Origin: Fragilariopsis cylindrus CCMP1102
Taxonomy: Eukaryota; Bacillariophyta; Bacillariophyceae; Bacillariales; Bacillariaceae
Assembly: GCA_900095095.1 (NCBI GenBank)
Contig: FMBT01000439.1
Span: forward strand, 43,086 to 107,085
DNA length: 64,000 nucleotides
Reading direction: 5' to 3'
The first letter of the stretch is position 1; every line of letters starts with the position of its first letter. Made by a program: the position numbers and the translations under genes. A model generated the notes under the pieces. The model was not told where the DNA came from and made no database searches. It worked only from the letters and a program-made list of their open reading frames with translations. This document shows, piece by piece, positions 1 through 64,000 of this stretch.

Positions 1-417
1 CCACAAGCTGCTGAGGAAGGAGATAATGTAATTGGGAGGGATCTCACAACAAATGCCTGTATCCATCCAAGCGGAACTCTGACATTTCCTATATCTTTCA
101 ACAAAAATGAGAACTTGGAGGGAAATGTGACATTTGTAAATGACAATAATAATTATATGTCATGTATGGGGCAGATTGTCACATTTTTCAGGTGTTGTAG
201 TACAAGATTCTTCGCTATTATCCCCATTCAGTGGCACCAGTCTTGTCGGAGCCAGCAACTGGCTACTTTAGAATTGCGGCATGCTGTGTCTGGACTACCT
301 GGACTACCCGGACTACCTGGACTACCTGGACTACCTGGACTACCTAGATATCCTGGACTACCTAGACTACCTAGACTACCTAGACTACCCAACCAACTAC
401 CCAACCAACCAAGTTAG
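1..417 (+). CDS. 3' part of an unrecognised ORF with GLP tandem repeat
   Basis: A frame is open from base 1 to the stop after base 417, so the protein enters from outside the window and only its last ~138 residues are seen. The N-terminal part is an ordinary mixed sequence with several Asn and Cys. The C-terminal ~35 residues are a repeat of Gly-Leu-Pro that drifts to Arg-Leu-Pro, encoded by an 11-unit 9-bp DNA repeat. No family is recognised. It may be a chance frame through a minisatellite, since the repeat lies just before the stop and nothing conserved precedes it. Confidence 0.3.
   Translation, partial: PQAAEEGDNVIGRDLTTNACIHPSGTLTFPISFNKNENLEGNVTFVNDNNNYMSCMGQIVTFFRCCSTRFFAIIPIQWHQSCRSQQLATLELRHAVSGLPGLPGLPGLPGLPGLPRYPGLPRLPRLPRLPNQLPNQPS
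292..390 (+). repeat. 9-bp minisatellite, about 11 units
   Basis: The unit GGACTACCT is repeated head to tail about eleven times. Later units become AGACTACCT and one is AGATATCCT. The period is a multiple of three, so an open frame is kept through it (Gly/Arg-Leu-Pro). Confidence 0.9.
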
Positions 418-618
418 CCATTTGCCATTACATTGTTGGTGGTGAAGGATAGACCAGATGTGATACTATAAGCAAGATCCCGTGGTTGACAAACTCAACC
501 AACCTCTTCCTCTATTTCTTTCATCTAATAATATTTGATAGCTCAGCCCTGTGATTTCTTAATAGCCACTACTACATAATATTATCTTTTCACACTAGTG
601 AAAGATAGTTCTCACAAC

Positions 619-632
619 TAGTAAATGTGTCC
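619..632. repeat. Left 14-bp target-site duplication of the LINE
   Basis: TAGTAAATGTGTCC here is identical to 9771-9784. The two copies bracket the retrotransposon coding region at the expected places, upstream of ORF1 and just past the 3' UTR. Confidence 0.75.
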
Positions 633-769
633 TACAATTCTAAATTGAATTCATTTGAAATCGCGCACCTCAGTGTCTTTTTCGTCTGCCAGTCATCAGC
701 TTTTTACGCGATAAAATACGTGTAGTTAACTCTCAACCTCTCCTTTGTGACCCGTTTTGCATCTCGACA

Positions 770-3220
770 ATGGTATTTCATCGTCCTACAACGTCTAGCA
801 CTCACTTCCCCAGGGATAGAGACAACCCGTGTGATACGAACTCCATTGGGTCCACATTCAGTACCAACCCTGGCCAAAATCGACCAAAAATCAATGAAAT
901 AAAACAATTTCATGACGATCCCGACAGGTGGCATGTAGTACCAAGCGGCGGAGCGAAGGCACATTCAACTCAACACTATCAACCACACCCATGCAGATAT
1001 GACGAGTACGGAAGATACTCATCTACAAGAACGACAATGGATATTACCAACATCGAAATCGAAACAACAGCGGAGAGCTTCAGGAGAGAAACAGACAGTG
1101 AAATCGAACATACCGATACTACAGGCACAGTCAATAATCAAACAAATGCAACCGATACAACACAAGGCAATGACAACGTAGATAAAAGTATCGTGGAAAA
1201 CAACGCAAACGGAGGTGGAAATGATGCAGGGAAAGGAACAGGAGGAAATGCAGGTGGCGAAAAAGACGCGGAACAAGGAGGCAACAACAACAACAACAAC
1301 GATGGCAGCGGAAATGGAAATGGGTATGAAGAACAGGCAAGTCAACCTTCTCCAGCGTCGGACGTAAAAGTACTACAGAAGTTCGTAATCGACTTCAACA
1401 TCGCAACCACACCGGCATCTACGATTGGTCTTATTCATAAACAATTCATCAAGGAAGTACTATTGGTTGCACCTTCTACAACTTTCATCGCATCTAATCA
1501 AAGGACTATACCAACACCAGAACCGATAACATCAATCGAACAGTTTCCACAAACTCACTTTATTCATCAGAAGTTCTTTCATCGCGTAGACGTCAGAACC
1601 AAGGTATCATTCACACACGACGTGTATTCCTCAGTGACAGCAATGGAAATTAAAAGAAGAGCAATGCCCTTTCTTCAGGAGCACAATCTCGGCATGTGGA
1701 GCGAGGAAATCAGCAACAATACAAAAATTAGAGTTTGTTGGATACTGAATGCACACAGCAAGGTAGCATACCGACCACTCATGACGGACAAACTGTGCAA
1801 AGGAATAGATCAGCAAAAGGCAAATTATGGGGACGAAAACAACAGACTGCTTAATCAACTGCCAGAGAAGATGCATCACATTGAAGTTCAGACTCGTACA
1901 GTAACGTATCAAGGACATCAAACGGTGGCATGCTGTGTAATGGCATACAAACCGGCAGCTCCAGTCATACGTGAATTAGTGGCAATGTTAGATCATGACT
2001 ATCTTGGAAATGGTACTAGTATCGTATCAGAGGCAGCAGCCAGAGAACTGGACCCAGGGAAATACATCGAGATCATAAACAGCAACACTGCGTTTCACCA
2101 GAATACTAGGACAATATCCGTAAAGTATGTACATGATCTCTTTTGGGAAATCAAATACAGACCGTGCCCCCAGGCAAACTATACTACAGTGAGAGAATGG
2201 ATACTAACAGGATCAGGGGTTGTGTCAATCGAGCCAACCAAAGACACGGAGAAGGAAGGGAGGTATATCATCTTGTGTAAGGCAGAGGGTTTTCCAGTAT
2301 TCAGAAGACTACTACAGGTAATGTTTCAAACGCTGGCGAAAACGATTGAAGAGGACGCAAACCTCAGAGAGAAAGCATTGGGCAAGTTCCAACAATACCC
2401 TACTATCATTGGACCACACAAGATAGGAAGATATGCAGAAAAGAATGCACTCGGACTCCTTAGCAGAATCGACGTACCAACCATACCAAAGCCAGCAATA
2501 CGACCACCATCCTATAAGATTGAATTCGATTTTGGCAGCGCAGATGGCTTTCCTGATATAACAACTGGAGTTGGAACAAAGACAAAGAGATCCAGTGTCA
2601 AGAAAACAGCCAAACAACAATCATGGGCAACAATAGCAGCGCCGACAGTCGCAACAACACAGGCAGGCACTGCCAGTGTTGCCTCGGAACCATCGGAGGC
2701 AGGTCGGAGCTATAGATCGGCGCGCACAGGCATAACAACAAGTGATCAACAAACCACACAATCAGACGCAATGTCAGTACTTACAGAATTCATCTCGCAG
2801 GCAAGGCAAGAGGACGCTGAGAGAAGGAAAGAAGAAAGAGAAGAACGACGCATCGACAGGGCAGACAGGAAAGCAGAGGCAGAAGCAAGGAGGCGCAACG
2901 AGGATAGAAGAGATGAAAGTAATAGGCTCATGTTTCAAACTATGATGGCTACTATCATGGCGAATAACAGCAATGCTACTAGTACCCCAGTGGACGCCAC
3001 AACAGTCAGACCGCCCTCCACACCGAATCACAAAGACAATGCAAATTTGATTGCAGAAAGCAACACCAAGCGATCAAGACAAAAGGTTACAAACGACGAT
3101 ACAATATCATCAACCACAGCCACACAGGAGGAGACCAACAGGATGGACGTGGACAACACCACAGGAAACGGACAACAAAATCACGACGTACAGGAGAACG
3201 GTACGCCGTTGCTTCACTAA
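770..3220 (+). CDS. LINE ORF1 protein (nucleic-acid-binding/gag-like, putative)
   Basis: An 816-residue ORF starts at the first ATG after the leader. The N-terminal ~200 residues are polar and Gly/Asn-rich. The middle (~200-640) is a folded-looking region of unknown family. Near 680-740 there is a highly charged stretch rich in Arg, Glu and Asp, likely helical or coiled coil, and the C-terminus is polar. No zinc knuckle is visible. The function as ORF1 chaperone is inferred from its place ahead of the endonuclease-RT ORF and from the surrounding duplication. The ORF is uninterrupted, unlike ORF2. Its end overlaps the ORF2 frame by about 170 bp in the +1 direction, a usual arrangement for translational coupling in LINEs. 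Confidence 0.7.
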   Translation: MVFHRPTTSSTHFPRDRDNPCDTNSIGSTFSTNPGQNRPKINEIKQFHDDPDRWHVVPSGGAKAHSTQHYQPHPCRYDEYGRYSSTRTTMDITNIEIETTAESFRRETDSEIEHTDTTGTVNNQTNATDTTQGNDNVDKSIVENNANGGGNDAGKGTGGNAGGEKDAEQGGNNNNNNDGSGNGNGYEEQASQPSPASDVKVLQKFVIDFNIATTPASTIGLIHKQFIKEVLLVAPSTTFIASNQRTIPTPEPITSIEQFPQTHFIHQKFFHRVDVRTKVSFTHDVYSSVTAMEIKRRAMPFLQEHNLGMWSEEISNNTKIRVCWILNAHSKVAYRPLMTDKLCKGIDQQKANYGDENNRLLNQLPEKMHHIEVQTRTVTYQGHQTVACCVMAYKPAAPVIRELVAMLDHDYLGNGTSIVSEAAARELDPGKYIEIINSNTAFHQNTRTISVKYVHDLFWEIKYRPCPQANYTTVREWILTGSGVVSIEPTKDTEKEGRYIILCKAEGFPVFRRLLQVMFQTLAKTIEEDANLREKALGKFQQYPTIIGPHKIGRYAEKNALGLLSRIDVPTIPKPAIRPPSYKIEFDFGSADGFPDITTGVGTKTKRSSVKKTAKQQSWATIAAPTVATTQAGTASVASEPSEAGRSYRSARTGITTSDQQTTQSDAMSVLTEFISQARQEDAERRKEEREERRIDRADRKAEAEARRRNEDRRDESNRLMFQTMMATIMANNSNATSTPVDATTVRPPSTPNHKDNANLIAESNTKRSRQKVTNDDTISSTTATQEETNRMDVDNTTGNGQQNHDVQENGTPLLH

Positions 3221-3638
3221 AGGAACCTCGGTAACAACCCCAAACGCAACGTCATTCGAAAGACCTCCTGATAAACAACATACAACAACACCAAATGATC
3301 ATACAACGAGCTCTACGACCTGCAATCACATCGATGAAGAACAACTGTACTACACACCCAGCGAAAATGAAAGTGAACTAGATGACAATAACGACGTGCC
3401 TACAGGCGCAGACCGTATTACAGGCAGCAATAAACCACCAACAGATACAACAGAACAAAACAGACACATGCACCCCCAGAAGGCAGACAAGAGAATAACG
3501 TTAGCAAATCTCCCTTTCGGCCACATCTGTGATGATATAGCAATAAATGACACGCCGTATGTTAGGTTGTACTGCCAGAACGTCAACGGTATCTTGACCG
3601 TGAAGGAATCGGCTTGGATAAAACATTTCAGGAGATAA
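3051..3638 (+). CDS. LINE ORF2, N-terminal part: start of the endonuclease domain
   Basis: This frame overlaps the ORF1 end and holds a Thr/Asn-rich leader followed, close to its stop, by YCQNVNGI. That is the first conserved block (catalytic Asn) of the apurinic-type endonuclease/EEP fold. The rest of the domain lies in the next ORF, one frame back, so the two are halves of one domain. The frame change is placed near 3590-3596, where one missing base would give a continuous reading into FTFNETHGD. Alternative reading: a programmed -1 shift, but no slippery heptamer is seen there. Confidence 0.65.
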   Translation: MQKATPSDQDKRLQTTIQYHQPQPHRRRPTGWTWTTPQETDNKITTYRRTVRRCFTKGTSVTTPNATSFERPPDKQHTTTPNDHTTSSTTCNHIDEEQLYYTPSENESELDDNNDVPTGADRITGSNKPPTDTTEQNRHMHPQKADKRITLANLPFGHICDDIAINDTPYVRLYCQNVNGILTVKESAWIKHFRR

Positions 3639-6600
3639 AACAGGCAGGGGCAGACATCTTCACCTTCAACGAAACCCATGGCGACGAGTCTAATGCGACA
3701 GCTCGTAGCGTACTAAGACTGTCAAAACAGAGGATGTGGAGAGATATAAATGAGGACTGCAAGATTGTACACTCGTCCTCCGTGGCACCAGTATTAACAT
3801 TCACAAAACCTGGAGGTAACATGGTCGGTGTTACAGGCCCATTGGTAGGACGAATAAGAGATACAATAAGGGATCCATTTGGACGATGGTGCGGCTTCAC
3901 TCTAATCGGTCGAGACAACAAAGAAATATTAATTCTAACTGCATACAATGTCTCCCAGGTTGTTAATGCAAAAGTGGGCGATGACACCCTATTTAATCAA
4001 CAAGTGGCCCTGTATAAGCTGAAGAAAATAAGAGAGCCAGATCCGAGGAAAATATTCATCGCAGACCTTACTGCACTGGTACAGAAGGCACGATCAGAAG
4101 ACAAAGACATCATACTGTCAGGCGACTTCAACGAATTAGTAGGCGACGATCCAAATATGATGGCAATAGTACTACGAGCAGGGAATTTGACTGACGCACA
4201 TGGACACCAACATGGTGAAGTAGACATAAAGACGTATACCAGAGGGCACAAGCGCCTAGACTATGTATTTGTAACTCCACGCATGGTAAAACACGTTCTT
4301 CGCAGCGGGTATGAGGCGTTCCATGCAAGAATAGCCTCGGATCATAAAGGATACTTCGTGGACTTTGCATTAGCAGGGTTCCTTGACAGGCAATTGCCTT
4401 CCATATTTACGGCAACATCAAGAGCCATCAGAGGAACCCATCCAAAGAACATTACAAAATATGTGGAACACTTACACAAAGTCTTCAAGATGAGAGACAT
4501 ATACAGGAGAGTACAACTACAAAAGAATTGGTACGAAAAGAAGAAATTGGAAGCACTAGACAGAGAAATCACTGCAGTAATGCTGGAGGCTGAAGAGCAA
4601 TGCAGAATTCATCATAGAGAACCATGGTCAAAGGAAGTGAATGAGGTCTTTACGACGGCGAATATACTCCGAATCCACCTTTCAAGTCTCAAAACAAACA
4701 TCGATTGTAACATACAGATAGAACAGAAACAGCGACTCCTCATGCGGCGAATAGAATTGCCTGATGGCATATTACTAGCCTCTGATGCTCTGCGACTGGC
4801 ACAGAAAAACTGCAGAAAACTGATACAGGAACAAAGGACACAGACAACATCCATCGCCAAAGAGCAAGAGGCAGCCTACGTAGCAATGAATCCGGAAATG
4901 GGAGCCAAAAGGGCGGCACAGATATTTCAGCGGGCACGAGACACAAAGCAAATGATGTCCGAATTACCGTCCAAGATGAATTGCCCAGGAGGAATATCAT
5001 CAATCTTGGTCCCACTACCAAAGGAGGGAATAGAATTGGAATATATACCATTAACGGATGGAGCTACTATCGAAGACGTAATATTGAATCGTAACATACG
5101 ACATTTTCGGCAGGCTGAAACTACACCATTGGCTACCCCTGCTGTGATAGAGACCATTGGCTGGGGAGCAAACACTCACAGGGCTGAAGAACTACTAGAG
5201 GGAACGACTGACCCTTCAGACATCACTGACGATCAATGGTCAAGGTATCTCCTGGCATCCATGAAGAGGCATTCAAAGGAGATCAAAATCACAATTACTT
5301 CAGAGAAGATGATGGGAAAATACAAACGATGGAAAGAAAGAACAAGTACATCCCCTTCGGGTAGACATCTAGGACACTTTCATGCCTTATTTCGGCCGCT
5401 TAAGGCAAAGAACAAAGAAGACAGAGAACGTTTAGACAGCATCAGGCTCCAAATCATTGAATTACATGCAACAATGCTACAAACTGCTTATGACAATGAA
5501 CATGTATATGCCCGATGGGAATACATCCTAACATGCATGCTGGGCAAAGACACAGGCATACCCAGAATCCATCGATTAAGAATTATTCACCTCTACGAGT
5601 GCGACTTGAATCTACTGTTTGCCATCTACTTTCGCGAATTGGATCAACACTGTGAAGACAATTACCTTCTGAACAAAGGAATCTACGGCTGCAGACCAAA
5701 CAAAAGAGCCATAGACCCGGTTTTTGTTGACGTCACACAAACTGAACTTTCAATGATTATGCGAGCAATACTGGTGCGGTTCAACAATGATGCCTCAGCA
5801 TGCTTTGACAGAATACTGGTCCACTTACTTACTCTATGCCTACGGTCGTACGGTATGCCACGGAATCTAACAACAATACTTGGAACACTACTCGAAGCGG
5901 CAAGATACGCAATCAAAACAGGAATAGGAATATCAAAAGAAACATATCAACATTCCAAAGAGTCACCAGCTTTTGGTTCTGGACAAGGGAGCGGCGCTTC
6001 AGCACAAGGCTGGACAAAAATGGCGTCCAATGCCTTTGATGCACATGACAAATTTGGACATGGCTGTCAGTACGAAGATCCGTGGAAACTTGTCATAGTA
6101 TTTCTTCACATGTTAGGATATGTAGATGACAACAACATCACTAATAACGGAAGGCCAGGGGAAACTGTTGAGGACGTCATCAAACGAACTCAACATGATG
6201 CACAATTATGGAACGACCTTCTACGAGCAACCGGAGGGGCACTCAATCTAGAGAAATGCTTCACTCAGGTACTTGATTATAACTTTGCAATCAATGGAGG
6301 TCCAGTGGTGGCACCTGCAGATCCTAAAATAAGGATTGTAATAAAGGATAGGCTGAACAATCAAGACGTCATTCTCAAACCAATTTCGCCATATCAGACA
6401 TACAGCTATCTTGGTACAAAGCAAGGAATTAGCCAGCATCAGAAACAACAACACAAGACGTTACTAATCAAATCAATGGCACTCACCCGTAAACTGGCAA
6501 CGTCAGCAATGTCACCGCGCTGTGCGTGGGTCCATTACACTGCAGTGTTCCAGAGCAGTATTGGCTACCCACTCAGCATGTGCCATATGAGCAGCTCCCA

Positions 6601-7267
6601 ACTCCATGGATTACAAAAGAAATATATTGCTGTACTACTAAACAAGATAAGTGTCATACGCACGCACCCACATTCTCTAGTGTTTGGATCAAGAGCGTAC
6701 GGTGGAATTGGATGCAACGACTTGCGGATAGAACAAGGGCTATCGTCGGTGGAGAATCTGATGCGACAACTGCGGACACCTGGCTACGGACAAGACATAG
6801 CAACAGTGTTCCTACGCTGGTTTCAACATGCGTCAGGATTGTCAAAGCCACTACTTCAATTCCCAGATGTCAGAGCTCCACATCTCGATGGATACTATTA
6901 TTTGAATATGCGACTTTTCCTAGCTAAGCGAGGAGGGAGTTTGGAAATTGCGTGTGTACCACAACCGACAACCGAGAGGCATGGCGACGAATACATAATG
7001 GACGTAGTCTGCTCTCCGCTAGCTGCCACATCACTAACGTCCGATACACTGCATCAGTACAAGGACATGGAGATCAAAGAAATATATTGGTGCAAGAGTT
7101 TTCTACAGGTTAAAAGAATTTCCGACCTTTGCACAGCCGATGGCACGTTTATCTTACCAAAATATACAAGGGCGAGAAGAGCATCAGGCAATGTAGCTCG
7201 AGACTGGGAGAAATCAATCAGCAACGACCAAGCGAGGCAACTTGGGGAACATGGCGAAAATTCCTGA
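3614..7267 (+). CDS. LINE ORF2, main part: endonuclease and reverse transcriptase
   Basis: The 1,217-residue frame opens with the second endonuclease block (NETHGD, catalytic Glu), then SGDFNE, RLDYVFV and SDHKG, which complete the EEP active site. A helical linker (~260-500) leads to the reverse transcriptase. RT landmarks are SPSGRHLGH (finger), NDASACFDRI with the first catalytic Asp, GSGQGSGASAQGW, and the GYVDDNN box with the catalytic Asp pair (near 6117). A thumb/connection region follows to the C-terminus. The nominal start is TTG and is not the real initiator; the frame continues 3051-3638. It ends prematurely, with the protein resuming in frame 1 between about 7140 and 7260. Confidence 0.85.
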   Translation: MDKTFQEIKQAGADIFTFNETHGDESNATARSVLRLSKQRMWRDINEDCKIVHSSSVAPVLTFTKPGGNMVGVTGPLVGRIRDTIRDPFGRWCGFTLIGRDNKEILILTAYNVSQVVNAKVGDDTLFNQQVALYKLKKIREPDPRKIFIADLTALVQKARSEDKDIILSGDFNELVGDDPNMMAIVLRAGNLTDAHGHQHGEVDIKTYTRGHKRLDYVFVTPRMVKHVLRSGYEAFHARIASDHKGYFVDFALAGFLDRQLPSIFTATSRAIRGTHPKNITKYVEHLHKVFKMRDIYRRVQLQKNWYEKKKLEALDREITAVMLEAEEQCRIHHREPWSKEVNEVFTTANILRIHLSSLKTNIDCNIQIEQKQRLLMRRIELPDGILLASDALRLAQKNCRKLIQEQRTQTTSIAKEQEAAYVAMNPEMGAKRAAQIFQRARDTKQMMSELPSKMNCPGGISSILVPLPKEGIELEYIPLTDGATIEDVILNRNIRHFRQAETTPLATPAVIETIGWGANTHRAEELLEGTTDPSDITDDQWSRYLLASMKRHSKEIKITITSEKMMGKYKRWKERTSTSPSGRHLGHFHALFRPLKAKNKEDRERLDSIRLQIIELHATMLQTAYDNEHVYARWEYILTCMLGKDTGIPRIHRLRIIHLYECDLNLLFAIYFRELDQHCEDNYLLNKGIYGCRPNKRAIDPVFVDVTQTELSMIMRAILVRFNNDASACFDRILVHLLTLCLRSYGMPRNLTTILGTLLEAARYAIKTGIGISKETYQHSKESPAFGSGQGSGASAQGWTKMASNAFDAHDKFGHGCQYEDPWKLVIVFLHMLGYVDDNNITNNGRPGETVEDVIKRTQHDAQLWNDLLRATGGALNLEKCFTQVLDYNFAINGGPVVAPADPKIRIVIKDRLNNQDVILKPISPYQTYSYLGTKQGISQHQKQQHKTLLIKSMALTRKLATSAMSPRCAWVHYTAVFQSSIGYPLSMCHMSSSQLHGLQKKYIAVLLNKISVIRTHPHSLVFGSRAYGGIGCNDLRIEQGLSSVENLMRQLRTPGYGQDIATVFLRWFQHASGLSKPLLQFPDVRAPHLDGYYYLNMRLFLAKRGGSLEIACVPQPTTERHGDEYIMDVVCSPLAATSLTSDTLHQYKDMEIKEIYWCKSFLQVKRISDLCTADGTFILPKYTRARRASGNVARDWEKSISNDQARQLGEHGENS

Positions 7268-7938
7268 AGTCAATATGTGATTGCAGTATCGACCCCATGT
7301 ATCACACATGCAATGACGACAAAGACGAATTGAAAGCAATAGGCACACGACTACGGCTCTCCACACCACTGGGAAACTGGAACGTCATTGCAAATGAATC
7401 TGAACGACTGTGGCCATTCTACTACTCACATGAACACAACATATTGTACAGAAGTTACAGGAAAGAGTGGCATTCACAAGGCAAATTCGTGTATGACTGC
7501 CACCAAGGCAAGGATGATGAAACATTTTCCTATGAAAAATTCCAGTCTGTGCCAACACTGCCGGATGATTCCGTGCCGGTCGATGTCACGGACGCCCCCG
7601 ATGGTTGGAGAATCGCGTTCTACCAGCCACTGGAAATAGAAAAGCAACAACAACAATTGCCTCAATCTTCATTGACACCCTCATGCAACACCAGAGCACA
7701 TATCGCAATACTACCACAGATTGATTTTCTCACCACACCAATGAAGATATATGAACACATGAAATCACCGGGGAAGGTCCTCATCGCAACTGACGGAGGG
7801 GCCATACCATTCAAGGGATCATTGGGCTTTGTCATAGCTGATGATGATGCAACAATCCTGCTACATGCTTTGGACAACCATCAGGTCACGATCCACTATC
7901 ATTCCGGTCAGAGATCTGTGCCTTCTTGGCAGCAGTAA
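7129..7938 (+). CDS. LINE ORF2, linker and first half of RNase H
   Basis: This frame carries the post-RT linker and, near its end, LIATDGGA, the first RNase H block with a catalytic Asp. It then runs out of frame. At 7869-7871 a run of three T would restore the reading if it were four: the next frame then gives a normal block ending in SFRSE, which holds the catalytic Glu. The break therefore lies inside the RNase H domain and looks like a one-base homopolymer contraction. Confidence 0.65.
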   Translation: MHSRWHVYLTKIYKGEKSIRQCSSRLGEINQQRPSEATWGTWRKFLKSICDCSIDPMYHTCNDDKDELKAIGTRLRLSTPLGNWNVIANESERLWPFYYSHEHNILYRSYRKEWHSQGKFVYDCHQGKDDETFSYEKFQSVPTLPDDSVPVDVTDAPDGWRIAFYQPLEIEKQQQQLPQSSLTPSCNTRAHIAILPQIDFLTTPMKIYEHMKSPGKVLIATDGGAIPFKGSLGFVIADDDATILLHALDNHQVTIHYHSGQRSVPSWQQ

Positions 7939-9662
7939 AGTTCGTCACGGTACTCATACAATACTATGACAATCTATTACCATGCAACGAAAAACTCCGG
8001 GGAAAGTTTCAGTTCTATACTGACAGCTTCAGCATGATGAAAAAGTTAAAGGCATTCGACAAGTTCCCAACAGCGCCACTCAGCATGGTACTGGACCCAG
8101 AATGGGATGTACTCTCTGCGCTTCATCTTGCTCTCAAGTGGTTCCCAACATATCCCAAGATATCTTGGGTCAAAAGTCATCAAGACGACAAAGTATACAT
8201 CGACAAGCCTATGCCAACTGACGCGTACTTGAACTCGGAGGCAGATGAGCTTGCTACCACTGGTTTAAAGCAACTGCAAAGTAAGCCGTGCGTACCACTA
8301 GATCCGAACACAGCCATCCAATTTCATCTACAAGGCAGGACAATCACCAGAGACCTGAAGAGGATATCAAGGGAAATATTATCATTGCCAAAGCTCCAAC
8401 AATACTACCTACACAAATTTGGATGGAGTGATACAGTGTTCGACTCAGTTGACTGGGATATATTCCGACCAGTATACAAACGATATGTCGCAAAACAAGG
8501 AATCCAGTGGATGCATAAGTTCTGTGTAGGGAAACTTCCAACAGGAGAACGGGTGCAGAAGAGAGACCATTTTCATGACAAAAGATGCGCATCATGCCTA
8601 GAATTGGAAGATGACAATCATCTCTTCACTTGTATCAAGCGCAGAGCATATCGGCGGAGCATTATCAAGCAAATAAATCCATTAAGAGATGTCGTTGATC
8701 CGCACTTGTGTGACATATTACAAGAAGGAATAGCGGCCTATTTTAAGGGGGAGTGTATGACCAATACCATGCTAAGAATACGAGGACGCAGAGATATAGA
8801 TGACAAGCCATGTATGGAAAGATATCACCTTCTGATAGACGAACAGTTACTAATAGGATGGGACAATCTTCTCAGAGGAAAATTCTCCAAGCAGTGGAAG
8901 ATACTTCAAAGAGATTACAGGAATAGAATACGGTTAAAGAACCCAAGGCAACATGCATGGAAACAGAGAAAGACGAAAAGAGATGAGGAAAAGAACAGCA
9001 GCAAATACAAAAGTACCAAGAAAAACAAAACAGAAGACTTCCATTTGTTCTTTCAAAAGATAGTCCCATTTATACAAGAGCTATGGAAGGAAAGATGCAT
9101 AGACAGGAATACACCGGTAGTAGGAGGAAGGATAGCAGCAGAATATGAATCTCTCAAGAAAAGAGTAGCACACCTGTATACCTTGCGAGAAATGGTACTG
9201 CCGGAGGACGAAATCAAGATCTTTAATGAAACTCTAGAAATAAGACTGGAGGCTACTAACCAACAAATCAAGAAATGGATAAATAGATGGCGAGAGGTCA
9301 TTGACTACAGTATGAAAATGGTAAAAGAGATGGCACAAACGCAAAGCACTCCAATCTGGAGGCACTTCACGGCTAATAAGCCGGCAAAGACCAAAGTAAC
9401 TAGGCACGTAACCAAAAGGAAACATGCCCTCCCAAAGAGACTGCTAAACAATCCACTGACTAATGTATTCTCCAGAACAAAATCGAACCGATCAACTAGT
9501 AAGGCTCCCACACCAATACTGAAACAGAAATACAAGGTAGATAATATACTCACACGAATGTTTACAACATTAGGAAGAAAGAGGTCGACTAGCAGAGTTC
9601 ATCCGGTACTAGAGGTAGAGGAACAGTCCATTGATGACAGATATGGAGATGTACCTACTTAA
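7926..9662 (+). CDS. LINE ORF2, second half of RNase H and C-terminal Cys/His knuckle
   Basis: The frame supplies the remaining RNase H landmarks: FYTDSFSMM (catalytic Asp) and WVKSHQDD (conserved His-Asp region near the active site). At about residues 215-240 there is a CASC-x7-H-x4-C pattern that matches the zinc knuckle found after the RT/RNase H in many LINEs. The last ~250 residues are basic and helical with no recognised domain. The stop at 9660-9662 lies about 110 bp before the right-hand target duplication, so this is the natural end of ORF2. Confidence 0.75.
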   Translation: MAAVKFVTVLIQYYDNLLPCNEKLRGKFQFYTDSFSMMKKLKAFDKFPTAPLSMVLDPEWDVLSALHLALKWFPTYPKISWVKSHQDDKVYIDKPMPTDAYLNSEADELATTGLKQLQSKPCVPLDPNTAIQFHLQGRTITRDLKRISREILSLPKLQQYYLHKFGWSDTVFDSVDWDIFRPVYKRYVAKQGIQWMHKFCVGKLPTGERVQKRDHFHDKRCASCLELEDDNHLFTCIKRRAYRRSIIKQINPLRDVVDPHLCDILQEGIAAYFKGECMTNTMLRIRGRRDIDDKPCMERYHLLIDEQLLIGWDNLLRGKFSKQWKILQRDYRNRIRLKNPRQHAWKQRKTKRDEEKNSSKYKSTKKNKTEDFHLFFQKIVPFIQELWKERCIDRNTPVVGGRIAAEYESLKKRVAHLYTLREMVLPEDEIKIFNETLEIRLEATNQQIKKWINRWREVIDYSMKMVKEMAQTQSTPIWRHFTANKPAKTKVTRHVTKRKHALPKRLLNNPLTNVFSRTKSNRSTSKAPTPILKQKYKVDNILTRMFTTLGRKRSTSRVHPVLEVEEQSIDDRYGDVPT

Positions 9663-9770
9663 GTGTACTTTTAATATAGATTAATCATAGGCGGGTCGAC
9701 TGTTGACTTACTTGTCTTTCTAAGACGGTGAGGAGCATCGCGGCAGCTTTTAAATAACAAGTTATATATA

Positions 9771-9784
9771 TAGTAAATGTGTCC
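9771..9784. repeat. Right 14-bp target-site duplication of the LINE
   Basis: Exact copy of 619-632. Removing 633-9784 would restore an uninterrupted locus. Confidence 0.75.
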
Positions 9785-11043
9785 AGGAGCTGCATAAGCT
9801 CTACTAAATATTATACTGTAAACTCCCTAATACTATCCATACCATATAATGTAAAAATAGCCCCTCTAATGATATCCATATATGTAATAAGTAGTGTTCA
9901 TTACTATCAGACTTGCGTGCAAGCTTAGTTGCTCATTAGTAGCACATACACTCTACTACTGCTACTACATTGTTCATTCACTAGTGACTTGTTTTTACTC
10001 CCACAATTAATCTTTGCACCCTACCAGCCTTTTTTAACACACCCTGCCTATGTATAACACTATGATAGCAATTGTGACTGTGGCTTGCTCACCATATCTG
10101 AACTTATTGTGGATATCTTCGTCAAGGTCAAGGGCCGGGTAAAGAAGATAATAATATTTGGGACTTAATATCTTTCTGTCCCCCAGCAAATTGCATGCTA
10201 CTGCTTGTATCAATAGCCGAACACTTTGTATGCTCTTCTCTCCCTTGTATATTTAACTTTCCCCCCTATCATTGTATACCTCATTGCTATCTCTCTTGGA
10301 AGCATTAAACAATATGCACAACTAGATTGTCATGTAATTATTGCATCTATCTTATTTTATGCGCACACACAACAGAAAGGGGCCAGAATGTAGGCTCGCA
10401 TTTTAGACTAAAGATGTAGTAGATGTATAGCATTTCAAATTTTCCTAGTATGATGAAAGTAGAACAGCAGCATTTTCTGCAAAGAAATAGGCTTAGGTAG
10501 TGTCTCCTTTTGATCCATTTCCCGCCATTATTTTCCCTTTTCCATCTCATTTTTTAAATACTAAGAAGTGTTGTTTTAGTGGTATTAGCACTTTTACCTT
10601 GTATGAAATAGGTAAACCAGCGGGTGTTGTTGTCAGATTGATATAACATGGTGGTTATCCTGTCTACTAAAGTCACTTGCCGGGTATTCTGTTCAGCTTA
10701 ACCAGAAGATAGTTTATGGAACCCTTCCTTATGCTTTACACTCTTCTTCTACAACTTGAGTTTGTTTTCTCTGAGATAATTTTCATATCTACATTATTTG
10801 TCAACTATGCCTTGATGGTGGTACTAGTATAGTGTGGTGCTTCTTATTAATAATTTTATAGTAGTACATGTACCACCCTACTAAAGGTAGTTAGCAATTA
10901 TTATGCAACCTTACACTCTATAACCTGAGTTTGATTCTGGGATTCAGATTAGGAACGAGAGCATGGAAGCATCAAAACGACAATGTAGTTTGTGAGGAGA
11001 GCAAGAGAACAACACAGCCTTAACAAATCCTTCTTCATCCAGT
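9785..11043. other. Non-coding stretch right of the LINE
   Basis: About 1.26 kb of AT-rich DNA with many CTA/TAG-rich words and no frame showing conserved sequence. No terminal repeats or RNA gene was found. Confidence 0.5.
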
Positions 11044-11583
11044 ATGGAAAAAATTGGTATGGAAAGTTACCCACAAACACAATCTGAGAAATCCATGGTG
11101 TCAAATGCCTACATGATAGAGCAATCTTCTCCGCACCATTCAGAAAGATCTGACAAAGGCCTATACAGCCTAACTCCTCCAGAAAACCAAGAGGCACCTG
11201 AAATTGCAGTAGTCCCAGTCCTACCAGCATTTGCCGTCCCACAAGCCATCCCTCCTCAAGCCATCATTGCACCGGGAGTTATCCATATCACCCAAGATAA
11301 TGCCAAAGCCCAACCAGCACAAGAAGCACCAGCAATCGTATTGGCCCATGCTCCAGCAGTCATACAATTAGATGCCAATGAAGATGCCCAAATTGCCCAG
11401 GATATTGCCATCACCCCTCAGACCAATGCAGCACCAGCAGCCGCTCAACAAACCCAACTAGACCAATGTATCTCACCCCAGGATATCAGAGCCAACAGCA
11501 TCGCACTTGCAGCCCGCCTTGCCAGAAGAACTGCCAGAAAACAAGCATCCAAAAAAATCAACAGCTATGCTGCCTGTGCATGA
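11044..11583 (+). CDS. Hypothetical Pro/Ala/Gln-rich protein
   Basis: A 179-residue ORF starts with ATG. The centre (about 55-150) is built of Ala, Pro, Gln and Ile with imperfect short repeats (APAIV/APAVI-like units), and the C-terminus is basic (LARRTARKQASKK). No domain is recognised. It stands alone between two mobile elements and could be a relic of a retroelement gag or a low-complexity orphan. Coding status is uncertain. Confidence 0.35.
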   Translation: MEKIGMESYPQTQSEKSMVSNAYMIEQSSPHHSERSDKGLYSLTPPENQEAPEIAVVPVLPAFAVPQAIPPQAIIAPGVIHITQDNAKAQPAQEAPAIVLAHAPAVIQLDANEDAQIAQDIAITPQTNAAPAAAQQTQLDQCISPQDIRANSIALAARLARRTARKQASKKINSYAACA

Positions 11584-12136
11584 GCTTCATACACACTACA
11601 CCCACTTCTGTAGAGCTGAACACAAACTCACTGACGTATGCACTTAGAAGAGGACTAGACCCACAAGGCATCACAATCTGAGAAGAATGCTGCTTATATG
11701 TGCTACCCCCAACAGACAGAAATTCTCATACCACTGCTGCTGATACCAATAAGCCTCATGTATAATTTGCGCCATGATGGTCCAGAACTTTGCTGCCCCA
11801 CATGACCCACCTGATCCACCTGCTCCACTGCACCACCTGCGCCACTGTAAGTATTCCTATCAAAGATTGAAGAAATTGCAGCCCGCAATATCAAATTCAA
11901 ATAATCTATAGAATCTACCCCATTTGCCTCCATTACCAATGATAACTATGAATGATTGACCCTGCCAATATGTTTAACAGCTTTCAAGCTATAAGAAATT
12001 TTTCGTCTTTTTATAAAAAAATTTGCTAGTTAAAACACGTGTTAATTTTCCAAAAAAAATAAATTAACTTAGAAAATACACCCAATTTTCACTGGTTGAT
12101 TGCTAGGTAAATACAAAAGCATTCGGCATGTTAGTT

Positions 12137-12208
12137 TGCGCTAGATCGACTCGAACTAGTGACCTCAGTTAATAATATTATCTTTTCAACCAGTTCAACC
12201 AAGAACTG
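12137..12208 (-). ncRNA. tRNA-like sequence (degenerate; possible SINE head)
   Basis: On the minus strand TGGTTGAACTGG (12201-12190) fits the Pol III A box and AGTTCGAGTCG (12157-12147) fits the B box with about two mismatches. The start-to-start distance is 44 nt, as in a standard intronless tRNA. The acceptor and T stems do not pair well, so it is not a working tRNA. A tRNA-derived SINE fragment or tRNA pseudogene is the best reading. Confidence 0.4.
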
Positions 12209-12294
12209 TGGAAGATTTTATTTGGCTGAAGATTGACAAGCGAATTGAGTATATAAACCATAAAGCGCGCTAAATTAACACGCGCTAAATACAG

Positions 12295-12314
12295 TGATTT
12301 TCGATCGAAAATCA
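12295..12314. repeat. 20-bp perfect palindrome
   Basis: TGATTTTCGATCGAAAATCA equals its own reverse complement, and lies next to the CGCGCTAAAT direct repeats. Confidence 0.8.
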
Positions 12315-12446
12315 AGATTGTTAATGGAAATCCGAGTATACACACACATGCTAATAATATGTGGACTTCTACTCAACTACAGTAGAAAAGAAGATAACGG
12401 ACATGATCTCCATTAAACAGAGGTGATATATTACCTGGTTAAGTAT

Positions 12447-14924
12447 CTATTCATTATTTGTTAGATCAGAAACAACACTACATTCAGTAGCAGCACTTGT
12501 ATCATAACACATTTCTGCATGATATTGCAAGTGACAACTGACCACTGTTTGAATTCCATTAACCTTCTTAGTCGTATGACAAAGCCAGAAAGGGAACCCT
12601 TTTTCCACAGTACACTGCTCACATTGATAGATTGTTTTATAAGGTCTTTTTACTTTGGCTTTGCTCTTGAAACCTGGACATTTTTCGTATTTACAGTAGG
12701 GTCCACTTCCGGGTTTATCATTATCCTTACTCCTTACAAGACATGGCATTGGTTGATGGACGCGATCAGGCTGTAGCTTCTGTCGCTTCTTAAAAGCTTG
12801 TTGTTTCTTGCGCTTATTCCTACTACTAAACTCAGTAGTAGAAGACGACCGAGGTGTACCAATATCAGTTCTAGTTCCATGGGCTGCTGGAGAAGAAAAG
12901 GGTTGGATAACTGAATCAGATCTTATACTTCTACCATCCACAGATGTAGAAGTAGTAATATCCTTTGTGGCGCTTGGAGGAGGTCCCGAATCCCGCTGTC
13001 ACATAGGATCACCTCTTTGAAGAAGAGAGTGTGTCAAATTATGTATGCATTCTTTCAAAGGCATACATTTCCTGTCAGGATGAACCATCTTATAAATAAC
13101 ACAGTACAGCTTGTAAGCATTGTTAAGATTCATATTGAAATAACGGGCTGCTAACTTGGGCGCCCAACCATGCAGATGCGATTCAGTAGAGAGATCATAC
13201 TTGGCTTCAGCACCATTGCCTTTATCAATCTTGTGATAGGTGTTGCAGTAGTCAATCTGTTGAGCATTGCAATCAACATCAGTTTGGTCCCTAGATCTTT
13301 TCCCAGTGACTGGATCTCTTACTCGTCTCTTCATTCCACCCTCAACAATAGTAGGAGAATGGAAATTAGAAAGTGTCTTGACAAAGTTGTTGTCAGCCCA
13401 AACAGCATGCACAATTGGCTTGGTCTTGTGTTGGTAGAGGAGAGACTTGTGTGTGCCCTTTACGAGTTCCTTCTCCTTGATAGCAAGCTTGCCTAACTTT
13501 CCACCACCAGTCCGAGACGATTGACAAGTACCAACCATGTTAATACCCCACTCCTCTCTTCCAACTTGACACATGGCATCACCCATGTAAGCAGAATCCA
13601 TGACAACACAATGACCCTTATGTTTGTAAGGCTCAAGCATAAGGTCATAGAGAGACACCATCTTGAGTTTCGTTGCAGTATGGCTGTTTCGAACATCGAC
13701 ATCCTCATCAAATCTACCACCATAGACCCTAGCAAACAACTTGTATGTATGTAGGGGACCTTCAGTGATACAGACAGTATGTAGAGTAGCACCAGTTCGA
13801 ATTGGTTTGGGCTCTGGTCCTATAGTCATGACACTATGATACCAGCCAGCCACTCGACTCTCATCAGTTGTGATCCATCTTCCAGCATGAACTACAGCTT
13901 GCCACCGCTTGTAAGTAGTAAGTAGAAGAAGAAGAAGGAAGGTAGGTTAGTAATTGATTCGAAACATGATAATAACAACAACAACAACACTACATACCTT
14001 ATTATATGCATCTTCTAATATACCAAACTTCAATCGATGTACTGCCATATTAGGGTCAGCATCAACTTTAGTTTCGTATATATCCAACCAATCATCAGCT
14101 CCCATAAGGTCCCAATCATCACTGTAGTGAAGGCAGCTAGTCATATCTTCCAAAGCATTCTTTGGCATTGATTCTTGAATCGATGGTACTGCATTGAAGA
14201 TTTCCCTTGTACAGAATATTTGATTGATTGATCGATTACCACAAAGCATCTTAGCAAGCATGGCTCCATAGAAACGAGCTACATGGTCAGCTTCAATCTC
14301 ATTCTCCCAACTGTAGTACTTGGGAGCCCATGCATCTTCAATCATTCTTTTCTTCATATAATTTCTCATTCTTGCAGATTGAAATTCAAATAAAGATTGA
14401 TCATTATCATCACCAAACTTAGGAAGACACCATTCGAATACTTTTTCATACCTAATCTCTCTCCTATCATCCATTAACAGTCGGATCTCCTCTGGTGTTA
14501 TGTTAACAGTAAACTCATTGTTTCGACCAGACCATTCAATCGGTTCAATAGGACGTCCATTGCCATCTTCTACTTTGGTCCATTCCTCAGCCGGCGTTAG
14601 TGAGTACATGGTTCCATCCTCAGTTACAATCTCATCATCTCCTTGTCGTACGACTTCAAAAGGGAGATTGAATGATTCAATGGTAGAGTGCTGTGTGTTG
14701 CAGTATTCAAGGATTGCATCATATGCAATGAGATACTGATCATCATCATCTTGATCATCCAATTCAATAAACCATTTTTGGTTCACTACATCAAATGACA
14801 TTATCTTACCATCATGTTTATATGATCCAGTATAACCAACCCACCAGTGGTCGGGTATCTTCACAGATAGTCCTACTAGTGAATCGGCCCATTCTACATC
14901 AATTTTCTTTGTCCTAGGTGCCAT
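12447..14924 (-). pseudogene. piggyBac-type transposase, two exons, one in-frame UGA
   Basis: Exon 1 is 14924-13998 (309 codons); a GTATGT donor and an AAG acceptor define the intron 13997-13908, and exon 2 runs 13907-12447 in phase. Exon 1 carries the N-terminal piggyBac region. Exon 2 starts with TTDESRVAGW (first catalytic Asp), then VVMDSAYMGD (second Asp) and VWADNNFVKTLSNFH (third Asp block). IDYCNTYHKIDKG matches the DYNxxMxGVD region. The C-terminal ~160 residues have a Cys/His-rich tail (CKYEKC, CEQC, C-x-L-x2-H), typical of these transposases. A single TGA at 12998-13000 interrupts the frame between catalytic core and tail; reading continues open in the same frame after it. CGA to TGA is a likely origin. 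The total would be near 795 residues. Confidence 0.85.
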
Positions 14925-16423
14925 TGTAGTTGAATATTTTTAATTATATTTCTTACTGGATTGTAATATTATGAAAATACGTAAAATGCGTGGTAAAGTT
15001 AACGAAAATAGCTAGTGACTAAATATTCAAAGCTAGTAGTTAGTGTGTGTGAAAATTTCAAAACACAAGATTCGGAGAAGAATTTGTTAGTACATTTGCT
15101 AGTTAAGTTTACAAGACTGACCATTTGATCCATATTTTTGATGCGTTGATCGCCTCTTTTTTGTGTGACTTCAACAATTTTTCAAATTTTGAGTCTTGGA
15201 CGCGAGTCACATCAGAATATTTGACCAAAAATGGCCGTTGCGCGACGACACATTTTCGCGTCTCTCCGATCCAAACACTGGTGGGCCGAAATTAAGTAGG
15301 TACGGGCACATGAGGGGTTCCGTTGGGCTGTTACAAACTCCTGGGGAGTACTATTAAGTATGTAAAAAGACACGTGTCTTTGATCGGAGACGCTCTGTGT
15401 CTCAATAGGGGGGCATAAGTCCATTTTTTGAGGGAGAAACACCCCAAAGAAAAAAGGGGCTCTTTTTCAGGCGCCATTATTGGAGCAATAGCTTGAAAGC
15501 TGTTAACGGCACCATCATATTCCATACTCCTCCTTGATATTGGTTGTATTACCCAATCATATAAACTGTGACATACCTCTTCCACAGATAGCTGCACTGT
15601 TCAATTATATTTGGTGCTGACTACTGAGATATAAAAAGTTGTATTAATAACATATACTTAATGAGAAAAACTTACCGGTATCAGCATTTGTCAACATTAT
15701 TTCTTTGCAATTCTAAAGAATTCATGTTGAGTCTGTCTTGGGGAACTCCATGGACTATATACGAAACGGACTGTACGAAAAAGCAATCTATCATCTGAAC
15801 TTTGACTGAGTAATGCTTGAGCTTAAATGGGTTCAGATATTAAGACTGTTGAGCTCACATTTAGACAAAAGATGTATAATATTTCAAACTTTTCTTAGAC
15901 TATGCTTGATAAAAGTAGAGCAGCTGCTGATGACATTTCTCCTTTTGATCTATCAATTTTCCAGCACCATTATTTTTTCATCTCATCCCTTTTTTTCAAT
16001 ACACTAATAATACAAGTATTAGTACTTCAAAAAATCTCTCGTTACGCAGTACTGTAGTTGTTTACGACCCCTCATTATATCATCGCGATGGGTTTGCCAT
16101 GTGCGCACTAAATCCTTCGTTAATTAATAATTTAGAGGCTGCGCGATAAGTATGTGATTTTAAATTACTTACAAAAGTTGATCCGTTTCAACTGCTCACA
16201 TTTTCGATGAATTCATTTCATATTTGTATAAATTGAATTTATATGTGTAAAGCAAAAGAAAAGAAATAATATCTTTACGAAGGAGACTCGTCCACATGTG
16301 TTATTATTGTTGTAGTCGAGATTACATGTTATTGTTTGAGACGAAGCCGTTTCAGAAAGGATAAACATCTAGCTAGTACTGTATTGTTATTCGAACAAAC
16401 TAAATAATCACCACGGCCCTAAC
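14925..16423. other. Spacer upstream of the piggyBac gene
   Basis: 1.5 kb with no convincing gene. An imperfect inverted pair, GCGTCTCTCCGATC near 15258 and GATCGGAGACGC near 15381, spans about 135 bp and might be a small inverted-repeat element. The rest is AT-rich. Confidence 0.45.
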
Positions 16424-17431
16424 ATGGTCAATCAACTATGGTCAGCATTAACGAGCCCTCTAAATTCACTTGTAGGAATTCAGGAGGATGATGGTAACCA
16501 TAATGATAACAACAATAATACAAGCAAGAATGGCAACAGTAAGAATAGTCAACAGGACGCTGATTTGAAACGTTATCGCAAACGATATCAAGCTCTCCAA
16601 GAGGAGGTAGATGAAGTCAATGAAGAAGCTACTAAAACACGAAAGCAATTATGGGAAGCTCAAGACAGCTTGAAGGAAACTAGCGACAAAGTTCGTGCAC
16701 TAGAGAATCATCTGAATGAGATTTTAGAACTACGAGAAAAGGACCTTGACACAATTAACACACTAAAAGTTGCCAACTCGGAATGTTTAGAAAATGAAAG
16801 TAGGGCAAAAGAAGCGATGGAAATCTTCAAGAAGGTATATAAACGAGCTCAACTCAAAATAAAAGAAGATGAAGAGGAGATTGCAATACTGAGAGAGCAG
16901 AGGGATATGGCGATACGGCAGAAAAATAGTAAAGGAGGTTGCAACAGTGGACATGGTGGCGGCGAAATAGTAACGGCGAACGAGTCAGCGTTGGATCACA
17001 TTAAGATGGTATCAGACAATAAAGAAAAGAGATTAAAGAATATGCTATTCCAAGCTGAACGTGAGGTCGAAATATGGAAGGGCAAGCATAAGGTAGCAGC
17101 TAAGCGTGTAAAAAATTCTCGTGAACAAATTCTTGCCATGGAGGATCCAACACAAGCTGCAAGTCATATGGAAAAACAGAGGGTACAGATAGAACAGCTA
17201 GAATCTCAATTAAGCAGTTTCGAAGAGAAAAGAGAAAGAGAAGAACAAGAACAAGAGGAAGAACAACAATATGAAGAATACCGCGATGAGAGTAACCGGT
17301 ATAGGAACGATGTCATGGACTACAGTGTCGTTGATAGAGGATTTTGTGACGAAGATCTTGATGACGGTCTAACGAAAAATTTGATGGGAAGAATTCAAAA
17401 TCTGAGTTCAGTTTTCCCATCATTCAACTAA
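16424..17431 (+). CDS. Coiled-coil protein of unknown function
   Basis: A 335-residue single-exon ORF starts at ATG. After an Asn/Asp-rich N-terminus, residues ~45-175 and ~200-285 show heptad-like spacing with many Glu, Lys and Leu, predicted long coiled coils. A short Gly/Ser-rich break lies near 175-190. The tail is acidic and ends VFPSFN. This resembles tethering or cytoskeletal scaffold proteins in style only; no family is claimed. The length and absence of low-complexity DNA repeats in the helical parts support real coding. Confidence 0.65.
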   Translation: MVNQLWSALTSPLNSLVGIQEDDGNHNDNNNNTSKNGNSKNSQQDADLKRYRKRYQALQEEVDEVNEEATKTRKQLWEAQDSLKETSDKVRALENHLNEILELREKDLDTINTLKVANSECLENESRAKEAMEIFKKVYKRAQLKIKEDEEEIAILREQRDMAIRQKNSKGGCNSGHGGGEIVTANESALDHIKMVSDNKEKRLKNMLFQAEREVEIWKGKHKVAAKRVKNSREQILAMEDPTQAASHMEKQRVQIEQLESQLSSFEEKREREEQEQEEEQQYEEYRDESNRYRNDVMDYSVVDRGFCDEDLDDGLTKNLMGRIQNLSSVFPSFN

Positions 17432-17961
17432 TGACATCTTTGTGGGGGGGGGGGTTTCCTGTATACTGCCTCTGTTTAAATTAGCTTTGATGCGTAATAA
17501 TAGTAAATTCGGTATGTTTTGATACACAATAATGTTCAAACTTTATAGATCTATTCCTTCTTCCTTTGTTTATAGTGGTGACATCTAATAAGATAGATAG
17601 TGATCCATTTTTGACTACTATCAGACACATTACAACAAAGCTGCAGCTACGTCCTACATCTAAAGTCTTCTACTAAGATTTTTTCTTCCAAAGAAAAATA
17701 GATGATAAATTATTGAGAAAGTAGTAAATGGGTGATAAGTAAATACATTTGTCTTTTATATACTTATGATGGTGAGTATCAATATCCATTCTAATTGTTG
17801 CAGAGTTGACAAAAGAATGTTCTGAATTGCGAAAATGGAGAGGTAGATAGTGAATATGTCTGACTGTCATTATCACAACGAGCCGATGGTATATATTGGC
17901 ACGATAACCCCCCCCATCACAGTCCAGTTTACTGATGACTGGAGTGAGAACCGATAACTAT
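17432..17961. other. Convergent spacer between coiled-coil gene and ART-Deltex gene
   Basis: About 530 bp between two 3' ends. A run of 11 G lies at 17444-17454. No gene is seen. Confidence 0.5.
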
Positions 17962-20797
17962 TTACATTTCAGTGCCATCGTCACGAAGTGAATCAGCTGG
18001 GGGAATATTTACACTATCGAGCTCCTTGTTACAATTTGCTAGGTAGCCTGAATCAGGGTATCCATGGGCAGTAACGCCTCCATTCAGAGACGTCTTATGG
18101 TGGATGTTAGACCAAGTACACTTATTTGCAATCCCTGTCGTCAAGGACATCCCCACAGTGAACGTAAGACCACGCAAAAAGGCATATTTTAATCTCTTGA
18201 GAAGCTTTTCCCCTTCCGTATTGCCAGGAATATAGGCCGTTGTCCGTTTTCCACTGTGAGATTGTCCTGGATTTTCATGGTAACTTTTTTGCGTGCCACT
18301 TTTCATTGAATATGTTACAACAATGGTAGAGTCAAAATCAAACCCAGAACAGCAAAGACTACTACTGTACGACACAGACATGGATCCGGATGGTGACTTT
18401 CCTTGTGGCTTTCCAATTTCTTTCCTGCAGATCGGACATTGACTCTTTACTTCGAAAGCGTGTTCGACGCAACTTCGACGGAAGACATGGTTACAAACGG
18501 CAAGAATTACACAGGGATCAGGCCGTAATACTTCTTGACAAATTGGACATTCATCATCTACTTTAAATAACGACGTCTCAAAACCAGTGCATCCAAAGGC
18601 ACACCTGCAGTAACAGTTTTAGGAGCTCGATACAAAATCGGTAATGAGTTGAACGTCACACTTATATTAGGTCTGTTGTTGATAACTTGGCGTGCTTGTA
18701 TTAGACGTTGTTGAGATTGTTGTTGTTGTTGCTGCTGCTGTTGTTGCACGGTAGCATTACTTCTTCCAACGTTCGATACGTTCGACGGTGCACTTGTAGC
18801 AGCAGCAGTAGCAGTAGCAGTAGCAGTAGTAGTGGCAGCAGCAGCAGCAGCAGTAGTAGTGGCAGCAGCAGCAGCAGCAGCAGCATTAGCATTAGCATTA
18901 ACAGCATTAGCAGTAGCTGTAACACTAGTGTTAGGAGCTTGGTACAAAATGGGTAACGAGCTAGACAACGCCGCATTTGTAGTAGCACTTTTGTTAGTAG
19001 CTTGGCGTGCTCGTAGTAGACGCTGTTGATATTGTTGCTGTTGTTGCTGCTGTCTTCGCTGTAGTTGCTGATGCTTGTTGGGAGTAGATCGAGTTTGTTG
19101 GAGATGAAGTCCCGCAGTGATAGCATCCGCAAAGGGTATGTAGTAAAAGGATGTCGAAGGTTTACTAGCACTACTATTGTCAATGCGTGCGACATAGATC
19201 TCCCTTAGTGTTGCCGCCCTCGATTGTGAAAGCATCTTCGCAATGGCCGTAGAAAAGTATCGCGATTTGTCCCCAACAATGATTCCCATCGGTGCTTGCT
19301 GATATCCTTTGTTGAATAGGCCATCAAGTATACTTTGCAAGGAGGATTCAAATTGTTGTATGCATTTCCTCCCCTTCGACGTCTTAATCAACGTTTTACT
19401 ATATTTGACTAACGGTAATACTTGCGATGAAGAACGTAGTACAACCTCGTGATTATAATCATTTGTTGGCCAACCGTCGTCATTAAAATCTTCGTCTTGT
19501 ATCATAGCCTCAGTAATCTTATCTCCACAAATAGACTTTACATCTTCATCTACATGGAAGTTGTGAACTTTAAGAGCGAACGGGACTCGGACATTTGTAC
19601 CCTGAAGTCGAGCGACGATCAACCCTACAGCTCCATAGCCACTACACGCTATTGGATTGTTAGCAGTATATATCCCATCTCCAAAAGCTGACCCATGCTT
19701 TTTGAGAACTTGAATGTTTTGATGAGCTCTTTCATTTTTTGTCAACAACCCATTTTCACAGATCTTTTCGGTATTCTCAATAGAAGTATAGTGATAACCT
19801 AAATCAACGTAAGCGGGAATATTTCTATTTACAAAATCTTGTTGTTGTCCAAGCAAACGTTCTGCTAGATAAACCATATCATCAACAGAAACTTCATTGA
19901 TATCATCTGCATACATTGGAAATTTCTCCTTAAGGTCTTGAACTAATTTGATGATGGACTGTACCGCCAACACTGCTTTTCCACTTTTATTGTCGGCCAT
20001 CGCCTTCTCTTCTTTCTGAATTTCTTGCTTTGATTGTTCTTCTTCTTCGTTCTGAAGTTTTTGTGCTAATGTCATATCAGATTCTATAGTACTTTGTGTC
20101 TGTCGCTCTTCGAAACGTTGTCTCTTTCTTCCATTATTGGTGCCATCCGATCTAGGAATTGCGCTTGATAGCGTAGGTTTCGCCGTTGGTTTTCGATCTT
20201 CATCTTCATCCAAATCTTTGTCGGATCGGAGTCGTCGTCGATTTCAATTACCTCCGCCTTTTGAGTCGGAGTCTTCGAAGCAGTTGCAGCTTTCGTCGTC
20301 CAATCTAATATGGATTGTGCGGCGTTCGTCGTCCAATCCAATATGGATTGTGAAGGAAGATTTTGAGCCAGTGACTGAGCTTGAGCTTGAGTCTTCGGAG
20401 CAGTTGCAAGTTTCACATTTTCTTTCAATTCTTCTTGAGGAGCCATCTTCCTATTTCTTTCGATTTTCTTCCTCTTCTTTGGTCGTGTATTATTATCACG
20501 GCTATTGTCGTCGTCGTCGTCGTTGCCGTCGTCCGATCTTTGAATAACCTGATTTTTTGCGTTATGCTGTTGGATTGTTGCCTTATCTCGTTTCCCGAAT
20601 TCTTGCCCATTTTCTCTGGTCTGTACCAGTCGTTCTTTCTTGGTGAGCTTACGATTTGGCGATGCACTCTCTTCTTTCCTGATGAGACTACGATCCGGTT
20701 TCGTCGCTTCTTTTCTGGTTACCTTTCCTCTCTTCGGTTCTGATTTAGTCATCGCCGCCGCAATGGCTTCAGCCTTCTGGTTTCTAGTTTGCACCAT
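17962..20797 (-). CDS. PARP-type ADP-ribosyltransferase fused to RING-Deltex (DTC) E3 module
   Basis: Read from 20797 downward. An N-terminal basic/acidic region (MVQTRNQK...) carries VIEIDDDSD, a SUMO-interaction-like motif. One base seems missing near 20212-20232, after which the frame runs to 18558. Next come LAQKLQNEEEE (ubiquitin-binding MIU-like) and an ART domain with YHYTS, GSAFGDGIYTA, CSGYG and NHEVV, which supply a PARP-like His-Tyr-Glu triad. A Gln/Ala/Thr-rich linker follows with two copies of a QQRL-ARQ-SLPILY-AP module. The last frame (from about 18604 or 18560 to 17962) holds a RING finger (ECPIC ... CNHVF ... QCPIC) and a complete Deltex C-terminal domain (NPGQSHSGKRTTAYIPG, HHKTSLNGG, HGYPDSGYL). 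Linker and RING are joined either by a second missing base or by a 44-nt GT-AG intron (18604-18561) that keeps phase. Known DTC domains bind ADP-ribose and direct ubiquitin ligation. The fusion itself is the novelty. The fifth RING zinc ligand is Arg. Confidence 0.75.
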
Positions 20798-21294
20798 CTT
20801 TTCGCAAATTTATCTCGAATGAAAATAATGGTGCTGTGAGGAACTGTGAGCCTAAAGCTTACTCTAAGATTAAAAATGTTCAAACCGAATGAATACTTCT
20901 ATTAAAAAACGAAGAAAAAAAAAGAATGAAAACGGAGAGGATATCGGTAGCAGAAAAATCCGAAAATGGTGGAGATTTCTTTTAAGAAGCTATAAAGCGT
21001 GTTTGAAGCGTTGGAAAACAGGACTGAATTTCGAAATATGGCCCTGATGATGAACTTTTTAATTGGTGGACAAAAAAGACAAAAAGATTGATCGACGTCA
21101 ACAACAACAACACACATCAACAACAACGGCACAAAAAAAACAAAAACAAACAAACAAACAAACAAACAAACCTGAAAACTGTAACACCACAATCGGTCTA
21201 TTATCATAATTGAAATCGACTGCCTCAAGCAAGCAACTAGCATATAACATTTAAAAAATCATATCAAACTTGAACATAATATAGAAGTGCCATC
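20798..21294. promoter_or_regulatory. Divergent promoter region (ART-Deltex / ARP4)
   Basis: About 500 bp separates the two ATGs, which point away from each other, so both promoters must lie here. A CAAA tetranucleotide run occurs near 21150-21172. No TATA box can be assigned with confidence. Confidence 0.5.
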
Positions 21295-23133
21295 ATGTAT
21301 TGCGGTGATGAAACTGGATCCTTTATTGGAGAGATTGGTAGCCATACATGTCGCTTTGGTTATGGAGGAGAAGATAATCCCAAAATGGTGTCACCATCTT
21401 ACGTTGTCTCTTCTTCTTCTTCCAAATCATCATCATCTAATCAACAACAACGTCGAATGGCTCGTTTTTCATCATTACATCCTCCAAAAGAAGATGAAGT
21501 AATGGAATCTATTCTTCGTATGCCATCAGGTTATCGTCGTGACGACGACGACGACGACAACAACACTACAAATAATACATTTTCAGTACAGCCGATAACG
21601 AATCCAAATTCATTCTTACGACAGGGTGAATTAGTGGAAAATTGGGATAATATGGAAACAGCATGGGAAACAAGTATGATACCCTTCGAGTAAGAGATAC
21701 ATTGAAACATACAAAAGGTGGGACTCCGTACAGTAAAAAAACTCAAAGTCATTCCAGTGGTGTTACGTCTACTACTGTCCAGTGATGGTGATGGTGGGGA
21801 AGACGAAACCAATGGTGGGAGTGGTGATGGACGATGTGTTCATCCGATATTGGCTGTCATGCCTGGTTATTCGGAATATAGTGATTCGAATTCATCCTCG
21901 TCCAACTTCGACGACGACGACCGCCGCGCCGCTGATAATAATAATGGAGTTGGTTCTCAATACAATGCTGCCACGAAACGCAATGAATACATTAAGTATA
22001 CTGAATTAATAATGGAATCATTAGAGGCATCCAGTGTGTTTCTAGCTCCGGCTCCGATGTTAGCGGCATTTTCTCTTGGTAGACAAACAGCATTAATGGT
22101 GGATATTGGTGCGGGTGGGTGTTGTGTGACACCGATCGTGGATGGATTAGTATTAAAAAATTCTCAGCGACGGAATGGACGTGGCGGAGATTGGTTAGGT
22201 GATATGACCTGGAAGGCATTACAAGAAAACAAACAATCTAAATCCGACAAAAGAAATAGTAATAATAATAATAATAATAATGATAAGAAAGAAGGGGAAT
22301 CATTACCATCATTATCACCATCATTTCCCGTAATCAAACCAAGGTATATGTTAGGAAAAAAAGTGGCATCTTCGACGAATTCTATATTTCAACGACGTTC
22401 CATGAATGATTTAATGTACGAGATACGAACGGAACCATTTATTGCGTTACATACTACAAATCACATTGCAAGTATTCGAATTCCATTTGTTTCTACTTGT
22501 GGTAGGAACCACGATGACGACGATGACGACGATGACGACGATAGTGATGATGACGACGTTGTGATGAATTCTCCTCCAGGTACTACTTCTTCAGGTAATA
22601 TCAACAATAATGGCATTACTAATGTGGGAGGGCAAGGATCCATATATCATTTACCCGATGGAACTCCGGTGGACTTAGCTTCATCCTTTGGACGTGATTT
22701 GTGTCAACTTCCTGAATTATTGTTTGCTGAAACAACAACGTTACCATTTCAACATAATAATAATCCATCATCGTCAGTTTTACAATCAACAACATTATCG
22801 AATGAACCGTTACATAAATTAATACACGAATCACTGTTATCTATTGGTGATGTTGATGCACGGAAAGAATTAGCACAATGTATTTGTTTAGTTGGTGGTT
22901 CATCTTTGTTACACAATATTGAAACAAGATTATCACAGGAATTATCAGCAATTTTACCATCCTTTGTGAAACCGAAAGTATTAGTATCAAGAGTTTCTTC
23001 CGTTGAAAGATCATGTGCATCATGGATCGGGGCATCCATATTAACATCGTTGGGCTCATTCCAACAATTATGGTTAAGTAAAGCAGAATATGAAGAATAC
23101 GGTACTGCTATGGCTATACAACGGTTCCCGTGA
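21295..23133 (+). CDS. ARP4: Actin-related protein 4 (ARP4/BAF53 type)
   Basis: Starts MYCGDETGSFIGEIGSHTCRFGYGGED, the ARP4 N-terminus, and ends with ASWIGASILTSLGSFQQLW and SKAEYEEYG, the actin-fold C-terminus with ARP4 character. The middle has LMVDIGAGGCCVTPIVDG (phosphate loop region). ARP4 is a nuclear subunit of SWI/SNF-, INO80/SWR1- and NuA4-type complexes. A TAA at 21691-21693 interrupts the frame; a 93-nt intron (GTAAGA at 21690, CAG ending 21782) removes it and keeps phase, giving ~581 residues. Alternatively a one-base loss near 21678 is at fault, because the intron also reads like coding sequence in another frame. Extra length over the usual 430-490 comes from Ser-, Asn- and Asp-rich inserts, including an acidic tract near 22512-22556. 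Confidence 0.88.
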
Positions 23134-23564
23134 AAACTTATAAATGTATATAAAAATACTGATAAAAAGATTTAAAAATAAAAAACGCATTGCATCAACA
23201 AAAAAGGGAAGATGCTAGTTTGCTATAGTCATAATACGGAAGTTGTAAACATTATGTGTTCCACTAATAGTAGTGTTAGCGAGAGTAAGTACTGGGGTTA
23301 CTTCAATAATAATACTTTTAGACATATTCATCAAAGGAGCTACAGTACTTGAGTAATATTCAATAGTTTCTAGTTATACAGTTCATATATCATTATTTTA
23401 TGCTACTCGCTCAATTTCAAAGAAATCAATAGCTACATTATATGCATTTTTTTCGCTTTCTTTCTTGTCATCATCATCTTTCTCCGATATCTCGTCATTT
23501 TATTATGAATGTTACTTCAATAATCTCGTATCCCCAAATTCTATAGCAAATTGAGATAATATGA
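23134..23564. other. Convergent spacer, ARP4 / BAR gene
   Basis: Roughly 430 bp of AT-rich DNA between two 3' ends. No gene or RNA is seen. Confidence 0.5.
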
Positions 23565-25456
23565 TTAGCCGAATGGGTTGGTATTTATGTTGTTGCTTCC
23601 ATATTGTTGCTGTTGATTGTACTGCTGCTGCGGTTGTCCGCCGTACATAGGCTGCTGTTGTTGCGCGAAATTTCCTCCCTGCATCGATTGTTGTTGAGCG
23701 AAATTTCCTGCTTGTTGATGATAACCACCTTGTTGTTGTTGTTGTTGTTGTTGAGGATAACCCATGGGCGGAGGAGGAGCAGGTGGTTGTTGATTCGGTA
23801 CTTGACCACCACCACCAAAAGGATTATAACCATCATTTATAGAACCCCCCATCGAAGGAGGTGGGGGAGGGGGCGCTCCCATCGGAGGTGGTGCGGGCGC
23901 TGCGCTGAAGTCACTATGTAAAGAATTCATTGAATAGTTACGATGTCCATCCATACTATTATTATACGACGGCATACCCCCACTATTGGGTGCACTCCTG
24001 GTTGCTGTTGCGCTTGCACCAGATCCGAAGGCTTGTGCCATTGTGTCCATTGTCGGTGCCGGAGCGGCATTCATATTCATCATGTTCATGGTCGATATAC
24101 CATCATCTGGTGCTACTCGTACGGGGAACCCACCCAAACCTTGAGGATGGGTGCTGCCGGGAGGAAAATGCATCGCATCGTCACCACCTCCAAATGCACT
24201 GCTACCACTCCCAGTGGAACTTCCAGCAGAGATACCAATTCTGGTACCGCTTTGACCTAATGCCATTCCCGCGAATCCATTTTCGATGGCAAGATTTCTA
24301 TTGTCATCTTTAGATCTAGTAGAAAGCACGCTGGGATCTAAAGTTTGTAAATCCTTCAATCGAGCCTCTGGTTTGATTCCATGATCCGATGCTACTTTCT
24401 TCAGTGCTGTAACGACTTCGTTCATAGCTACAAAAGCTTTGGCTTCATCTGCAGTCACTTGTACTTCGAATTGGGAGCACTTTACCAACATAGGATGAAG
24501 ATCTCTCCATGATCTTTCCGTTATTTCTTCCATCAATAAACACAGATTATTAATAAATTGTGAACTAGCTTCTTTGATTTTAATTAATTTATCCTCATTC
24601 CTTGTAAGCTTTTCGGCCGACTTCGAATCTACTTGCTTCCCCTTGGCCATGGTTGCGTTAGCACTCTGACGTAAACCTTCTACCTTGGATTGATACTATA
24701 AAACCCAAAAAAGAATGTAATGAAAAAAATATGCGATGCGAAATATAGTCAGATGAATGAATGAATGCAAATGTGGGAATTTTTTTTTGATATTAGATTT
24801 TTATATCAACGACCCCAGACCAGAATTTAAAAAAATAATAATACGTACATGGTCCAATTCGACACGAATTTTTTCTGCCTTTTTTAAATCGGTTCCAACT
24901 CGTTCGGTAATAGTTTTATACCATTCTTGAGCGTAATCCACCACGAATTGTTTATATTTATCCGAATACATCTTTGTTTTGTTGGCAACACTTTCCTGGA
25001 TGGAAAAATAGGAAGTAACAGAATCACTCGAACGATCAGCACCGGATGTTTGACCAGTCGTTTCAAATAAGACCGTATCTTTTGACAATACTGCCAGATG
25101 TTGTGCTACCTGAAATCTTGCCTTTGCTAATTGTTGCATCGCAGCATGCTGATTCATTAATGCCTTTGGTGCAATGAAGAAGAAGAAGAGGAAGAGAGAG
25201 GATGTGCAAGTTAGAGTACAAAGGTGACTTTTTTTTGGGGGAATTTTTGTTCCGGATATTTACTATATTTTTAAATGCACGCCGTTTTTTCTTTTTCTTC
25301 TTGAATCGACACGATACGTACATTCACAAGACTCTGTAATCGCTTGCAAAAGGCATCATACTTTTCTGTGAGACGAGTTAAGTCTTCTGACTTATTGTGA
25401 CTCTTACTCCCTCGCACTTTTTCTTTCAATCGAACAGCTACTCGTGACTTTCCCAT
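23565..25456 (-). CDS. BAR-domain membrane-curvature protein with NPF motifs
   Basis: Three exons: 25456-25322 (45 codons), 25163-24849 (105 codons) and 24695-23565. All junctions are phase 0 with GTACGT donors at the first two and clear AG acceptors. The helical N-terminal ~260 residues (KYDAFCKRLQSLV, then AKARFQVAQHLAVLSKDT, then a long Lys/Glu helix with WRDLHPMLVK) read as an amphiphysin/endophilin-style BAR domain. The C-terminal ~250 residues are Gly-, Pro-, Gln- and Met-rich with poly-Pro stretches. Two NPF tripeptides occur (YNPFG and the C-terminal TNPFG), the ligand of EH domains in endocytosis. Total ~526 residues. Role in endocytic membrane bending is inferred from this layout. 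The start is the ATG of MGKSRV; an upstream TTG is ignored. Confidence 0.75.
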
Positions 25457-25954
25457 GGTGTACAATATATTATTGTTTGTATATTATATTATTCTTGTCG
25501 TTTACTGAGCGAGGATTCAATTCAATTCGATTCGATTCGATTGATTCAAGTACTGTAGCGGAATAGATGATAGAGAAGACTGATTGGTGACCGGTAATTT
25601 GTTGATATATGTTTGTAAGGAACTTTGACTTAAGCTCTGGAGCCCGTGATGTGAAGTAAGTTAATGGAGTAGTGTAGTAAGGATCCTACGATCTACTGTA
25701 TCGATATTATATATGTTGCCGTCTAAATTCTATCGATCAACAGCATACGGTAACCAGTGAAAACTATATGACCGTTGTTGTTGCGCGTAAAAATTCGAAA
25801 ATTGTATTACATAACGATGTTTCCATTTTTTGAAATGACGGATCTTCAATCTTGGTCGTGAACGGTTTGTTTGAAAATGGAAATAAATGAGACTCGAACA
25901 ACTCCACGTAAATAATGTCAACGCGTGTACAGTATCGTATTTTGCCTTTTTATC

Positions 25955-26293
25955 CGGAAATATAAAAGAGACGCTTTTTTAGTGTGAGTCGACAAAACAG
26001 TTAGTGTTACTTAATGTAAAAACAAAAGAAAGAGAGATAAAAAAAAAACCAAAAACCCTTTTTTATCGCACAATCGAAAACCCCCACGGGAATCGATCCC
26101 TAACAGTTGATTTTGCTTTGAATTGGGTTGACCAGCTGAACCATAACCCACCACCCAACCTGTCCTCCTCCCTTATGGTGCGCTTTTAATATACGGGGAT
26201 CAAATCGCAAAAAGACGCGATTTGAGGGACCTTAAGAGGTCGCATTTGGATTTTGTCAACTCCGACTAAAAAAGCGTCTCTTTTATATTTCCG
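25955..26293. mobile_element. 339-bp inverted-repeat element (MITE-like) with tRNA-like core
   Basis: Perfect 29-bp inverted repeats lie at 25955-25983 and 26265-26293 (arm starts CGGAAATATAAAAGAGACGC). Similarity goes on inward for ~15 bp at about 11 of 15. Inside are a tRNA-like segment (26079-26150) and a hairpin with 9-bp stems at 26200-26208 and 26217-26225. There is no coding frame of note. No clear flanking duplication could be found. Confidence 0.75.
26079..26150 (-). ncRNA. tRNA-like segment with A and B boxes
   Basis: On the minus strand TGGTTCAGCTGG (26143-26132) matches the Pol III A box and GGATCGATTCC (26099-26089) the B box with one mismatch. They are 44 nt apart start to start. 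A GGTT/AACC D-stem can form and three T-stem pairs hold, but acceptor ends do not pair, so it is a tRNA relic or a SINE promoter rather than a tRNA gene. Confidence 0.45.
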
Positions 26294-26759
26294 ACGCTGA
26301 AATCGTGAAGTAAGCCTGGAAAAGAATTTTCTTTTTCATCTTTCAGACAAACAAACAAACAACCAACCAACCAGATACTTTAGCACCTGAATGCTGTCTG
26401 TACTAGCTAGTTATATTATATTATAATCAAATAAATTAGAATGATTAATTTTAGATTATTTTGATGTTGTGAGAGTGGGTGGGTCAACAATCAACTGCGA
26501 ATTCTGATGAAAAACATGCTAGACCTTGTTATAGCTGGATTTTGTCTCCATCACTACAGCATCATATTGCCTTTCCACAAGTAGGTTCAAAGATCTTATT
26601 TTTGTATCTCTCAAGTTCGTTTGTAAATTCATAAACGGAAGTGTTCTCACGTACTTTTAAAAATTGTATTATCAATTATCAATTATGTATAATGAATGAT
26701 TTATATGGTGATCTATCATTTCTTTGGGTGAATCAATCTTGTATAGCATATTTTTTAGA

Positions 26760-27646
26760 TTAGTATTCATAATCGTCATAATCGTCACCGTATTTAGTAT
26801 CTCTTCCGAATGCAATTTCGTTTAATCCTTGTCCAGCCCGTTGATATAGTCCACCATTTTCAATAAAGTTAGGACATGGACGGAAACATTTGATGGGCCA
26901 AAATGTGAGGACAGTACCAATTCCACCCTCGATTCTATTATATATTTATTTATTTTTTTCATTTGATTTGATTTGTTTCAGGTTTTTTTTTTCAATTCAT
27001 TTATATTCATATTAATGTGTAATATTGTGACAAGGATAGTAATGTAATTTTTCGAATGCATTATTTATAATGTATTTAGTTGAATGTTGTGCGTTCGCAC
27101 GAATTAGCATATCGACGATAATTTCCAAGCGACAACGAAAAAAAGTAGAAAAAGATAAAACAAGAGGGACCCGGTGAGATTGAATCGTAAATGAAAATGA
27201 TATGGAAAAGTCTGATTTTGTTTATTCTATACGTAACAGAAAATCTCGATCAACCACCAAAAAACAAAACAAAAAGCGAACAGTCCATCTTCCTTTTTCT
27301 ACTGGTATGTTTCACGTTTTATTTCCCCCCTGATGTTACTTAGTATTGTAAATTTTTGGTAGCGTACCTTCCACTTCCGTCGCATTTGTTGCAATCGGGG
27401 CATTTTCACTGGAATTACAGGCGGTTCATTATCGGTGCCATCATTTTCTTCGACCATGAATAATGGAAGACGTTGATTGTCGTTTTGTGATACTATCAAT
27501 GATGCATGTCTGCTGTTACGTGTAGATGACGATGACGATACTACGTGGAATGATTGTGTTCGCGGTACTGCTTGTAATAAGCCGAGTAAAAGAAATACCC
27601 AACCGGCAAAAAGCCGGATAGTAATCTGCGTTGACGAGACTGACAT
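26760..27646 (-). CDS. Small conserved-looking protein, probably plastid-targeted
   Basis: Exon 1 is 27646-27368 (93 codons) with a GTACGC donor. Exon 2 is 26927-26760 (55 codons plus stop) after acceptor GAG; both are phase 0, giving 148 residues. The N-terminus has a hydrophobic segment (WVFLLLGLLQAV) followed by TQSFHVV, like a diatom bipartite plastid presequence with a Phe after the signal-peptide cut. The mature part contains GTVLTFWPIKCFRPCPNF and NGGLYQRAGQG and ends in an Asp/Tyr tail. Exon 2 lies beyond any long ORF and was found by following the splice phase. No family name can be given. Confidence 0.65.
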
Positions 27647-29389
27647 GATATATTATTCTTATTGACTTGAAGAATATTGGAACTGTTTCAATGTTGATTA
27701 TGAGTTAGATGTGTCTTTTTATCTGCAGTAGCTACGGTAGTTACTTGTAATTCTTCGTTCCGATTTCATACTGAACATTTAAACACATCATATTTTATTA
27801 TTTTTGCTTCCAATTGTACAATAATAATAGGAAGGCAGTTTGAAGTTCCAGTCATTCCATACGTACCTACTACTTACTATCCGAGGTAGTATGTAGTAGT
27901 GTATGATGAGGAAGTTCTGAACAAGCCGCCCCCTTTTCTCATTCCCCCTCTTGGTTTTACATAATAAGTTACACTGTAAATATACGTAGTACACAATTGT
28001 TTTCTACAGTCTACACCAGATATCTTGTAAGCTTGGACGTATGAATGTATTCTTATCCAAAGTATTACACAGACTTTGTCACAGATAGATTGCATAAAAC
28101 CAGGAAAATGTCAAAGCGAAGGTTTGGTTGGATCAACATCAGAGACAGATGTGAGTCATGTACGCTACATATGTACAGCTTACAACTAGGTAGACTAGAC
28201 ATTATCTAAAGGTGAAATACCATTCAGAGACTCAACTTACTATCACTTTACTACAAGTGATGAGTGACAATAGTCAAGTAGTATCTAACTAGAAAGGACT
28301 ACTAGTAATGTGGCTCATAGTTACGTAAGTATGCATAGTACATATGCCTCATATAGTATTATACCAAACGATACGGCGGTGGAATAGAAGTGCACTTATT
28401 TTTGTTTGACCCTGCTGCCCTGTGTCAAAAGCTTAGTGCACAGCATACGGGCAATTGAACCAGATGATAGTGCAGTGGGATGGGTAGCAGTGTTGTTGTG
28501 GACATATGTATGTGTTGTGTGTGAAGCAGATCATGCTGATTGAGCCACCAAATAAGTGTTAGTGTAGCAACAGTGAAGCACATCACCTTGGTCTTAAACA
28601 AGGTCGCATCAAGCATCAATATCCTTTTTATATTGTGAGTGATGACCTGCTCTGTGCTCAAGTTCGCAATTACGACATACAAATTACTTCGGTCATGGTT
28701 GATCCTTTTAAAAAAAATACTCTACGCACCAACATAGCGCGATTTAGTGTGTATGTAACTTTTATTGGATGTCTGAGCTTAAATCTTTAGATGCATGTTA
28801 AATGTTACCTGGTTGTCGTGTTTTTTTGTCGATGTTTTTGAACAGTTTTCTATCTTGCTATTACCGGTACCTAAATCTAAGGAATGTTCCGTGTGCTAGT
28901 CACGCAAACCGGTATCGATTAAATGTCGCGATACATCGCCATGTTTAAACGCTATTAGATCACTACTTGATAGGTGTTGCAGTGTATAATCGGACTGAAG
29001 ATAATTCTTTTGTGTCATTTTTTTTCAACGTCAGCATTCGAAGCCTTTTCTTCAGAAAATCTACGCCATATGGCATATGACTAACGTTAATAGGTACATG
29101 TATTAAAACAAATAATAAGAAGAAATTTATTCGCCATTAAAAGAACGTTCAATTTTATAAAGTAACCTTAAATTAATTAATCAAAGGGTGCACTCGATAG
29201 TAGCGGTCCTTCAACGCGACACATCGCGTACGTTGAAGAAATAAAGAGCACATTGATAGTCTATCTTTGGCGAAAAGCGAATAATACTATAGGTAAACAC
29301 AACAAACATCCTATTGATTGTAATCATTTTTTAAAATAGTAATACGGTACGGTACGCCATCCCATCCCATCCAAATACAAATCATCATA
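27647..29389. other. Long intergenic stretch
   Basis: 1.74 kb without a supported gene. Short frames occur, but none has conserved or compositionally coding sequence. The part next to 29390 must hold the promoter of the following gene. Confidence 0.5.
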
Positions 29390-30121
29390 ATGGAACTTTG
29401 TAGTGACGGCGAAGATAGCCGAGGAAGCAACAGCAACAATGTGAGACCCGGTGTGATGAATAATCCACTTCTACCACAACCCCTTGAGAATTGGCACATT
29501 GTCGTACGTAAATCAAATGGTGGAAGTTGTATATTTCCATCGTGGAAAGATTATAGAGCGAACCTATCTTCATTATTTGAAACGAGCAGATCCAGTACCA
29601 CCGAACAAGATGGAATCGAATTAGCTGCGTTTCCGACTATTAGTCAGGCTATGGATTATCTCAAACGGAATCCGACTAAGAAATCATCATCATTGCCATC
29701 TCCATCTTCATCGCCACTACTACCGCCACTACAGCTAGGAATAACAACAACCGGAGGTGCAACAACAGTACTGCCACCGTTTACAGCACTCCCAAATAGT
29801 AAACGTGGTGGCAGACCTGGTGTCAACAATCATGATTTCATACAACAATCACAATCAGAATCATGCTCACAGCATCATCCTCGAGCACAAGATCCTCATC
29901 ATCCTCATAATAATAATAAGACCGACGCTATACCTGCTGTTGTTACCACACTCTTAGACGCTGCGTTTTCCAATCAAGAAAGTGATGGCGGCGGCCGCGG
30001 TAACAAATCTAATTATCAGTCTCATTCTCTCAATAAGAACGTACCTGCTGCGAACACAATCGAAATCATCGATAGTGATCACGGTACTCCAGATAAAGTG
30101 ACTTCCGATAGGACAAGATGA
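29390..30121 (+). CDS. Protein with RNase H1-N/viroplasmin-like domain; likely 5' part of the Myb gene
   Basis: A 243-residue ORF opens MELCSDGEDS. Residues ~30-90 (NWHIVVRKSNGG, FPSWKDY, ELAAFPTISQAMDYL) follow the pattern of the small domain at the N-terminus of RNase H1 and in caulimovirus viroplasmin: V-x-K-G, a W about 10 residues on, and a closing F/A-rich helix. In RNase H1 it binds RNA-DNA hybrids. The rest is Ser/Pro/His-rich and ends in another VIEIIDSD-like acidic patch. After the stop, coding-like sequence continues in frame 3 (DRKSYDERHQRS..., 30120 on) and then in frame 2 (30290 on) toward 30357. This is probably the first segment of one long gene broken by indels. Confidence 0.5.
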   Translation: MELCSDGEDSRGSNSNNVRPGVMNNPLLPQPLENWHIVVRKSNGGSCIFPSWKDYRANLSSLFETSRSSTTEQDGIELAAFPTISQAMDYLKRNPTKKSSSLPSPSSSPLLPPLQLGITTTGGATTVLPPFTALPNSKRGGRPGVNNHDFIQQSQSESCSQHHPRAQDPHHPHNNNKTDAIPAVVTTLLDAAFSNQESDGGGRGNKSNYQSHSLNKNVPAANTIEIIDSDHGTPDKVTSDRTR

Positions 30122-30356
30122 CCGTAAGTCCTACGATGAACGACACCAACGAAGTCGGAAGGAAGAAGAAGAGGAAGAAGCGGGACCTTTTTGGGAAGAA
30201 CGATACAGCAACAACAACTTTCGAGATCGGTACCCATATAAAACGAATGAGAAAGAAACACATCCAAGACAACGGCTATGGGAACGAACATGGATACTAG
30301 TACCAACAGTGATAAACCTGATACAACTAGCCTAGACGCGCTAGCGATGGCAGCGC

Positions 30357-31715
30357 TTGCGAGTGCGAATAGTAGTTCTAAAAGATATTCAACGACAACT
30401 ACATATATCCCCACCGACTGTTATAAACAAAGGTAACACAACGAAACCTCGAGCGCGATCACCGCCGACAGTTATTGTAAGAGATGCAAATGTTAGTTGT
30501 GGTATTAAAAGAGGACGAAGGGGAGAAGACAGAAGTCTTGCTGCAATGAGAAGATCACCAACGAATAGTATAGATAACAGCAATAGTAGTGTGATGCAGC
30601 AACACCAACTCCGCCAACACCAATATATGCAGCAGCAGCAAGAACAACAACAACAACAAAAACGAAAGCGTACACCGTCGTCGTTGTCGTTAAAAATCCC
30701 TGAGGTCCCCCGAGGGTTCGTTCCAGTCATAGATATCAACCGTACCGTGTCTGATGGGATGGATATCAGTAGTAACTCATCGTCGTCTATTAATACTCTA
30801 CGCGGATCAATCAACAGTCGAAACGACGCGTATTTCCATCAGCAGCAGCAGCAGCAACTTCTTTTTCAGCAACAATTTCCTCTTCATCAGCGCGCGCAGC
30901 TGCAGCAGCAGCAACGACTACCACAACCACAACCAAAACACGATTATCAACAACTCTATAATTATCAACAGACGGTCGATTTAACAGCGACCGATGATAG
31001 TGAAACAATCGATAGTGACACTACTAAAACACGTAGGAACTTAACGAATCGACCAAGTCGATTCTCTCCATCGTGGACTATTTCCGACGATAGTCTATTG
31101 ACCAAAATCGTTAAACGTACTAGTTCAAATTCTAAAGATTCACAATCATATCCAACGGATTGGGAACCGATAGCAAAGGCACTTGGGAACAACAAAGGAG
31201 CAAAGGAATGCGAGATCCATTGGGTTAGGTATCTAATGCGTGGGTCAAGAGGAGGGTTCTGGACTGAAGCAGAGGATAAGATCATCTTTGAAGCTGTTGC
31301 TAACGAATCATCAAACTATGATACTACTAATGCCACCGGCGCTACTTGGAAGAAAGAACACGCTACTTGGAAGAAGCAACAGCCCTTCCGAAAAGGATTC
31401 TGGACAACTCTTTCTAAACGTTTAAATGGACGAGATTCAAAACAAACTCGTGATCGATGGTTCGGTATATTAAATCCTATCATCAACCATCGTCCGTTCA
31501 CACCCGCAGAAGATATTAAACTATGGGAGGCATACAATATTCTTGGAAGAAAATGGGCTGATATATCTGAATCATACTTTAATTTGACACGATCTGAACG
31601 TGTTTTGAATAATCGATTTCGTCACAGTCTGTACATGGATTTCATCAATTCGAAATATGGACCGAATGCTTATCTACTGGCAACAGCAGCACGTGAAGAA
31701 AGCAACGAACAGTAG
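30357..31715 (+). CDS. Three-repeat Myb/SANT DNA-binding protein (3' part of a broken gene)
   Basis: Gln-rich first half, then three Myb-type repeats in ~240-440: PSWTISDDSLLTKIV with DWEPIAKALG; FWTEAEDKIIFEAV with GFWTTLSKRL and TRDRWFGIL; and FTPAEDIKLWEAYNILGRKWADIS with LNNRFRHSL. Spaced Trp/Phe residues and basic recognition helices support sequence-specific DNA binding, in the R1R2R3 or SNAPc4-like manner. The nominal GTG start is not an initiator, and the frame is entered from upstream sequence in other frames. It sits on the same strand ~800 bp ahead of a second SANT-domain locus. Nuclear regulator by inference; target unknown. Confidence 0.7.
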   Translation: MRVRIVVLKDIQRQLHISPPTVINKGNTTKPRARSPPTVIVRDANVSCGIKRGRRGEDRSLAAMRRSPTNSIDNSNSSVMQQHQLRQHQYMQQQQEQQQQQKRKRTPSSLSLKIPEVPRGFVPVIDINRTVSDGMDISSNSSSSINTLRGSINSRNDAYFHQQQQQQLLFQQQFPLHQRAQLQQQQRLPQPQPKHDYQQLYNYQQTVDLTATDDSETIDSDTTKTRRNLTNRPSRFSPSWTISDDSLLTKIVKRTSSNSKDSQSYPTDWEPIAKALGNNKGAKECEIHWVRYLMRGSRGGFWTEAEDKIIFEAVANESSNYDTTNATGATWKKEHATWKKQQPFRKGFWTTLSKRLNGRDSKQTRDRWFGILNPIINHRPFTPAEDIKLWEAYNILGRKWADISESYFNLTRSERVLNNRFRHSLYMDFINSKYGPNAYLLATAAREESNEQ

Positions 31716-32512
31716 GAGGAGCAGCTGACGAGTAGGGAAAATAATAATAGTATTGCTTTAAGCTCCTAAGTCATATCAGTGAAGTAGCGTTCTTATATCT
31801 AATATTATATTATATTATTATTGTAGGACCTAAAACAAGAATTATGGCCTATGCACTCCCCCGAACTTCAAAACCCCCCATATTCCTTTTATAATCCTCT
31901 TCCCCCTAATTGATAATATGACACAAAATCAGCAAGTCAAAAATCAAAAAACCAACACAAATCACAAACCAAACTACAATCAAAACTTCGATCTACCCGT
32001 CTAACTAGTAGACAATGTAGAGCAGATTAGATCTGTCACGATGTGAAAATCAGATCGATATCGAAGAATGGCGGTGAATGTAATCTGATTCTGATCGAAC
32101 GCCGAAGCGGTTGAGTCGTGACGGTGGATACGAACACACGGTGTGTTTTTGAGGAGATTTTACGGTTGCATCGCTTTACTGTCACCAACTCCGTCGTCAA
32201 CCGTTGCGGTTTTTTCCGTTTCTTTTTCCCGACCCTATGGGACTTTATTTGCGGGATGAATGTAGCTTATCTATGTTCAATTGGAGAATACACGATACGA
32301 CTGATTTTACGTGAGGGTTGGAAAAAAATGGTTTTTCATGGTTTTCATATGAATTTTAAAAAAAAAACTACTATCTCTCTTCCTCTCAAAAAAATATAAT
32401 CTCGCCAAAGCTCATTCTTCAACTGAACCATCAGATCAAAACAAGCCGTACTATTCGATTGTGCACACACAACAACGATTAAGAGGACACTAAGGTATAC
32501 CTGTCCAACAAA
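31716..32512. other. Spacer between the two Myb/SANT loci
   Basis: About 800 bp. The part around 31740-32040 is strongly AT-rich. No gene is supported. Confidence 0.5.
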
Positions 32513-35500
32513 ATGAAAAAATCTCCTTGCCTGTACGGACAGTCGCACAGCCACGATGATGATGATGACGATGATCATCATCATCATCTCGAAGCGCAAG
32601 ATAAGAAACGGCCACCATCACGACCTCATCGTTACAGTACGCAATCTTCCAATGGACGTAGCGGTGCTGGTATCAGTAGCGAAAATGCTATCGATCTCCT
32701 TGACGATACCGACGACGATGACGATGAAATTATCAAGGAACAACGAACAGATAATAACCAATCACCATCGTCATCTCCTATGAATATTGAACTAGCGAAA
32801 GACGAGGAGAGAAAGAATTCCAATGGTAAAAACAAAAGAAAGAGTTTAGAGTCCCTCCTTCCACGCGAGAAGACCAAGAAAATTAAGACTGAAGATGCTG
32901 TATCGTCGATTACAACGAAAAGTAATGAAGAAAAGCCCGTTCCGCTGGAAGCTTCGTACAACAAACTCCCAGGCGGCTTACACCAGTCCTTTCCATGCGG
33001 GAGGACTACCAGGAGGAAGATCAAGACTGAACCGGTTACGGCCACAGAGAATGAATCGTCAGCAATCACCACTACAGTTTCCAAACTGATCAAAGCTCCC
33101 GCTCCGAAAGAAGTAGCTAAAACTCTATCAGACCCTGTTCTTGTGGAATGCTTTCTTACGATGACAAAAATAAACGATATGTCATACGGGGAATTGGAGT
33201 TACAATGAACACACAAACTCGAATTCTTCTTCTTCTTCCTCTTCTTCTACTTCTTCCTCCCAGTGGTTTGAACTATCGCGCAATCTCGATGTTGTAGAAG
33301 AACGAAAACTATCGCCCAAGGATGGCGAATTTCATGGATCTTTGCTTATCCATATCTCATCACAAACTCGAAAGGAAAGAGAAAGACGCGTACCGCTGTT
33401 ATACCGGAAACTAATATCCAGATGAAATTCACAAAAATTGACGTTGGAGACAAGAAAATGTGATTTTCCAAGTCGATGGGCAAGGGAAAAATAAGATCGG
33501 AACCTTCCTTCTCAACGGTATTGCAAAACCTATTATTTGTGATAGCGCAGAAGAAGTAGGTCGGTACGAAGTCGAAATGGTTAAACGATACTTTCGTTGT
33601 ACCCATGCATCGAGTGGGAATGTCGGCGGGAAAAAAGGCAGTCTCGGTGATACTAACATTGTTACGTCTAGAGCTAAGAGCAGATCTCCATCGCCGTCGA
33701 TGACTGAGAAGAAATCTGTGCAATCTCAACCAAAGCCACAACCACAGCCACAGCTACACCCGCTACATCCGCTTCAAGGGGACCTCGAGATGGAACATCA
33801 GATAGAAATCAATCGACTGTTTATGGAGCAGCAGAAGGAATGCGAGGAGGAGCATACGAAACATTCCAGTACTGATGATACAATAATGGATACATCGTTG
33901 TCAACAGAGACAAAATCCCTACAAATCAATCATGCACTAACAGAGCAACAGCAACAACCTAAATTAAAGGTAGTGTACAAGACAACGATGTAGTGATGGG
34001 CCAAATTGGTGAAAACCTGGTGAAGATCACCCTGGCAATGTCGCTTTGAAAGAAGTAATCGAAAAGAAGTGTGATACATACATCAATGATTCTGATCGTG
34101 GTGAAAAAACTGCTATGCTAAATAGTATAATTATAGATGCTGAGGAGAGAGGTGGGCGTTTTCTCAAATCTAAAGTAGATCGATTTGGTATGAAACGATT
34201 TGCTACTTCTGACGTAGACGAAAAAAGAAATTTTATCGCAAGAAAATTCAACAAATTGAATAAAAAAAGACGTCCAATGTTACTGATACCGCCGCTACCA
34301 TTACGAATTCAGTTCCGCCGGCAGCAGTGAGAGCGCAAGAGTGGAACGTCAACAAGAGAATGCTACAAACTCGAAGAAACAAACAGTTCAAGTCACAACT
34401 TTCAACGTCACTTATTTTTGTTACACCACGCTGCCCGCTGTAAACAAACCGGTCAATGCAAAGTGGCTGAGTGTTCACAGTTGAAATTGCTTTGGGAGCA
34501 TATTTCTAATTGTCGGCGGAATCAAAACTGTTGGTCTCCATCTTGTACAAGTACAAGCAATTTTAGACCATTATCGTAACTGCAAAGATGCGAATTGTAA
34601 TTATTGTGCTCCCGTCCGTGTTAAATTATCTGCTGAAGAAAGGTTTGAAAAACAAAAACAATTTGAAAGGCAAGCATTAAGTAAAAAACTACAACATGCT
34701 GCTCAGCAAGCGAACCAAACAAGGAAACCAACAACAGTGATGTTAGTTGTGCAACCTACGGGTCTAACAAAATTAGCGCCAGTACCACAAGCAAACGTAT
34801 CAAATAATTCGATCAAATCGAAAGGATCCCCCATCGTTACTTACAATCCATCGTCTTATGCCAAACAACCTCCTACTATCCCAGCAACCAAATTTTCGGC
34901 GTCTGCCGCCAATAACAAAGATTCATCTGACAATCTTATACCAGGTAGAACCAGTAATCTATCTCCGAACAAAAGGCTGATACAGAAGGAGCTAGTCTTC
35001 CGTACAGAACGCTTGGGATTAGCAATTAGCAGCAGAGACGAGCAAGTGGTTGTTCGTGGTGTTAAGAATCCTCTATTCCAAGATCAGATTCGCGTCGGGG
35101 ACTTCTTGATTTCTGTAGGGAACATCGATATTACGAAGAAACATATTAAAGAGATCAGAAGAATTATTACGCTATCGAAAAGACCAACGGTTCTCAAGTT
35201 TTTGACTCACGGAGACCAGATTTCAGCTGGACGCAAAATGGCTCCGAAAGACTCGTCGATAAAAGAATCATTGGAAATAGAATCGAGTGAGGGCAAAGTA
35301 TCATCGTCGTCTCCATGTGTAGATGAGTTAGATGATAGCGAAGATGACTGGATCGACACGATTATTCAAAACGACAATCACAAACGACAATACGAGTTGT
35401 CCGAATCGGATGACGACGTCACTTACGTGAATAAACCAGATCCAGTCGATGACGACATTTCCTTCCAGAATTCACGATCATCAGTTAGCAATGGTAGGAA

Positions 35501-35858
35501 GAATACCACAGCCATCGATGGGGGGGAAATCTCCTCCAGCACGGACGAAAGTGATATGAATCGTCTTGATAACCTGCAAAATTCTAACAATATCGACAGC
35601 GATAATGATAGTGATAGTGATAACACAGCAGAATTGCTAAGAAATTTGAGTAGGAAGAAAACCTCCTGGACTGACGAGGAAGATATAATTCTCTTCGAAA
35701 ATCAACAAATTTTGGGTAATAATTGGGTCGACATTCAAAAACTGCTTCCAGGACGATCAAGAATCGAAACCAAGAATCGATACTATAGTCAGATCAGAGC
35801 GCGTTCACGACGATTGAAACGCGAATATGCTAAGACTATAGCTCTAAATTTAAAATAG
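32513..35858 (+). pseudogene. DUF6824-TAZ zinc finger-PDZ-SANT regulator, broken by several frame changes
   Basis: Segments in order. 32513-33208: acidic, Lys-rich N-terminus. 33230-33450: coding-like in other frames. 33460-33993: FQVDGQGKNKIGTF... region. 33980-34270: DUF6824 landmarks NDVVMGQIG | HPGNVALKEVIE | GGRFLK split by a frame change. 34390-34625: TAZ-type zinc finger, LLHHAARC, TGQCKVAEC, LLWEHISNC, then a frame change near 34535-34560 before HYRNCKDANCNYCAPVR. 34737-35858: a clean frame with a PDZ-like domain (LGLAISSRDEQVVVRGV ... VGDFLISVGN) and a C-terminal SANT repeat (SWTDEEDIILFENQQILGNNWVDIQKLLPGR). At least five frame changes are needed. Either this is a decayed copy or the assembly has local indel errors. 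DUF6824 is known mostly from diatoms; TAZ domains bind transcription activators in CBP/p300. Confidence 0.65.
34737..35858 (+). CDS. PDZ-like plus SANT domain segment of the preceding locus
   Basis: The longest clean frame of the locus (373 residues). A PDZ-like fold occupies about 85-160: a GLAI carboxylate-loop-like LGLAIS, then VGDFLISVGNIDI and a helix. An acidic Asp/Ser-rich linker (170-300) with DSDNDSDSDN leads to a single SANT/Myb repeat at ~305-355 with SWTDEED, NNWVDI and IETKNRYYSQI. The basic C-tail fits a DNA- or histone-tail-binding role. It is listed separately because it would be called as a gene on its own. Confidence 0.6.
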   Translation: MMLVVQPTGLTKLAPVPQANVSNNSIKSKGSPIVTYNPSSYAKQPPTIPATKFSASAANNKDSSDNLIPGRTSNLSPNKRLIQKELVFRTERLGLAISSRDEQVVVRGVKNPLFQDQIRVGDFLISVGNIDITKKHIKEIRRIITLSKRPTVLKFLTHGDQISAGRKMAPKDSSIKESLEIESSEGKVSSSSPCVDELDDSEDDWIDTIIQNDNHKRQYELSESDDDVTYVNKPDPVDDDISFQNSRSSVSNGRKNTTAIDGGEISSSTDESDMNRLDNLQNSNNIDSDNDSDSDNTAELLRNLSRKKTSWTDEEDIILFENQQILGNNWVDIQKLLPGRSRIETKNRYYSQIRARSRRLKREYAKTIALNLK

Positions 35859-36965
35859 TTGAAAGGCTTATTATTATTACTACTATTATTTAAATGCACC
35901 GCATAGGAAAAGTTGTTTTCTCTGTAGTAGTGAGTGAGTTCCTTTAGTGATGGATCACAATGTTATCAGATTTTACTTGTCATGCAGCTTGTGGCAGGGT
36001 TGTCAGCATGCATGCATGCTTCCATTACCACATATTGATCAATTTATTGTCTACTACTTTATAGTGGTGGTTTTCAAGAGAGAATACAACAGGCACTAAG
36101 TATTCAGATAACAAATAAACTAAAGTAGAACTTCAAGGTACTAGAAACAGAGTAAGAAGCGATTTGAGTATGTCAATTGTGTGTGAGTATGTACCATAAT
36201 AATATGAGTAACTAATATGCAGGCAGGTAGGCTGCAGGCAGGTAGGTTCCAACTAGAAGGCAACTGTCTTTTTCTTGTCTTGTGTTGCATTCATCTGTCT
36301 ATCTTTGTACACATTCATCCAATAAAGTGATTACACAGCATTGTAATTAAAAGATGATATATCTAAATACTGTAAGAAGAGAGAAATAAACACAATGACT
36401 TCACTCACCTAGCAGAGAAGAGGCTTGATAGTTATTCATTATATTACGCTGTTGGTTACCTACCAATATACTTCTACAAAGAAGGAATAAGGAACAACCT
36501 ATAGAGGGATTGTAAGATAGCTTCCCATCTATTATCTTACAACAGCTACAGTGTATATGTTCTTTCTGGATAAGAGGTAATATGTACAGTAGATACACTA
36601 GCTAGGTATGTGACATCTGACACCATGACGTTTTCGGTTTTGCAACCACCACACTACTTCTACTTATATAATTCAGTCACCGTTGCCGTACGACTGTAGA
36701 ACAAGCATTTACGATAAGTAATATGAAGTACTCTAATTGAAACGTGGAAGTTATTTTATTCAAAGCTTAACAAGAATCAAGTAGAGTTCAGCAAACTAAC
36801 ATCTTTCTCACTATTTTCCATTTGCTGCCCCGACATACAGTATACCAAGCTTAGTACAGTACCAGCAAAATTGTTTCTGTCATTTCGTTTCGACTTGACT
36901 TGACTTGACTCATACCGTTTATTATACGACGTATTTATCACAAGAGAATCATCAAAAAAAAGGAG
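35859..36965. other. Spacer upstream of the DnaJ gene
   Basis: 1.1 kb, AT-rich, with CAGGCAGGTAGG-like short repeats near 36221-36247 and TTGACTTGACTTGACT near 36894-36909. No gene is seen. Confidence 0.5.
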
Positions 36966-38996
36966 ATGAAGAAATTCTTGTTTTCGATTTACTCCTCGTT
37001 TTTGCTGCTAATTTCTTCACCGATCATCGTACAGGTAACAGCAGCATCATCACGGCAGCAAAAAATGAATAACGGCAATGGCAATGGCAATGGCAATGGC
37101 AACGGCAACGGCAACAGCAATAATAATAATAGTAACAACAGCAGTGACAATAATGACGATACTACAACGCAAGAACAAGCATGGGATTTTGTCAAGAATA
37201 TTGTGCAGCAAAAGGACGATCAGAACAAACCAAGAGATGTGGTCGAAGCCAGTATTTCCGCCTTCCAAACTTTACTGGGTGGTAGTCTAGCGGCTGGAAC
37301 AACCTTTATTGGTTTTCCTCTCGGCTTGGGTGCATTTATTGCCTTTGGCAGCTATACCGTCAAGAATGAGAATAATAATAATAGTAATATTGGTGGCGAT
37401 AATGACGATGACAAGAAGAAGGATGGTATTGTTCTTCCTACACTATTAGGATTTGTGTCGGGTGGGGTGGTTGGTAGTGTGTCGGCATTAGCAATTAGTT
37501 TCTATTCCATGTATCGTGCAGGAGCCACGATATGGTCGGGTTTAGTAGAAACTCCTGTCACCTTAAGATCTTGGATTATTGAACGTAAAAAATGGGACCC
37601 TTATGAACGATGTTTTAAAAACCGTACCAGTCTGGAAAATGAGCGTCAAGAATTGTTATTACAATTACAAGAACAGGAGGCAGAAGCTACAAGAAGACGT
37701 CGTACTACCAAGGTTGTTGATACTGGATTATATGATTTATTAGAGATATCCTCGGATGCCTCGAAATCAATCATCAAAAAAGCCTATTTTTCCAAAGCAA
37801 GGAATACACATCCCGATAAGAATCGAGACGATCCATTAGCACATCAAAAATTTGTGGAATTACATGCAGCTTATTCCATCCTCTCCGATGACGAGAAACG
37901 TGCTGTCTATGATCGTGGTGGTGGTGATGATTTTTCACAATTTATTAATTTCGATGCTAGTGTCTTCGTGGCTGTTTTCTTTTCTGGCGGAGGAGGAGGA
38001 TCATCAGCAGAGCAGCCATCAGATTCTTCTTCAGAGTCCTCAGATTCTATGTCATCCTCACCGATAGTTGGAAATTTCGTGGGTGAATTAGGTCTGACAT
38101 CATTTGTCGATTCAAGTTTTAAATTCCTGTCCATCATCCAAATGGCACAAAGTCACGAAGGTACAGAAGAAAATCCATCCAACCTGAATGAACTGATTCT
38201 TCGATACGTACAAGAATATTTCAATGAAGATGATAGGAACAAAAACAAATTACGTCGGAAGATGCGATCCATTGAAATTGCTTCATTCTTGGTCAATAAG
38301 ACGTCATCCTTAGTCAATGATGATACTACTACGTGTAAAAATACTGATGTGGATCCCACCACCACAACATCCTTCGACGATTGTTTATCGCCCGAACAAC
38401 GGTTTCGAAAAGAAATGTATACCGAGGGAATGCAAATTTTGAATGATTCGGACTTTTATGGGCAAACCTACTTGGAAATTATTGGATCTTCTCTACTAGC
38501 AGAAACATCATTCTGGAAGACCTTAGTACCTCTTGGAGTACGGAATACCTATCAGAAATGGTATAGCAGAAAAGAATTTGTACAAGCAGGATATAATCTC
38601 TATATGAAGATCGTCGATCTTACTCAAATTGCAGCAGCAGCAAAAAAAAACAAGAACGACATTAATGACTATGAGAACTTGGTGGAATCATTACCCGATC
38701 TGATGCAATTGATTACTATTTATAATCACATGGATATATCATCCACATTAAGAGAAGCAATATGGAGAATATTGAATGATCCAGGTTCCACTAGAAAAGA
38801 ACGAAATAATCGATACCGTACAATGAAAATTATTGGTGAAGAATTTATGAAACTTGCCAAGAAAGCTGATGACGAAGATCAGGTTGATGTTGATGCTGGT
38901 GCTGGTACTACTGACGGTTCTTACCATAAAATGCCGATAAAAGATATAAAATCGAAGTTTCTATTAGCTTATAAGCTTGCTGCAAAAAAGGGCTAG
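36966..38996 (+). CDS. DnaJ (Hsp40) membrane protein with J domain and X-like C-terminal region
   Basis: 676 residues from the ATG after GGAG. Residues 1-27 form a signal peptide or anchor (FLFSIYSSFLLLISSPIIVQV). An Asn/Gly tract follows, then two hydrophobic segments near 100-135 and 155-185 (glycine-rich). The J domain is ~255-320: YDLLEISSDASKSIIKKAY, HPD near residue 282, and a closing YSILSDDEKRAVYD. The remaining ~330 residues resemble the DnaJ-X region of Caj1/Djp1-type proteins. It would recruit an Hsp70 to a membrane; ER or a plastid-surrounding membrane is likely from the signal. The single exon is intact. Confidence 0.85.
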   Translation: MKKFLFSIYSSFLLLISSPIIVQVTAASSRQQKMNNGNGNGNGNGNGNGNSNNNNSNNSSDNNDDTTTQEQAWDFVKNIVQQKDDQNKPRDVVEASISAFQTLLGGSLAAGTTFIGFPLGLGAFIAFGSYTVKNENNNNSNIGGDNDDDKKKDGIVLPTLLGFVSGGVVGSVSALAISFYSMYRAGATIWSGLVETPVTLRSWIIERKKWDPYERCFKNRTSLENERQELLLQLQEQEAEATRRRRTTKVVDTGLYDLLEISSDASKSIIKKAYFSKARNTHPDKNRDDPLAHQKFVELHAAYSILSDDEKRAVYDRGGGDDFSQFINFDASVFVAVFFSGGGGGSSAEQPSDSSSESSDSMSSSPIVGNFVGELGLTSFVDSSFKFLSIIQMAQSHEGTEENPSNLNELILRYVQEYFNEDDRNKNKLRRKMRSIEIASFLVNKTSSLVNDDTTTCKNTDVDPTTTTSFDDCLSPEQRFRKEMYTEGMQILNDSDFYGQTYLEIIGSSLLAETSFWKTLVPLGVRNTYQKWYSRKEFVQAGYNLYMKIVDLTQIAAAAKKNKNDINDYENLVESLPDLMQLITIYNHMDISSTLREAIWRILNDPGSTRKERNNRYRTMKIIGEEFMKLAKKADDEDQVDVDAGAGTTDGSYHKMPIKDIKSKFLLAYKLAAKKG

Positions 38997-39499
38997 GAGA
39001 GACAAAATAGTAATAAATACAAAATGTCAATCTACCAATCAATAAACCACCCGCATATGATGATCTCTCTATGTTACTATATATTACTATTTAATCTAAT
39101 GTAATTTAACTTTATTTATCTATTTCATTTTCAATTCTACGTTTCTCTTTCGTCTACCTTAAATTGTTCTCAAAAATTTCTCTTAAAAACGTTTTCTACT
39201 AGCCTTTCGTTTCTACCAGGTGTGTGTTGCTGCTTCTTGATCCGTCACGTTGGAATTCCTTGGAGTGATAAACAACAAGATTCTTCCCCCATCCACGTTG
39301 GCTGCGGCAGCTTTAATAAAACATATTCGATAATGGGAGAAATGGTTGTTTTTGTCCAGTCAAAATGCTATCTGTTGGGTTTAGCATGCAAAGATAAGAT
39401 GAATGAATCCTCATTTCATCTATCGTTAATTTTCGTTCTCTCTCTCTCTCTCTCTTTCTTCGTTGTCTTTCCTTTCCTTTCCTTTCACTTCCCCTTTTT
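38997..39499. other. Convergent spacer, DnaJ / globin
   Basis: About 500 bp between 3' ends with a (CT)n run at about 39439-39456 and CTTTC-type repeats. No gene. Confidence 0.5.
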
Positions 39500-40108
39500 T
39501 CACCAAACTCTTCCCTCATCTACACCAGTTCCACCACTCAGCTGATCATCTCTCATATATTCTTTTGCCACCACAATATAATGAGCCGTGTATCGGAAAT
39601 ATAAACGCATCGCTTCTTTCGTTTCAATAATATTGTTCTCATTCATTCTATTATTATTATCATTTTTATTATTGTTATCATTATCATCATTATTGCTCTT
39701 GTGTAATTTATTTAGATTCGGATGTTCATTCATTGCATCCTCCATGTGTTTCACCCAATGATCGGCAGCAGTATGTCCGATTGGATAGGCTGCATGCCGA
39801 CCAACTAATCTTGTATATTTCCCTTTCTTTTGTTTATAGAGATCAGGTCCACCAAATATCTGCACAAAAAATCGATATTGATTCTCTACCGCTTCTCTTT
39901 TGGTACTACTCACAAAGATATTTAGAAACCACACATTCTCTGTATCCTCAAACACAGCATCATAAAATAATTGTGATAGTTTTTCACAACCTAGTTCATA
40001 CCCTAATCGTTTGTAGAGACAGGGAACTAACTGAGTGACCCTCAAGGATTCTTCATAAGAGACACCACTCGCCTTGTAGGCCCTGTGTTGTAATTCTTGT
40101 TTACTCAT
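39500..40108 (-). CDS. Truncated (2/2) hemoglobin, group II-like
   Basis: 202 residues, single exon. The core reads VTQLVPCLYKRLGYE ... LFYDAVFEDTENVWF ... FFVQIFGGPDLYK ... RHAAYPIG ... DHWVKHMEDAM. RH in the F region supplies the proximal heme His, and the Trp in DHWVKHM sits where TrpG8 of groups II/III lies. Such globins bind O2, NO or sulfide. Between the globin core and the last helix (YFRYTAHYIV) there is an Asn/Asp-rich insert of ~35 residues, outside the usual ~130-residue fold. No targeting signal is seen, so it is probably cytosolic. Confidence 0.85.
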   Translation of the reverse strand: MSKQELQHRAYKASGVSYEESLRVTQLVPCLYKRLGYELGCEKLSQLFYDAVFEDTENVWFLNIFVSSTKREAVENQYRFFVQIFGGPDLYKQKKGKYTRLVGRHAAYPIGHTAADHWVKHMEDAMNEHPNLNKLHKSNNDDNDNNNKNDNNNRMNENNIIETKEAMRLYFRYTAHYIVVAKEYMRDDQLSGGTGVDEGRVW

Positions 40109-40667
40109 TGTATGTTGTTTGATCTTACAGTAGTACTGATATTTTTTGGAAGAGTTTGAAGTTCTTCGGTCGAGTTCTTAAGAAAAAAATTGTGAGAGAG
40201 GAGAAGGTAGGTATTTTTATTTTTTATGATGGCGCGACAACACAGCGTCTCACCACACCGTCATCTGCTTTTGAACGAAATAAATTTTTCGTGCGTGTTT
40301 CAACATTATCCACGTTTGGCCTCGAACAGAATTCGCAAGCTGTTGGAGTGTCGGCTGTGTCTTTTTAAAATTTGCTTTCATACTTGGAACTACACGTCCA
40401 TTAATTATTGACACGCCCCCACCGCCCAACCAAAATAAATAAATCTTTTTCGAATCCTTTTTCTTGTTTTACTAGTACTGTATGTTGCATCATACCATCT
40501 TTTTTTGATTGCTAAATTTCGATTCGGTCGATTGTACGAGTACATTGCAGCAGATGCATTTAGCTAGCTTAAGGATATAAAGCAAAGCAAGCAAGATAAG
40601 AATTAATATATATACTAGTAAACGAAAGAGACAGTTCATTCAGTATCCGAAAAACGATTACTTTGAG
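40109..40667. promoter_or_regulatory. Divergent upstream region, globin / RibD-like gene
   Basis: 560 bp between two outward-pointing genes. ATATATATACTAGT near 40606 is TATA-like, ~60 bp before the RibD-like ATG. No gene. Confidence 0.35.
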
Positions 40668-43575
40668 ATGATGATGATGATGACGATGGTTCCGTTCGCA
40701 CGAAGAAACAATAAGAAGAATGTGGTGTTGGTCGTCGTAGCAGCCATCTCGTTATTTTGTTGTACGTTAATGCCGACGATGATTTCGTCGTTTGTTCCAT
40801 TCATGACAACCTCTCGTGTTGCTCAACGGCAACAACAACAATCGCAACCACCAACATCTATTTTGCCTGACAGTGTAGTCGAGACGACTTTATCTGGTCG
40901 TCGTTCTTCTCGTCGAAGTAAGAATCGGGCACCGCATAGTTCCGAAAGTGGGGAGGTTGAAATCTTAGTCGAACGTGAAGAAACAGTAGAAGTAGAGGTA
41001 CAAGAAGTGGAAGAAGAAGAACCAGAAGTAGAAGTGGAAGGATTCCAGCAACTGGAAGAACAGGTGGAGATAGAAGAAATCGTTTCTACCAGTACCATTG
41101 CGGAAGAGGAAGAAGAGGTGGCTGTGTCTGTGTCTGTGGAAGACGAAGAACAACTATTAATCGATGAAAGTCATATGCGTTTAGCTATTGAGTATGCAAA
41201 AGCACAAACCGAGGGTAATGCGTATCCAAATCCGACGGTGGGTGCTGTTTTGATCTCAGCGGATGGACAGGTCTTGGGATTAGGTCGTTCCACCTATGCC
41301 AAGGATGCCATCCAGGATGTCTTAGAACAAGCTGGATTAGACATTACACCACTCCGTGAATGGTGTGTCACCTGGCCCTCCCAATCCTCTGCCACCTGGA
41401 AACTCCGCGATGATCTGGCCTCCGCCACATTATATGTGACGTTGGAACCAATCTCCGGACGTCGTGGTGAAAGCCTACCACCCATCACACAATTAATTGA
41501 ACTCAGTGGTGTCTCACGGATTGTGATTGGTGCACCCGATCCGGTCCCGGGACGTGCCGGGAATGGTGCACAAGCCTTACATGGTCAATCTTCTCTTGAT
41601 GTGTCAATGGGTCGGATCCTCACCGAAGAATGTAACACTTTGATTTCACCCTATATTGAACGTGTTAATTCTAAATTCCATATCATGGCACGGAATCATC
41701 GACGACGACATGGACGACCATTAGGATTATTACATTGTAGTGTTGTGGATAGTGACAACCTAAAAGCATTTGCATCAATGGGGAATGCCTTCGGTACCTC
41801 CTCGGGTGGTAAAACATTATCATTTCGTGATTTTGGTAGTTATGAAATGGCACCCCCACCAGAGCACATTTGGGCCAACGACGATGATGATGATGATGAG
41901 GATGATGATAAATCATTCTCAGGACTAACTATGAACGACGACGATGATGATGATGAATACGGTTCTTTCTTTGGAGATACTGAAGAACAAAAACGATCGA
42001 GTGATCGTGTTACTATGCCATGGTACGACCAAGTCGACGCGGTTATTGGTACCTTCCCAAGAGTTGGCCGAAATGGTATGTATATGTTTTTTTCTTTTTC
42101 CTGCATGATATGTTTTACTTTTTCCGTCTAATTTCCACAAGAACTAGATCGTGACATCCATGAACTGGCATTATTTCCTGAGATGCCATATCATAAATGA
42201 CTTTCGCTCAAATCCTTTTGTTTTGTTGATGGTTTTAAACTGATAACAATATTAATATTAATATTAATAGGTCCACTGGATGCAAAAAATAACATTAAAT
42301 CACGACTAAATGGACTCAGATGGCTTGCAACCTTTGGGAAGGATTTACCTGTCGGTGTGGAACGTATTCTTGTATTGGATGCGACCGATCTAGAAAGTCT
42401 TCCCCTTACGAATGATGATCCGAATCTACCGGATGGTGTCAACGTAGAAGAATTTTGGTCGGCAGAGGGACGAAAACCAACCCGTGTATTACTAAGAAGG
42501 GGACGAAGTACACAAGCGGAGGGTGCGGCACGAGCCGCTGCAGCGTAAGTTCATTATTTTACTACTTTATATAGTTTTTCATCCCTGTCATCCACTGATA
42601 TTATTTAGTTACTTAAGTAAGTATGCTAGCGTGCATATATATATGACACTGTATCTAATACATTTGTATGCTATTTCTGTTTCTAAATTTTAATTACTGG
42701 AACAACAGAGCCGCGGAAGCTGCATCAAAGGCTGCAATGGCAGCTATGATGGCAGTTGAAACGGGTGAGGCAGAAAGTGCAGCGGAAGCAGCAATGGAAT
42801 ATCAAAATGCAGCACTTGCTGCTACTCAAATGATCCAAAAGGAATTATCTCAAACGTTAGAACGGAAAGAAAAATTACAAAGTTATGGTGTGATCGTGGA
42901 AACCTTAAATGGACGTGATCCAATTGATGTGATGGAACATTTAGGCAAACGGAATGGATACGGATCCGTGGTGTGGCGTGCCGGATGTTGGGGTCAACGT
43001 GGCGTAGAATCGATATTAACCGGCGCATTCCAATGTGTGAGTGCACATTTAGCGGTGGACGCCAATGGTGGTAAATTTTGGCAACAAATGTTAGCCGAAC
43101 GTGCCGTCCAGGGTGCCTGCGGACCAGAAAGTCGTGTCAAAGTATTTTCCAGTGATGATGATATTTCATTAGAATTTTGTGATTCGAACGATGCCGACTA
43201 TGCTTGTATCTTAACGAAGGAAGGGAAACCCGTCCGACATGTTCGATTGGATTGCCGGTAAGTGTTTCTTCTTTTGTTGTTGCTGCGATGCTTCTACTTA
43301 TGAGGAAACGTCTGGTTTTACTTATATTGGCCTCTCTATCATTATCATCTATGGGATCATCTTGTCTTCCTCCCGATGGTGCCGCATCGATTGACTAATT
43401 ATTGCCCCCCCCCCCCCCCCCCCATCTTCCTTTGTCTTTCTATCTTATAATATCTATCTATCTATGACGCAGTGTTGCTCTTCATGATAAGGACCGACCT
43501 AGGGAATTTGTACTAGCCCCGACAAAGCGTTTTGATAAGAAGGTTATCGAAGCAGAAGCTCCATGGTTTCTTTAA
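40668..43575 (+). CDS. RibD-like deaminase/reductase homologue, plastid-targeted, degenerate active site
   Basis: Four exons: 40668-42075, 42271-42544, 42709-43257 and 43473-43575 (777 residues), with donors GTATGT, GTAAGT and GTAAGT, all in phase. A signal-anchor stretch and SSFVPF suggest plastid import. An acidic linker leads to a RibD-type deaminase domain (AYPNPTVGAVLIS ... ATLYVTLEPI). The zinc ligands of active RibD are absent: no HAE, and the PC-x8-C pair is replaced (LEPISGRRGESLPPI). A reductase-like region follows (PLGLLHCSVVDSDN, DQVDAVIGTFPRVGRNG, SVVWRAGC) and is also divergent, with Ala-rich and Asp-rich inserts. In plants PYRR has a dead deaminase but live reductase; here both look weakened. 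The exon 4 frame ends EAPWFL. Confidence 0.7.
43405..43423 (+). repeat. Run of 19 C inside intron 3
   Basis: Uninterrupted poly-C within the third intron of the RibD-like gene, upstream of the polypyrimidine-rich acceptor. The length is likely unstable or assembly-prone. Confidence 0.8.
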
Positions 43576-43955
43576 ACAATTGCATTGTCTTGGTTTGCCT
43601 CCTGCATTAAGAACAAAAATTACAAAGTCTATTAAAAAAATAATTCAAACCCCTTTCTGTCTTGACATGGGGGCTATAAAGCAATAAATTAAAAAATATT
43701 TTGTACGGTATTGAATTATTGTAGTAATGATAATACAAAAAATAAATTTAACAAATGGATTCTACTATAAACGCATGTGACATAAAAATAGTTGTAAATA
43801 GTATCACGAACGAGATCTTGTTGTATCCAAAAATTCTGATCTCGGTTTTTCATTTTCTTTTTTTTGGTACGTGTGTATTTGTATGTGTTGTGAGGAGCCT
43901 GCTTCTTTCTTTCAAGATAACATTTCATTTCCTTTCATTTCATTTCATGATACTT
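43576..43955. other. Convergent spacer, RibD-like / GTPase
   Basis: 380 bp, AT-rich, with CATTT repeats near 43922-43950. No gene. Confidence 0.5.
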
Positions 43956-44713
43956 TTATTTTCCTTGGGCTGTTAACCATTCCACCACTTGTTCAATATT
44001 CGTACATTCTAAGGCACTTATTGGTAAGACCATCCAGGGTGTTTCCATGACATAATTTAATTGTAATTTATCAATTAATTCCGCCTCACCGACATGTGGT
44101 GACAAATCAATTTTATTAGCACAAATTAACATGGGAGTGGTTCCAATCGAACCATCATCGAGCAACTTATGTAATTCTTTTTTTGCCGTCGATAATTTTT
44201 GTGGTGCTGCTGCATCCACTACATATAACACCACATCACACCCTTTGGTGTATCGGCTCCATTCACTACGGTATTGTTCCTGTCCACCAATATCCCAACA
44301 TTTCATATTCACTTGACCTTTTTTAAATACTTTGACATTTAAACCAATGGTGGGTACTGTTTCAATGGCCTCACCATGTGCCAATACTGATAATAATGTT
44401 GTTTTTCCACTTTTGTTTTTTTAAAATTTGGTTCAGATTATTATGTTAGTTGAAATAGTACAGTAAAGAAATATCGAACGTAACGTTTATAGAAAACAAA
44501 ACAATAAAAATGAGATATATATTCTACAACTACCATTATTATCTCGTCTAAAACGATCATCATAATGAATGAATGATACTAACAATAATATCATATCATA
44601 AAATCATTATAACTTTAACGACGACCGACGTACCTATTTTCGAGACCAATGACAACGATATCAAGTTTCTTAGTCCAGAATACCTGTAATAATTTAGCTA
44701 GTACTGCTCCCAT
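43956..44713 (-). CDS. Arf/Arl-family small GTPase
   Basis: Two exons: 44713-44634 and 44409-43956, intron 44633-44410 (GTACGT ... AAAAG), 177 residues. MGAVL gives a myristoylatable Gly2. The junction falls inside the P-loop and yields GLENSGKTT. Other G motifs are VPTIGLNV (switch I Thr), WDIGGQEQYR (switch II), CANKIDL (Asn-Lys-x-Asp) and ISAL. Usual length for the family. It acts in membrane traffic by GTP-driven membrane binding. It cannot be assigned to a named Arl subgroup with confidence; the Glu-Asn in place of Asp-Ala before GKT is unusual. Confidence 0.88.
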
Positions 44714-45310
44714 GGTTGTTGATGTGATGTGATGTGATGTGTTTCTTCCTACTGTAATGTATGTATGATACTGTACTATAGTGTATTCAATATGGTTCTG
44801 TCGATTGATTCAATTCAATTCGATTGTTCAAAAAGAAGTCGTCTGTTCCGATTGTTGTACCGAATTGCTTCATTGTAAAAACGGCAGAGCAACGGTCCGA
44901 AAAGAATAGCGTTTATAACCGTAGTAGTTTTGACGGCTCGACAACTCAGCGCGACGACCATTTTTCAAATTTTTGAAAAATCGCAGTCCCGGATGAACCG
45001 TGACTCGATTGACTAGAATCGAACAGAAATCGGGAAAATGAAAATAATGTATGTAATACCAAATCAATCCGATCAATTCAATCAAATCAAACAACTAACA
45101 CAACATCCTTCTCAACCATCAAAGGTCGAAGTCTTGCTCAAGACAGCATCGTTTCACTGTTGCTTTCTTCAACGAGAACGTATTGATTGATCTACTAAAT
45201 ACCGTACATCAAATCACAGGTAGGATTTACTAAGCAGTGGTGCCGACGAAACTAGGAAGGACTACTTTTGTGGTGTTACACGTAGTACAGTACGCAGCCA
45301 CGCAACACAG
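44714..45310. promoter_or_regulatory. Divergent upstream region, GTPase / PDE12-like
   Basis: 600 bp between outward-pointing genes. It holds a GATGT tandem run at about 44725-44745 and a hairpin at 44960-44981 (10-bp stems, 2-nt loop). No gene. Confidence 0.4.
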
Positions 45311-48300
45311 ATGAAAGTATTGATACATTTTCATCATTTCTTACACATTATATCTTTCAACACGTTATCGTCAACAACGACTACTACGGCATTTTTGACA
45401 TTTTCACCATCACCATCAACACTATTACTGCGACATCATTATCATCATCGTTCCTTATTCTCGTACTCAACAGCAGCGTCAACAAAAAAAACCAGAACCG
45501 TATTAAGACTGATGTCTTTCACAACGACCTCCTCTCCTTCCTCGAAGAAAAAGAACGAAACCAAGAACAAGAACAAGAACATTAATAATCTTCTTACCGT
45601 GTTATCACTGCCAAAAAAATGGCAAGATTTTGAGTCAAAAAAGGATGATACATATCGTATAGATCCTCGTCGTATTTTTGGTGGTGAAGACGGCAACAAC
45701 GACAACAACAAATACAAGCAATATGCCATCATCAACAACAACAACAACAACGATGGTAATGATAACGATATGAAAAACGACGATGATGACGACACATCAA
45801 CATTAGCACCAGCACCAGCATCAACACCAACACCAACGCCAACATCATGGAGTTATGATACAATTATTGATATGAAAAAATATGATTCAAATGATTTGAT
45901 TGTATCATTCGATCTTGATCTTTATATGGAAGAAAATCATAAGAAAATAGAACAGGAGGAGGAGGTAGAAGAAGAAGAAAAGAAGATGATGAAGAAGAAG
46001 AAGAAACAACTTCATCATGTTCATGTTCATTTAAATCGAGATGCGACAGAAAATGCTGATCGTGCCTATAAGAGACTAGAAATTTCAATTATGAAAAAGA
46101 TTACTACTTTAAAGAGCAAAAGTAAGAAGAATAAGAGCAGGAAAAAACAACAAAAAATCAATTATGATGGGAGGTCGTCGTCGTCGTTGTGTACTACACG
46201 ATTATTTACAAGTACTACAAGTACTACAAGTACGACGACAACGATAACGACGACGAAGAATGATACCACTACCACTGCTATTGCTTCTACCAATAACACC
46301 ATAACCACCAACATTAATAGACGACCAATCCATATCGATGAATTATCTACAGTCGAATTGTCTAAAAAAATAGAATCGTTATTATTGCATTGCAATTCAC
46401 AGGAACAGGAGGATTCTACGACGACGACAACTAACACAACTACAACAACATCATCATCATCTGTAGGACTTGAATTGTCGATACCGTCCTTATCAGACGA
46501 CGCTGTTGCTGACGCTGGTGCTGATGCTGATGCTGACAAAAAAGGGAGAAGTAATAATGACAACGATGGTACACATCATAAAGATAATAATATGAAATTG
46601 TCACCCAACAGCAACAACAATAATAACAATAATATAACAAATTTTCAATTTAATGTTTTATCGAATCCACCGGTAATACTCGCTACGCATATGTTTGAAT
46701 CATTCCAGAGTAAGTTATTTGTTGGAATTCCGATTGTTATCCAAACAACGTTATTGCATGCTACAAGAGCAGAAGTATCATGGTTTGTGGGGAAAAGCAA
46801 TAATAATGGTAGTGGTCATAAATACGACAACAATATTGGTACGAATAAAGAAGAGGAGGATAAAGGAGAAGAAGAACAAGAAGAATTTGAATTGGTACTT
46901 CATGATAGTCATTCATTTGTTCCGCAATCACATCATATCGGAAAAACATTATATGTTGTTATTCGTCCTGTTAGGGATGGATATCATTCTGATCATGACA
47001 GTAGCAGTAGCAGTAGTAGTAGTAGTAACAAATGCTTCAAAGAGGCATTCAAATTTGAAAATTTGATAGAAACACTTCCATTTATGCCAATTGTGAGTCC
47101 ACTCCGAGATGAATTTACTGCTGCGAAACAATCATCATCATCATCGTCGTCGTCATCTTCTTCTTTTTCGACAATACGTATGTGTACATACAATATATTA
47201 GCTGATCTATACGTGTCACGACAATTAGATGATGGTGCAACAACGTATCCACACGTAAAGAATTACGATCACATTAAAAAGAATAGACGAATTCCGATGA
47301 TTGTTGGTGAATTATTAGCATATAGATCGGATATTATATGTCTTCAGGAGGTCGATGGTTCAGTATATGATACGTACTTAGAACCTGTACTTCAATCCAT
47401 GGGATATGATGGATATTATTCCAATAAAGCATCATCTCAACGAGAGGGATGTGCAATGTTCTGGTTAAGAGATATGTTTGATCTCGATAAGGCAGAGGTT
47501 TTCAATGTATCGGATTTGTTCCAATCAGATATTGATAATAATGATATTCACGACAGCGACGATGAAAAGCAGAATAATGCAACAACAAACAATATTGTCG
47601 AAGACGATAATAATCCCGAGAAAGGAACAAATGTTGATCCTGTGTTGTCCCAAACAAGATGGGATTCAATGAAAGATATCAACCTCCTATTAGAATCTCA
47701 TAATGAATTACGAAGAGTGGTAATCGAAAAACTTGGTCAAGTAGTTCAAATTGCAACACTCAAACTCAAAAATCCAATAAAAGGACAACAACCGAATTTC
47801 ATGATCGTTGCGAATACGCATCTATTTTATCATCCCTTAGCAGATCATATTCGAGCTATGCAAGTGTACGTTGTTTTAAAGAAAATTGATGAGGTTCGTC
47901 GTCGTCGTCATCATTCATGCAGTAACAACAGCTGTCTGGAAGAAGAAGAATATTCGTATCCTTTCATGTTTTGTGGGGACTTAAACAGCGATCCATTGTC
48001 CGGTGCTTCACAGTTAATCTATACCAGATCTCTTGCATCGGATCAATACGACTGCTGGAAGTATCTCTATAAATATCAATGGGACTGGGACGGGAGTCAT
48101 GATGAAGATGCAATGATTACTGAGCATGACGAATCTAAGTACAGGAATAATGACACCGCTGTTGGTATAATTGAGAGAAATGACGAAACGATGAGGCAAG
48201 ACAAGATAATATCAATACCGACAGAATCAAAACCATTATCTACTGCATGCACTACTGGTCGATCTCCTCTTCCTCCTTTTATTCAGTTGCCAGGTTCTTT

Positions 48301-48664
48301 TCCTATCCTACAGTCAGGTTGTAAAGAAATGCCGAAGTTTACAAATTACGCTCCTGGTTTCGTTGATACTTTGGATTATGTTTTTGGTAGTCAAGCTTCG
48401 AAGAATGAAAGATTTGGATTCCAACCAAAAAGATCTGCTCCAATGCCATCGATTAAGGATGTTGAACCGTTCTTTGCTATGGTAAGTAAAAATGAAATAG
48501 TAATAATGCCTTGATGATTAAAATGTCTAGCTCAATTTTGTACAATACGTACCTTGTGTATTTTGCGAATTATTGTTCTCCATCTATCATCTATGCAGCC
48601 AAACGAGGTCATGCCAAGTGACCATGTATCTATTGTCTGTGACTTTGAATGGTGTCGGTATTAA
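45311..48664 (+). CDS. PDE12-like 2'-5'/poly(A) phosphodiesterase (EEP fold)
   Basis: Exon 1 is 45311-48481 with donor GTAAGT; exon 2 is 48599-48664 after ATGCAG (1,078 residues). The first ~30 residues are hydrophobic with TTTTAFLTF, so plastid or mitochondrial import is possible. A very long Ser/Thr/Asn/Asp-rich region follows (~50-560) with folded patches near 180-270 and 440-600. The catalytic EEP domain begins near 618: CTYNILAD, ICLQEVDG, EGCAMF, VANTHLFYHP, CGDLNSDP and, in exon 2, PSDHVSIVCDFEW. All expected catalytic residues (Asn, Glu, Asp-x-Asn, Asp-His) are present. In animals PDE12 degrades 2'-5' oligoadenylate and mitochondrial poly(A). The second exon was found by splice phase and is needed for the active-site His. 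Confidence 0.85.
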
Positions 48665-49609
48665 AGATAGACCTTAAGACTTATCGTAAAATTACAAAAT
48701 CTTTTATAGCAGCAATATTATTCCACTATAGAGTAGCACTATGATTTCTATTTCTATTTTTTTCTTTTTCAAACGACAGGTGACGGGAACTAAAAATAGT
48801 TACAAGATAATCACGACAACAACCAACTAACCAACCAACCAACCAACCAAGCAGCCAACCTCGAGAATAATAAACTCGATCACTTTATCTATCTGAATAA
48901 CAATCAATTGTCAGTCTATCGTGAACACATACCATTATCATAACTGACTCTATTCGATCGCATTGTTGTTTCTGCACTACAGGTGGTCCTTTCTTCTTTG
49001 CTGATTAATTTGTGTGAGCGATGACATTTTGTAAGACATTCTACATCTTGAAATTGTTTGAATACTTCGTTGTCGTCAACGACGGCTCGAAGACAAGACA
49101 AATGAGGAGGGGGTAATGACGACGACGAAGGCTACGGCGAAGTTGAGGGGGGTAACGATGTTGTGTTGATGATGTTGTCATTCGAGACACGCTTTCGTAG
49201 CATCCAATTTCTCACAACAAATGCACGTGTGTAGTGAGGGAATCAGCTCCGCCTCTCGATTTAAATTCACTCGATAAATTTGATTTGTCTATTACAGTTG
49301 CGTGTACACAAGTGAAAACCTAAAAGAAGAATTTTCTTGCTTCGATTTTTCGATTTTGAGAATGACATGTGCAGTCACGATTAATGCAGTCCCACATGAT
49401 TTCCGTTGAAAAAGTGACTGACTCATGACTCACTCTAAAATATATTGCAGCTGTAAGTACGGAACGGTTAGCAGATTTCAAAAGACGCTAATTCATTCGG
49501 TTGATTCACATATTATTCATTAATACTTCGTAATAGGATACCGGTATTATACTTCGAAGCAAATTAGTGAAGCTCGGGCAAAGTTAAAAATATTCAGACA
49601 TAGCAAACC
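48665..49609. other. Spacer before MsrA
   Basis: 945 bp. A CCAA tandem repeat lies near 48824-48849. A minus-strand open frame at about 49101-48916 is Cys-rich (CLTKCHRSH) and ends in a GTATGT donor, so it could be an exon, but no partner exon or start is secure. Confidence 0.35.
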
Positions 49610-50404
49610 ATGAATTCAATCATAATCCTCTTAGTATCTATATTGGTACTTCTCGGTTCAACTGCTGTTGCGGCATTCACGTCAGGTACTGTATCTCGAT
49701 TGTTATCGCCATCATCAGCCTCAAAATCGTCAGTTGCGTCATCTTCATTATTACGTGCTGTGAAGGAAGCATCATTCGGAATGGGTTGTTTCTGGGAACC
49801 AGCAGAATCGATGTTAAAGGTTGATGGTATAATTGATACCGTTAGTGGATATACAGGAAATAAACGATTCGATGATGATAAGAAAAAAACAGTTCCTTCT
49901 TATGAAAATGTTTGTTACGGACAAGATTGGGTTGAAGGTGTACAAGTTACATATGATGATAGTGTTATAAGTTATGGTGAATTGTTAAATGTATTCTTTG
50001 ATAAACAAAAACCAGCACCACAATCAAGACAATATTCATCAATAATATTTCCATATGATGAGGAACAATACGACGTGGCATCAACGTGGTCGGAACAAAA
50101 TAAAGAAATTAATTATCAACGTGAATCAGATGGATTTAAAGCTGAATGGACATCTATAGAATATCCACGTACAAAATTTTATGCAGCAGAAGGATATCAT
50201 CAAGGATATTGGCAAAAACAACGTCCAAGATTTGCATTAATTTTTGTACTGTTAGCAATTGCATCTGGTATAGTAGATCCAATATTTTCAAATAATGAGA
50301 GTTTACTAGAAACAATTAAGAATGTTGCGAATGGTTCAACTGTTGCTATTGGACTTGCAATTACATTAGAACGATTCTTTGATTCGAAAGTTGTAGAGCT
50401 TTAA
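49610..50404 (+). CDS. msrA: Peptide methionine sulfoxide reductase A, organelle-targeted, with C-terminal membrane segment
   Basis: 264 residues, single exon. Residues 1-22 are a signal peptide ending VAAFTSG, matching the diatom ASAF-type junction for plastid import. The catalytic block GMGCFWEPAE holds the active Cys with the GCFW signature, followed by VSGYTGNKRF, PSYENVCYGQDWVEGVQVTYD and an AEGYHQGYW end. It reduces (S)-methionine sulfoxide in proteins. Unlike typical MsrA, the end carries ~55 extra residues with a hydrophobic helix (FALIFVLLAIASGIV), so the enzyme may be membrane-held. No resolving Cys is seen in the tail. Confidence 0.88.
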   Translation: MNSIIILLVSILVLLGSTAVAAFTSGTVSRLLSPSSASKSSVASSSLLRAVKEASFGMGCFWEPAESMLKVDGIIDTVSGYTGNKRFDDDKKKTVPSYENVCYGQDWVEGVQVTYDDSVISYGELLNVFFDKQKPAPQSRQYSSIIFPYDEEQYDVASTWSEQNKEINYQRESDGFKAEWTSIEYPRTKFYAAEGYHQGYWQKQRPRFALIFVLLAIASGIVDPIFSNNESLLETIKNVANGSTVAIGLAITLERFFDSKVVEL

Positions 50405-51192
50405 AAACTAAGACTGACTTTACCCTTACTTGTGTTGCAGTACTACTAGGCTAGTATAATATTATAAGTACTATTATTAAATGTTACACAGATATTGCGC
50501 CGGATATAATTAATAGCAGTATATTCAAATCCAGCATTTATATCATAAGTAATACCCTTAGATCAGTTATATACAGTACTAGCTAGATAACCGCATTTGT
50601 TTACTGTCTTTTCAAAATCAAGTATACTGCACATAATGTACAAGAGTACACCTCAAAATAGTTGCATGGTGCATGAAACATCGTAACATTTACCAGGTAG
50701 TATAGAAAAGTCGCATATTGCTTCCAATACATGATACTTGTGAACCTTAGGTACTGTAGAAGCCGAAATACAACATCGCTCAACGTAGGCAGGTACGTTA
50801 CAATTCACCCACCTGATTCCTCTAATTCAGGAGAGGGATCGTTGATGTTAAGATTATACCGCGATTTATTAACGAAACATACATACATTTATTGGGTTTT
50901 TGAGGACGACGGCAAGTATTGTACAATATCCAGTTAATTTTAGAGATAAAATAGTGAAGTATATATGATGCAAAAGTAGTAGGAGTGTGTGTATAATGTA
51001 CACGGAAAAGAATAATAGAGAATTCGACCGAATTGGAAATAATAATGAATCTATTATATAATATTAATGGAGACACACATCAGCTAGCTAGCTAGCGTAG
51101 CGGTGTCAAGTCACATTAAATTAGTTTGGTTGTTGTCTATGATATAACTACAGTAGCCGAGACAAAAAAAGACAAGATAGAGTAACATCTAT
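50405..51192. other. Convergent spacer, MsrA / light-harvesting gene
   Basis: About 790 bp of AT-rich sequence between 3' ends. No supported gene or RNA. Confidence 0.5.
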
Positions 51193-52088
51193 CTATGGAT
51201 GCCAAGTTGGAAGTGCTCCAGGGATCGCTTCATTCGAAACCCATGCAGCGATTGTCATCCTTTGAATTTAAATTTAAATATGAATATGCATGAATTGTTA
51301 CACAAGAAAAAAAGAGGGAGGTAAATCAAAAGAAAGAAAGGATGGAACGTGTGAGTGACTGAAAAAGTCAAAAAGAGAAAAATAGAGAGAATTATCGAAT
51401 ACCAAATATGAATGAATATATTATTTATAACATAACTAACTAAAACTTACATTGCAACACGTCCATTTTTGATTTCTTTCATACGTAGACTTTCGAAATC
51501 TTTACCAGCAATACCACCTTCTTTCTTTGTAAATCCTAATGGATCGTATCCGTAATCACCAGGAATCATCTCACCACTTCCCTCTTGTGCCCATTGTCGA
51601 TCGTAGGCGATACATTCAAACCATCCGGCCACTAAAAAGATTTGAAACCAACCTTGTGCCGGTACCATATTAATAGCATCCAGTGGTGCAGCCTGGGCGA
51701 TATCCGCAAATGTGGTACCGGTGGTGGAACTAAGTAACCAATTATCCGCCGATTCCGGATGAAAGCCATTCGATCCGGATGGGCCTAAGTACAAGGGAAA
51801 ATGGACACCCAGTTTTTGTACCCAAAATCCAATAGTTGCTACCATAGCAACACGTCCATGTTTCAGTTCCGCATTTTGAAACCATTTCACACCCTCCGGT
51901 CCAGCATCCTGTAAGATTAGTTTTCCAAGTGGTGGACATTTATTTCCAGTTTCGATACTAATACCAAATGCATCATCGACTGCTGCATTCAGAGGTGCTA
52001 CACTTCTGACAGCAGAATTCCTCGTTGTGGTAGGAGCAAAGGCAGAAGCCGATGCAAGACAAAGTGATAATGCGGCAATAGTCTTCAT
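51193..52088 (-). CDS. Fucoxanthin-chlorophyll a/c-binding (light-harvesting) protein
   Basis: Exon 1 is 52088-51451 (donor GTAAGT) and exon 2 is 51259-51193 (acceptor AAAG); the 191-nt intron splits a Met codon, giving 234 residues. The N-terminus MKTIAALSLCLASASAFAP is a textbook diatom plastid presequence with the ASAFAP cut site. Helix 1 carries WFQNAELKHGRVAM, helix 3 MKEIKNGRVAM, the paired chlorophyll-ligand motifs of the LHC fold, and the middle helix follows GWFQIFLVAGWFE. It binds fucoxanthin and chlorophylls in thylakoid antennae. The subfamily (Lhcf, Lhcr or Lhcq type) is not decided. The last exon supplies the end of helix 3 and the C-terminus IPGALPTWHP. Confidence 0.93.
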
Positions 52089-52675
52089 GGTGAGTGTATG
52101 TAATTGAATAGAGTGATGTACAGCTGTATCTAAGTTGTCTTGAGTTTCGATAACAAGAGAGAGTGCTAATAGACTAGATGGATCAAGAGGAAGTTGGCTG
52201 AAACGCCATCATCTCTTCATTGCTGTTTGTCTTGGCATGCAGGCATCATCACGTACTTTTCCATTGTTTCTTCAGCTTTGTGTGTCTCGTAAGATACGCA
52301 CAACCAAGTTCAATCTATTTTAATCCCGTAAAGTACGGAGTCATGAGTACGAGGCAAACGCGAATATGAACTTTTTCGCGCGCTTTATCGTCTGTCTGCA
52401 ATCAGCTTTAGATGATACAGTAAAGGAAGAGCATGCAAGATTTAACAAAAGGAATTTTATTGCTGCCAACGATTTTCGACAGTCGACCATGGTGGGTGAT
52501 ATATATATTTTACATGCAAAATCCTTACCAGTATAAATTATATTTCATTTATTCATTGTCTGAACGACCTCAGTAATAGCTTTTCTGAAATCAACATTCG
52601 CAAACGGTCGTAAACGCAAACCCTAAAACAACAACAACAACAACAACAGAAAACGTCTCTAAAAATTAAATCATT
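52089..52675. promoter_or_regulatory. Divergent upstream region, light-harvesting gene / TFIIS
   Basis: 590 bp between outward genes. TATAAATTATATT at about 52534 is a possible TATA region for TFIIS; no clear light-responsive element could be named. A (CAA)n run at about 52628-52649 lies in the TFIIS leader. Confidence 0.4.
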
Positions 52676-53887
52676 ATGGCGACGATTAAGAAAATTGAAT
52701 TGATAAAACAATCCATGTCAAAAAAGGTGGCATCTGGTGTAGAAATACTTTCCGATGATGATATTGAAACATTAAAGGATATGTTACAACAACTTGAATC
52801 GTTTGATGTGAATCTGGAAATACTTACTAAAACTTTAATCGGAACGATTGTATCAAAATTTAAAAAGCATGAAATAATTGGTCCAACCGCTAAAGCACTC
52901 GTTAAAAAATGGAAATCAATAGCAAAAGGTGAAGTGACCAACAACAACAGCAACAACAAAGGAGAAGAGGAAGAACAGAAACCTGCAGCATCCGCAGCGA
53001 AGACAGCAGTAGCAGTAGCAGCAGCTGTAAAACCTAAACGAAGAAATAGTACGAATGCAGCAACAGCAGAAATGCGTGAACAATGGTTTTCATTACAACC
53101 CTATCGTCAGACTACGTGTCAAAAATTACATGATATATTAATAAACACAAAAACGAGTCTAATCAAACAGGGCATTAATCCAGATGCTATTGATCATTTA
53201 GTGGTGGAACGTGCCACTGATGTGGAACAATCCATACAAGCTAAATTTTTATCCAATAAAACAGAGTATTTATCAAAGGCACGATCCTTATGTTTTAATA
53301 TTAAAAAAAATTCCTCATTGGCCTGTCAAATTATATTAGGACAAATCCCATCAAAGAAATTAGTAGATTTGTCCAGTGAAGAATTAGTTAATGATAAAAA
53401 ACGGAAAGAAATTGAAGAACGTAAAAAGCAAGTGATGGATTCTAATTTATTAGATTGGGATACACAAAATGAAGATAAAATTAATGAAATGTGTGGTATT
53501 ACAGGTGATTTACTGAATGCTAGTTTATTTACATGGTACGTTGAAACAGTTACGTCTCTTGAATTGTGCTCCTTTTTCCTTGTTGTTGTTGTTGTTGTTG
53601 TTGACTATACTGATTAAATCGAAGACGATTTGAGTTTCGAGTTTTCGAGTATTCTTTTTTTTTTGTCATAACGAAAAATATACGCAACAAATAGAATACT
53701 CACCTTTATTATCATCCATTGTTTGCAATCATTTTGTTTTCGTTATATTTTTTCTGGGTGTAATAACAGTGGCCGATGCAAATCTACAAAAACTACTAGT
53801 ACACAAAAGCAAACACGATCGGCCGATGAACCGATGACAGTTTTTGTTTTATGTCTTGCTTGTAACAATCGTTGGAAGTTTTCATAG
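52676..53887 (+). CDS. Transcription elongation factor TFIIS
   Basis: Exon 1 is 52676-53535 and exon 2 is 53770-53887, with donor GTACGT and acceptor AACAG splitting a Cys codon; 325 residues. The N-terminal helical LW-type domain (~15-95) reads [18 protein letters not shown] and [10 protein letters not shown]. The Asn/Glu/Ala linker is followed by the central Pol II-binding domain (~125-270: REQWFSLQ..., [22 protein letters not shown]). Exon 2 gives the zinc ribbon with CGRCKS ... RSADEPMT ... [11 protein letters not shown], including the Asp-Glu pair that enters the Pol II active site to trigger RNA cleavage. Complete and typical. The ribbon is lost if intron retention is assumed, so the spliced model is preferred. 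Confidence 0.93.
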
Positions 53888-54609
53888 TGACTTGAAAAAG
53901 AGGAAAACAATTGTAATTACTCTAAGTAAAAAAAGAAAAAGAATAGAAGAAATCAATAATTCATCGTAGCACTGAAATAAATAATGGGACTGTATATTGT
54001 ACGAGCGAGGGAAAGACAGGGTTGTTTGCATTACCGAAAATAAAAAGAGTTATATAAAAAGAATGATAACACTTTCATAATCCGCTCATACACGTTAATA
54101 TTGAATATGCGTGCTCAGGGATACACCTTAAACTTGAGGGCGGGACAATCTTAACTAAGATAAGGGAAAGAATTTTTAATATTAAAATCTGCAGATTTTA
54201 CATGCTTAACTGAAAAATAGAATACCACGTGACTTGAAAATACAGGATGATGGGTCAAATTTGTGCTTGCCTTCATGATGCAATTCCATCCAAGAATGGC
54301 TACCTTTTTTGTATCTTGTCTTGATGTATGTAGGTGCGCTGTGTATTGAAAGTGCTTGAGCTTGGGCTACTAATATTTTGAATTCTATTACAATCAGTAC
54401 GAAACCTATCATCTATGACTGTAGATAGTAGCTACCGTAAGCAGGTGTAGTGTAGTTTGATTTAAACTAAGCGCGCCCGCACTCCCCGCGCCCCCTTTTT
54501 ACTGAATTTTGTGCCTTCAACTTCTTTTTTTGTAAATTCATCTCCATCACAAAAGATTGTATTATTCATCTCTTTCTTATTCTACCTGCCCTTGTTTTCT
54601 TCGTCCGCC
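53888..54609. other. Spacer before the F-box-like gene
   Basis: 720 bp, AT-rich, no supported gene. Confidence 0.5.
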
Positions 54610-56265
54610 ATGAGTTGCCCTCGCATTACCACCGCCAACAAGAATGATGATTCTTTGGAACAGCTATCGTTGCATTTTGAACAGGAGGAATTGGAGGCTA
54701 AAATTCTCAAAGCTAAAGCCGTTCTAACCGACTTAATAAGTAAGAAGAAAAAAATTGACGACAAAATTAAGATGGCGAATAGAAGAACAAGGAAAAATAA
54801 TAATCGAACGGCTCCTCAGCTCATCAATGGACAAATTGTTGTTCTGAAGAGTGGCAAAGGCACCAAACGTGACTGTAATGGACGCGAGGCAATGGTATTG
54901 GAATATCCATCGAGAGGATGTTGGATGACGGTTGCGGTTCGTGAACGTGGAACTGCGACTCCTCTCAAGTGGAGGAAGGGACAATATGCCATGTCCGAAA
55001 CTATGAGGAGAGTACCACGGCCTCAGGAACAATTACTGCGAGTTATCAATGATAGTGGTTTGTTAGTGACGATATTTAGTTTCTTGGGATCTTCAAATGA
55101 TATTGTTCTGGATGAAAACGGACGTGAACAACAAAGGAGTCGGCTGCTTTTTGTCAAAGATGCATGTATTGTCTACTCGAAATTAGCTGGAGTTAGTAAC
55201 ACTTGGAGGAGAGTTTGCAGTGAAAATGCACCTCTTATCTTTGGACGACTAAATGTCAACTTGGACGCCTTACCTGTCGAAAAAATTGTTCCATGTATTC
55301 ATTGGTTGTGCAAACACAAATTTGCGATAGGATCATTAATATTTAAAGCAGAACTTGGTGATGTTCTCTTCCTGGAGCAGCTTTTGAACACATGCGAAAC
55401 ATCAAAACTGACATTTATCCGCGCATACTGCCTATATAATTATAATAGCGACCTACGCCATCGTCATAATAGCCAGTGGGTGAGTGAAGCATACCACCAC
55501 GCGAGGGACCACTCCTTAGAGGGAGGGGTTATTGATCTACGTGGTGACACCGGTGCGGTTTCATTAGAAGCCATGTCTCGAGCAGTTGATGTTCCATACT
55601 GTTTTCCTGCCCCAACCCAACGTCGACTTCACGATGCCATTGCAGCCAATTGTGAAAACCTTTTGGAGCTGGAAGTCAGTATTGCAATCCCCAATGCACG
55701 TGTAAATTGTCGTGAATACTTGAGCGAATCTATCTTTTCGCTTAATAACATATACAGACTCGATGTGTCACTTGGAGTAATTGGCACTTCGTGGGTTAGG
55801 GATGCACTCCACTTTGATGGAATGATTGTCACTCGTATGATAGGAAATCTAGATAAATTACAAGAACTAAACATCAAAAGCGCTGGAAATTGCACGTATA
55901 CGCGACGGCTACTCATTGCGTCACCAACTTTGACTGTACTAAACGTATCAGGTCTATGCAAAGGTTCCTATATTGCTGGAGCTCTACCAAAATTAGTAAC
56001 CTTCAGTTGCATGGGGGGTAGCTATGGGAACGGAATCGTTCCTCAATTCACCGCTGAACAGCTAAAACATGTGTGGTATGTTAAATTGGATAATCTGATG
56101 TTTTCCGATTATTGTCATTTTTATGCTGGTCAGGCAACAATCCGTCTGCTGGATGTCCCACCGACATGCGAATGTATTATGACAACCCGCGATGCCCGTA
56201 TTGGTATGGACACGCCGTGGGTGTTACAAAGATTCCTTGGTGCTCGTTTAGAAATCTTTGAATAG
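54610..56265 (+). CDS. F-box-like protein with leucine-rich C-terminal region
   Basis: 551 residues from the first in-frame ATG (MSCPRI); the open frame upstream lacks an ATG. A coiled coil occupies ~15-55 (LEAKILKAKAVLTDLISKK). A small beta-rich segment (LINGQIVVLKSGKG, AMVLEYPSRGCW) may be an SH3- or KOW-like fold. An F-box-like helix pair lies at ~143-205 (GLLVTIFSFLG ... LAGVSNTWRRVCSE), then irregular leucine-rich units (LQELNIKSAG, LTVLNVSGLC, LPKLVTFSCMGG). Substrate-adaptor role in ubiquitin ligation is inferred from the layout only. The family is not recognised with certainty; diatom genomes hold many such F-box/LRR-like proteins. Confidence 0.6.
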   Translation: MSCPRITTANKNDDSLEQLSLHFEQEELEAKILKAKAVLTDLISKKKKIDDKIKMANRRTRKNNNRTAPQLINGQIVVLKSGKGTKRDCNGREAMVLEYPSRGCWMTVAVRERGTATPLKWRKGQYAMSETMRRVPRPQEQLLRVINDSGLLVTIFSFLGSSNDIVLDENGREQQRSRLLFVKDACIVYSKLAGVSNTWRRVCSENAPLIFGRLNVNLDALPVEKIVPCIHWLCKHKFAIGSLIFKAELGDVLFLEQLLNTCETSKLTFIRAYCLYNYNSDLRHRHNSQWVSEAYHHARDHSLEGGVIDLRGDTGAVSLEAMSRAVDVPYCFPAPTQRRLHDAIAANCENLLELEVSIAIPNARVNCREYLSESIFSLNNIYRLDVSLGVIGTSWVRDALHFDGMIVTRMIGNLDKLQELNIKSAGNCTYTRRLLIASPTLTVLNVSGLCKGSYIAGALPKLVTFSCMGGSYGNGIVPQFTAEQLKHVWYVKLDNLMFSDYCHFYAGQATIRLLDVPPTCECIMTTRDARIGMDTPWVLQRFLGARLEIFE

Positions 56266-56561
56266 ACTAATCATCGTACTTGGGGGCGTTTCTTTGTGAG
56301 CGGCAATGTGTACTTAAGTTCGAAGATCTATCTTAAAAGTGCGGAAAGAACTATTTAGAGGACAATGTCTCTATTGTTAATGTGAGAATATGAAAGGAAG
56401 AAAGATGCATTCAACTCCCAATTCCGATAAATATTATATTGCTATTGTATTCAATAATTATTAAATAAACATCGCAACGATTTCTATAAGATAAGATATT
56501 TTCATTTTTGTGACACACGAAAAAAGAGCATCAAAAATGGTTATTATTACTATTATTATTA
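56266..56561. other. Convergent spacer
   Basis: About 300 bp, AT-rich, with an ATT repeat near 56542-56564 just before the kinesin-like stop. Confidence 0.5.
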
Positions 56562-59500
56562 TTATGTTTTACCTACTGAGGTATGTCTTGTAGCCTTTCC
56601 GACAGTTACCTTACGCATTTCTTGTGCAAATTGTAGCGTACATGTAGTATTTTGGACATCTTTTTCATCAGTACTGACACATGCGATCATAACCACCTTT
56701 GTATCTGACTCCAAACTATCACTGAGTACATGGGTGATAGTAGAGTTTCTATATGGAACCGAACGTTGATACTGAGTTCGTGCCTGGACAACATCACGGA
56801 CTGCATTTAACGATTTGTTGGTGAATTTCCAGTCTTCTAATAACTGATCGGAGGACGAATTTATTGATAGCCTTTTCGAAGAAGAAACACCCAATGAGCG
56901 CTTCGTAGACACTACGTCCGAAGAGGCAAAGTCAACGAATTGAATCTGCCCAGATGCGGATGCACCAGTGACGATATTAATCGATGAGACTTTGAGAGTT
57001 GCGACAACGTGACTATCCAATTCATAAGCTCTGGCGTCAATTTCTTGTTCCGCAAGTCGACTCGATCTCGTCGCTAAGATCTCATTCCAAACACAAAGAA
57101 CGTCTTCAAAGGACGAGACTTCGACTGAAAGAACACCTCGTAGGACTGTTTCTCCATCTCGATTTGTTTTTATCTCTAACTTCGGACGTGACGATGAAAT
57201 TGAATTACTGCTAGAACTCTTTCGAGATCCCTCCACTCGTCCATGTGCTTCACCAAAATCGGTACCGGCTAACAGATCAATCAACCGTTCATCGTGAACT
57301 TCCACTAGATTTAGTGTTACCGTATCGAGGAATCGGTCACGACGATGTTCCAGAAGAGAAATAGTTGCTCATCGAACGAAGATGTATCCCATGATTATCG
57401 ATCGAAACCGAATGGTCTTTCTTATTGCAATGTACTTCACCGAGCATGGTATGCGTTTTACCTGAGTCAGCTTGACCGTATGTCATAATACATACCTTGT
57501 ACCCTTCCACGACACTTGCACATATAGCTTCAAATTCTGCGTATACATCATTTTGACTCATATCGGAGGATAAGATTCCATCAAATTCAAAACAGAGTGG
57601 TGTAGAATCAGAAGAAGAACTAACAACTTTGCTACTATTTGATAAAGGAGCAGTAGCAGAAGTATGCGATGATGATAATGATGAACGATCTCGATGAAGC
57701 ATCAAAACCTCGTTTGATACCATATCAATGGTCGGCTGATACTTTTAGTAGATGATGATGTGGGAGGTACCCTCGGTCTACAGTATACGCGGATTGATCC
57801 ACGCAAGTCTTGTAATTCGTCCAACAATTTCCGCCTCCTTGCGCTCTCCATTGCGAGTTTCGAACGAAGACGATCGACTTCAACAACCGTCATTTGAGAT
57901 ATAGTGACAGGCGTCATACTAGTACTAGTAGTCAAAGATCTTGATTTGTTAGACGCTGGCGTAGTATCATCGGTATCGAAAGGATCGAATGCATCTTGCT
58001 GCTTGTTATTGCTGTTGTTATTTGCTGCTGCTGCTGCTTCCAATAATTCCATATTCTTTTTGCGTTCACTTTCCAATGCTTCCGCCACAGTGAATCGTTG
58101 GATTTCAGCTGCGGCTGCTCTTGTCTGCCAATGGGCTGCCTGTTGTTCCGCTTTTTCGACTTGCTTTTTCCGTCCAGCAGCCGCCTTCTGTTCAATTTGT
58201 AATCGTTCCTCTGCTATTCTAGCCTTTGCCATCGCTTCGGCCGATCTCTTTGGGCTGTTGCGGCGGCTTCCGCTGCCTTGTGCGTCACGGTATTATTCCA
58301 ATCCTTGCTGTACTGTTTTCGGCACTTTGAATGGCCTGTTCTGCAACTTTTACTGCACGTGATGCTTCCGCTCGGGAATCCTCTAATTCGACTTTCATCC
58401 GTTCGATGCTAAATGCAATTCTTCCACCAAGTCTTGGTCAAAACCAGCACCGGTAATAGACGAAACGATAGATCCTACATCATCATCATCATTATCATCT
58501 TTTTCGCCAGTATTCGTATTATGCGTGCTATGGGTATGAACATGAGCGGCGGTCGCCGATGTTGCGGGTGTATTACTGGTCGTTGGGACTGCATTTGACG
58601 TCATTTTTGTCATGGTGGAGATTTCTATCACCATTTTCTCATTTCGAGTTGTTGAGATTAGTTTCGGTTGTTGTTGTTGTTGATCTTTTTGGTGGATCTC
58701 ACCGCCAGTGGAGGTATTTGTATTATTATTATTATTATGGGTGTTGCTACCACCCCCACATGACGAAGACTGTAAAGATGCCAATGGAGGATCCGATTGA
58801 GCTTCTGAATCTGCTCCGTTACTACGACTACTCTTACTATTATTTTTCGAATTGATTAGTTGATGATTGGGGGATGATGAAGAAGATGCAACAGTACCAT
58901 CGACGTCGTTAGTGGATTACCTCCTCCTCCTCCTCCTGAGAAGCATTACTAGTACTTCTCCGATTATTACGGGGAGGTTTCGAATTCGAATGAGCAGCTG
59001 TCGTTCCTGCTACTACTCCTCTTGTGGTGACGACCGGTAGGGGACGACTCGATGAACTATTTATGTCGTATGCGAGTTGGTGGTAGTCACGGCAATATCT
59101 GGTATCGAGTTAGTCACCGATGATGTCACGTTACGAGAATCTATACACGGGCAAACCCAAAAGAGTAATAGACATTATTAGATAATGATGTACGATCCAT
59201 AAAAATTCGACGAGTCAATGTTAGGTGACAAGAGAAAAAAAGAATTTAAAAACATCGTACAAAAAGAAAACAGTTCATGGGTGCAAAAATAGTGCTGCGG
59301 ATTTTGTGTAATTTTTTTTTAAACGTACCTTTCCATGAGTGTGGTGACATATCTGACTTGTTACTTCGAATACTTGTATCTGTACCACCTTGTAATTGTT
59401 GATATCGTAGTTGTTGCGGAAATGACGAGGAAGATGATGAAGACCTTATATGATTTGGCTTATTACCAACACCAGTAGTAGTCGTAGTAGTCGTAGTAGG

Positions 59501-60826
59501 ACTAGTAGTAGAATCTCCCTCTTCCAGTAATGGTATGTTCAGAAATCTTGCAAACGCTCGAGCAAATTTATCACGATCCAATCGTGTCGGCGCTTCAATA
59601 TCAAGTGACGGGTAACTACTACTATTGCTATTGTTATGAATATTACTACCACCCTGGATTTCTGTCGTCGTCGTCGTTGTGATTAATGAGACGATCCGTG
59701 ATGCGGAACATGGATTCCGTCTTGATCGATCCGTTACCTTTCCTTTACGAACGGCTGTAAATTGATCAAGGGGGACCGTGACATCCTTTTTCTTTCCCCA
59801 CGATAAAACTCGAATCTTGTCATTGACATTGCTATTGTCATTATTGATATTTTGCGTATTATTCGTTTTGTTATGATTATTGTTGTTATTGATATTGATA
59901 TTTACATTACTTCCACGTAGTAGACTTCGATGGGCATCCGAATCAAAAACAGCACTATTAGAAGAAGGTGTACCACCCCCACCACCACTACTACTATCGC
60001 GATCACGACCACCACCACTCAAGAAACGTGAAAATCCACCACCTCTAGAACCACGAGAATGTCGACTTGACACACTTCGAGAGGAAGAAAAATTCGAATC
60101 ATCATTGTTATTAGTAGTGTTCGTCGTCGTTGGTATTATTTCTGATACATCCACGGAAAGACATTTGACATAGCGAAGATTTGATTTTCCATTTTGATTA
60201 ATTTTTCGTACCGCCACTCCATATATATCCTCACATAATCGTTGTTCAAATAATGCTTGTTCTTGAGTATCAGGATCATTTTGCTGTGGTGGTTGTTGTT
60301 GTCTTGTTGTTGACGCTGGTGGCGTCGTCATTATTTCCCATTGCCAATTATTATTATTGTCCTGCTGCGGCTGATGTGATCCACTGTTACATCGTTCTCT
60401 TTGTGGTGGTGTCGTCTGTTGCTGTTGCTGCAGCAGCAGCTGCGGAGATGACGGTGCAGTTCGAGACCGAACCAATGGAATGACCGCTGGAATCGAATTG
60501 TTATTGTTGTTGTTGGGTTTATTGCTGTTGCTATTACTGTTCGCATCATTATTTTGACCACCCTTATTGTTCTTCTTCGTGACACTGTTGGGAGAAGTAC
60601 TGCTGTTTTTGTTCATAGATATAGCCGCCTCCCTATTATTTTTATTATTAGTATTCATAGTTGTCGTCTTCGTCGTTGTCAAATTATTTGTAACGGCAAG
60701 ATTGGTGTTACTTGCAATAATGTTGTATTTGTTATTAGCATCCGGAATACTACTTGTATTACTGGCAGCTGCAGTGCTTGCAGTAGCTGTTTGGTTCTTG
60801 TTACTTATGTTAGTGCTCATGTTCAT
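56562..60826 (-). pseudogene. PH-domain kinesin-14-like motor gene, frame-broken in exon 2
   Basis: Exon 1 (60826-59329) is open: an Asn/Thr/Gln-rich start, then a PH-like domain (VAVRKINQNGKSNLRYVKC, LSWGKKKDVTVPLDQF, DIEAPTRLDRDKFARAFARFL). A GTACGT donor and TATAG acceptor bound a 188-nt intron (59328-59141) that keeps phase. Exon 2 holds a coiled coil (from ~58400) and a C-terminal motor: LQDLRGSIRVYCRPR, YGQADSGKTHTM (P-loop), ELDSH where SSRSH is usual, FVDFASSD where LVDLAGSE is usual, NKSLNAVRDVV and VPYRNSTITHVLSDSL. Neck-before-motor order is that of minus-end kinesin-14. Seven frame changes (near 59075, 58915, 58405, 58310, 58255, 57735 and 57350) interrupt exon 2, with no in-frame nonsense codon between them. 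Confidence 0.75.
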
Positions 60827-61875
60827 GCTTTTTTACTCAAAACGGTAGAAGGCTAATGGAAGCGCAGTCGTGTTTCTGTTGAATGTGGTCGATGTGCAGT
60901 CATTTATTTTCGACGTAGATCGTTGCTGTTGTTAGGGGGCAAGGTGTTGTTGCCTCTTCGGATGATCGATGTTGTTGGGTACTATGTTGTTGTTGATCCT
61001 GGTGCCGTCTTTAGTACCTTTGTATCGTTCAATTTTGCTGCTGGCAATTTCGTGTGAATGATGATACTTGCTTGTATCGTTATAAAAGCATTAAGCTATT
61101 TTTGTACCGATGATGCCTTACAGTGATTATTAACGGTTTTCTCTGAAAATATGAATCAATCATGCATGGTAATACAACCGTTAAAGAAGAAAATGACGAT
61201 TGATTGGCACAATTAATCAGCTAGCGCGTGCTAATTTAAGAGCATAGACGTCGTTTATTATGCCTCATGAACCCGTACATTAACTACAAATAATCATATC
61301 TAAGAAATAATGAATACAAAGTATGTGCAGAGAATGGAATTGCAACAAAAGAAACATGCAGAAAAAACCTTGACAAAATGAAGAGTAGGATGGAATTGCA
61401 AGATGAGGACTATTCACCTTTTTCTACACCAAAAAAATTGGAATTGTACGTACAAATTGATGTGATAAAGAACGAGATGCAATTGCAACGAAAAAAGAAT
61501 ATGTATCATAACCATTATGCATATGATTGTGTACATAGGAATGGTAAAATATATTGAGTAGCAAATTATAATTCATATTCATACTATTATCTTGTTTGTC
61601 TCAAGATACTTTTTATTCACAAATTTAAGCATCTTGTTTGCTCTTCACTCACAGACCAAACGGCAAAAGAATCAACACCAACAACAACAGAAAATTGAAG
61701 ACAACACATACCATCAGCAGCGTTTCATCATATTTCAATGAGGAAGGCTCAAAAAAATTCGATAACAAATCCATTGTACTTTACATACTTTACATACTCT
61801 GATATACTTGGCATTGTATGTCATACATCGCATCTCCGCCGTGTATGTATGTATGTATGTGTTGTGTGTTGTATG

Positions 61876-61913
<38 letters not shown>

Positions 61914-62411
61914 GTGAGGGCTGAAGACTATGCTATTGTTTGCAATGTCCAATGTACTTGTGAGAAGCATTCAATATAGCCAGCTATATCTCTATTAGTA
62001 CCGATCTAATGAATAGAACAAAAATATAGATATTTAGCAATAATGTAGCCCTTCCTTGCTGCAAGGAAAATACAGGAAAATTGGTGGGTTTTAATTTGAT
62101 TCTGCACATGGAAAGTTCTATTCTGTAGAAGCAGCGTGACTGGAGACATAAACAAACCTTGGCATATCATGGGTGGAAATGCAAAAGAGAAAAGAAATGC
62201 AGACAAATTGAATAGAAACTCATCCATTCTTGAATTATTCATTCGTGAGTCGATGGTGAGTGAGTCATGGGTCGCTTTCGTTTTCGTTTTCTCGTTGAAA
62301 TGAGAAAAATCCGTCGATGATGCTGCTGTAAAAGCTCGTCCAAAGGTCGACAGTCTTCTAAGTTAGTCATACATTTCAGAACATTTTTATCTGTCATAAG
62401 AAGCGTTGATC
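60827..62411. other. Divergent spacer between kinesin-like and low-complexity genes
   Basis: 1.58 kb. A (TG)n microsatellite lies near 61877-61911, preceded by TATG repeats near 61843-61860. No gene is supported. Confidence 0.5.
61877..61911 (+). repeat. (TG)n microsatellite
   Basis: About 17 uninterrupted TG units in the spacer. Confidence 0.85.
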
Positions 62412-63655
62412 ATGAACGAGTATACTTCCGCCTACAATAACAGCAACATGCTGACGGACGCTGAAAACACCGACAACCACATCGTCACCACCAACAACAA
62501 CAACAACAACGACGACGACGATGACGATGACGATGCTTCGGCCTACCAACACCCAGAACAAATGGAAGACTATTCTTCCTACAACGCCAGCAGCAACGTA
62601 ACGGACGCTGAGGATATTGGCGTTTTGCCCTACCACAGCCCAAAACAACAGCAACGTGCTCGCGGTGGACATAGTCCTATTCAAAAGCTAAATAGTTTGC
62701 TTTCTAGTCCTCTTTTTTCAGTCGCTGCCGCCATCACCACCATCACTGCCAGCAACAGCAACAGCAACAGTAGCGACTATGAAGCAAACAATAACAACAA
62801 CAATATCGCCACCACCGAGGCTGCAACGACGATTGATAAGGAGGAGGAAGAAGTAATACCTTCAAAACCAACAACGGGTTTAGATGCCAGAGAAGATGAT
62901 AATGATGACACCGGTAACATTGACGGTGGTGGTCTGGTCGACAACGGTGGCGATGGTAACGAAAACAAGAACAAGAACGAGTCACTGCGCGAACAGGCCT
63001 ATCAGGAGCAACAACAACGAAAACGTCAACGACGTGGACGTGGACGTGGACTCTGTGAGGAAAAGGAAGAAGAAGAAGAAGAAGAAGGCATTGTTATGAA
63101 CGAATCATCTACCAAAAATGATACTCGGGACGATGATGATAACGAGCACGATGCTAGTAGTAGTAATACTACTACTAATATCAACAGCAGCATCAACAGC
63201 AACAGCAACAGCAACATCCTTGAGGATGCAACATTATACGATGCAACTATTCATAAAGTTGATAAGTGGACAAAACATTTGACAGTACTCAAAAAGAAAC
63301 TAGAAAATGCAAGGGTAAGTAGGAAGAGAAGTGATATCTACTACAATTTCATCTGGTCTGATCTGATATGATATGACTGTCTCCAAAATCCACTTTTCTT
63401 TTGGAACAAAAGTCTAAAAGAACTTGCTTTTCTAATAATATCGATTGTTGTTTTTGTGTTGTTGCTGCTTCTCTCTTCTCTCTCTCTCTCGTTCTCTCTC
63501 AATCTATTTTCTTGATGTTCTAGGTTCGGAACGCTATAGTTTTAAATACTCTCTATCAGATCGGTGCAATCAGGGATGATTCTTCGTCGTCGTCATTGGG
63601 CTACAGAAACGAAGACGGAAGTGAAAACGAACCGAAGACTAGTTACCGTGTATAG
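62412..63655 (+). CDS. Low-complexity acidic/Asn-rich protein, two exons, unknown function
   Basis: Exon 1 is 62412-63314 and exon 2 is 63524-63655 (344 residues), joined by a GTAAGT donor and a TCTAG acceptor, phase 0. Exon 1 is mostly Asn, Asp, Ser and Glu tracts with an Arg-rich RGRGRG patch near 212-220. Its end, DATIHKVDKWTKHLTVLKKKLENAR, and exon 2 (VRNAIVLNTLYQIGAIRDD) form a helical, better-conserved-looking C-terminus across the splice site. No family is recognised. The start is ATG; an in-frame TTG two codons earlier is ignored. Confidence 0.6.
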
Positions 63656-64000
63656 TATTACTACTACCATGTGTGTGTGTGTGTGTGTGTGTGGTATATG
63701 TGTATCTGAAGTTCACGATTTAGCCTGTGAATCAATAGAAGTAAACCGATAGGACCATCTTCGAAGTAATTTGGGCTATATATAAAAAAAAAAAGAAGAT
63801 AGATTTCGACCTAAATAAAAGCAAAGAACACAACATAAGAAAAATCTTATACCCTACACACACACATATATATGTATATATACATAAGCCGTAATATATA
63901 GAGATAAAGAATCATATTATTTCTTTCCTACTTATTCTAAATCCCCAATAAACTTCTAATTTGTTTTATACCAACAGCAAATATTGTTATTAAAATAATT
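63656..64000. other. 3' flank to window end
   Basis: Contains a (GT)n tract near 63671-63692 and AT-rich sequence with AATAAA-like signals. No gene is seen. Confidence 0.5.

Follow-up and report, generated by a model that had tools for sequence, protein, structure and literature searches.

A family of single-chain ART-RING-DTC proteins in diatoms, with a probably decaying copy in Fragilariopsis cylindrus

Can a single polypeptide write ADP-ribose and then attach ubiquitin to it? This question is raised by a minus-strand locus of the diatom Fragilariopsis cylindrus CCMP1102, situated in the 64,000-nucleotide stretch of contig FMBT01000439.1 that was analysed here (the window). A first-pass annotation had read the locus as a natural diatom fusion of a PARP-type ART domain with a RING-Deltex (DTC) ligase. 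The dual mark ADP-ribosyl-ubiquitin was discovered only recently, and a natural fusion would mean that both steps belong together, thus providing a compact system for testing just that. Judged by sequence comparison, the single-chain architecture is real and recurrent in diatoms. The reading that we favour, and consider fairly likely, is that the window gene is a member of this family, that intact members write ADP-ribose and subsequently ubiquitylate it, and that the window copy itself is probably decaying.

We set the scene with the layout of the gene region, of which the features are collected in Table 1. The minus strand carries three overlapping open frames (20809-20084, 20243-18558, and 18618-17962), the first having an ATG at 20797 and the last a stop that ends at 17962. 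Read from 20797 to 17962, they encode, in collinear order, a basic/acidic segment at the N-terminus, then an ART-like domain, and finally a RING plus DTC. The N-terminal segment (20225..20797) yielded no match in a Pfam scan. Its closing nonapeptide (20225..20251) presumably resembles a SUMO-interacting motif, and the acidic stretch at 20034..20078 is taken by us to resemble ubiquitin-binding helices; UIM matches were weak and confined to two of 28 family members (best E=0.028, Pfam scan of the ART-only set).

Table 1. Features of the ART-RING-DTC gene region, in window positions
Feature	Position	Strand	Evidence
Whole gene region, ATG to stop	17962..20797	-	tblastn collinear with P0116; ATG and stop checked
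N-terminal basic/acidic segment	20225..20797	-	frame -1; matches P0116 residues 1-171, 64% identity
VIEIDDDSD	20225..20251	-	P0068 identical; P0116 differs once (VIEIDNDSD)
Frame break 1: tandem duplication of TCCGA	20221..20230	-	P0068 and P0116 proteins run through
DMTLAQKLQNEEEEQ, acidic helix-like stretch	20034..20078	-	DxxLAxxLQxxE present in family consensus (profiles A1, A3)
ART domain core	19374..19976	-	model residues 20-220
ART His (YHYT)	19791..19793	-	105/105 aligned
ART Tyr (GDGIYTANN)	19668..19670	-	103/105 aligned
ART Glu (NHEVV), third of H-Y-E	19446..19448	-	Glu in 60/105; opens model strand 196-199
GTTTT versus one codon in P0116, frame break 2	18580..18584	-	flanks AGVPLDAL and ETSLFKVDDECPIC conserved as protein
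RING finger, C3H2C3 type in relatives	18427..18549	-	Pfam zf-RING_2 E=4.2e-9
Arg codon (CGT) at fifth RING zinc ligand, His in relatives	18478..18480	-	RING-DTC alignment
DTC domain, His (HHKT) and Glu (KELD) of catalytic pair	18013..18405	-	Pfam DTC E=1.3e-40; aligned with DTX3L, DTX2

A search for the same architecture in other diatom proteomes had been proposed at first pass, and the architecture does recur in diatoms. Three protein searches, returning 67, 48, and 56 rows, gave 155 distinct proteins, to which a paralogue on contig C90 of the same genome and two window pieces were added; the resulting 158 sequences were compared with our own ART and RING-DTC profiles. At least 70% of both profiles is covered in 63 of the 158 (62 database proteins and the C90 paralogue), a share that is no census because the rows were drawn from ART- or Deltex-based searches. 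In each of these 63 sequences, the ART precedes the RING-DTC. Where the organism of an ART-match row is legible, it is Thalassiosira (including T. profunda, T. exigua, and T. oceanica), Skeletonema marinoi, S. dohrnii, Chaetoceros tenuissimus, Mayamaea, Epithemia, or a Bacillariaceae MAG, and the genera checked in the taxonomy are diatoms. The sole animal row, P0063 from Branchiostoma, has the RING-DTC and lacks an ART match.

Three members deserve a closer description. The C90 paralogue holds most of the ART together with the RING and DTC within one 418-aa open frame, which spans positions 60-271 of the 276 in the ART profile (45% identity in the ART match), has a Pfam RING match, and keeps all eight zinc ligands; its first ART helices appear to be located in an upstream frame. 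P0116 is a predicted protein of 985 aa that matches the window gene end to end as its orthologue, and since it is encoded on a contig of 3,244 bases, there is hardly room for introns. P0113 is an MMETSP open reading frame labelled ‘complete’ that holds all three domains. The suspicion that the fusion had escaped automatic annotation is supported as far as domains are concerned, PF00644 never appearing in the precomputed Pfam columns of the three protein searches. Among open-licence papers on Deltex, DTX3L/PARP9, and diatom PARPs, we found no description of an ART-RING-DTC chain, and so far as that literature reaches the architecture is undescribed, although it may have been described in print outside that scope.

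At the C-terminal end, the first-pass claim that a RING and a full DTC (PF18102) follow the ART was borne out, both Pfam matches lying above cut-off (Table 1). Compared with the PDB, the DTC finds human DTX3L (3pg6, E=1.7e-32) and DTX2 (6y22, E=4.2e-30), and it has His and Glu at the positions equivalent to DTX2 H582/E608. Across 97 aligned family sequences this pair is present as His in 74 and as Glu in 80, with 10 gaps in each column, and Pro replaces the His in seven. The RING of the window copy, located before the DTC, does not have all eight zinc ligands, the fifth being Arg. This position is His in 91 of the 97 aligned sequences, a gap in four, Cys in one, and Arg in the window alone.

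Sequence-profile recognition of the ART, on the other hand, is weak throughout. Pfam PARP (PF00644) is found in the middle frame at E=0.001 and 19 bits, and scores of 19 and 20.9 bits stay below the gathering score of 26.7; the profile check proposed earlier thus succeeded for the DTC and fell short for PARP. At E≤0.1 the PARP profile is found in only P0050 and P0075 of ten relatives scanned, the C90 paralogue being without it, and it matches six of the 28 ART-only rows. These 28 rows (set A3) were used because the first profile (A1) was swamped by RING/DTC when compared with the PDB; the ART-only profile returned no PARP among nine PDB matches at E≤10, with DarT as the best (0.12). Alignment by hhalign with two other PARP-matching frames of the genome gave probabilities of 0.8 and 4.9% (single-sequence templates).

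The PARP claim therefore rests on fold and residue order. Structure prediction had been proposed at first pass: the AlphaFold model of the ART (pLDDT 87.7) has a PARP-like fold, and its structural matches are PARP-family proteins in 50 of 50 among the matches listed. His, Tyr, and Glu follow each other in PARP order. The His (YHYTS) and Glu (NHEVV) had been assigned correctly, whereas the Tyr is that of GDGIYTANN rather than CSGYG, as the family alignment reveals. By predicted fold and residue order, the window ART is thus a PARP-type ART. Residue counts refer to the 105 of 157 sequences in which the ART profile is covered to 70% or more (the other 52 were dropped) and supersede an earlier count of 94/114, for which sequences were picked by the His/Tyr motif. 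By its third residue, the family falls into an H-Y-E type, to which the window gene belongs, and others that are mostly aliphatic at this position. Glu is absent in 45 of the 105 (two by gap), including the C90 paralogue, which is of the H-Y-L type, and Glu versus non-Glu amounts to two changes on a tree in which the third-residue column was left.

How might such a chain operate? In DTX2 (H582/E608) and DTX3L (H707/E733), it is the DTC His and Glu by which the 3'-hydroxyl of ADP-ribose is made ready to receive ubiquitin (PMC7615817, PMC10810221). Intact family members are built from a low-complexity N-terminus, followed by the PARP-type ART, a linker, the RING, and the DTC. The ART would bind NAD+ and place ADP-ribose on a substrate or on its own chain; the tethered DTC would bind that ADP-ribose and activate its 3'-hydroxyl via the pair of conserved His and Glu residues, and the RING would deliver ubiquitin from an E2, yielding, by the chemistry of DTX2/DTX3L, an ADP-ribose-linked ubiquitin. 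Following the rules for PARPs, H-Y-E members may also elongate ADP-ribose, and non-H-Y-E members would be mono-transferases or inactive. Binding motifs for SUMO and ubiquitin may be present in the N-terminus as well. By analogy, writing, reading, and ubiquitin transfer would all be performed by one chain.

We turn next to the two frame breaks of the window copy. In a tblastn comparison, P0116 is collinear with the window through frames -1, -3, and -2: its residues 172-714 correspond to 20225-18606 in frame -3, a further piece in the same frame reaches 18585, and residues 782-985 correspond to 18579-17965 in frame -2 (86% identity). One could think of two adjacent genes, or of a single gene with introns at the joins. 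A 44-base GT...AG stretch (18604-18561, spotted by eye) would indeed restore the frame at the second join, and some rows are proteins with an ART match but without a RING-DTC match. However, that stretch begins with coding for residues common to the relatives (AGxPxxAL), each of the 12 frame-fitting GT...AG candidates at the first join would cost between 12 and 75 residues that are the same in P0116, and in the relatives all domains reside on one predicted protein, with P0116, P0072, P0113, and the C90 paralogue speaking against a division. We regard this reading as extremely improbable; introns at both joins were rejected on the protein sequence of relatives, and the idea that the fusion is a matter of chance or a frame-join artefact was rejected on account of C90 and P0116. 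Since the candidate introns would remove residues shared with relatives, both joins are read as small indels, and the assembled window copy consequently encodes no single uninterrupted chain. The joins that the first-pass annotation had seen are present, but a working fusion across them finds no support in the window copy, in which two indels break the frame and one zinc ligand of the RING is lost; the natural diatom fusion stands for the family (63 of 158 sequences, ART first).

A damaged copy may also be a matter of assembly, in which case the gene would be intact in the organism and the two breaks, perhaps along with the Arg, would be errors. A chaperonin-family gene on C347 of the same assembly is frame-broken as well, with overlapping pieces and therefore no room for an intron. 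In addition, the window ART shares 98% identity with P0069 across 86% of the region searched, the RING-DTC is as close to P0116 as given above, and no overall surplus of changes is seen at conserved positions: four of 87 conserved columns are altered, versus 0-9 in 48 relatives that were picked by a motif including the RING His (the ligand count comes from the separate 97-sequence alignment). Nonetheless, the first break is a 5-bp tandem duplication rather than a homopolymer slip, and two breaks fall within 2.8 kb, in addition to an Arg at the fifth zinc ligand that is unique among 97 sequences. We consider assembly error somewhat unlikely; a tandem duplication and a second break, together with the lost zinc ligand, make decay the likelier explanation, and the window copy is probably an allele or locus in decay. 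The genome that was searched comprises 67.9 Mb in 818 contigs, with the window on contig C59, and a DNA search of it returned the locus itself and 27 short matches (~30-70 bases) and no second copy of the window gene.

The other doubts concern what the ART does. In animals, the DTX3L-PARP9 pair similarly joins a protein of ART fold to a RING-DTC ligase that has the DTC His-Glu pair, but it consists of two proteins, and PARP9 has macrodomains and an inactive Q-Y/S-T/S in place of H-Y-E (PMC2964712). Of the likeness to PARP9 drawn at first pass, the pairing of an ART with a RING-DTC holds, whereas the H-Y-E of the window sets it apart. Macrodomains had no Pfam match in the window pieces or in ten relatives scanned, so the combination of macrodomains with an ART lacking H-Y-E by which a PARP9/DTX3L orthologue would be known is not that of the window gene. 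In other PARPs, loss of the Glu is tied to mono-transferase or lost activity, and where an aliphatic residue takes its place, a change to mono-transferase activity is assumed (PMC2964712). The family ART might be a pseudo-enzyme, as has been proposed for PARP9, which would direct the Deltex ligase by binding NAD+, ADP-ribose, or a partner but would transfer no ADP-ribose itself, a reading in keeping with the missing Glu in 45 of 105 aligned members, the C90 paralogue among them, and with the reported inactivity of the animal partner of DTX3L. Yet the His is kept in all 105 and the Tyr in 103, even without the Glu, whereas PARP9 has lost its His, and the aliphatic replacement is taken for a mono-transferase switch in other PARPs; we think a pseudo-enzyme unlikely. 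It is quite unlikely, in our view, that the target of the ART is ubiquitin or the E2/E3 itself, which would make the fusion a self-regulated ligase and not a substrate writer; that a single chain favours action in cis speaks for it by reasoning alone. Our preferred reading remains that of an ART writing ADP-ribose for the tethered DTC.

Other known systems share parts of the architecture. DTX1, DTX2, DTX3, and DTX4 likewise end in a RING followed by a DTC, but DTX1/2/4 have WWE domains (PMC12687431), for which the window has no match, and in the literature covered no ART is ascribed to any of the four. PARP10/14/15 and the tankyrases have the ART fold and the order H-Y-[E or aliphatic]; the window ART, in contrast, has a similarity below the Pfam cut-off, and no RING-DTC is described on PARPs in the literature covered. 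The nearest precedent in that literature is Dictyostelium DDB0232928 (U-box, macro, and PARP), in which a PARP and a ubiquitin-ligase-type domain also occur on one chain (PMC2964712). As it has a U-box rather than a RING-DTC, it lacks a DTC for acting on ADP-ribose.

It has been stated that diatoms lack PARPs, a view for which the family is relevant. Further PARP-matching frames of this genome lie on C78 and C139. In the sections covered, Citarelli 2010 found none in the two diatoms searched (PMC2964712), and Perina 2014 reported PARPs in Thalassiosira oceanica, with T. pseudonana seemingly PARPless (PMC4245714). Writer-Deltex pairings in animals are still being worked out, namely PARP7 with DTX2 and PARP14/PARP9 with DTX3L (PMC12687431). 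Sex in four diatom species is accompanied by upregulation of Deltex-family genes, members unspecified (PMC12618581), which suggests a phenotype to look for; a term search of the text covered found neither ADP-ribosylation nor PARP. A Seminavis sex-pheromone study names RBR and U-box ligases, not Deltex, in the part covered (PMC8027222), and Ectocarpus gamete transcripts include Deltex (PMC3879662). A broader proposal, which we put forward only tentatively and with less than even confidence, is that of a widespread unannotated diatom class in which one chain writes ADP-ribose and ubiquitylates it, with an early H-Y-E/H-Y-aliphatic split and maybe a sexual role.

Several related architectures were encountered along the way. 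P0064 and P0065 have a family-type ART with a TAZ zinc finger in place of the RING-DTC. The MMETSP proteins P0136-P0138 are listed with WGR, WWE, and RING-DTC and have no ART match; WGR and WWE are domains characteristic of PARP and ADP-ribose biology. In the C90 paralogue, the region upstream of the ART (L023, C90:516500-523500; 3177-4357, minus strand) contains FG-rich repeats and a motif like the GLEBS of Nup98 (E=2.5e-5, 24.7 bits, cut-off 27), and P0103 combines an ART (E=3e-21) with three stretches of GLEBS. From sequence, this combination in the C90 region and P0103 hints at nuclear-pore-linked ART proteins.

Elsewhere in the genome, a region of C60 (L026, 3002-4096, plus strand) encodes a DTC followed by a RING, with more DTC matches split over later frames, and is 95.6% identical to its counterpart on C803 (L027). 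A 1091-aa frame on C166 (L024, 1139-4414, plus strand) combines a long acidic N-terminus with a DTC and a weak RING, has no PARP match at E≤0.01, and forms a haplotype-like pair with C562 (L025), the two being 99.9% identical over 7 kb. Cpn60/TCP-1 chaperonin-family genes are broken on C347 (L036, a frame break) and on C655 (L037, a break plus stops), so frame breaks do occur in this assembly. Within the window, a DDE_Tnp_1_7 transposase match (E=3e-12) lies at 13002-13946 on the minus strand. An actin-family gene is found at 21280-23133 on the plus strand (Pfam Actin E=2.4e-52 on 21709-23130), where a stop near 21693 between two same-frame pieces marks either an intron or a break.
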